From Bacteroidales bacterium (GTDB lineage Bacteria; Bacteroidota; Bacteroidia; Bacteroidales; PXBB01), in the NCBI GenBank assembly GCA_028698995.1, contig JAQVVM010000022.1:1-36428 (forward strand): a stretch of 36,428 nucleotides of DNA, in the 5' to 3' direction. Every line of letters starts with the position of its first letter. Position 1 is the stretch's first letter. The notes under the pieces were generated by a model, which was given only the letters and a program-made list of their open reading frames with translations, was not told the DNA's origin and did not search any database. Positions 1-36,428 of the stretch are shown here, one piece after another. A program made the position numbers and the translations under genes.

Positions 1-479
1 AAACATAGAGTAAAAGTAAGAAAAAGGAGGCTGGGTCACCCAAAAGTACCTCAAAAATTTAATTAATAAATAGATTATCAAGTAGTTATAAAATAATCTA
101 ATATATTAGTGTCGAAGTCAGGAAAAAGTAAGCATCTGCACTGTTTTATTTAAATTGTATCATCATCCTGAGTTCTATAATGCGTCTTTCCCATAAATCA
201 AACTGACACTTCCTAGTTATTTGTTTTGTCATGGAATTTGCATGCTTACATCGGCTATGCTCAGCACAAGTCGCGGCAAATTCACACGCCAAAAACCATC
301 TTCCCTATTCTTTTCGCCACTGGTTGAAACCCGTGGCTATTTATATTGTTCCCCGCTGGGGAACCCTGTCATCGCTGCTTTATTGAGTTTTTTAAAAAGT
401 CCCAACTCTCAGAATGACACTTAAAACTTAACATTAGTATTATTATGTCAAAATCAGGAGGAAAATATAAAAAAAACTG
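1..479. other. Non-coding region with two strong hairpins
   Basis: No convincing gene is visible here. The one open frame on the plus strand (221-424) is rich in Ser/Leu/Pro, crosses the hairpins and resembles no protein I know. Two adjacent inverted repeats stand out: 316-337 (GCCAC-T-GGTT, loop GA, AACC-C-GTGGC, one mismatch) and 348-364 (GTTCCCC, loop GCT, GGGGAAC, perfect). An 8-bp direct repeat TGACACTT lies at 204-211 and 415-422, enclosing both hairpins. This resembles a short palindromic REP/MITE-like element, but that is inference from structure alone. The region also lies just downstream of the minus-strand lipoprotein gene, so part of it may be a 3' UTR. Confidence 0.5.
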
Positions 480-1322
480 CTACTGTCCAACAATAAAAGT
501 CTCTCTGAAAACAGCACTTGCCCCAAAAAACCCAACTGCATTTCCTGAAATATTGGTAAAAACCTCCCCCTGTGAAACATCAAAATAGCCGCCACGCCAA
601 TCGGTCTCAAGGAGTACTGAGCGCCAGAATTCTGCATGCTCAGGGCTTAAAGAATACTTAGTTTGTATTACCTGAGCTCCTTCGGGAACTTTTACAGATT
701 GTCTTCCCTGAGCAAATAATTGGTTGACATCAATATTTTTAAGGCTAAAATAAAACACCTTTGCTTTGCAACTGTCGGCAGGTTTATCCTGAAAATCAGG
801 TAAAAAAGACCAATCAGCATCTACAATCCACATGGCTTGCTCTGAGCTGTAAAAATAACTTTCGTTTGACGGAAAATAATACCATCCGGGATTTTGGCTA
901 TCGGCACTTAAATTAATCCTGAAAGATGCTGTAATGTTTATCATGACGTCAGTGGCTTTGTAGGTTTTACCATTATGAACTATCGTCAAATGTGTCTGGG
1001 TACCTACAGTAGCTCCAAATTGTTGCTGGGAAACATACATCCCATCAATAATACTATCGTGTTCAAAAATGTATGTTTGACCCCCCTTGGAGACACTCAC
1101 AGAGGCATCTGTAACAGGTATGGAAGGAAGGTTGGGATCACCCCTGACCATTGAAAGTTTTATCTTTTGAAAAGTACTTTGATTTGTAATAATGCCTTCA
1201 ACAGCAAGAACATCCTGAGGAGTATCATCAAAATCCCAGTCAAATCTTTTCTCACAGGAAGAAAAAATAAAAAGCATTACAAAAATCAAAAAAACATTAT
1301 AAACAATATCATTTTTTCTCAT
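480..1322 (-). CDS. DUF4249 family lipoprotein, partner of TonB receptor
   Basis: A 280-residue surface or outer-membrane lipoprotein. The N terminus is hydrophobic (about residues 8-22) and ends in a lipobox-like FIFSSC, so Cys23 is the likely lipidation site. The body matches the DUF4249 pattern: an early LAVEGIITNQ strand, a PVTDASVSV segment, a GxY..QQxFGATVG turn, GKTYKATD, and a C-terminal SGNAVGFFGASAV motif. DUF4249 proteins are typically encoded directly beside carboxypeptidase-domain TonB receptors, where they are thought to help bind or present the substrate. Here the start lies 3 nt after the receptor stop, so the two are cotranscribed. The stop is TAG at 480-482. The substrate cannot be read from the sequence. 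Confidence 0.85.
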   Translation of the reverse strand: MRKNDIVYNVFLIFVMLFIFSSCEKRFDWDFDDTPQDVLAVEGIITNQSTFQKIKLSMVRGDPNLPSIPVTDASVSVSKGGQTYIFEHDSIIDGMYVSQQQFGATVGTQTHLTIVHNGKTYKATDVMINITASFRINLSADSQNPGWYYFPSNESYFYSSEQAMWIVDADWSFLPDFQDKPADSCKAKVFYFSLKNIDVNQLFAQGRQSVKVPEGAQVIQTKYSLSPEHAEFWRSVLLETDWRGGYFDVSQGEVFTNISGNAVGFFGASAVFRETFIVGQ

Positions 1323-1325
1323 GCC

Positions 1326-3965
1326 TTAAAATTTAAAACTGTATTTAAAGCTAGGAGTTGTACCCAATAAAATAATCTGTGATGGAGCTAATTCATTGTC
1401 CACTCCATTGTTGCCCGGAATTATAAACTTGCCATTGTCATCTTCAACCTTGTTAAAGTTTATGAAAACAGGGTTTTTCTTGTTTGTGATGTTATAAATT
1501 GAGAAAGAGAAGTAATGTTCAAACCTCCTTCCGGGTTTATTCAGCATGAGTTGGATAGCCATATCCCATCTGTAATAGTCGGGCATACGGGCATTATTTT
1601 TCTTATTGTAAACAGGCACTTTATAGCCCATATAATTATAGTAACCGGTTGGGACTGTATAAGGCATACCTGAAGCATAAATAAAGCCGGTTGTTAATGT
1701 CAAAAAATGATTCGGCTGCCACTGAATGTATGTAGAGAAATCATGAGGGCGATCACTATGGGCAAGATAGAGTTCATTACTATTCAAATCCTTGGTGTTT
1801 CTTATAGCCCTTGTAAAAGCATAACCTGTCCACCCCTGCAATTTGCCAAAATTCTTTTTCAAAATCATTTCAAATCCATAAGCCTCCACGCTTCCAAAAC
1901 GCAATTCCTTTTCAATACCGGTGTTGAGGATAAAACGTGCTTGATTGTCATAGTCAAACTGATTTTTCATTTTCTTATAAAAACCTTCAAGTCCAAATTC
2001 ATACCTGTTTTTGGAAAAGACGGCAAAATACCCTACAGATATCTGATCGGCTGCCTGTGGCTTGACATTGGGAGTGCTCGGATACCATAATTCAACAGAC
2101 GTAAAAGGACTGATGGAATTGGATAAAATCTGGTGGTACTGATGGCTTTTTAAATAGTTAAATTTCAGAGCATTATTGTCGTTTAATTTACAACTGACAC
2201 TTAATGAAGGGTCTATTCTGAACAAAGTATTATAGCGGCCACCGGCTTCATTAACAGAATCTGTAACAACATAATCATCTGACAACACATACCACTTTGC
2301 AGGTCCTTTGTTTGAAAACATGGTACCTCTCAAACCAAGCCGGAGAGTCCAAGTGTCAGAAAATTTCTTTTCAGAAGTCACATACAGGTGTGATTCACCT
2401 GTTTTCATCTCCTGAATATCAGGCAGATAGCCGGATAAAATGGTGTTATTATAATAAATACCAGGATAGAAGGTGTTTGAATTTAACTGAATCCCAAAAT
2501 AATGTGTGTTTTCAGGTGTTTGGTAAAAGGTGAAATCATTTTTGAATCCCATAGTTTTAATACCTGTTTTCCAGTAAATATCATTGTTCAGGGAAGTATA
2601 AAGTTTGTAATCGTAATTGCTGTAATACAGCGTGGTATTTGAAAAAACCCTTCTGCCATAAACGTGGTTCCATCTTAAAGAACCGGCTCTGTTTCCCCAT
2701 TGAATACCCGTTTTATCATTTAAACCGGAATACATGAAAAATTTATCGTTACCCGAATAAACTGAAACCAACAAACGGTTCTTTTCATTGATTCTGAAAT
2801 TTAATTTGGCATTCAAATCGTCAAACCTGAAATCGGTGTATAATTTTGAAAGCTTAAAAAGATACTCAATCGGAGTGATACGATAGGACAAATAAAAAGA
2901 GCCCCTGTTTCTTACAATAGGTCCTTCTGCGGATAATCGTGTTGTAATAAGACCTGTTTCCCCTGCCATTGAAAAACGATTAAGGTTTCCTTCTTTGGTT
3001 TTTAATTCCAGTACAGAAGATAACTTTCCTCCAACATAAGGAGGGAAATCACTTTTGTATAATTTTATGTCTGTTACGGCATCGGGGTTAATGCACGAAA
3101 AAAAACCGAATAAATGTGAGGGATTATAAATTGGGGCATCGTCTAGCAAAATGAGATTCTGATCACGGAAACCACCTCTAATATAGTAATTGCTCGATCC
3201 ATCAATAGTGTTTTTAACCCCCGGCATAAACTGCATGGCTTTAATAACATCAGGTGCTGACAAAAAAACCGGCATGACTGCAACTTTTCGCGGTTGCATT
3301 TCAACATAGCCCATCTTGTTTTGTGTAACAATCACATTACTATCCTCCTTTTCGGCTATAATAACCACCTCAAGGGACTGTTCATCAAGCTCAAAGTTAA
3401 TATTATGTGCATAATCCCTGTTAAGGGTGATGTTTTCACTTTGCCTTTTAAAACCCACATAAGAAAACATCATGGTATATTCACCCTCGGGAAGTGTGAT
3501 GGCATAAAACCCATAATTGTTGCTAATTGTACCATGACGTAAATCACTTGTGTAAATTGTTGCCCCAACAACAGACTCTCCCGTTGATTTCTCCTTAATG
3601 TAACCGTTAATGGTAAACTGCTTTGCACTGGGAGGTTCGGGCTGAACGGGTTCAATTTGCCTTTTGGGTTTGACAATGATTTGGTTTTCAACAAAAACAT
3701 ATTCAAGTCCTATTGGAGAAAGTATTTCTGTTAATGCTTCATTCAATGGTTTGTCGTGAATATTAACGGTAATTCTTCTGTTGGCGGGTACCTGTGAATG
3801 GCTGTAGGAAATAGGTTTGTGACATTGGGTCGAAATCTTTTTGAGCACACGACCTAATTTTTCGTTATTGGCACTTATTGTAATTCGTGTGTCATCCCTA
3901 TCTGTCTGAGCATTTACGCAGAAAAACAGGAACAAAAACCCGAAAATTAATAATGTTCTATTCAT
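1326..3965 (-). CDS. TonB-dependent receptor with STN and carboxypeptidase-regulatory-like domains
   Basis: An 879-residue outer-membrane receptor. It has a signal peptide (residues 1-19, ending VNAQ), an STN domain at about 27-98 (ITISANNEKLG to IIVKP), a carboxypeptidase-D-regulatory-like beta sandwich at about 117-200 (INGYIKEKSTGESVVGATIY start), a plug at about 215-330 (YIRGGFRDQNLILLDDAPIYNP), and a 22-strand-type barrel ending in aromatic KYSFKF. Such receptors import ligands using TonB/ExbBD energy; the STN domain normally signals to an anti-sigma factor. No sigma/anti-sigma pair is adjacent. It forms an operon with the downstream DUF4249 lipoprotein gene. A TATTTTTG -7 box lies at 4022-4029. 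The ligand is unknown. Confidence 0.92.
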   Translation of the reverse strand: MNRTLLIFGFLFLFFCVNAQTDRDDTRITISANNEKLGRVLKKISTQCHKPISYSHSQVPANRRITVNIHDKPLNEALTEILSPIGLEYVFVENQIIVKPKRQIEPVQPEPPSAKQFTINGYIKEKSTGESVVGATIYTSDLRHGTISNNYGFYAITLPEGEYTMMFSYVGFKRQSENITLNRDYAHNINFELDEQSLEVVIIAEKEDSNVIVTQNKMGYVEMQPRKVAVMPVFLSAPDVIKAMQFMPGVKNTIDGSSNYYIRGGFRDQNLILLDDAPIYNPSHLFGFFSCINPDAVTDIKLYKSDFPPYVGGKLSSVLELKTKEGNLNRFSMAGETGLITTRLSAEGPIVRNRGSFYLSYRITPIEYLFKLSKLYTDFRFDDLNAKLNFRINEKNRLLVSVYSGNDKFFMYSGLNDKTGIQWGNRAGSLRWNHVYGRRVFSNTTLYYSNYDYKLYTSLNNDIYWKTGIKTMGFKNDFTFYQTPENTHYFGIQLNSNTFYPGIYYNNTILSGYLPDIQEMKTGESHLYVTSEKKFSDTWTLRLGLRGTMFSNKGPAKWYVLSDDYVVTDSVNEAGGRYNTLFRIDPSLSVSCKLNDNNALKFNYLKSHQYHQILSNSISPFTSVELWYPSTPNVKPQAADQISVGYFAVFSKNRYEFGLEGFYKKMKNQFDYDNQARFILNTGIEKELRFGSVEAYGFEMILKKNFGKLQGWTGYAFTRAIRNTKDLNSNELYLAHSDRPHDFSTYIQWQPNHFLTLTTGFIYASGMPYTVPTGYYNYMGYKVPVYNKKNNARMPDYYRWDMAIQLMLNKPGRRFEHYFSFSIYNITNKKNPVFINFNKVEDDNGKFIIPGNNGVDNELAPSQIILLGTTPSFKYSFKF

Positions 3966-4277
3966 TGGTGCAAATAAAATTCCGATAGTGATTAAGTAAT
4001 AAATTAATCATATCAATAGTGCAAAAATACAAAACTTTAGGGAAAACTGAATGGTTAAGAATGCTTACTGGAAAATATTAAAAAGAAAATCAAATAATAT
4101 GAAAAAAAGCATGAAAGACATTTTTTTTAATTAACTTAGTCCCCTAATTTTCATTCTTAGCCTCAGCCTTTACAGCTATAGTTAGTATAAAGGTAATAAT
4201 TGACTGAGAGAATTAAGATAAACGATATTCCAATAGGTAAATAGGATGATGTAACATGAATTTTAAAAACTAAACAT
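3966..4277. other. Divergent intergenic region
   Basis: This AT-rich gap lies between the minus-strand receptor and the plus-strand repeat protein. Beyond the minus-strand -7 box at 4022-4029 I see no gene, RNA or strong hairpin. No TAnnTTTG match was found for the plus-strand gene at 4278; its promoter is not recognisable. Confidence 0.5.
4022..4029 (-). promoter_or_regulatory. Bacteroidota -7 box for the TonB receptor operon
   Basis: TATTTTTG on the minus strand fits the TAnnTTTG consensus and lies 56 nt upstream of the receptor start. No clear TTG -33 element sits at the usual 17-21 nt spacing, so the call rests on the -7 match and position only. Confidence 0.4.
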
Positions 4278-5621
4278 ATGCAAAAAAAATATTTACTGAT
4301 TATATTTTCTTTCCTAAGCATGACTGCTTTAAAAGCTCAGACACCACAAGTATTTAACTATCAGGCAGTGGTACGCAACAATTTAGGTAACATCTTACCC
4401 AATAAGCTGGTAACATTTCAAATAAGCATAATACAAAGTACTGCCTTAGGGTCAGCCGTATATGTAGAAACTCATAGTAAAGCCACCAATGAGTTTGGAT
4501 TGGTAAATTTAAAAATTGGTGAAGGCACTGCACAAAACGGTATTTTTAGTAATATCGACTGGGCTGCTGATATTTACTTTCTGAAAGTAGAATTGGATAT
4601 TAATGCAGGCACCAATTATGAGTTTATGGGTACCACCCAGATTCTGAGTGTACCCTATGCCCTGTATGCCGAAAAAGCCGGTAATGCTGTTGATGATTTT
4701 GATAAAGACTCTACAAATGAGCTGCAAACCATCAACAAAGTAGGCAACACTGTAAGCTTGTCTAATAATGGGGGCAGCTTTACTGATAGCGATAATCAGA
4801 CACTGAGTTTAAGTGGCAACCAATTAACTATTAACAATGGCAATACGGTTACATTTACCGGCTCCGTTGATTTGGATGCTGACCCGTTAAATGAAATACA
4901 GAATCTGACATTAGATAATGATACATTAAGTATAAGCCAAGGAAATCAGGTAGTTTTTCCTCATGACGCCGACAGAGACTCAACCAATGAAATTCAAATT
5001 ATATCTAAAACAGGGAATACAATAAACTTATCTAAAAATGGAGGTTCTGTTATTGAAACCGATAACCAGAACCTGAGTTCAACTGCTAATGGAAATAATA
5101 GAACAATAAATATTAGTAATGGAATTGGAACAACAATTAATATTGCTGATAATGATAGTGATAGTTTAAACGAACTTCAATTATTAAGTTTGTCAAATGA
5201 CACTCTTTATCTTAGTAATAGTAACTTTGTTGTTTTTCCAAAAGATAATGATAAAGATTCTACGAATGAGATTCAGAATCTTTCAATTAATTATAAATCA
5301 CTATCTATATCTAAAGGGAATTCAGTTATAATAAATTATGGACCAACATTCATAACTGGGGTAAATTTAGGTAGTGTTAGTACAACAACTTCAAATTTTA
5401 ATATTTCACAATATATTCCATTAAATGCAACAACAATTATTTTAGAAGTTCAATTTACTGGAGGAGGTGTTTTATATTGCAGTAATGGCATTACATCTGT
5501 TCAAATACAAGGTGGTGGCGGTAATATTTACCAGTTTCATGTACCTATTGATAATAACAGAACTTTTAATGCTAATACAGGAAGTAATTCAGCTTCATTG
5601 AAATTAATTGCATTTTATTAA
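4278..5621 (+). CDS. Secreted repeat-containing surface protein, tail-fibre-like
   Basis: A 447-residue exported protein with a signal peptide (residues 1-20, cleavage before QTPQVFNYQAV). Residues 21-135 resemble the conserved N-terminal domain of Bacteroidota cell-surface proteins that often carry collagen-like or S74-type tails (FNYQAVVRN, VPYALYAEKA). The middle holds five acidic calcium-site-like motifs of the form DxDxDxxNE[IL]Q ending at residues 150, 208, 240, 301 and 333. Their spacings alternate (58, 32, 61, 32), giving a super-repeat of about 90-93 residues with LSxNGG and NxLxIS strands. The last ~110 residues form a different Gly/Asn-rich domain. Base composition becomes noticeably more AT-rich past about 5090, suggesting a spliced or transferred 3' half. 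The function is probably surface or adhesin-like; the partner is unknown. Confidence 0.65.
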   Translation: MQKKYLLIIFSFLSMTALKAQTPQVFNYQAVVRNNLGNILPNKLVTFQISIIQSTALGSAVYVETHSKATNEFGLVNLKIGEGTAQNGIFSNIDWAADIYFLKVELDINAGTNYEFMGTTQILSVPYALYAEKAGNAVDDFDKDSTNELQTINKVGNTVSLSNNGGSFTDSDNQTLSLSGNQLTINNGNTVTFTGSVDLDADPLNEIQNLTLDNDTLSISQGNQVVFPHDADRDSTNEIQIISKTGNTINLSKNGGSVIETDNQNLSSTANGNNRTINISNGIGTTINIADNDSDSLNELQLLSLSNDTLYLSNSNFVVFPKDNDKDSTNEIQNLSINYKSLSISKGNSVIINYGPTFITGVNLGSVSTTTSNFNISQYIPLNATTIILEVQFTGGGVLYCSNGITSVQIQGGGGNIYQFHVPIDNNRTFNANTGSNSASLKLIAFY

Positions 5622-5626
5622 ATCTT

Positions 5627-6331
5627 ATGAAAAATTTAAAAAAAATATTTCTTAAAAAGTACTTTAAAAATAAGACTATCCATATAATTTTTTTAATCTA
5701 TTTTTTAATAATTGTTTCTTGCTTATTTTGTGTGTTACAAGTAAAAAATTATTATGAAATTGATCCAAAGGGGAATTTGAATCTATTACTTGGATTAATT
5801 AGTGTGGCAACATCCATTTTTACATTAATTATTGCTTATTATCTTTTTGATAAGTTTGGTTTAAAAAGTCAATATAAACAAAAGCAGCTTGATAGCATAA
5901 TTAAATTGTACGATAAAATTTTCGGATTTAAATTGATAATGTCAAGTTCAGATAAAATACTTATTTACTTTCCTTTGATCTCAAACAATCCTTCTAAAAA
6001 ACAAGAGTACAACAGATTAAAGAATGAAAAACTATATTTTAGTATAGATTATTATAAGTATATTAAAGATTATCTAGATATTAGTGAATTTAATACACCT
6101 TCAAATATTAAAAAGAAACTTGAAGAAATTATGCTTCCTGATAGAAACAAAGGATATGAAAAAATTCAAGATGGCCTTATTATTAATATCAAGGGTAATC
6201 AGAGTGAGCAAAAATATTTTTATTTAGTAGACGCATGGGAAACATTAGAAAAATATGATGCTTTATGGTGTGAATTAATCAACATGGTCAAAAGTTGGTT
6301 AGCTGATAATAATATTAATTTGAATAAATAG
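5627..6331 (+). CDS. Unrecognised two-TM membrane protein
   Basis: A 234-residue protein that I do not recognise. It has a basic N terminus (many Lys), a first membrane segment at about 18-40 (HIIFLIYFLIIVSCLF) and a second at about 52-72 (LLLGLISVATSIFTLIIAYY), then a soluble, Lys/Tyr/Ile-rich domain of about 160 residues that is probably cytoplasmic. There are no catalytic motifs. It starts 5 nt after the preceding gene and is likely cotranscribed with it. It is strikingly AT-rich even for this window, with AAA/AAT/ATT codons dominating, which suggests horizontal acquisition. A role alongside the upstream surface protein, or as an accessory or defence protein, is possible but unsupported. 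Confidence 0.5.
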   Translation: MKNLKKIFLKKYFKNKTIHIIFLIYFLIIVSCLFCVLQVKNYYEIDPKGNLNLLLGLISVATSIFTLIIAYYLFDKFGLKSQYKQKQLDSIIKLYDKIFGFKLIMSSSDKILIYFPLISNNPSKKQEYNRLKNEKLYFSIDYYKYIKDYLDISEFNTPSNIKKKLEEIMLPDRNKGYEKIQDGLIINIKGNQSEQKYFYLVDAWETLEKYDALWCELINMVKSWLADNNINLNK

Positions 6332-6566
6332 AACCAATTAAGTATTCCTAGAAAAATCACACAATGAGCAACATTAAATAATATAATGCAAGCAAATAAG
6401 AAGTGTTTAGAATGAGCTAGCGAAAAAATGTTATGGCTCGCGTAGTTAGTCTCTGAAAGGTTTTGGGAGATTAATAATCCAGAGTAAGTAACAGAGAAGT
6501 GTTAAGAAGGTAAAGAAGTAAAATAAACTGAAGAAATAGAAAAATGAAGAAAAAATAAAATAATAT
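6332..6566. other. AT-rich spacer before the repeat cluster
   Basis: I see no gene here. The sequence is low in complexity toward its 3' end (6500-6566, poly-purine). The purine-rich stretch just before 6567 (ATGAAGAAAAAATAA-like) loosely resembles the left flank of repeat copies 2 and 4, so the first repeat may begin somewhat earlier than annotated. Confidence 0.4.
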
Positions 6567-6687
6567 GCCACCACACCCCCTCAATCCCCTTAAGGGGAAG
6601 ACAACCCGCACTGAATTATAGAATTGGGCAGGGCCCCCCTTCCGATAGTTATCGGAAAGGGGGCAGGGGGTAGCGAGGGCAAAAGAA
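6567..6687 (+). repeat. Palindromic intergenic repeat, copy 1
   Basis: A GC-rich element of about 120 bp, in contrast to its AT-rich surroundings. It starts GCCACCACACCCC and ends GGGGGTAGCGAGGGCAAAAGAA. It contains the hairpins CCCCTTAAGGGG (6587-6598) and TTCCGATAGTTATCGGAA (6640-6657), plus a GCACTGAATTATAGAATTG core. The ends form an imperfect inverted repeat (GCCACC versus GGGTAGC). The next start codon lies 8 nt downstream. It is related to the copies at 7402, 7925 and 8015. Confidence 0.85.
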
Positions 6688-6695
6688 CCTAAAAA

Positions 6696-6947
6696 ATGAA
6701 AAAAACAAAACCACAAGCAACAGATAAGGTGTCGGAACCACTGGTTTCATATCAACATAGTGATGGACAATTAATAGGCAGAGATATCATAATATCTTCA
6801 CCTGAGGTGCAGGAAGAGGCTAATTACTTATATTGGTTAAGCCTGACACCCCGACAAAGACTTGAGTTGCATTATAAAATGGCATCAGTTTTTTGGCAGG
6901 ATGCCTTGTTGAAGAAGAAAATAAACAGAAAAATCATTATCAAATGA
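6696..6947 (+). CDS. Small protein upstream of nucleotidyltransferase, possible antitoxin-like partner
   Basis: An 83-residue protein. Its central part (about 46-65, YLYWLSLTPRQRLELHYKM) resembles short proteins often encoded directly ahead of AbiEii/DUF6036-type nucleotidyltransferases (pattern WLSxTPxxRLE). The C terminus is strongly basic (KKKINRKIIIK). Its stop codon overlaps the next start (ATGA at 6944-6947), so translation of the pair is probably coupled. The start at 6696 follows repeat copy 1 by 8 nt. The two-gene layout suggests a toxin-antitoxin or nucleotidyltransferase/accessory pair; assignment of antitoxin function is inference. Confidence 0.65.
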   Translation: MKKTKPQATDKVSEPLVSYQHSDGQLIGRDIIISSPEVQEEANYLYWLSLTPRQRLELHYKMASVFWQDALLKKKINRKIIIK

Positions 6948-7423
6948 ATATTTTATTTGAATCACATAAAGAGTTCTTAAGAGAGCTATGTAAGGGAAAT
7001 GTAAATTTTATTCTTGTAGGCGGATATGCACTTATTTATCATGGATATGTCAGAGGTACGGGAGATATGGATATTTGGCTGGAACCTGATAATGAGAACA
7101 AAATCAAGGTGCTTTCAATACTAGAAAAGCTGAAGTTTTCAAAAGTATCTATTAATAAACTCAGCAAACTTGATTTTAAAGAAATGGTAGCATTTCATTT
7201 TGGTGATCCTCCTGAGAAAATTGATTTTTTAACCAAACTTTCCGGAATTCAATTTAAAGAAGCTTATAAGAATTGCAATTATTTAGATTTAGATAATCAT
7301 AAAATCCCAATCCTTCGGTTGGAGGACTTAATAACTAACAAGCTTATGAGTAACAGGATAAAAGATATGGCAGACGTTGAAGAATTAAAAAAAATATACC
7401 GTATGAAAAGAAATGAAAAATAA
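6944..7423 (+). CDS. MNT-fold nucleotidyltransferase, DUF6036/AbiEii-like
   Basis: A 159-residue protein of the DNA polymerase beta-like nucleotidyltransferase superfamily. Visible motifs are GGYALIYHG at residues 26-34, then R37-G-T-G-D41-M-D43, giving the two metal-binding aspartates, and a third acidic residue at D94 in EKIDFL. A C-terminal LEDLITNKLMSNRIKDMADVEELKK segment is typical of these minimal enzymes. Members transfer nucleotides to tRNA or protein targets and often act as toxins or modifiers. The ATG at 6944 is preferred over an upstream in-frame codon because it overlaps the stop of the preceding gene (ATGA) and begins at the family's usual distance before the GG motif. The last codons (MKRNEK-stop) come from the left flank of repeat copy 2. 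Confidence 0.85.
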   Translation: MNILFESHKEFLRELCKGNVNFILVGGYALIYHGYVRGTGDMDIWLEPDNENKIKVLSILEKLKFSKVSINKLSKLDFKEMVAFHFGDPPEKIDFLTKLSGIQFKEAYKNCNYLDLDNHKIPILRLEDLITNKLMSNRIKDMADVEELKKIYRMKRNEK

Positions 7424-7515
7424 TGCCACCGCACACCCCTCTATCCCCTTAAGGGGAAGCCCACCCGCACTGAATAAGAGAAGTGTGCAGGCAGGGGGTA
7501 GCCAAGGCAAAAGAA
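7402..7515 (+). repeat. Palindromic intergenic repeat, copy 2
   Basis: It starts in the end of the nucleotidyltransferase gene with TATGAAA..AAGAAATGAAAAATAA, shared with copy 4, then GCCACCGCACACCCCTCT, the hairpin CCCCTTAAGGGG (7445-7456), GCACTGAATAAGAGAAGTG, and ends GGGGGTAGCCAAGGCAAAAGAA. It lacks the TTCCGATAGTTATCGGAA hairpin present in copies 1 and 4, so hairpin modules have been gained or lost between copies. Confidence 0.85.
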
Positions 7516-7528
7516 TATTGTTCAAAAG

Positions 7529-7954
7529 ATGACAAGACTTAATAATACAATAGAAAAATCAATGTTTTACGGTGCTAAACCAGATATCTTTGAAAAAGCT
7601 CGTTTGTTAAGATTTAATATGACAAAGGAAGAAAAGGTTTTATGGAGTATTTTAAGGAATAATAAGATGTTGGGTTTGCGTTTTAAAAGGCAACATCCTA
7701 TTTATCGGTTTATTGCTGATTTCTATTGCCATAAAATTAAGCTTGTTATAGAAGCTGATGGAAAAACACATTTGAAAGATGAAAACAAGGAATATGATAC
7801 CAACAGAAACTGCGAGATGGAAAAATTTGGAATTACTGTTCTACGTTTTGAAAATGAGGAAATAAATGATAAGCTAGAAAATATTAAATTATGCATTGAA
7901 AATAAATGTAAAGAATTGTTAATGGCCAACGCGCACCCCTCTCTCACTGAATAA
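7529..7954 (+). CDS. DUF559 family Vsr-like endonuclease domain protein
   Basis: A 141-residue protein of the DUF559 family (PD-(D/E)xK/Vsr-like fold). Diagnostic features are the helix EKARLLRFNMTKEEKVLWSIL (22-42), LGLRFKRQHPI (48-58), and the catalytic core F61-IAD64-FYC...KLVIE75-A-D77-GKTH81, followed by DTNRNCEMEKFGITVLRFEN. D64, E75 and D77 are the likely metal ligands. ATG at 7529 is used; ATG at 7562 (residue 12, MFYGAKP) is an alternative start that also fits the family. The final nine residues (ANAHPSLTE) are encoded by repeat copy 3, so the natural C terminus has been replaced or extended by the repeat. The gene sits exactly between repeat copies 2 and 3. Cellular role unproven; mobility or repair are both possible. 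Confidence 0.88.
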   Translation: MTRLNNTIEKSMFYGAKPDIFEKARLLRFNMTKEEKVLWSILRNNKMLGLRFKRQHPIYRFIADFYCHKIKLVIEADGKTHLKDENKEYDTNRNCEMEKFGITVLRFENEEINDKLENIKLCIENKCKELLMANAHPSLTE

Positions 7955-8007
7955 GAGAAGTGGGCAAGCACCCCTTCAGGGGGTAGGGGGTAGCAAAGGC
8001 AAAAGAA
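7925..8007 (+). repeat. Palindromic intergenic repeat, copy 3
   Basis: The left end (GCCAACGCGCACCCCTCT) lies inside the DUF559 reading frame and supplies its stop codon. Then come ACTGAATAAGAGAAGTGGGC, the hairpin CCCCTTCAGGGG (7971-7982) and the right end GGGGGTAGCAAAGGCAAAAGAA. The terminal 15 bases form an imperfect inverted repeat (11 of 15 matching by eye). It is only 7 bp from copy 4 when the purine-rich flank of copy 4 is counted. Confidence 0.85.
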
Positions 8008-8014
8008 AACGAAT

Positions 8015-8130
8015 TATGAAATAAAAGAAATGAAAAATAAAGCCACCGCACACCCCTCTCTCGCACTGAATAAGAGAAGTGGGCAAGCACCCCTTCCGAT
8101 AGTTATCGGAAAGGTGGTAGCAAAGGCAAA
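8015..8130 (+). repeat. Palindromic intergenic repeat, copy 4
   Basis: It shares with copy 2 the left flank TATGAAA..AAGAAATGAAAAATAA and the start GCCACCGCACACCCCTCT. It then has GCACTGAATAAGAGAAGTGGGC, the hairpin TTCCGATAGTTATCGGAA (8095-8112) as in copy 1, and GGTGGTAGCAAAGGCAAA at the right end. It lies 15 nt before the lipoprotein start and must contain or adjoin the promoter of the following operon. Confidence 0.85.
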
Positions 8131-8145
8131 AAAAATAAAAACCGA

Positions 8146-9123
8146 ATGAAAAACATTTTATCCATAGTAAGCATATCTGTTATTATTTTGTCATTACTTC
8201 TAATCATATCCTGTCAAAAACCTGAACGTATAAATAAAATTTACACAGATTCTGTGCAATTAATTGGAACTTCAGTAATTGCAAAGGGTAAAATAATTGA
8301 TATTTCTGAAAGCAGCATTGATGAATATGGTTTCTGCATTGCAATTCATGATGATCCTAGTGTTAATGATTCAAAAGTATCAATAAATGAATCATGCAAA
8401 ATTGGCAGCTTTTCTTCTCCCATTAAAAACCTCATTCCTTATACTACTTATTTTATCCGTTCTTTTTTATTTGATGGTGCAAATTTTATTTATGGAAACA
8501 CCCTGTCTTTTTCAATTAATTCTCTAGATAGTATTCACATAATTACTGCAATTCCTCAAATACTGTCAACTTCATGCGTAAATGTCAGTGGCAGTATTAT
8601 GGGTATAAGTTCTGTCCCTTTACAGGATTTTGGACATTGCTGGTCAACAGAACCGGGACCGACTATTGCCAATAACAAAACATCCTATGGATTTACAGAA
8701 AAAGACACTACTTTCAGCAGCACAATGTACAATCTGAACCTTTCAACACCCTATTATGTAAGGACTTATGCCATAACCAACGGCACTAATGTGCTTTATG
8801 GTAATGAAACCACTTTTATGATACCCGATTTAATCGTGTTTACTGATACATTTTCTTTCAATGGATTGACAGATGTTATACTTACAGGCGAAATTGTGCA
8901 ATTGGGTGTTAATCCGGTAACAGACTATGGTTTTTGTTGGTCATACACCAGCCCTACGCCAACGATAAATGATAACACAGTGTCTTTAGGAAGCACACAA
9001 ACCACAGGACCGTACAACGACAGTATGTCAATAACCAATGGTGTTACCTATTATTTCAGGGCTTTTGCCACCGATGGCATACATGTTAAATATGGGTCAG
9101 TGAAAAACTTTACTAAACAATAA
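8146..9123 (+). CDS. Lipoprotein with three fibronectin-III-like repeats
   Basis: A 325-residue predicted lipoprotein. The signal segment is at 4-22 and the lipobox LIISC has Cys23. Three repeats of about 95 residues follow (roughly 35-123, 131-225, 232-323). Each has a DxxGFCxxxxxxPT turn near its start (DEYGFC, QDFGHC, TDYGFC) and a TxYYVRxYAxxxGxxxYG strand pair near its end. This arrangement is common in Bacteroidota surface proteins with FN3-like folds and suggests a binding or spacer role outside the cell. No enzyme motif is visible. It is the first gene of a tight operon: the next gene starts 2 nt after its stop. Confidence 0.75.
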   Translation: MKNILSIVSISVIILSLLLIISCQKPERINKIYTDSVQLIGTSVIAKGKIIDISESSIDEYGFCIAIHDDPSVNDSKVSINESCKIGSFSSPIKNLIPYTTYFIRSFLFDGANFIYGNTLSFSINSLDSIHIITAIPQILSTSCVNVSGSIMGISSVPLQDFGHCWSTEPGPTIANNKTSYGFTEKDTTFSSTMYNLNLSTPYYVRTYAITNGTNVLYGNETTFMIPDLIVFTDTFSFNGLTDVILTGEIVQLGVNPVTDYGFCWSYTSPTPTINDNTVSLGSTQTTGPYNDSMSITNGVTYYFRAFATDGIHVKYGSVKNFTKQ

Positions 9124-9125
9124 AG

Positions 9126-9371
9126 ATGAGCAATATAAAACTTTTTAAAAATAAACAAGTACTTTCTGTTCGGGTTGAAGAAGAACAGAAATGGTATTTT
9201 GTTGTAGAAGATGTTGTTTCAAATCTAACCGATAGCAAAGACTCTAAACTGTATATCAAGCACATGCGCCAAAGAGATAGAGTGCTTGCCAAAGGGCTAC
9301 CCGAAGACTGGATTGAGAAAAGAATGCTCAGCATTGCCATCAGAGAAGAACTGACAGATAAAAAAAATTAA
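9126..9371 (+). pseudogene. Internally deleted BRO-N/antirepressor-like protein (81 aa)
   Basis: Residues 1-56 match the BRO N-terminal domain of phage antirepressor-like proteins (MSNIKLF.., KWYFVVEDVVSNLTDSKD, YIKHMRQRDRVLAKG). The frame then passes directly into LPEDWIEKRMLSIAIREELTD (57-77), a segment that in full-length relatives lies near the far end of the domain, after another AKG(Y/L)P. The intervening ~100 residues are missing and the C-terminal domain is cut off after ELTD. An in-frame deletion between two AKG-coding sites would explain this. The ORF is nevertheless intact and packed with 2-nt gaps on both sides in the operon, so it may still be translated. Whether it retains a function is unclear. 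Confidence 0.7.
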
Positions 9372-9373
9372 AT

Positions 9374-11713
9374 ATGCCAAAATCAATTAAAAAATTCTTT
9401 GTTTCTCTTTTAATAGTTGCAATTGTCATACTCTCTCATGTCTTTGTCAAAGCACAATCACATGAGTTTGCCCGAATTGAGAATGTCAATTTTCATTTCA
9501 ATGACTCAACAGTTGAAATTATTTACGATTTGCTAAGTCCAAATACAAATACATCCTATATCATTGATATATTTGTTTACAAAAACCCATCTGAATTGCT
9601 TATTACGTCTAGTGTTTCGGGTGATATTGGAAAAGAAGTTTACAGTGGTATAGGAAAAAGGCTTGTCTGGGATGCCCGTAACGATGGTTTGTTTTTAAAT
9701 GATGAAGTTTTTGTGGAAATCAGAGCTACGCCTGTGCTTGTAATATCTCAAGGTAGTCATTTGCTCAAATCCTTGGTGGTACCAGGCTGGGGAGACTACA
9801 GACTGGATAACCGCAAAACCCATTTTATTAAAGGGCTGGCTTCTTATGGTTCTGTAGCTGCTGCCATATATTTTAACAGCAAATCCGTTGAAAGCTACAA
9901 CAATTATAAAACATCTTATGAGATTACTCAAAGCGATAAATTTTTTCAGGATGCACAAACACAAAGAAATTTTTCAATAGCAACAACGGCCATTGCTATC
10001 GGATTTTGGACAGCCGATTTGTATAGGGTATATCGAAGATGTCAGAAACTGAAAACAATTGACATAACACCATCTCTCAGCAATTTTTATCATAATAAAA
10101 GTACGCAATTTGTGTCACAAAGAAGTCGCGTCATGCACATTGATACAAGAACGCCCTATCAAATAGCCATGGCTAACGGTGACATAGCCTTTGACCAAAG
10201 GAGGTATAATCAGGCACTAAATTTATACAATGAAGCGCTTATAAACAAAGAGGAAGATACAGCAGCAAAAGCAAGTATTCTGAAAACCGAAGAAATAATC
10301 GCTGAATTAAAGAGAATTGATGACAATTACAATAATCATAAATCAATTGCAGATTCACTGTTTTCTGTAAGAGATTTCACAACAGCAATTACTTATTATG
10401 AATCCATGCAAACCATAAAAACGGGAGAAACTTATCCGGCTTCCAAAATCCGACAGGCTCATGATTCAATTAACATGGTTAACAAAAGAATTCAATATAA
10501 TGAACTTATTGCAATGGGAGATAGCCTGTTCAACCTGAATAAATGGAATGAGTCTATCCCCGTATATAATCAAGCCCTTAATGTTTTCCCAGAGTTGCCT
10601 TATGCACCCGAAATGATAAACAAAGCAAATAAAAACATTATAGATGAAGAATACAGATTATTAGTAAGGCAAGCAGATGATTTTTTAAGAAGAGGTGATT
10701 TAGTTAAAGCTTCAGAAACCTATAAAGAGGCCATGGCTTATAAGCCTCAAGAAGCATATCCGCAAAATAAAATTGATGAAATTAACAACCGCCTTGAACA
10801 AATTGAACTTCAAAGAATAGACAGGGAATATAATGCCCTGTTATTAAATGCTAAAACCCTATTCAATCAGGGCAAATATGAAGAAGCAAAGTTAATTTTC
10901 GAAAATGCACATCGAATTAAAGCAAATAACAATGAAATAAATCAATGGATTACAAAATGTGAAAATAAAATTTACGAGCGTCAGCAAAGAGAGAATGACC
11001 GCAGATACAGGGAATTAATTATTAATGCAGACAGGGCAATGGAAAATAGAGAATATAACCATGCAAAGTCATTGTATCAAGAAGCAATCGTTCTGAAACC
11101 AAATGAAATATATCCAAGTGAAAAAATACGACAGATTGAATTGATGATAGCCTCAAATGATTTTTCAATTTTATTTCAACTCTGTAATCCTGCTGTTTTT
11201 ATAATTTATGCTGAAAACAACAGAAATATTTCGCAGGGCAGTGGGTTTTTTATCAACAGCAATGGAACAGCTGTCAGCAATTATCATATTTTTGAAGGTA
11301 TGCATATTAATAAAACCAAAATTGAAACAATAGATGGTAGAAGCTATACAATTGAACATGTCTTGGATAAAAATGAAGAGCAAGATTGGATTATTTTCAA
11401 AGTCAAAAAATCTAATAATATAAGTTTCCCTTATTTGTCAATAGCAACTGCTGAGTCTGAAGTAGGTGAATCTGTATTCATTATTAGTAGTCCTGAGGGA
11501 TTAAGTAATACCTTCTCTGATGGTAAAGTTTCAGCATATAGGGAAGATAAAAATTTCATTCAAACAAATACTCCAATAACGCATGGAAGCAGTGGTGGCC
11601 CTTTGTTGAATATGAAAGGTGAAGTAATCGGAATAGCCACAATGGGTCTTCAATCCGGCAATCTTTTCTTTGCCATTAACATTCGGCTGTTACGACTTGA
11701 ACGTTACAGGTAA
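9374..11713 (+). CDS. Exported TPR protein with C-terminal trypsin-like protease domain
   Basis: A 779-residue exported protein. It has a signal peptide (1-28, VKAQ), then a beta domain at about 35-120 with the Bacteroidota pattern YDL..., SGDIG..V, KRLVWDARNDG, EVFVEIRA. Next is a segment with two hydrophobic stretches (150-167 and 200-217) around VPGWGDYRLDNRKTHFIKG. TPR-like repeats run from about 262 to 595, with recurrent YP..KI signatures (354-359, 462-467, 580-585). A trypsin/HtrA-like domain covers 603-770, with catalytic residues H638 (SNYHIFEG), D671 (EQDWIIF) and S740 (HGSSGGPL). All three are present, so it should be active. It is the last gene of the operon with the FN3-like lipoprotein and BRO-N remnant. 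The substrate is unknown; an envelope quality-control or processing role is plausible. Confidence 0.82.
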   Translation: MPKSIKKFFVSLLIVAIVILSHVFVKAQSHEFARIENVNFHFNDSTVEIIYDLLSPNTNTSYIIDIFVYKNPSELLITSSVSGDIGKEVYSGIGKRLVWDARNDGLFLNDEVFVEIRATPVLVISQGSHLLKSLVVPGWGDYRLDNRKTHFIKGLASYGSVAAAIYFNSKSVESYNNYKTSYEITQSDKFFQDAQTQRNFSIATTAIAIGFWTADLYRVYRRCQKLKTIDITPSLSNFYHNKSTQFVSQRSRVMHIDTRTPYQIAMANGDIAFDQRRYNQALNLYNEALINKEEDTAAKASILKTEEIIAELKRIDDNYNNHKSIADSLFSVRDFTTAITYYESMQTIKTGETYPASKIRQAHDSINMVNKRIQYNELIAMGDSLFNLNKWNESIPVYNQALNVFPELPYAPEMINKANKNIIDEEYRLLVRQADDFLRRGDLVKASETYKEAMAYKPQEAYPQNKIDEINNRLEQIELQRIDREYNALLLNAKTLFNQGKYEEAKLIFENAHRIKANNNEINQWITKCENKIYERQQRENDRRYRELIINADRAMENREYNHAKSLYQEAIVLKPNEIYPSEKIRQIELMIASNDFSILFQLCNPAVFIIYAENNRNISQGSGFFINSNGTAVSNYHIFEGMHINKTKIETIDGRSYTIEHVLDKNEEQDWIIFKVKKSNNISFPYLSIATAESEVGESVFIISSPEGLSNTFSDGKVSAYREDKNFIQTNTPITHGSSGGPLLNMKGEVIGIATMGLQSGNLFFAINIRLLRLERYR

Positions 11714-11744
11714 ATTTGCTATTTATCAGGTTTAATTCTTATCC

Positions 11745-12350
11745 CTACTTCACTTTCTTAATCCCAGCCATTATTTCCTTCACCGATTTCTTTTTTTCTT
11801 CTCTTCTTCCAGACACACTTTGTTTGACGGTTTTTACATCTTCAATAGTATAAAAGGCATTGGGATTATACCTGTTAACTATTTCGATAAAGTGTTTAAG
11901 CTCTTTTCTGCTGACCACAGAAAAAAGTACTTTTACGGGGCCAAGATAACCCTCTCCGTCAACAGAAGTAACAGCAAAGTTCTCACTTCTCAGAAAGTTC
12001 AGAAGTTCTGTTGTATCCTTTTTGGGGACAATACGCACCATCACATTGCCAATAGACATCTTGCTTTCAAGAAAGATTCCGATATAATTTCCCATGGCAT
12101 AACCACCTGCATAAGCTATGTAAGTCATGGGGTTGTCTAAGTGCTGAAAAATCTGACTGACAGCAAGAAGCCAGATAAGAGATTCGAGAAATCCCAAAGC
12201 TGTGGCAAGATTACGGATTCCTTTTGCTACAAACATAAGCCTTAGTGTTCCTATTGACTGGTCGGTTATTCGGGCAAGAAAAATAAGTACAGGTAATATT
12301 GCCCATCTAAAAATTTCAGAATCTGTATTTATTGAGAGTAGTGTTTCCAT
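11745..12350 (-). CDS. UPF0316 membrane protein (DUF5698 plus DUF2179)
   Basis: A 201-residue membrane protein. The N-terminal half contains three hydrophobic segments with the UPF0316 signature: LIFLARITDQSIGTLRLMFVAKG, LGFLESLIWLLAVSQI, YIAYAGGYAMGNYIGIFLE. The C-terminal half is a DUF2179 domain (VRIVPKK...TSVDGEGYLGPVKVLFSVVSRKEL), a ferredoxin-like fold that often occurs in membrane proteins and may bind a small ligand. The tail is basic. ATG at 12350 is chosen over the upstream TTG at 12365, because the latter overlaps the -7 promoter box at 12363-12370. It converges with the protease gene upstream and diverges from the radical SAM gene. The precise function is not known for the family. 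Confidence 0.88.
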   Translation of the reverse strand: METLLSINTDSEIFRWAILPVLIFLARITDQSIGTLRLMFVAKGIRNLATALGFLESLIWLLAVSQIFQHLDNPMTYIAYAGGYAMGNYIGIFLESKMSIGNVMVRIVPKKDTTELLNFLRSENFAVTSVDGEGYLGPVKVLFSVVSRKELKHFIEIVNRYNPNAFYTIEDVKTVKQSVSGRREEKKKSVKEIMAGIKKVK

Positions 12351-12362
12351 GTTTTTTTTCTG

Positions 12363-12370
12363 CAAAAGTA
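12363..12370 (-). promoter_or_regulatory. -7 box for UPF0316 gene
   Basis: TACTTTTG on the minus strand fits TAnnTTTG and lies about 12 nt before the ATG at 12350, implying a very short leader. It is only 10 bp from the plus-strand box at 12381. Confidence 0.5.
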
Positions 12371-12380
12371 AATAAAAAAC

Positions 12381-12388
12381 TAATTTTG
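12381..12388 (+). promoter_or_regulatory. -7 box for radical SAM gene
   Basis: TAATTTTG fits the Bacteroidota -7 consensus and lies 22 nt before the ATG at 12411. The divergent promoters nearly overlap, so the two genes may compete for polymerase or share regulation. Confidence 0.5.
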
Positions 12389-12410
12389 TAGAGAAAGCCT
12401 TTTTACAAAC

Positions 12411-13826
12411 ATGTCCCTTCGGAATAAATTAAACAATATCATCAAATCAGTCCCTTATAAGAGTGAAGAGTCTTGGCTTTGCAACTGTATTAACCATTAT
12501 AATAAGAGCAGAAAAGAACAAAAACATTTGTGTAATGCCCCATTTAACAGTATGCGTTTTGAGCGGTATGGAAGGGTATTGGCCTGTTGCCATAACAATA
12601 CTTTTGCAGCAGGATATTACCCTGCTGAAAGCATATCTGAAATCTGGAATGGAGAGAAGCTTAAAGCATTCCGCCTTTTGATAAAAGAAAATAAGCTTGA
12701 ATACGGTTGTAAAATTTGCAAAGATGCATTAGTGTCTGAAAGATACAATTCTGTTAATGCTTCAATGTTTGACAGCTATCCGGTTTTGAAAGAATACCCA
12801 TCCATGATAGATTTTAAAGCTGATGATGTGTGTAATCTTGATTGTATCATGTGTTCCCCTTTTTCATCTTCTTGTAAAAATTTAGATATTCCTGTAAATG
12901 AAAAAGTGCTTTTCCCATACGATGATGCCTTCTTAATCCAGCTTGATGATTTTTTACCGCATCTTAAAGAAACCCGTTTTAGTGGAGGGGAACCGTTTTT
13001 GTCAACGTTTTACAGAAAAATCTGGCATCGGGTTATAGAAATTAATCCTGAATGTATCATCCGTATTCAAACAAACGGACACTTCCTCGATGAGGGGATA
13101 AAAACCATGCTCGATAAGGGCTTATTTTCAATAAATGTCTCTTTAGATAGCCTCAATGAAGAAACCTATAAAAAGATCCGAAAAAATGGCAATCTAGAAA
13201 AGGTATTAAATAATATTGAATACTTCAGCGATTATTGTTCCCGTAGAAAAACCGGTTTTGGAATAACTGTTTGCCCGATGCGCCTTAACTATTCCGAACT
13301 TGCAGCATTAACCGCTTATGCAGGTCAGAAGAATGCCGGTTTATGGTTCAGCACTGTGTATTATCCCATTAAACACTCATTATGGAGTTTACCTACTGAT
13401 AATTTGGAAGAAATTAAAAATGTATTATCAAAGGCCCAACTTCCGGAATCAACATTCATTGAGAAAAAGAACAAACTCATTTTCAAAGAATTGATGGCTT
13501 CTGTAGTTATATGGCAAAAACTTGCAAAAGAAAGGAAGAAAGGTCCTTTAGCAGATTTAAAACTTTACAGGAAAGATATTAATGATGCTGTAAATAACTA
13601 TTTCGACAGCATGACTTTTCTAAGCAAAGAAGAAAAGGAAATAAGGAAAAATGCATTGATGATTAAAACTGAAAACTTACTTAAAGCATCCCAAAATTTA
13701 AAAATCCCTCAAAATTCACTTACATTGCTTTTGGACTATTTTTCTCCAAATATGTTTGTCGAGATGCTTGAACCCGAAAATGAAGAGCGGATACTTGAAA
13801 ACCTAAAAATCCTTGCTTTAGATTAA
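12411..13826 (+). CDS. Radical SAM protein with N-terminal SPASM/twitch domain
   Basis: A 471-residue radical SAM enzyme. Residues 38-105 form an auxiliary Fe-S cluster domain placed before the core: C41-NAPFNSMRF, GRVLACC (C59, C60), SISEIWNGEKL, and GC100-KIC103. The radical SAM core follows, with the CxxxCxxC cluster motif at C141-NLD-C145-IM-C148, SGGEP at 191-195, and SLDSLNEETYKKIRKNG, the usual SAM-binding helix region. Such proteins with the twitch/SPASM part first are known among uncharacterised radical SAM families. The last ~130 residues are helical and charged. No precursor peptide or partner enzyme is adjacent, so the substrate cannot be assigned. Confidence 0.88.
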   Translation: MSLRNKLNNIIKSVPYKSEESWLCNCINHYNKSRKEQKHLCNAPFNSMRFERYGRVLACCHNNTFAAGYYPAESISEIWNGEKLKAFRLLIKENKLEYGCKICKDALVSERYNSVNASMFDSYPVLKEYPSMIDFKADDVCNLDCIMCSPFSSSCKNLDIPVNEKVLFPYDDAFLIQLDDFLPHLKETRFSGGEPFLSTFYRKIWHRVIEINPECIIRIQTNGHFLDEGIKTMLDKGLFSINVSLDSLNEETYKKIRKNGNLEKVLNNIEYFSDYCSRRKTGFGITVCPMRLNYSELAALTAYAGQKNAGLWFSTVYYPIKHSLWSLPTDNLEEIKNVLSKAQLPESTFIEKKNKLIFKELMASVVIWQKLAKERKKGPLADLKLYRKDINDAVNNYFDSMTFLSKEEKEIRKNALMIKTENLLKASQNLKIPQNSLTLLLDYFSPNMFVEMLEPENEERILENLKILALD

Positions 13827-13905
13827 TAAAATTAAAGCTTTTGTGAGTGTTTTCATGGAAAAAAAGCAGCAAAATATATTATAATGCCCCTTTTTGATAA
13901 ATATC

Positions 13906-14577
13906 CTAACGATATAAGCGGTTGTGATAATTTAAAAGTTGATTGTTTTCAATATCATTTTCTTTAATACCGCTAGTAATATTTTCAGGGATACGAGCTT
14001 TTTCACCATAACTTCTCCCCGCTTTGTAAACAAGATCTAACAAATAACCAAAGTCTTCTTTGTGGTCGATAATGTAGGGTGCTGATGGAATAAGCAGTTC
14101 AAACACGTAGTTTATATTGAGACAAAAGCAGATTTCTTTAAAAGTTAATGATATAGGAGTAAAATGATCAGAATTTCTATAAAAACATGTCGAAAACAAT
14201 GCAAAATCGGGCATGGTGGTCTTTTTATGACGGTTATCATTTTTGATAACAGGCTGGACAAAAGGCGTAAGCCTTTCCATCAAATCTTTGCATTTTGCTG
14301 TCATCGTGCAAAAATACAATGGTGTAGCCCATACGATCAACTTAGAGTTAATAATTTCATTCAGAAGTGCAGCCGTTTCATCCCCATGAACACATTTTTG
14401 CTCTTTCCAGCACCTGTGACATCCCAAACACTTATGACACTGAATATCATAAAGATAAAACTCTTTAATAATTTTACCGGAATCAAAGAGTCCTTTTTTA
14501 AAAAAATCGAGAAAAAATGCAGTATTACCTTTCTCCTTTTTAGGGCTGCCATTCAGAATAACAATCTGTTCGCTCAT
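13906..14577 (-). CDS. NADPH-dependent FMN reductase / iron-sulfur flavoprotein-like
   Basis: A 223-residue flavodoxin-fold protein. The N-terminal phosphate-binding loop for FMN is ILNGSPKKEKGNT (7-19). A compact cysteine motif, C47-x2-C50-x2-C53-x2-C56-x5-C62 (CHKCLGCHRCWKEQKC), resembles the cluster-binding motif of archaeal-type iron-sulfur flavoproteins. IVWATPLYFCTMTAKCKDLMERLTP is the second flavin-contact strand. The role is likely electron transfer or quinone/metal reduction in the cytoplasm. ATG at 14577 (MSEQIVILNGSP) is chosen: an upstream ATG at 14670 adds 31 residues that do not belong to the fold and would overlap the promoter region of the divergent gene. It is convergent with the radical SAM gene. 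Confidence 0.87.
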   Translation of the reverse strand: MSEQIVILNGSPKKEKGNTAFFLDFFKKGLFDSGKIIKEFYLYDIQCHKCLGCHRCWKEQKCVHGDETAALLNEIINSKLIVWATPLYFCTMTAKCKDLMERLTPFVQPVIKNDNRHKKTTMPDFALFSTCFYRNSDHFTPISLTFKEICFCLNINYVFELLIPSAPYIIDHKEDFGYLLDLVYKAGRSYGEKARIPENITSGIKENDIENNQLLNYHNRLYR

Positions 14578-14673
14578 ATATTTCTTTAAATGAGAAATAA
14601 AATTACAATTTTTTTTTGAAAGGGAAGAAATGAATATTATATCTTTACATTCCAGTTTCAGATACCTCATTTA

Positions 14674-17451
14674 ATGCAAAAGAACACACAAACAAAAATC
14701 GAACGGAATAAGCCATACAAAGACAACTCAAAAATATTGTCTATTATTCTTTTCGTGGGTGCTTTCTTCCTTTATGCCAACACTATTAATAACAACTACA
14801 ATCTTGATGATGAGCTTGTTACCAGAGGGCATGTACTCACAGGCAAAGGAGTTCAAGGTCTGATTGACATTTTTTCAAAACCCTATTATTCAGATGCTTC
14901 CGGAAATGATTATGAATACAGACCAATAGTGCTTGCATCCTATGCTATTGAACATCAGATATTTGGAGAAAATCCTCATACCGGTCACTTTATCAACACC
15001 TTGCTTTACGCTCTTTTAATTCTTGTTTTATTCCGTTCACTTAAACTTATTTTTTTCAATTATAATATCCTACTTCCCTTTATTGTTTCACTTTTATTTG
15101 CAGCCCATCCCATACACACAGAAGTTGTTGCCAGTCTTAAGAACCGCGATGAGATTCTTGCTTTGATGTTTGGACTTCTTTCGCTTCAATACAGTCTGAA
15201 GTTTATTAAAACAAACTTGCTTAAAAACATTTTCATTTCCCTTGTTTTTTTTACTCTTGCACTCCTTACAAAAAAAAGTATTATCCCTTTTGCAGCACTG
15301 ATACCACTTTCTGCTATCATTTTCTACAAACCTGATGCACGTCAACTTTTGTTTATTACTTTACCTCTTGCTGTTATTGCCGCCGGTCTTACCCACTTTT
15401 ATTATATCAACACTTGTCTATTTTTCGCTTTAGCGATTTTAGCTTTTTCATTTCTGTTGTGGCTTATGCAGAACCCACAAATAATTAAAAATGGTTTAAT
15501 TGCTATAAAAGAACATAAATATTCACCTTTCTCGGAAAAGTCAACTGTTAATGATGTCTCAAAAGGGAAACAACTTATTGATTTAATCATATTGATTTTC
15601 ACTGTTGTTTTTAGTTTTTCTTCTCTGCTTTTAAAATCACAGGAATTTCTCTCTTTGGTTTTTTTATTGAATATTGTGGTTATCATTTTGACCTATGGAC
15701 GACAATCCTCAGTTCTATTAGTTTCAGCATTCATTCCGGCCTTAATGATGCTTGTATTCTTTGGTTTATTCTCTGAAATGTTTTTCCTTATGGCATTCCT
15801 GCTCCTGATTTTTGACATTAAAAACAAATACCATATTGGCCTTATTATTATTGTTACTATTGTTCATCTTATTATAATTAAAACACTGATTCTGAACCTA
15901 TTTTATATCTTTCTTATAGCCATCCCTGTTATTTTGTTCAAACTCAGAAAAAATTATCATTCACATAAGATAATTTCTTTAATCCTTTTGTCGATATTGG
16001 TTATTGCAAATTTTATATCCGGAAATTTTGAGAATGATGTGGTTTATCTTTTTGCTGCAGTACTCGTATTGCTTTTCGTTTTTATACTGAATGACCATTT
16101 TGATTTTAAAAGGAAGGCATTTGTTTTTGTATTATTTGCTGCTGTTATAGCCATCCCCACCGAAAATTTCTTTTTCAGGAAAAAATATTATCCGGTTATT
16201 AACATTACAGCTGTTAATGTAAACGAAGCAGCTGCTATTCTTCCCGCCTCAGGCCGTCAGCTTGATTTTGCCGAAATGCCCATCAACAAACAAACGCCAT
16301 TAAATATTAGATTGGGAACCTCTTTTATTGCCATGGCTTTTTATTTTAAATTACTTGTTTTCCCTCACCCCTTAGGATTTTACTACGGGTATAATATGTT
16401 ACCTATTGTGGGAATAGGCAATCACTGGGCTCTAATTGCCATGCTTATGCACTTATTTTTACTTGCATGCGGTCTCTTTTATATCAATAAACAGAAAATA
16501 CTTGCCTTTGGCATCCTTTTTTATCTTATTTCCCTCAGTGCATTTTCGAATATAATAGCCCCTGTGGCAGGATTGATAGGCGAAAGACTCATTTTTACGG
16601 CATCCCTGGGTTTTTGTATCATTCTGGCTTTTTTTATTTTTAAAATTTTTAAAATAAAATATACTGAAAAAAAACTGAAACTAAATTTACCTACCCCATT
16701 TATAATAACAATGTCTGCAATTCTTTTGCTTTATGGCTTTAAAACCATAACCCGCAACAAGGATTGGAATAACCACCTCTCTCTTTTTGAAAACGACATT
16801 CATTATTTATCAAGGTCAGCACAGGCACATAATTTATATGCCAATGCTCTGATTGAATACATGCAAACAGAAAAAAGCCCACAGAAACAAAAAGAAATGC
16901 TCAACGCCGCTAAAAACAATTTTGAAAGGGCTTTGAACATATATCCTGATTTCTACAATGCATCTTTCAGTTTAGGCAAAACTTATTTTTATCTGGAACA
17001 ATATGAATTCGCACTTAATTCCTTCAGGAAAAACCTTGAACTAGATTCTACTGACTATATGGTGCATTTTTATACAGCCCTGAACAACGAAAATCTTGGA
17101 AGAAACCTAGAAGCCATCGAATATTATGAAAATTGTATTGCACTATCACCCGGTTTTGCTGATGCTTATACAAGTCTTAGCAACCTTTATCTGAAACTCA
17201 ACAAACCTGATGAAGCCATAGAAATCAATGATCGTTTTTTAAAAATAAAACCCGATTCTTATGATCACAGACTCAATATGGGGAAAATTTATTTTAATAC
17301 AGGTCGTTTAAATGAAGCTCTCTTTCATTTTGAAAAAGCATTTGAATTGAACAGTTCTGATAAATTGCTTATCAATGCCCTCTTTGAAATTAACAATAAC
17401 CTTGGTTTTACCGAAAAAGCAACTTATTATCGCAATTTATTAAATCAGTGA
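14674..17451 (+). CDS. TMTC-like GT-C membrane glycosyltransferase with C-terminal TPRs
   Basis: A 925-residue polytopic membrane protein. The N terminus has GT-C/TMTC-family signatures: a first TM at 20-38, the YNLDDE acidic loop (D45-D46), EYRPIVLASYAIEHQIFG (81-98), and LFAAHPIHTEVVASLKNRDE (141-160). Many TM helices follow to about residue 700, including a hydrophobic block (about 225-460) longer than in typical relatives. Residues ~714-925 are about five TPR repeats (for example FERALNIYPDFYNASFSLGKTYF and DEAIEINDRFLKIKPDSYDH). Eukaryotic TMTC proteins are O-mannosyltransferases; for bacterial homologues a role in protein or envelope glycosylation is plausible but unproven. The start lies about 27 nt after a weak -7-like TATCTTTA (14640-14647). 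Confidence 0.75.
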   Translation: MQKNTQTKIERNKPYKDNSKILSIILFVGAFFLYANTINNNYNLDDELVTRGHVLTGKGVQGLIDIFSKPYYSDASGNDYEYRPIVLASYAIEHQIFGENPHTGHFINTLLYALLILVLFRSLKLIFFNYNILLPFIVSLLFAAHPIHTEVVASLKNRDEILALMFGLLSLQYSLKFIKTNLLKNIFISLVFFTLALLTKKSIIPFAALIPLSAIIFYKPDARQLLFITLPLAVIAAGLTHFYYINTCLFFALAILAFSFLLWLMQNPQIIKNGLIAIKEHKYSPFSEKSTVNDVSKGKQLIDLIILIFTVVFSFSSLLLKSQEFLSLVFLLNIVVIILTYGRQSSVLLVSAFIPALMMLVFFGLFSEMFFLMAFLLLIFDIKNKYHIGLIIIVTIVHLIIIKTLILNLFYIFLIAIPVILFKLRKNYHSHKIISLILLSILVIANFISGNFENDVVYLFAAVLVLLFVFILNDHFDFKRKAFVFVLFAAVIAIPTENFFFRKKYYPVINITAVNVNEAAAILPASGRQLDFAEMPINKQTPLNIRLGTSFIAMAFYFKLLVFPHPLGFYYGYNMLPIVGIGNHWALIAMLMHLFLLACGLFYINKQKILAFGILFYLISLSAFSNIIAPVAGLIGERLIFTASLGFCIILAFFIFKIFKIKYTEKKLKLNLPTPFIITMSAILLLYGFKTITRNKDWNNHLSLFENDIHYLSRSAQAHNLYANALIEYMQTEKSPQKQKEMLNAAKNNFERALNIYPDFYNASFSLGKTYFYLEQYEFALNSFRKNLELDSTDYMVHFYTALNNENLGRNLEAIEYYENCIALSPGFADAYTSLSNLYLKLNKPDEAIEINDRFLKIKPDSYDHRLNMGKIYFNTGRLNEALFHFEKAFELNSSDKLLINALFEINNNLGFTEKATYYRNLLNQ

Positions 17452-17543
17452 TTTTTGAGTTTGATTGAACTTTAATCTTTCCCCCAACTTTTCCGCTTGA
17501 CCCGAAATTTACCCTGACCCCATAATTTTAGCGTAAATTTCAG

Positions 17544-17594
17544 AAAAAAAAATGAGTGTAAGAATTTTGCTTTTGCTCATTACTTACACTCGTT
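17544..17594 (-). terminator. Intrinsic terminator of the tRNA operon
   Basis: On the minus strand an inverted repeat GAGTGTAAG / CTTACACTC (17583-17591 and 17554-17562, 9 perfect pairs extended by AA/TT past one mismatch, 20-nt loop) is followed immediately by nine T residues. It lies 10-60 nt past the tRNA-Leu 3' end, the expected place to end the tRNA transcript. Confidence 0.85.
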
Positions 17595-17603
17595 CTTAGA
17601 AAG

Positions 17604-17688
17604 TACCCGGAGCGGGAATCGAACCCGCACGGCCGCAATGGCCACAGGATTTTAAGTCCTGCGTGTCTACCAGTTCCACCATCTGGGC
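17604..17688 (-). tRNA. tRNA-Leu(UAA)
   Basis: An 85-nt class II tRNA on the minus strand. Visible parts are GCCCAGATGGTGGAACTGGT at the 5' end, an anticodon arm CAGGA-CTTAAAA-TCCTG giving anticodon UAA, the long variable arm TGGCCATTGCGGCC, a T arm GCGGGTTCGATTCCCGC, and discriminator A. CCA is not encoded. The acceptor stem GCCCAGA / TCCGGGT contains an A-C mismatch at the fifth pair (5-68) and a G-U first pair. It is transcribed after tRNA-Gly with a 19-nt spacer. Confidence 0.96.
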
Positions 17689-17707
17689 AAAGATGATAAA
17701 AAAAAAG

Positions 17708-17780
<73 letters not shown>

Positions 17781-17793
17781 TTTTTTGAGTGTG

Positions 17794-17801
17794 CAAATAT
17801 A
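17794..17801 (-). promoter_or_regulatory. -7 box of tRNA-Gly/tRNA-Leu operon
   Basis: TATATTTG fits TAnnTTTG exactly and lies 14 nt before the mature 5' end of tRNA-Gly, between it and the end of mutS on the same strand. The tRNAs therefore have their own promoter rather than relying on mutS read-through. Confidence 0.7.
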
Positions 17802-17829
17802 CAAAAAAAATAAATACACATAAAAAAAA

Positions 17830-20445
17830 TTATTTTTTTAGCATTTTTTTTATTTCGTTCAGTTTCATGAGTGCTTCAACCGGTGTCAAGCTGTTGATGT
17901 CAATATTTACAATGTCATCTCTTATTTCTTCTAACAAGGGGTCGTTCAATTGTATAAAACTTAACTGGAATTTATCTTCTTTATTTTTTGATTTTGATTT
18001 ACCGCTTTCAATGTGTTGAGCATTGTGTGATTTTTCCATCTTTTTTAAAATCTCCTGTGAGCGTTCAACAACAGATGAAGGCATACCTGCCATACGTGCC
18101 ACATGAATACCAAAGCTGTGTTCGGTGCCCCCTGGGACAAATTTCCTGATAAAAATAATTTTATTGCCAATTTCTTTTACACTGATATTAAAATTCTTAA
18201 TGCGGGGCAACAGACTAGCCAATTCATTCAATTCGTGGTAATGCGTTGCAAACAATGTTTTTGCTTTAAACAAGGGATGTTCATGAAGAAACTCAGCAAT
18301 TGACCATGCGATGGAAATGCCATCATAAGTACTTGTCCCTCTGCCTATTTCATCTAAAAGTATAAGGCTGCGATTGGAAATATTATTCAAAATACTGGCG
18401 GTTTCATTCATCTCAACCATAAAGGTAGACTCCCCGGAGCTGATATTATCTGAAGCACCAACGCGTGTAAATAATTTATCTATGATTCCGATTGAAGCAC
18501 TTTGAGCAGGAACAAAACTTCCTATTTGAGCTAAAAGAACAATCAGAGCTGTTTGCCTTAACAAAGCAGATTTCCCTGACATATTTGGTCCTGTGATTAT
18601 GATAATCTGCTGGTTGTCATTGTCTAAATATACATCATTGGCCACATATTTTTCTTCGGGTGGCAGTTGTTGTTCGATAACCGGATGACGCCCCTGTTTG
18701 ATGTCAATAATATAAGAGTCATTAATATCAGGTCTTATGTAATTAAATTTTCGTGCATTTTCGGCAAAAGAAAGCAAACAGTCTAACAGAGCTATTAATG
18801 AGGCATTGAGTTGTATCGGTTCAATATAATCAGCAATATTGGACAAAAGTTCATTGAAAATTTCAAGTTCTAATGTCAGGATTTTTTCTTCTGCTCCAAG
18901 AATTTTTTCTTCATAAACTTTAAGTTCTTCAGTGATATAACGCTCTGAGCTTACGAGTGTTTGTTTACGTTGCCAGTCATCAGGAACTTTTTCTTTATGA
19001 GCATTGGTTACTTCTAAGTAGTACCCAAAAACACTGTTAAAAGAAACTTTCAGAGAAGGTATGCCGGTACGTTCAATTTCGCGTGTCTGAATTTTTGCAA
19101 GATAATCTTTCCCTGAATAAAGTATTTCCCTAAGTTCGTCAAGTTTTTCGGAAATACCTTCTCTTATAACATTTCCTTTATTAGCAAGCGCCGGAGGGTC
19201 AGAATTAATCTGCTTTTCGATTTTATCTCTTATCTGCTGGCAGGGATTCAGTTTCTCTCCTATAGTTCTGAGTGCTTCATTCTTTGACGACAAACAAATT
19301 GTCTTAATCGGAGATATAGCTTCAAGTGCTCTTTTAATCTGTATAACTTCACGGGGACCTGCTTTGCCAACAGAAACACGGGAAATTAGACGCTCAATAT
19401 CACCAATAATTTTAATATTTTGTGATAACGATTCCCTGAAAACATCCTCTCCTATGAGACATTCAACAATCTCATGTCTGTTTTTTATTTTAATTTTGTC
19501 TTTAAGGGGCATGACAATCCATCGCTTCATAAGGCGGGAACCCATTGGCGACAATGTAGTATCCACCACATCTATGAGTGTTTTCGCATGCTCGTTATAA
19601 GAGCCAATCAGTTCTAAATTTCTGATGGTGAATTTATCAAGCCAAACATAATTGTCTTCATCAATACGTGATATTTTACTGATATGAGCCAGTTTGTTCT
19701 GATGTGTTTCTGCCAAATAATGTAGTGCAGCTCCGGCAGCTATGATTCCGTTTTCAAGATTCTCAATACCAAAACCTTTAAGGGAAGTTGTCTCAAAATG
19801 CTTTAACAGCAAATCCTGAGTAAAATCTATGGTAAAAGACCAGTCCTCAAGAGAATTGGTGTAAAATTTTGAGCCAAACAAGTCTGCAAACTCAGCTTTT
19901 TTCGATTTCTGAACAATAACTTCGCTGGGCTTAAAACTCTGGATGAGTTTGTCAATGTATTCTATACTTCCCTGAGCTATTAGAAATTCTCCGGTTGAGA
20001 CATCAAGAAAAGAAATACCTGTATCTTTTTTCAGCAGATGGATACAAGCCAGAAAGTTATTGCTTTTATTATCTAATATTTTGTCGTTGTATGATATACC
20101 GGGGGTTATCAATTCTGTTACTCCACGCTTGACAATGGTTTTTGTCATTTTTGGATCTTCGAGTTGTTCGCAGATAGCTACCCTATGACCGGCTTTAACC
20201 AGCTTATAAAGATAAGTATCAAGCGAATGGTACGGAAATCCGGCAAGTTCAACATATGTAGCTGCACCGTTGGCTCTTCTTGTTAACACAATGCCTAATA
20301 TCTGTGAAACAGTAACAGCATCTTCCGAAAATGTTTCGTAAAAATCACCCACTCTGAACAATAATATGGCATCAGGATACTTAGCCTTTATGCTCAGGTA
20401 TTGTTTCATCAATGGTGTTTCTGCAATATTTCCCTTTGTTGACAA
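17830..20445 (-). CDS. mutS: DNA mismatch repair protein MutS
   Basis: An 871-residue MutS, the mismatch-recognition ATPase. The N-terminal mismatch-binding domain carries the Phe-x-Glu motif (F35-Y36-E37 in [10 protein letters not shown]). Connector, lever and clamp domains follow. The C-terminal ATPase has Walker A GPNMSGKS at 619-626, Walker B LILLDE (D698, E699), the signature GRGTSTYDG and the ATHYHEL switch. The length is normal for Bacteroidota MutS. The start is TTG at 20445: the next in-frame ATG (residue 13, before KQYLSIK) would remove residues normally present before TPLMKQY, and no upstream ATG is in frame. A TATTTTTG -7 box is at 20469-20476. MutL is not in the window. Confidence 0.98.
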
Positions 20446-20468
20446 TTTTCTTGGGTTTATTTAATTTA

Positions 20469-20476
20469 CAAAAATA
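20469..20476 (-). promoter_or_regulatory. -7 box for mutS
   Basis: TATTTTTG on the minus strand matches TAnnTTTG, 24 nt before the TTG start codon. No clear -33 TTG at ideal spacing was found. Confidence 0.5.
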
Positions 20477-20593
20477 ATTTTTTTAGTGTTATGGGTCTTA
20501 TTTTTTAACCCATTTTGTCCAACATTTTTTTCAGCTACATAATCAGGCCTTTCTTGAGGTTTCATTTATAATATTTTAAAAATATAGAGATAC

Positions 20594-20624
20594 TTGCTTA
20601 GATAAAAAAAACATGCTACTTTTG
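20594..20624 (+). promoter_or_regulatory. Promoter of the SGNH esterase operon
   Basis: TTG at 20594-20596 and TACTTTTG at 20617-20624 are separated by 20 bp, matching the Bacteroidota -33/-7 arrangement. The first start codon (ATG 20655) lies 31 nt downstream. Confidence 0.6.
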
Positions 20625-20654
20625 ATAACAGATATTCATTTGAAATAAAACCAG

Positions 20655-22484
20655 ATGCGAATAATAAAAATGGGAAACAAACTTACAGTACTCTTTATGT
20701 TTTTTTCATTTATGTTAAGTTTTAATATTTTATTTGCCCAGAAGGACACGGTGCTGTTAGATTTCGGAAGCATAGGTTCTTCATTACCATGGAATAACTT
20801 AACCAATGCAACCAACGGACAGATTACAGGTCTGATAAACTCCCAAGGTTATACGACAGGGATTAGTGTTTTGGTTGATGATTCTTTTAACAGCATCAAC
20901 ACTGCCGGAACACAAACCCCAGATCAATCTGTTGGTTTTCCTTCCTCTGCCACAAGTGACAGTTTTTTCGGCAACACTCTTTCTTTTGATAATAAAACAG
21001 AACCTACCGGTGGTTTGATTTTTACTGGACTGAATGTTCAAAAAAAATACACTATTATAATTTTTGCTTCACGCCTGGCCTCAGATAACAGAGAAACAAA
21101 ATACAACATCATTGGTTTAACGACGACACCCCTTTTTTTAAACCCCTCCTCCAACACATCGGTTATCGTTACAGACTCCATGTTTCCTGCAGCAGACAGC
21201 ACCATAACAATTGTTGTAGAGAAAGGTCCGAATAACAATAATTCTTATGGTTTTTATTATCTGGGTGCTATGAAATTAATATATGACCATGAACCCATGT
21301 TCGGATCTCCTGCCCTTAGTCTTGAATCACCAAATGGTGGGGAATTATGGCAAATAGGAAAAACCCCTTCCATTATTTGGAGTAGTACAAATATCAACAA
21401 AGTTATAATTGAATATTCAGTAAATCAGGGTGCTAACTGGATAACACTGGATACTTTACCTGCCTATCTCAAAGAGTATCCATGGACAATACCCATAAAT
21501 CCTTCGGTTAATTGTCTTGTTAAAATTAGCTCAGACACTCTTTTGGATATGAGTGATGCTGTTTTTCAAATAGTGGATGATACTGTTACATGCCCGATAG
21601 TTGTCTTGGGCTCTTCAACAGGATATGGTGCAGGGGCATCCATTCCAGATAGCTCATGGGTGAACCGTTACAGAAAAACTATTTTTCAGAAAAACACACG
21701 CTATTCAGTTATTAATCTGTCGAAGGGAGGTTATACAACATATCATATCTTACCCACCGGAACGACTATTCCACCAGGTGTCAATATCACTATTGACACA
21801 TTAAGAAATATTTCTATGGCTCTCATTTACAACCCTTTTGCAATCATAGTTAATATGCCCTCAAATGACGCAGCCAATAATATAAGTGTAATGCAGCAAT
21901 TGGATAATTTTTCTTTGCTTAACGCGACAGCCTCACTTGCAGGTGTTAAGACATGGATTTGCACCACCCAACCAAGAAATTTTTCAGATCCATCACAGAT
22001 ACAAATCCAAATGGATGTAAGAGACTCTATAATTGCACATTACGGATCTTTTGCTATAGATTTCTGGACGGGTATTGCAGACACCAATGGTTTTATATTA
22101 AGCATTTACGACAACGGTGATGGAATTCATCTTAATGATGCAGGTCATAAACTTCTATTTGAAAAAGTTATTAATAAATCAATTGATACTATTGATTGTA
22201 ATCCTATATTAGTGCCCAATTCAGAAGTGGAATTGATGTCTGACTTACCTTTTCTTTTTCCCAATCCTGCATCAGATAAATTATTAATCAACTTGGCTTT
22301 TTCATCTTTTGATGGCATATCCATTACTTTTTACAACAACACTGGACAAATTGTGCAGAACTTTAACTTGGATAATTCAAATAGAAAAATAGACGTGTCC
22401 TCGTTTAAACAAGGTTTCTATTTTTATACCATCAGCAGAAATGATGTTTTGATTTACACAGGCAAACAAATAATTTTAAGATAA
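20655..22484 (+). CDS. Secreted SGNH hydrolase with type IX secretion C-terminal domain
   Basis: A 609-residue exported esterase-like protein. After the signal peptide (to about residue 29, LFAQ), residues 30-210 form a beta-sandwich, possibly a carbohydrate-binding module. Residues ~218-305 are a Kre9/KNH-like Ig domain (SLESPNGGELWQIG..IIWSS). The SGNH hydrolase domain follows at ~313-505: GSST with S321 as the likely nucleophile, an oxyanion block NLSKGG, PSND with N404, and DGIHLN with D489 and H492. The C terminus (about 535-609, LFPNPASDKLLI to YTGKQIILR) is a type A T9SS sorting domain. It probably acts on acetylated glycans at the cell surface. ATG at 20670 is an alternative start. 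The OM barrel gene follows 5 nt later. Confidence 0.88.
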   Translation: MRIIKMGNKLTVLFMFFSFMLSFNILFAQKDTVLLDFGSIGSSLPWNNLTNATNGQITGLINSQGYTTGISVLVDDSFNSINTAGTQTPDQSVGFPSSATSDSFFGNTLSFDNKTEPTGGLIFTGLNVQKKYTIIIFASRLASDNRETKYNIIGLTTTPLFLNPSSNTSVIVTDSMFPAADSTITIVVEKGPNNNNSYGFYYLGAMKLIYDHEPMFGSPALSLESPNGGELWQIGKTPSIIWSSTNINKVIIEYSVNQGANWITLDTLPAYLKEYPWTIPINPSVNCLVKISSDTLLDMSDAVFQIVDDTVTCPIVVLGSSTGYGAGASIPDSSWVNRYRKTIFQKNTRYSVINLSKGGYTTYHILPTGTTIPPGVNITIDTLRNISMALIYNPFAIIVNMPSNDAANNISVMQQLDNFSLLNATASLAGVKTWICTTQPRNFSDPSQIQIQMDVRDSIIAHYGSFAIDFWTGIADTNGFILSIYDNGDGIHLNDAGHKLLFEKVINKSIDTIDCNPILVPNSEVELMSDLPFLFPNPASDKLLINLAFSSFDGISITFYNNTGQIVQNFNLDNSNRKIDVSSFKQGFYFYTISRNDVLIYTGKQIILR

Positions 22485-22489
22485 AAAAT

Positions 22490-23215
22490 ATGCAAAAGTT
22501 AAACTTATCACTACTGTTTTCTTTTCTAATGAGTATAAGTTGTTTTTTGGTAAGTGCTCAGGAAGAAAATACTTCAGGATTTAATATTGGTGTTGATTTA
22601 TACAGTCGCTATGTATGGCGTGGGCAGGATTTTGGATCAGCACCAAGCATACAGCCATCATTTGAATTTGCCCACAAAAGTGGTTTCAAATTAGGTTACT
22701 GGGGGGCTTTTAGCACCAACGGAACCTATAATGAAATTGATTTTAAGATAGCTTATGATGTTGCCGGTTTTTCGGTAGAGTTGACAGATTATTTTCTTCC
22801 GGTTTCAGGTGTTCCCATTTTAAAACCAGAAAAGTATTTTAACTTTGACAATGCAACAACCGGACATCTTCTAGAGGGCTCAATAATATGGAATGGAACA
22901 GAAAAAATTCCTGTTTCATTTCTTGCGGGAGCTTATGTATATGGTTGTGATAAAAATGCCACTGGAGCTCAGAATTACTCTGCATATGCTGAAGTAACCT
23001 ACACATTTAGCACTAAAGCAGGAGAAATTCAAACATTTTTAGGGTTTACACCAAAAGATGGGCTTTATGGAAATACAGCAGGAGTTGTAAATGCAGGTGT
23101 GACTGCGGGGAAAACCATTCAGATAACCGACAGTTTCAGTTTACCTGTAACTGCTTCTGTTATTACCAATCCTCAAGCAAATAATATCTATTTTGTACTG
23201 GGTATTTCCTTTTAA
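22490..23215 (+). CDS. Outer-membrane beta-barrel protein, TorF/Gcw_chp-like
   Basis: A 241-residue protein with a signal peptide (1-23, LVSAQ). The mature part consists of alternating amphipathic strands with the motif NIGVDLYSRYVWRGQDFGS near its start, typical of putative porins of the Gcw_chp/TorF type (SxYVWRG). It ends in an aromatic strand (NIYFVLGISF), as outer-membrane barrels do. It lies 5 nt downstream of the T9SS esterase gene and is surely cotranscribed, which suggests the pair handles one extracellular substrate: the esterase releases or modifies it and the barrel may let the product through. The substrate is not known. Confidence 0.75.
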   Translation: MQKLNLSLLFSFLMSISCFLVSAQEENTSGFNIGVDLYSRYVWRGQDFGSAPSIQPSFEFAHKSGFKLGYWGAFSTNGTYNEIDFKIAYDVAGFSVELTDYFLPVSGVPILKPEKYFNFDNATTGHLLEGSIIWNGTEKIPVSFLAGAYVYGCDKNATGAQNYSAYAEVTYTFSTKAGEIQTFLGFTPKDGLYGNTAGVVNAGVTAGKTIQITDSFSLPVTASVITNPQANNIYFVLGISF

Positions 23216-23246
23216 CTTTTTCAACATACTTTATTTGAAATTATTT

Positions 23247-25295
23247 TTACAAAGTATATTTATACAGCTTAAATTTTAGTTCATTGCTAGATACCGGCTT
23301 AGGGACATAGTCATTACATCCGGCCTCATAAATCTTTTCCATATAGTCAGAATAAGCATGCGCGGTATGTGCAATAATAGGAATGCCCTTATTGAATTCT
23401 CTTATTTTTTTAGTGGCTTCAAGTCCATCCATCCCCGGCATTTTAATATCCATTAAAATTAAAGATATGTCAGGGTTTTCTTTTACAGCCCTAACGGTAT
23501 CTTCACCGTTTTCTGTGCGTAATATCTTTATAGGCTCCTTGGCCAGAGCAATTTGTATCAATTTAAAACTGCCTTCATCATCCTCCGCTACAAGTAGGAT
23601 AAAATCCTTTGGTAAAGTAAATTTCGTTGAATCATAATCCAATGGTGTTACTTTTTCGGGATTTCTATAAATTATTCTATTAGGAATTGAGAATAAAAAA
23701 GTACTACCTTTTCCAAGTTCTGATTTTACTTTTATTTTTCCACCGAGAGCTTCTGTATATGATTTTGCTATTGCTAGTCCAAGTCCGGAACCTTCGTGGG
23801 CTCGCGTGATGTTTATATCCGCCTGAATGAAGCGATCAAATACAGCATCAATTCTATCGGCAGGAATACCTTTTCCACTGTCTTTTACAAAGAAAAACAA
23901 TGCATCATCTTCTACAAAATTGCCTATTCCGATACTACCATTATCCGTAAATTTAATGGCATTTCTTATCAGTTTTTCAAAAATACTGTTAAGTTTCTGA
24001 CGGTCGGTCTCAACGAACAATGAAGTATCCGAAATTTGCCTTATAATGGTTAGTTCAAGTCCTTTCTGACCAGCTAAATCTTTGAATGAATCAATATTAG
24101 ATTGCATGAAATCAGCAATATTAACATCCTCATTTACTACTTTTAATGTGCCGGCATCAATACCTGATATCTCAATGATGTCATTTATTGTTTCCAGAAG
24201 ACGTTGTCCGCCAGAATTTACCAAGCTGATATATTCTTCCTTCTCCGTTTCAACCAAGTTTGGTTCTTTGAGTAAATTCAAAAAACCAAGAATACTATTC
24301 ATAGGTGTTCGGATTTCGTGAGACATGTTTATCAAAAATGCCGATTTAAGTCGGTCGCTTTCCTCAGCCTTTTCTTTTGCAGCACATAATTCCTTATTTT
24401 TTAATAGCAATTCTCTTGTTTTTGCTTTTACAATATACCGCAGGATAATAGCAAATACCGATACAAATAACAAAATTGCAGCTATAATTACCAATAGCCA
24501 AATCATATAGCTTGGAATTATCTGAAGTTTGTCTTTATCTAACCAACGATGCAAAGACTTATAGTAATCAGATTTCGCATCATTTTTCATTGATGATATA
24601 TTTCTGTCGAAAAGTTCAACCAAATCACATCTTGCGTTTTTATTAAAAGCATAAAATAGCTCACTAGGCCTGAGGACAATACCAGTAGTAAAAATATCAT
24701 CACTGAATAAAGGAGAAAAATAAAAAAAACTGCTGGCAACTATCGCATCTACTTTCTTCTCTTTTAAAGCTGCTACTAAATCCGTATAATTATTGTATAT
24801 TAACATCTCATAGCTCAAATCAAAATCATTTCTAAAATCGTTTCTGATATATTCTTCCTGAACAGAACCCTTTAAAACACCAATTCTTTTATTCTGAAGG
24901 TCAGAAACGGAATTAATTGAAGATGGTCTTGTTGTATAAACTTCCAACCATGAACCAACAACAGGCAGCTTATTAAAACTAAATAATGAATCTCTTTCTG
25001 TTGTATAAGCAACATCGGGCATAACATCTATTTCGTTATGCTGTAACATAGAAATAAGTTCGGACCATTCACCAAAAACATATTCGATTTCTAAGTCTTC
25101 ATTTTCTGCAATTGACTTTACAATATCAATAAATATCCCGTCAGGATTTCCATCCTCATTCATAAATACTTTTGGAGGATTATCATAAACCCCTACCCTT
25201 AAAGGCTTGGGCATATTATTATGTTGAGCAATAAGTATGTTTGGTATTTCAAAACATAAAAACAGACACAAAAGAAAACAAACTGATAGTTTCAT
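23247..25295 (-). CDS. Hybrid histidine kinase with periplasmic substrate-binding sensor domain
   Basis: A 682-residue hybrid sensor kinase. It has a signal peptide (1-24) and a type 3 solute-binding (PBPb) sensor domain at about 32-255 (LRVGVYDNPPKVFMNEDGNPDGIFIDIV, KRIGVLKGSVQEEYI). A TM helix spans about 264-290, followed by a short coiled coil. HisKA has H326 in MSHEIRTPMN; HATPase_c has an N box RNAIKF, G1 DSGKGIP and G2 GSGLGLAI. A C-terminal receiver has acidic pair EDD and phospho-acceptor D616 (LILMDIKMPGMDG), with a conserved Lys in VPKPVS. There is no HPt domain or separate response regulator nearby, so its output partner is elsewhere. The sensor domain suggests it detects an amino-acid-like or small polar ligand. 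Convergent with the upstream barrel gene. Confidence 0.95.
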   Translation of the reverse strand: MKLSVCFLLCLFLCFEIPNILIAQHNNMPKPLRVGVYDNPPKVFMNEDGNPDGIFIDIVKSIAENEDLEIEYVFGEWSELISMLQHNEIDVMPDVAYTTERDSLFSFNKLPVVGSWLEVYTTRPSSINSVSDLQNKRIGVLKGSVQEEYIRNDFRNDFDLSYEMLIYNNYTDLVAALKEKKVDAIVASSFFYFSPLFSDDIFTTGIVLRPSELFYAFNKNARCDLVELFDRNISSMKNDAKSDYYKSLHRWLDKDKLQIIPSYMIWLLVIIAAILLFVSVFAIILRYIVKAKTRELLLKNKELCAAKEKAEESDRLKSAFLINMSHEIRTPMNSILGFLNLLKEPNLVETEKEEYISLVNSGGQRLLETINDIIEISGIDAGTLKVVNEDVNIADFMQSNIDSFKDLAGQKGLELTIIRQISDTSLFVETDRQKLNSIFEKLIRNAIKFTDNGSIGIGNFVEDDALFFFVKDSGKGIPADRIDAVFDRFIQADINITRAHEGSGLGLAIAKSYTEALGGKIKVKSELGKGSTFLFSIPNRIIYRNPEKVTPLDYDSTKFTLPKDFILLVAEDDEGSFKLIQIALAKEPIKILRTENGEDTVRAVKENPDISLILMDIKMPGMDGLEATKKIREFNKGIPIIAHTAHAYSDYMEKIYEAGCNDYVPKPVSSNELKFKLYKYTL

Positions 25296-25330
25296 TCTAA
25301 TAAGGGTTATAACTTATTGGTCACTTTTGA

Positions 25331-25382
25331 AATACATTTAGATGTATTCGCACTTGCATTTCAAAATTTTCGCACAAGCATT
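25331..25382. promoter_or_regulatory. Operator-like palindrome and 22-bp-spaced direct repeats
   Basis: A perfect 7-bp inverted repeat AATACAT/ATGTATT with a 4-nt spacer is followed by TTCGCACTTGCATT and TTCGCACAAGCATT, which match at 12 of 14 positions with starts exactly 22 bp apart, about two helical turns. This geometry is typical of a dimeric or tandem regulator site. The repeats lie 50-90 nt upstream of the kinase start codon. Confidence 0.45.
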
Positions 25383-25611
25383 ATAATATTATTGACAAAT
25401 TTAATCAAATTATATTTTAATAAAAAAAATAATTAAAAAATTTCAATCAAGGAGTCAATTTAATTACTATTAAATGATAGTGAGTATTGCATCTATGTTT
25501 TTATCTGTGTTTATCAAAAATAATTATTAAATTATTAAATTGAGGCACAACAAAATCCCTTTTTTATCCCTAATCATTCATGATAAAATGTAATAAAGCA
25601 GGATTTTTTAG

Positions 25612-25619
25612 TAATTTTG
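25612..25619 (+). promoter_or_regulatory. -7 box for ileS operon
   Basis: TAATTTTG fits TAnnTTTG and lies 33 nt before the ATG at 25653. It overlaps the alternative TTG codon at 25617, which argues against that codon as the start. Confidence 0.6.
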
Positions 25620-25652
25620 CAAATTCAAAAAAAGTCTAAACAAGAAAAGGAA

Positions 25653-28600
25653 ATGAAATACAAAGAGTATAAGCAATTACAACTATCTGAGATTGGAAAA
25701 GAAATAAGAAACTACTGGGAAAAACATGATATTTTTCAAAAAAGTATAGACATCCGCAAAAATGCGCTACCATTTGTTTTTTATGAAGGACCTCCCTCTG
25801 CAAATGGGAAACCAGGCATTCACCATGTGATGGCACGAGCTATTAAAGATATTTTCTGTCGCTATAAGACACAAAAAGGATTTCTTGTTGAACGCAAAGC
25901 CGGTTGGGACACACATGGTCTGCCTGTTGAAATGGGTGTTGAAAAAAGCCTTGGCATAACTAAAGAAGACATTGGTAAAAAGATTTCTATAGCTGATTAT
26001 AACAACGAATGCCGTAAGGATGTTATGAAGTTTAAATCAGAATGGGACGAGCTTACCATGATGATGGGTTATTGGGTAAACCTGGACAATCCTTACATCA
26101 CCTTTGAAAACAATTACATAGAAACACTATGGCAGCTTCTGAAAAGACTCTATGAGAAAGGTCTTTTGTATAAAGGTTATTCTATACAACCCTATTCCCC
26201 TGCTGCAGGTACCGGATTAAGCACCCATGAACTTAACCAGCCCGGTTGTTATCGCAATGTTAAGGACACATCTGCAGTTGCACAGTTTAAAGTCATTAGA
26301 AATAAATTATCCGAAAAACTCTTTTCCTTAACTGATACTGATGTGTATTTTCTTGCATGGACTACTACTCCTTGGACTCTTCCATCAAATACAGGACTGG
26401 CAGTAGGTGCAAAAATTAATTACCTACTGATAAAAACTTTTAATCCTTACACTTTCATTCCTGTAAGCCTTGTTGTTGCCAAAGATTTAGTTTCTAAATA
26501 TTTTCCTGAAAAGAATGCAGATCTGCCTTTTGAAGATTATAAAGAAGGAGACAAAAATATCCCCTTTAAAGTTTTAGGTGAGTTTTCAGGACGTGAATTT
26601 GAAAATATCAACTACGAACAATTGATGCCTTATGCAAAGCCTGAAGAAGGAAATCCTTTCAGGGTAGTTCTTGGCGATTTTGTAACCACAGAAGATGGTA
26701 CCGGTATCGTACATATTGCACCCAGTTTTGGTGCTGATGACTTCAGGGTTGGCAAACAATATGGTTTAGGCGCATTGACGATGGTTGATAAACGAGGACA
26801 GTTTATTGAAACAATGGCTGAATTTGCTGGGCGCTATGTAAAACCTGAATATGATACAAATTTCGACCCCTCTAAAGACAACTCTGTCGATGTGGATATA
26901 GTCATCAAGTTGAAGGCAGAAAACAAAGCATTTAAAGTTGAAAAGTACGAACACTCATACCCACATTGCTGGCGCACCGACAAACCCATATTGTATTACC
27001 CTCTGGACTCTTGGTTTATCCGCACAACAGCACTCAAAGAACGCATGATTGAGCTTAACAAAACCATCAACTGGAAACCCGAAAGCACCGGTTCCGGTCG
27101 TTTTGGTAACTGGCTTGAAAACCTCGTTGACTGGAATCTTTCGCGTAGCAGGTATTGGGGCACTCCCCTTCCAATATGGGTGGATAAAGACAGAACAGAA
27201 TTCAAATGTATTGGAAGTGTGGAAGAGTTAAAAACAGAAGCCTTTAAGGCTGTTGAAGCCAACCTTTACAGCTTCGATTACCTCAGAGATATTGTTGAGA
27301 AATACAAAACAATTTTCACAACTGAAGAAAGAGATGATTTTAATGCACGAATTAATTGTGTAATTGATAGGAATGAAGAAACAGGATTGCGTAAGCTGGC
27401 CTATAAAGTTGTTGAATTTTTATTAAAGGACGTTCACAGACCTTATGCAGATGATTTTATTCTGGCTACTCAAGACGGTAAAGCCATGTACAGAGAAGCT
27501 GATCTGATAGATGTATGGTTCGATAGCGGTGCCATGCCCTATGCCCAGTTACATTACCCCTTCGAAAACAAGAACCTCATTGATGAGAAAAAATATTTCC
27601 CTGCCGATTTCATTGCTGAAGGAGTAGATCAGACAAGAGGCTGGTTCTTTACTTTACATGCTATAGGAACTATGCTTTTTGATTCAGTAGCTTTTAAAAC
27701 AGTAGTTTCCAACGGGCTTGTACTGGATAAAAACGGTAATAAAATGTCAAAAAGATTAGGAAATGCTGTCGATCCATTTGAAACCATCGAAAAATTTGGC
27801 CCTGACGCTACTCGATGGTACATGATAACCAATGCACAGCCCTGGGATAATTTAAAATTTGATGCAGAAGGTATCAGCGAAGTACAGCGTAAATTTTTTG
27901 GCACTTTGTATAACACCTATGCTTTTTTTGTACTTTATGCCAATATTGATGGATTTACTTATAAAGAAAAGGATATTCCCCTTCAAGAAAGGGCTGAAAT
28001 TGACAGATGGATAATTTCTGAATTGAATACCCTTATAAAAGATGTAGATGCTGCTTACGATAATTTTGAACCAACACAAGCAGGGCGCTTGATTCAGAAT
28101 TTTGTTGACGAATATCTGAGCAACTGGTATGTGCGCTTGTGCAGACGCCGTTTCTGGAAAGGAGAATATTCTCACGATAAAATTGCTGCCTACCAAACTT
28201 TATACACTTGCCTTGATACCATTGCACGCCTTTCTGCTCCTATTGCTCCTTTCTTTATGGATAAACTTTTTCTGGATTTGAATAATGTGACCTCAAAACA
28301 CAATGCCATTTCTGTTCACCTGACAGACTTCCCTGTTTTTCAACAAAACAGTATTGACAAGGATTTGGAAGAAAGAATGCAGTTGGCTCAGAAGTTTTCA
28401 TCCATGATACTTTCTTTGCGTAAGAAAAACAACATCAGGGTTAGACAACCCCTTAACAAAATATTAATTCCTGTTTTAAACCCTGCCTTTGAAAAGCAGG
28501 TGCGAAAAGTTGAAAATCTTATTTTGTCAGAGGTGAATGTAAAAACAGCAGAATATCTTTACGACACAGCAGGGATTTTTGTAAAAAGTATCAAACCCAA

Positions 28601-29120
28601 TTTTAAAACTTTAGGCCCTAAATATGGCAAAATCATGAAGCAAATAGCTGCCGTTGTACAGGACTTTAACAGTGATGATATCAACAAAATTGAAAAGGAT
28701 GGTGTTTATATTTTTTCTTGCGAAAACCAATCTGTAACACTAACAACAGAAGATGTCATCATTACAACACAAGATGTTCCCGGTTGGCTGGTTGCTACCA
28801 ATGACGGTTTTACAATTGCACTTGATATTACACTTACCCCCGAACTGATAGAAGAGGGCATTGCAAGAGAGATTATAAACAGGGTACAGAATATAAGAAA
28901 AGAACAAGGTTTGGAAGTTACCGATAAAATTACATTGTATATCGAATCACATAATGAAATAAATTCAGCCGTTAACAATAATATTTCTTATATTTGTACC
29001 GAAATTCTGGCACAAAATCTTATTGTAACGGAAAATTTGATCAATGACCATAATAAAATTGAAGTTGAAATTTTGGAGGACATAAAAGTCTTTCTGAAAA
29101 TTGAAAAAAATAATAATTAA
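25653..29120 (+). CDS. ileS: Isoleucyl-tRNA synthetase, IleRS2-like with GIHH signature
   Basis: An 1155-residue class I isoleucyl-tRNA synthetase that charges tRNA-Ile in the cytoplasm. The active-site motif that is HIGH in most enzymes reads G55-I56-H57-H58 (GPPSANGKPGIHHVMARAIKD). The second signature is KMSKR at 697-701 (NGNKMSKRLGN). The CP1 editing domain is present (WTTTPWTLPSNTGLAV, TEDGTGIVHIAPSFGADDFRVG), followed by AGWDTHGLPVE-type and anticodon-binding parts and a long C-terminal extension, consistent with type 2 (IleRS2). ATG at 25653 is preferred: the earlier TTG (25617) lies inside the promoter. It leads an operon with the DksA-like and lspA genes, a conserved order in Bacteroidota. 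Confidence 0.97.
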   Translation: MKYKEYKQLQLSEIGKEIRNYWEKHDIFQKSIDIRKNALPFVFYEGPPSANGKPGIHHVMARAIKDIFCRYKTQKGFLVERKAGWDTHGLPVEMGVEKSLGITKEDIGKKISIADYNNECRKDVMKFKSEWDELTMMMGYWVNLDNPYITFENNYIETLWQLLKRLYEKGLLYKGYSIQPYSPAAGTGLSTHELNQPGCYRNVKDTSAVAQFKVIRNKLSEKLFSLTDTDVYFLAWTTTPWTLPSNTGLAVGAKINYLLIKTFNPYTFIPVSLVVAKDLVSKYFPEKNADLPFEDYKEGDKNIPFKVLGEFSGREFENINYEQLMPYAKPEEGNPFRVVLGDFVTTEDGTGIVHIAPSFGADDFRVGKQYGLGALTMVDKRGQFIETMAEFAGRYVKPEYDTNFDPSKDNSVDVDIVIKLKAENKAFKVEKYEHSYPHCWRTDKPILYYPLDSWFIRTTALKERMIELNKTINWKPESTGSGRFGNWLENLVDWNLSRSRYWGTPLPIWVDKDRTEFKCIGSVEELKTEAFKAVEANLYSFDYLRDIVEKYKTIFTTEERDDFNARINCVIDRNEETGLRKLAYKVVEFLLKDVHRPYADDFILATQDGKAMYREADLIDVWFDSGAMPYAQLHYPFENKNLIDEKKYFPADFIAEGVDQTRGWFFTLHAIGTMLFDSVAFKTVVSNGLVLDKNGNKMSKRLGNAVDPFETIEKFGPDATRWYMITNAQPWDNLKFDAEGISEVQRKFFGTLYNTYAFFVLYANIDGFTYKEKDIPLQERAEIDRWIISELNTLIKDVDAAYDNFEPTQAGRLIQNFVDEYLSNWYVRLCRRRFWKGEYSHDKIAAYQTLYTCLDTIARLSAPIAPFFMDKLFLDLNNVTSKHNAISVHLTDFPVFQQNSIDKDLEERMQLAQKFSSMILSLRKKNNIRVRQPLNKILIPVLNPAFEKQVRKVENLILSEVNVKTAEYLYDTAGIFVKSIKPNFKTLGPKYGKIMKQIAAVVQDFNSDDINKIEKDGVYIFSCENQSVTLTTEDVIITTQDVPGWLVATNDGFTIALDITLTPELIEEGIAREIINRVQNIRKEQGLEVTDKITLYIESHNEINSAVNNNISYICTEILAQNLIVTENLINDHNKIEVEILEDIKVFLKIEKNNN

Positions 29121-29131
29121 TAACTAGAATC

Positions 29132-29533
29132 ATGGATAAACAGACAGAAAAAATCAAGAATAAATATTCCGATGATGAACTTCAAGAGTTTAAAGAAATT
29201 ATCTTAAATAAACTTGACAAAGCTCGTAAGGACCTTGAACTTCTTACAGAAGCTTATACCACAATAAATGAAAACGACACCAACGATACCTCCAGAACAT
29301 TTAAAGTAATGGAAGAAGGCTCTCAGGTCTTGTCTAAGGAAGAAAACAGTCGCCTTGCTGCCCGACAGATGAAGTTTATCCGCGATCTCGAAAATGCACT
29401 CATTCGTATCGAAAACAAAACTTATGGCATTTGTCGTGTTACAGGACTTCTCATTTCAAAAGAACGTCTGCGCAGCGTTCCTCATGCTACTTTAAGTATG
29501 GAAGCCAAATTAAAACAAAAGCAGGGTAAATAG
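29132..29533 (+). CDS. TraR/DksA-like protein with degenerate zinc finger
   Basis: A 133-residue DksA/TraR-type protein. A long N-terminal coiled coil (about 10-95) precedes a C-terminal knuckle TYGICRVTGLLISKERLRSVPHATLS. In DksA this knuckle binds zinc through four cysteines; here only one (in GIC) remains. The partner of the first pair is Thr, and the last two are Ser and Ala. This state is common in Bacteroidota homologues, so it is not a local mutation. DksA binds the RNA polymerase secondary channel with ppGpp; whether this variant does is unproven. It lies between ileS (11 nt) and lspA (24 nt). Confidence 0.92.
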   Translation: MDKQTEKIKNKYSDDELQEFKEIILNKLDKARKDLELLTEAYTTINENDTNDTSRTFKVMEEGSQVLSKEENSRLAARQMKFIRDLENALIRIENKTYGICRVTGLLISKERLRSVPHATLSMEAKLKQKQGK

Positions 29534-29557
29534 TCTGACTTTAAATACAAGTGTCTT

Positions 29558-30154
29558 TTGAAAAAGTCTCTTATTACCATCTTTATTGTCCTTTTTATTG
29601 ACCAGTTAAGTAAATTTTTGGTCAAACTCAACATGCAACTTGGTGACGAAATTAATGTAGCAGGCAACTGGTTTATCATTCATTTTACCGAAAATTACGG
29701 AATGGCCTTCGGAATGGAATTTGGCGGAGAAATGGGCAAAGTGATTCTGACTCTTTTTCGCATTCTGGCTGTTGCTTTTATTGGCTGGTACATTTATGGC
29801 CTACATAAGAAAAATGCACATCAGGGCCTCATTATCTGCATCTCACTTATTTTTGCAGGCGCATTAGGTAACATCATCGATAGTGCTTTTTACGGAGTTA
29901 TTTTCAACGAAAGTTTCTTCCAAACTGCAAGTCTTTTTCCTCCCGAAGGTGGCTATGCAGGCTTTTTGCACGGTAGGGTGGTTGACATGCTTTATTTCCC
30001 GATTTTCAAGGGATATCTGCCCGATTGGATTCCTTTCTGGGGAGGAGACCACGCCATTTTCTTCAGACCCGTTTTTAATATTGCCGACGCCTCTATAACT
30101 GTGGGTGTTTTCATAATACTTATTTTTCAAAAACGATTCTTTAAGAATTTCTGA
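29558..30154 (+). CDS. lspA: Lipoprotein signal peptidase (signal peptidase II)
   Basis: A 198-residue inner-membrane aspartic protease that cleaves prolipoprotein signal peptides after lipidation. There are four TM segments (about 5-22, 62-80, 90-106, 178-194). The catalytic aspartates are D108 in GALGNIID and D177 in FNIADASI. FIDQLSKFLV (13-22) and ENYGMAFG (45-52) are family signatures. Between the two aspartates is a longer loop than in proteobacterial LspA, as in other Bacteroidota. The start is TTG at 29558, since no in-frame ATG exists before FIDQLSKF. It will process the several lipoproteins in this window, such as those at 480 and 8146. Operon with ileS. Confidence 0.95.
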   Translation: MKKSLITIFIVLFIDQLSKFLVKLNMQLGDEINVAGNWFIIHFTENYGMAFGMEFGGEMGKVILTLFRILAVAFIGWYIYGLHKKNAHQGLIICISLIFAGALGNIIDSAFYGVIFNESFFQTASLFPPEGGYAGFLHGRVVDMLYFPIFKGYLPDWIPFWGGDHAIFFRPVFNIADASITVGVFIILIFQKRFFKNF

Positions 30155-30354
30155 TTTTTTTCTTTTTTCCCTGTTCTCTTTAAGGTTTTTGAGTTGTAAA
30201 TTTGCTGCAAATCTGATTTTTACTAAAACCCAGCAACCCTGTAATTTGTCTTTGTGAGCCTGCCAAAAACAATTTATGGCCAAGGTTAGATGTCTCCTAT
30301 TACGAACATTGTCATAAATTATAAATGAATCAGTAAGGAGTGAAAAACTTTTGC

Positions 30355-30362
30355 TATTTTTG
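30355..30362 (+). promoter_or_regulatory. -7 box for M16 peptidase
   Basis: TATTTTTG fits TAnnTTTG, 28 nt before the ATG at 30391. No convincing -33 TTG is at the right distance. A second match, TAAATTTG at 30197-30204, has no gene directly after it. Confidence 0.5.
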
Positions 30363-30390
30363 GAGGTAAATAGTTTTAAAAATAATATTC

Positions 30391-33303
30391 ATGAAAAAAA
30401 TAATTTTTTTATTTCCAAGCATTTTATTGCTTTTTCTCACCAATCAGTTTTCGGTTTTTGCACAGACTTACCGTCTGGATACGGTTCCGGGGGACCCCTT
30501 AAAAGTGCAGATTTACACCCTACAAAACGGTCTCAAAGTTTACATGTCGGTTTATAGGGACGAACCCCGTATTCAAACCTCTATTGCAGTAAGAACAGGT
30601 TCAAAACATGACCCCTCCGATAATACCGGATTATCTCATTATCTCGAGCATTTGATGTTCAAAGGCACTCAAAACTTTGGTACAATGGATTATGAACAGG
30701 AAGTTGTTTTTCTTAACAAGATAGACAGTCTTTTTGAAATTTACAGAACACTTACGGATAATAATGAGCGAAGAAACTTGTATAAAGCAATTGACAGCAT
30801 TTCCAATTTGGCTTCAAAACTTGCAATTCCCAATGAATATGATAAAATGCTTTCTGCAATTGGTGCTAAAGGCACTAATGCTTATACTTCCGTTGAGCAG
30901 ACAGTTTACATTAATAATATTCCTTCCAATCAATTTGAGAAGTGGCTCGATATTGAATTCGAAAGATTTTCTAAACCTGTATTCCGTTTATTCCACACAG
31001 AACTTGAAACAGTGTATGAAGAAAAAAACATGAGCATGGATAACGATGGTCGCAATTTGTTTGAAGCTTTTATGAATGGCCTTTATCCAACTCATCCCTA
31101 CGGAACCCAAACAACCCTGGGTAACCCCGAACATCTGAAAAACCCTTCTTTGTTAAGTCTTAAAAATTATTACAACACAAGGTATGTCCCCAATAACATG
31201 GCTATTATTCTATCTGGGGACTTTGATCCGGCTGTTGCTATTGAAAGAATTAACGCAACTTTCGGAACATTAAGACCTGTACCTTTAACCCGTTACAATT
31301 TCCAAACTCAGACTCCTATTACGGCTCCAATCATTAAAGAAGTTTTTGGCCCCGATCAGGAGAGCCTTCGCATTGGTTTCCGCTTCAATGGTTTTAAATC
31401 CGAGCACACCAATTACCTTCTCATCATCAACAGCATTCTTTCTAACAGTATGGCTGGGCTTATAGACCTTAATCTTTTACAGTCTCAGAAAATTCTTAAT
31501 GGTGGTTCTTCTCTTTATTCTAAGGAAGATTACACTGCCCATATGTTTTATGGCACCCCAAAGCAAGGTCAAACACTTGAAGAAGTAAAAGACCTTCTTC
31601 TATCTCAGCTTGATCTTATTAAAACCGGAAACTTTCCCGATTGGTATCTTAACGCCATTATTGCTGATTTTAGGCTATCTGAAATTCGCGAATTTGAAAG
31701 CAACAATGCACGTAACTCAGCTATGGTTACTGCTTTTGTTCAGGATATTAATTGGGAAGACAGGATTAATCGCATCAATGAAATGGCAAGGATTACAAAA
31801 CAGGACATCATTGAATTTGTTAAATTGCATTACAACGATAATTATGTGGTTGTGTATAAAAGAACAGGACCACGCCCTGAAACACACAAAATTGAAAAAC
31901 CCCTTATCACACCGGTCCAAATTAACAGGAATGTACAGTCTGCTTTTTTTAATGACATTATTGCAAGAGAAGTAGCACCTGCTACACCGGTATTTTTAGA
32001 TTATGAGAGAGATATAGAACATCTTGAAATGAGAAACGGCATTGAAATTTTATACACTAAAAATCTTGAAAGCCCCACTTTTTCTATTTTCTATGTCTAT
32101 GATATGGGAAGCAACCACAATAAAAAAATTGCCATTGCTTTTGAATACCTCAATTTTCTTGGGACATCGAATTTAACACCTGCACTTCTGGCTCAGGAGT
32201 TCTACAAAATTGGATGCACTTTTTATGCCCGTAGCTCTGAGGATAAAATAACACTTTCTCTTAGCGGTTTGAGCGAGAATATGGAAAAAGGTATCATCCT
32301 GCTCGAAAAACTGCTCAAAGATGTTCAAGGAAACCAGGAAGCTTTGGCAAATCTTGTCGAAGATATTCTTAAAAAACGTACCAACAGCAAGCTCAATAAA
32401 AACACCATTTTGATGGGAGCCATGCTTAATTATGGAACCTATGGAAATCTATCTCCATTTACAAATATCTTAAGTGAACAGGAACTCCGAAGTCTTACTC
32501 CAGCAGAACTTGTATCCATTATTAAAGAAATCAATTCATACACACATCACATCTTGTATTATGGCTCACAATCAACAAGAGAAGTGACAGATTTAATGAA
32601 CAGATATCACAAAACACCAAAAACACTAAAACCAATCCCGGAGGAAACTCTTTTTGTTGAGCAGCCCACAGACAGGAATATCGTTTATGTTGTTGATTAT
32701 GATATGACACAGGTTGAGATAGTTATGTTGTCGAAATCTGAAGCCTACAACTCCGATTTGCTACCCCAAATAGGCATGTTTAACGAATACTTTGGGAGCG
32801 GGATGTCATCGGTGGTTTTTCAGGAACTACGAGAAGCAAAGGGTTTGGCTTATACAGCTTACGCCAACTTCAGAACACCTTCGCGCCCAGACCGCAGTCA
32901 TTATATAATGACTTTTATAGGAACACAAAATGATAAATTGCCTGAAGCTACTTCGGGTATGAATAACTTGTTAAACGTCATGCCCGAATCAGAAAACAGC
33001 TTTAATACAGCACGAGAAGCTACTCTGGAGAAAATCCGCACCGAACGTATTACAAAGTCTTCAATTTTGTTCAATTATGAAAGAGCCCGAAGAATGGGAC
33101 ATGATTTTGACATCAGACGAGATATGTATAATTATGCCCAACAAATGAGCTTTAATGATCTGAAGAGATTTCAGGAAAGATATGTCAAAAATAAAAAATT
33201 TATTCTTCTTGTTTTAGGTAAAAAGGAATCCCTTAACCTTGAAGAATTGTCAAGATATGGAGAAATAAAATTTTTGAGCCTCGAAGATATTTTCGGCTAC
33301 TAA
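30391..33303 (+). CDS. M16 family zinc metallopeptidase (two-domain)
   Basis: A 970-residue exported metallopeptidase. The signal peptide covers residues 1-25 (VFAQ). The inverted zinc motif H83-Y-L-E86-H87 (LSHYLEHLMFKGT) holds two metal ligands and the catalytic Glu; the distal acidic region is TELETVYEEKN (203-213). Repeats of the M16 fold follow: an inactive second half with no HxxEH (about 480-970), containing the typical YFGSGMSSVVFQELREAKGLAYTAYA motif (around 805-830). About 118 residues separate the motif from the distal Glu, longer than the ~75 usual in pitrilysin, because of a helical insert (about 105-150). It probably degrades or processes peptides in the periplasm. A -7 box is at 30355. 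Confidence 0.93.
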   Translation: MKKIIFLFPSILLLFLTNQFSVFAQTYRLDTVPGDPLKVQIYTLQNGLKVYMSVYRDEPRIQTSIAVRTGSKHDPSDNTGLSHYLEHLMFKGTQNFGTMDYEQEVVFLNKIDSLFEIYRTLTDNNERRNLYKAIDSISNLASKLAIPNEYDKMLSAIGAKGTNAYTSVEQTVYINNIPSNQFEKWLDIEFERFSKPVFRLFHTELETVYEEKNMSMDNDGRNLFEAFMNGLYPTHPYGTQTTLGNPEHLKNPSLLSLKNYYNTRYVPNNMAIILSGDFDPAVAIERINATFGTLRPVPLTRYNFQTQTPITAPIIKEVFGPDQESLRIGFRFNGFKSEHTNYLLIINSILSNSMAGLIDLNLLQSQKILNGGSSLYSKEDYTAHMFYGTPKQGQTLEEVKDLLLSQLDLIKTGNFPDWYLNAIIADFRLSEIREFESNNARNSAMVTAFVQDINWEDRINRINEMARITKQDIIEFVKLHYNDNYVVVYKRTGPRPETHKIEKPLITPVQINRNVQSAFFNDIIAREVAPATPVFLDYERDIEHLEMRNGIEILYTKNLESPTFSIFYVYDMGSNHNKKIAIAFEYLNFLGTSNLTPALLAQEFYKIGCTFYARSSEDKITLSLSGLSENMEKGIILLEKLLKDVQGNQEALANLVEDILKKRTNSKLNKNTILMGAMLNYGTYGNLSPFTNILSEQELRSLTPAELVSIIKEINSYTHHILYYGSQSTREVTDLMNRYHKTPKTLKPIPEETLFVEQPTDRNIVYVVDYDMTQVEIVMLSKSEAYNSDLLPQIGMFNEYFGSGMSSVVFQELREAKGLAYTAYANFRTPSRPDRSHYIMTFIGTQNDKLPEATSGMNNLLNVMPESENSFNTAREATLEKIRTERITKSSILFNYERARRMGHDFDIRRDMYNYAQQMSFNDLKRFQERYVKNKKFILLVLGKKESLNLEELSRYGEIKFLSLEDIFGY

Positions 33304-33500
33304 TTTTTTCCTTTTTCTATACCAAGTATTTATTTTATTACTTGTGTATCTTGTATTGGCAATTAGAATTTTTTATCTAAAGACATAAGATTGATTTTTT
33401 CGCACTTTGATTCTGTGTGAATTTCATTTTGTTTACAACCTCCTTACTTTATCAACAATACTCAAATAGGTTCTTCTCATTTATGAAATTCATTTAAGTG

Positions 33501-33528
33501 TTGAGTTTTGTTTTTTTTTATACCTTTG
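33501..33528 (+). promoter_or_regulatory. Promoter of clpP-clpX
   Basis: TTG at 33501-33503 and TACCTTTG at 33521-33528, with 17 bp between them, match the Bacteroidota -33/-7 arrangement. The clpP ATG is 33 nt downstream. The preceding 200 bp after the M16 gene hold no other gene. Confidence 0.65.
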
Positions 33529-33560
33529 CTTCATAATATTAACTTAACAACATTTCAGGT

Positions 33561-34241
33561 ATGTCAACATTTGATGAATTCAGGAAATATGCCATAAAAC
33601 ACAGAGGCATCAGCAGTACAACTTTCGACAAGGTAACATCTGTTTATAACAATTACATTTCACCTACCATTATTGAGGAACGCCAGCTTAATGTAGCTCA
33701 AATGGATGTATTCTCTCGGCTGATGATGGACAGAATTATATTTTTGGGTGTTCCAATCAACGACTATGTAGCCAATATCATTCAAGCACAGTTGCTCTTT
33801 CTTGAATCTGCTGACGCAAAAAAAGACATCCAAATATACTTGAATACACCGGGTGGCTCTGTTTATGCAGGATTAGGCATTTACGACACCATGCAGTATA
33901 TAGCTCCTGATGTAGCCACAATCTGTACAGGTATTGCAGCCTCTATGGGAGCTGTTTTGTTGTGTGCCGGTGCCGAAGGAAAAAGAACAGCACTCAAACA
34001 TTCCAGAATACTCATTCATCAACCTATGGGTGGTGTTGAGGGGCAGGCTTCAGATATTGAAATCACAGCAAGAGAAATACAAAAGTTGAAAAAAGAACTT
34101 TATGAAATTATTGCCCATCACTCTAAACAAACCTATGATAAAATATGGGCAGATGGCGACAGGGATTACTGGATGAAAGCTGATGAGGCTAAAGAATATG
34201 GCATGATTGACGAAGTCTTAATAAGAGCAAAAAGTAAATAA
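33561..34241 (+). CDS. clpP: ATP-dependent Clp protease proteolytic subunit
   Basis: A 226-residue ClpP, the serine protease that forms the degradation chamber. The catalytic triad is S128 (GIAASMGAVLL), H153 (ILIHQPMGG) and D202 (DRDYWMKADEA). The N-terminal ~40 residues (MSTFDEFRKYAIKH...) are longer than in E. coli and typical for Bacteroidota; part may be a propeptide. It lies 3 nt before clpX and is cotranscribed with it. In many Bacteroidota a trigger-factor gene (tig) precedes clpP; here the gene before is the M16 peptidase. Confidence 0.97.
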   Translation: MSTFDEFRKYAIKHRGISSTTFDKVTSVYNNYISPTIIEERQLNVAQMDVFSRLMMDRIIFLGVPINDYVANIIQAQLLFLESADAKKDIQIYLNTPGGSVYAGLGIYDTMQYIAPDVATICTGIAASMGAVLLCAGAEGKRTALKHSRILIHQPMGGVEGQASDIEITAREIQKLKKELYEIIAHHSKQTYDKIWADGDRDYWMKADEAKEYGMIDEVLIRAKSK

Positions 34242-34244
34242 AAA

Positions 34245-35495
34245 ATGAACAAGGGTAAAGACAGTTTTAAAGATATTAATAAAAAATGCTCCTTTTGTGG
34301 AAGAGAAAAGCAAGATGTTACTCTTTTGATAACGGGTATCAATGCTAATATTTGTGATTTTTGCGTTGATCAGGCACAATCAATTATTAAAGAAGAAGGA
34401 AAATCTTCAAAATCAAAATTCAGTAAATTCAAACTGAGAAAACCCAAAGACATTAAAGCATATCTCGACGAATATGTAATTGGACAAGAAGCTGCCAAGA
34501 AAATTTTATCCGTAGCTGTTTACAATCATTATAAGCGCATCATGCATTTTGATAAAGGCGCAAAAAACGATATTGAAATTGAAAAATCAAATGTGATATT
34601 TGTAGGAGAAACAGGAACAGGCAAAACTTTAATGGCTAAAACCATTGCAAAAATGCTCGATGTCCCTTTTTGCATAGCCGATGCAACAGTTCTTACAGAA
34701 GCGGGTTATGTGGGCGAAGATGTTGAAAGTGTTCTTGTGCGCCTGCTTCAGGTAGCCGATTACGATATTGCAGCAGTTGAAAGAGGAATCGTTTTTATTG
34801 ATGAAATTGATAAAATCGCTAGGAAAAAAGATAACCCATCTATCACCAGAGACGTTTCGGGTGAAGGCGTGCAACAAGCCCTACTTAAACTACTCGAAGG
34901 TTCTGTGATCAATGTTCCTCCAAAAGGTGGACGTAAACACCCCGAACAAAAAATGCTACAAATCAACACCGAAAATATTCTTTTTATATGCGGAGGCGCT
35001 TTCGATGGCATTGATAAAATAATCGCAACAAGGATGAAAGCTAATGTGATTGGTTATCAGAACCAAAATAACGACAAAAATATGCTCCTTGATAATATTA
35101 TCAATTATGTCGGTCCTCAGGATTTAAAAAAATTCGGACTTATTCCTGAATTAGTAGGTCGTTTGCCCATTGTTGCCTACCTGAATGCCCTCGATAAAGA
35201 TGCTCTTTTACGCATTCTTACTGAACCTAAAAATGCACTAGTAAAACAGTATGCTAAACTCTTTGAAATGGACGGTATTACTCTAAACATTGAAGAAAAT
35301 GTGCTAGAGTATATTGTAGATAAAGCTATTGAATTTAAACTTGGGGCCAGGGGATTACGCTCTATATGCGAAGCCATTATGACTGATGCCATGTATGATT
35401 TGCCTTCAAAAGATGTGAAAGAAGTAACAATTACCAGAGAGTTTGCTGTTGAAAAACTAAGCAATGTTATTAAAGCAAACCTGAAGGTCGCCTGA
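34245..35495 (+). CDS. clpX: ATP-dependent Clp protease ATP-binding subunit ClpX
   Basis: A 416-residue AAA+ unfoldase that feeds ClpP. The N-terminal zinc-binding domain has cysteines C15, C18, C37 and C40 (CSFC...CDFC). The AAA+ module has Walker A GETGTGKT (121-128), the pore loop GYVG (154-157), Walker B IVFIDEID (182-189) and the RKH pore loop (230-232). Sensor 2 is in GARGLRS. An IGF-type ClpP-docking loop is not an exact match: the region reads IGYQNQ (around 271-276). It starts 3 nt after the clpP stop. Confidence 0.98.
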   Translation: MNKGKDSFKDINKKCSFCGREKQDVTLLITGINANICDFCVDQAQSIIKEEGKSSKSKFSKFKLRKPKDIKAYLDEYVIGQEAAKKILSVAVYNHYKRIMHFDKGAKNDIEIEKSNVIFVGETGTGKTLMAKTIAKMLDVPFCIADATVLTEAGYVGEDVESVLVRLLQVADYDIAAVERGIVFIDEIDKIARKKDNPSITRDVSGEGVQQALLKLLEGSVINVPPKGGRKHPEQKMLQINTENILFICGGAFDGIDKIIATRMKANVIGYQNQNNDKNMLLDNIINYVGPQDLKKFGLIPELVGRLPIVAYLNALDKDALLRILTEPKNALVKQYAKLFEMDGITLNIEENVLEYIVDKAIEFKLGARGLRSICEAIMTDAMYDLPSKDVKEVTITREFAVEKLSNVIKANLKVA

Positions 35496-35578
35496 TATAA
35501 TATAGATGCTTATTCCTTAACTTTTAATTGGTCAGGGAGTAATACCAATACTTTTTATTGTCTTGATAAAACCTGTTT

Positions 35579-36079
35579 ATGAAGGATGCTGAATACTATA
35601 TTAATCACTTAAACCTGGAACCCCATATCGAAGGTGGTTATTTCAAAGAAATATACAGAAGCCCTTTTCATTTACAAAAAAACTGCCTGCCCTCGGAATT
35701 CGATGGTGGAAGAGCTTTAGCTACAACAATTTTTTTTCTGCTCAAATCAGGTCAGGTTTCAAAATTTCATCAGCTTTTATCCGACGAAATATGGTTTTAT
35801 CATGATGGCGTACCCATGTTAATTCACATGATAAATGAGCAAGGAGCTTACATATTACAGAAATTAGGACCTGATGTTAAAAATGGAGAAAACTTACAGG
35901 TCCTTATTCCCGCTGGTACAGTTTTCGGAGCAGAACCGACTGCTGCACATTCTTTTTCTTTAGTAAGTTGCATGGTTACTCCCGGATTTGATTTCCGAGA
36001 TTTTAAACTGTTCAGCAGTAAGGAACTTTGTGACAAATTTGATATGCATAAAGAAATTATTCAGAGATTAAACACCTGA
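35579..36079 (+). CDS. DUF985 cupin (cupin_5) family protein
   Basis: A 166-residue single-domain cupin of the DUF985 type. Signatures are INHLNLEPHIEGGYFKEIYRS (8-28), the metal-site-like SKFHQLLSDEIWFYHDG (60-76), LIPAGTVFGAEP (108-119) and SFSLVSCMVTPGFDFRDF (124-141). The length is normal. Family members are small cytoplasmic proteins of uncertain function; some are thought to bind sugars or nucleotides. It is separated from clpX by 83 nt with no obvious terminator between them and is convergent with the DUF169 gene. Confidence 0.9.
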   Translation: MKDAEYYINHLNLEPHIEGGYFKEIYRSPFHLQKNCLPSEFDGGRALATTIFFLLKSGQVSKFHQLLSDEIWFYHDGVPMLIHMINEQGAYILQKLGPDVKNGENLQVLIPAGTVFGAEPTAAHSFSLVSCMVTPGFDFRDFKLFSSKELCDKFDMHKEIIQRLNT

Positions 36080-36131
36080 AAATGAGGCATAACGAACAAA
36101 AAATACGTGATGCTTTTCAGATGAGAAAATT

Positions 36132-36428
36132 TTAGCCATTTATTCTGTTTTTAACTTTTGTCCACGTGTTTGTCGTTAAAAAACTTTCTTCCATATAATG
36201 TATCATTTTCTCAAATTTAACCATTGGAACGGCAAAGGATAAAGTGTTACCGGAAACACAAGGACGGGCAGAAGGATCAAACATTCCGATAACTGCTCTG
36301 GGTCTTGCTGCATCTTTTTCAAGATACGGATAATGAACAATAGAACCACAACCGGCACCAAAAGGGGTGAATGTGCTGTTTGGTTCAGTTTGATCAAAAT
36401 TTGCCAAAGTAAATAGACCTGAGAGTAC
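36132..36428 (-). CDS. DUF169 family protein, 3' part (cut by window edge)
   Basis: The reading frame is open to the right edge of the window (36428), so only the C-terminal 98 residues are visible. Matching motifs are LFTLANFDQTEPN, TPFGAGCGSIVHYPYLEKD, RAVIGMFDPSARP, LSFAVPMVKFEKMI and ESFLTTNTWTKVK, all typical of the DUF169 C terminus. The TTG at 36407 is not the true start: upstream codons continue the family sequence (LSGLFT). Family members are uncharacterised proteins with a conserved Cys (here in GAGCGS), found in many anaerobes. Function unknown. Confidence 0.9.
   Translation of the reverse strand, partial: VLSGLFTLANFDQTEPNSTFTPFGAGCGSIVHYPYLEKDAARPRAVIGMFDPSARPCVSGNTLSFAVPMVKFEKMIHYMEESFLTTNTWTKVKNRING

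Follow-up and report, generated by a model that had tools for sequence, protein, structure and literature searches.

An exported TPR–HtrA-type protease of a Bacteroidales bacterium and its place in a putative receptor-and-protease gene set of the cell envelope

Why would an exported protein carry a TPR array in front of a trypsin-like protease, and what is its relation to the lipoprotein encoded upstream? We addressed this question for a 779-amino-acid protein (P0001) encoded on a 36,428-nucleotide stretch of Bacteroidales DNA (contig JAQVVM010000022.1, positions 1 to 36,428; hereafter the window), which belongs to a 4.47-Mb assembly of 119 contigs (the home genome, G000). An earlier note, made from the sequence alone, had described the chain as unusual and had named the neighbouring FN3-like lipoprotein as its possible substrate or partner.

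Domain layout and the protease domain

The features of the locus are collected in Table 1. We refer to the first ~250 residues, consisting of a signal peptide, an Ig-like beta domain and a helical hairpin, as the N-module. Signal peptides were assigned from sequence, by hydrophobicity and by Q28, which lies at the expected cleavage point and is near-invariant across 14 N-modules; the signal region of the 779-aa protein (residues 1-33) reaches a Kyte-Doolittle maximum of 2.49. An AlphaFold model built from a 7-sequence alignment (mean pLDDT 76, pTM 0.35) places helices at residues 147-180 and 184-227 and the protease at 608-769, with the beta domain and the TPR helices at the limits given in Table 1. 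The modelled domains appear credible but their mutual packing does not, since with so low a pTM it is not to be trusted.

Table 1. Features of the locus (positions in the window)
Feature	Position	Strand	Basis
YQAVVRN secreted protein, P0004	4278-5621	+	relatives upstream of other N-module genes
Small genes inserted between YQAVVRN gene and lipoprotein gene	5627-7954	+	
Membrane protein without family	5627-6331	+	
Nucleotidyltransferase DUF6036	6893-7423	+	
DUF559 protein	7529-7954	+	
FN3-repeat lipoprotein P0002, conserved partner	8146-9123	+	
81-aa ORF between partner and protease genes	9126-9371	+	Bro-like by eye
779-aa N-module/TPR/HtrA-type protease protein, P0001	9374-11713	+	ORF, Pfam, AlphaFold model
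Signal peptide, residues 1-28, VKAQ cleavage point	9374-9457	+	by eye
Ig-like beta domain, residues 34-120 (first N-module half)	9473-9733	+	AlphaFold model
Helical hairpin, residues 147-227 (second N-module half), weakly DUF5683-like	9812-10054	+	Pfam, model, hydrophobicity
Six TPR units and long linking helices, residues 261-592	10154-11149	+	Pfam, motif, model
HtrA-type (S1C) protease domain, residues 595-779	11156-11710	+	Pfam, alignments, fold
Catalytic codon H638	11285-11287	+	
Catalytic codon D671	11384-11386	+	
Catalytic codon S740	11591-11593	+	

Most of the chain as first described was borne out. The signal peptide and the beta domain were recovered, the latter with an Ig-like fold in the model. 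The two hydrophobic segments that had been proposed correspond to the helical hairpin, but they are weakly hydrophobic here, with best 19-residue Kyte-Doolittle means of 0.89 and 0.95 against 0.86 for the protein's own beta-domain control; across the family, values above 1.6 are reached by helix 2 in 31 of 51 modules and by helix 1 in 10 of 52, and by the beta-domain control in 0 of 52. A DUF5683 match in the 779-aa protein (E 3.7e-4) scores under the Pfam cut-off, and membership of that family was rejected for this reason. Several Pfam TPR families match over about residues 267-590; six units are seen both by eye and in the model, although the exact YPxxKI motif that was said to mark them occurs at three sites only (354, 462 and 580).

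The protease domain is intact, as had been claimed. Pfam Trypsin_2 matches residues 622-754 above its cut-off (E 6.9e-23), and in two phmmer alignments H638, D671 and S740 coincide with the catalytic residues of the HtrA chains 1l1j and 7sjn; the triad is unchanged in all 7 aligned sequences. Foldseek matches the modelled protease part to HtrA folds (best E 2.8e-14), and VIA superposes it on MucD with Z 24.2 and 2.2 Å over 172 residues. Alignments and model together predict a His-Asp-Ser triad in a chymotrypsin fold, which are the features of an S1C/Trypsin_2 catalytic domain, and support the description of an unusual exported TPR–protease chain. In catalytic fold and triad the protein resembles the HtrA/Deg proteases (DegP, DegS, MucD, HtrA1), but it differs from them in having the N-module and TPRs in front and no PDZ domain: Pfam gave no PDZ match in the 779-aa protein, and the chain stops right behind the protease. 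The absent PDZ, together with a low family score (NCBIfam degP_htrA_DO, 92.1 bits versus a cut-off of 416.2), rules out a plain HtrA/Do orthologue. PADLOC matched the protease domain to RT-Protease_XI (E 4.4e-19), which we take to reflect a shared protease domain only.

One possible role for such a chain is envelope quality control, in which a DegP-like protease would bind its clients through TPRs instead of a PDZ domain and the lipoprotein would be an accessory. TPRs are known client binders, and client binding of this kind would accord with an HtrA-type fold that lacks a PDZ domain. However, the genome encodes other Trypsin_2 proteins (5 above cut-off in all, this one included), and the caspase and retropepsin versions of the same N-module described below look unlike quality control, which leaves this role improbable.

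The N-module and its exchangeable C-terminal halves

A whole-protein search of 60 relatives returned a single full-length counterpart (L029, in G048), with a protease 54% identical to that of the home protein over 187 residues, and several further proteins that match the first 250 residues only. The TPR–trypsin architecture, which the earlier note had proposed as the thing to search for, is indeed rare: in the genomes searched it occurs in G000, G048 and G106, in G556 as a copy truncated close to a contig end, and probably in G028, where it is spread over two contigs. It is not what defines the family, since many N-module relatives carry caspases in its stead; the constant unit is the N-module.

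To describe these relatives we use a set of 56 N-module genes from fetched loci, with a module match at E<1e-28 that starts within the first 100 residues. Half modules, split modules (L135, L138) and C-terminal cases (L152-L157) were left out, and the matches that were not fetched were mainly weaker ones. The set comprises 14 caspase fusions, 4 trypsin-type fusions (one of them, L113, cut short near a contig end), 3 other long proteins and 35 short N-modules, 27 of which have a same-strand caspase gene no more than 3 kb away. Examples of the fused arrangement are L033, L034, L038 and L039, and in L035 and L037 the caspase gene adjoins. His/Cys motifs are intact in 40 of 48 caspase-matching ORFs, the pattern missing the other 8. 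The other long proteins are L109, in which an N-module and TPRs end in a retropepsin-like protease (gag-asp E 2.3e-10; DTG motif), L146, a TPR protein in which no protease is recognised, and L031, which is cut by a contig end. No Peptidase_C14 was found in the home genome. One trypsin–TPR protein (L036) has no N-module.

Exported prokaryotic caspase homologues (Peptidase_C14) are thus found in relatives with the same N-module and partner, whereas the home protein has an unrelated serine protease in that place. In a tree of N-modules the seven TPR proteins fall together (support 84/81, which is not strong) and form, with four members from caspase loci, a group of eleven supported at 100/96. The fewest protease changes on this tree is two, and the aspartyl type may branch either within the serine type or next to it (p-AU 0.438). 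From these comparisons, the N-terminal beta-plus-hairpin module appears to be the constant unit, and the TPR–protease part one exchangeable half that replaces a caspase half. The exchange of one protease class for another suggests proteolysis as such, and not one precise cut, as the output of these proteins. A role of the TPRs as a stalk fits as well as client recruitment, because several caspase-type relatives have Ig-like (CARDB) regions at the place corresponding to the TPRs.

When a profile built from ten N-modules was used, 63 of 393 genomes from the order gave a match at E<=1e-10 and 31 of 395 from the class at E<=1e-6, many half modules being included in both counts. In a sample of the phylum, 2 of 395 genomes gave one at E<=1e-15, and one of these two is the home genome itself. 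Two near relatives (L165, L166) come from groundwater MAGs labelled Bacteroidia/Bacteroidetes. Foldseek found no PDB match to the N-module at E<=0.001; by VIA its beta half resembles Ig-like domains (up to Z 9.0) and its hairpin scores Z 8.8 against ESCRT-III helices, which may reflect a common arrangement alone. Outside the set, L152-L157 are long proteins, otherwise unrelated, with the hairpin half at their C-terminus, and in L156 an FN3-lipoprotein match comes next.

The lipoprotein partner and the surrounding genes

For the present analysis we defined an N-module gene set as the module behind a signal peptide plus an FN3-repeat lipoprotein gene that lies within 3 kb and is read from the same strand. 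The 779-aa protein has both, its lipoprotein gene lying 251 bases upstream. The lipoprotein gene accompanies 38 of the 56 N-module genes; 11 were not judged (less than 2.5 kb on one side, a group that includes L033, with its lipoprotein on the opposite strand), and 7 of the 45 judgeable genes are without it. L144, with a lipoprotein gene about 4 kb away, was left out of the count. By chance, roughly 1 such neighbour would be expected per 100 N-module genes. This estimate derives from a profile of 11 partners, which gave 178 matches in about 87 Mb from 20 genomes picked because they bear N-modules, and the adjacency count derives from a smaller 3-sequence profile.

FN3-repeat proteins are common, with 22 profile matches in the home genome. 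The 15 strongest matches to the lipoprotein profile in the 20 genomes (E<1e-43) nevertheless all adjoin N-module genes, including five from outside the profile (G480:C139, G106:C1, G553, G643:C1063 and G717), and the partner type appears to be largely specific to N-module loci. Across 16 pairs, N-module and lipoprotein distances are correlated (Mantel r 0.65, P 0.0001), a result that shared descent alone can yield. The cysteine that closes the partner's signal segment, and the residues after it, were read by eye; a lipobox pattern matched 18 of 38 partners, some of them at the wrong cysteine. Near the lipid-bearing cysteine, Arg28 is near-invariant among 11 partners and is a candidate docking element.

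Since the pair recurs across genomes, the lipoprotein type is largely specific to these loci and the distances are correlated, the partnership appears real. The same results bear on the idea that the chain is a domain shuffle with no fixed partner and merely incidental neighbours. The rarity of TPR–trypsin versions and the protein L036, which pairs trypsin and TPRs with no N-module, would be in keeping with it, but it is largely disfavoured by the 38 of 45 judgeable loci with a lipoprotein gene as well as by the profile and distance results, and we consider it very improbable. Of the two roles first offered for the lipoprotein, partner is favoured and substrate weakened, because a single lipoprotein family accompanies protease classes that are unrelated to one another, three in all; a partner that docks or serves as a receptor would fit better. 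For the same reason a protease inhibitor was thought unlikely.

The two genes had also been called co-operonic, and this holds in part. Co-transcription is likely, if unproved, since within positions 7900-11900 a pattern scan detected no terminator on the plus strand, and its promoter-like hits are no commoner than in shuffles, but an 81-aa ORF lies between the genes. Flanked by 2-base gaps on each side and matching PADLOC PDC-S13 over residues 2-52 (E 1.7e-19), this ORF is probably an intruder that stands outside the gene set. Further upstream, a YQAVVRN gene lies on the same strand as 11 of the 56 N-module genes, many loci ending before that place, and the YQAVVRN protein of L032 has a phage-tail-fibre-like end.

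Genes resembling toxin-antitoxin or abortive-infection genes lie, by raw count, inside the set at 4 of 9 loci with YQAVVRN, lipoprotein and N-module genes. At the home locus these are the DUF6036 nucleotidyltransferase, the DUF559 gene and the Bro/PDC-S13-like ORF; elsewhere they are HepT plus a nucleotidyltransferase (L032, 9186-9936), putAbiC, a nucleotidyltransferase and HEPN (L104, 2393-4254) and a PtuA-like ATPase (L105, 3632-6162). AbiEi/AbiEii genes lie directly upstream of the N-module gene of L165 (535-1835). Flanking small secreted proteins were also seen, one with a Por_Secre_tail sorting domain (L166, 10234-10719) and two that are alike by eye (L113, 3092-3610; L109, 7216-7782).

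The neighbourhood raises one more alternative, namely that the protein is a maturation or shedding protease that cuts the co-encoded lipoprotein, the upstream tail-fibre-like protein or both, and so controls their display. The conserved gene neighbourhood, the export of the protease and the tail-fibre-like end in L032 would agree with this, but lipoproteins of one family are found with proteases of the cysteine, serine and aspartyl classes, so that keeping a conserved cleavage site would be difficult, and no protease is recognised at some loci, such as L146; on balance we judge it unlikely.

Lectin-like domains, related systems and a possible mechanism

A Fib_succ_major domain, which is lectin-like and described in the available portions of PMC4159848 as a retroelement target, is encoded no more than 4 kb away on the same strand in 10 of 38 N-module/lipoprotein cases. 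In L067 (892-2733) two tandem genes fuse the N-module beta half directly to Fib_succ_major. An RVT_1 search of 12 relatives' genomes listed 19 matches, several being pieces of one gene, and L138 and ten fetched regions were examined. L138 (G457) carries on one strand a stop-broken N-module, a caspase, an FN3 piece and an FN3–Fib_succ_major gene, together with a bAvd protein, a template repeat that overlaps no named gene, and a reverse transcriptase. Of the 21 positions at which its 192-base repeats differ, 20 are adenines in the template, and the variable copy sits at the end of the Fib_succ_major gene. The L172 (G218) protein joins the N-module beta half to an FGE-sulfatase domain, in which the variable repeat lies; all 16 of its repeat differences lie at template adenines, and reverse transcriptase and caspase genes adjoin. 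These two caspase-type relatives thus carry diversity-generating retroelements (L138, 63-2723; L172, 5336-8025) that rewrite a lectin-like partner domain. A 6-kb contig (L175, G019) has a repeat pair at 1017-2888 beside a reverse transcriptase, with 18 of 21 differences at A of one copy, and none of the profiled domains; the eight other fetched reverse-transcriptase regions showed neither a repeat pair nor profiled domains.

At the home locus itself no retroelement was found. When 75 sources including the window were scanned for repeat pairs, L138 was the sole result (L172 was scanned separately); at the thresholds of the script the window gave no template/variable pair. No reverse transcriptase scored above cut-off in the home genome, where the RVT_1 match is sub-cut-off, broken and on another contig, and Pfam found no Fib_succ_major on the home partner. 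Since the partner is without this domain and the genome without such a reverse transcriptase, receptor diversification is unsupported for this locus.

Known systems offer partial parallels. According to the accessible parts of PMC7159879 and PMC8195603, caspase- and trypsin-like domains likewise exchange places in the VMAP/iSTAND and FGS conflict systems, which are linked to lectin-like FGS domains and to retroelements; those systems are NTPase-centred and described as intracellular, whereas the present protein has a signal peptide. Pfam found no vWA, MoxR or STAND domain near the gene in 16 window proteins up to position 23215, and the home locus therefore shows, within the proteins scanned, no MoxR-vWA or STAND core that would place it in VMAP/iSTAND. 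The lectin-like variable end of retroelement-varied Fib_succ_major lipoproteins (PMC4159848) and the tie between caspase and variable protein in cyanobacterial orthocaspase systems (PMC7517822) are, as far as the available text goes, comparable to L138 and L172. Neither the N-module nor an FN3–protease gene set is mentioned in the accessible parts of these two papers, and those of PMC6642488 mention neither caspase nor Fib_succ_major. The available text of a caspase survey (PMC3501461) describes no such gene set and leaves the roles of exported bacterial caspase-like proteins largely open. We did not find the gene set described in the full-text literature, a coverage that mostly excludes subscription papers and preprints.

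These observations suggest a cell-envelope system, so far uncharacterised, that is composed of a receptor and a protease. Tentatively, as a reading that falls somewhat short of an even chance, we regard the 779-aa protein as the protease arm of a conserved Bacteroidota envelope gene set in which a receptor is coupled to an interchangeable protease. The N-module and the lipoprotein would dock with each other, either in the periplasm or at the outer membrane; the lipoprotein would be the sensing part (with a lectin-like end of its own in other relatives), the TPRs, or the Ig-like regions elsewhere, would form a stalk or regulatory scaffold of the protease, and ligand binding would release proteolysis of envelope proteins. 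A receptor or anchor is the reading we prefer, because one lipoprotein could hardly be the specific substrate or inhibitor of cysteine, serine and aspartyl proteases alike. Counting against it are the 7 of 45 judgeable N-modules with no FN3 lipoprotein within 3 kb, the commonness of FN3-repeat proteins and a hairpin that is hardly hydrophobic here; moreover, the retroelement evidence comes from caspase-type loci only, the N-module of L138 being stop-broken and that of L172 a beta half. A fuller version of the receptor reading, doubtful as a whole, holds that a caspase, an HtrA-type or a retropepsin-type protease is brought, as an interchangeable part, to a lipoprotein receptor by one docking module common to all, that the receptor is retroelement-diversified in some cases, and that a phage, a competitor or another outside ligand triggers envelope proteolysis, as an exported parallel to cytosolic caspase/trypsin conflict systems.

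The 779-aa protein is a rare variant, and the gene set is the object of interest. One module that meets three unrelated protease classes and one lipoprotein family offers a testable handle on exported caspase-like proteins and, if the receptor reading is true, the gene set would mirror, on the envelope side, the protease-effector immunity of the cytosol, and in some lineages its receptors would be rewritten by retroelements.
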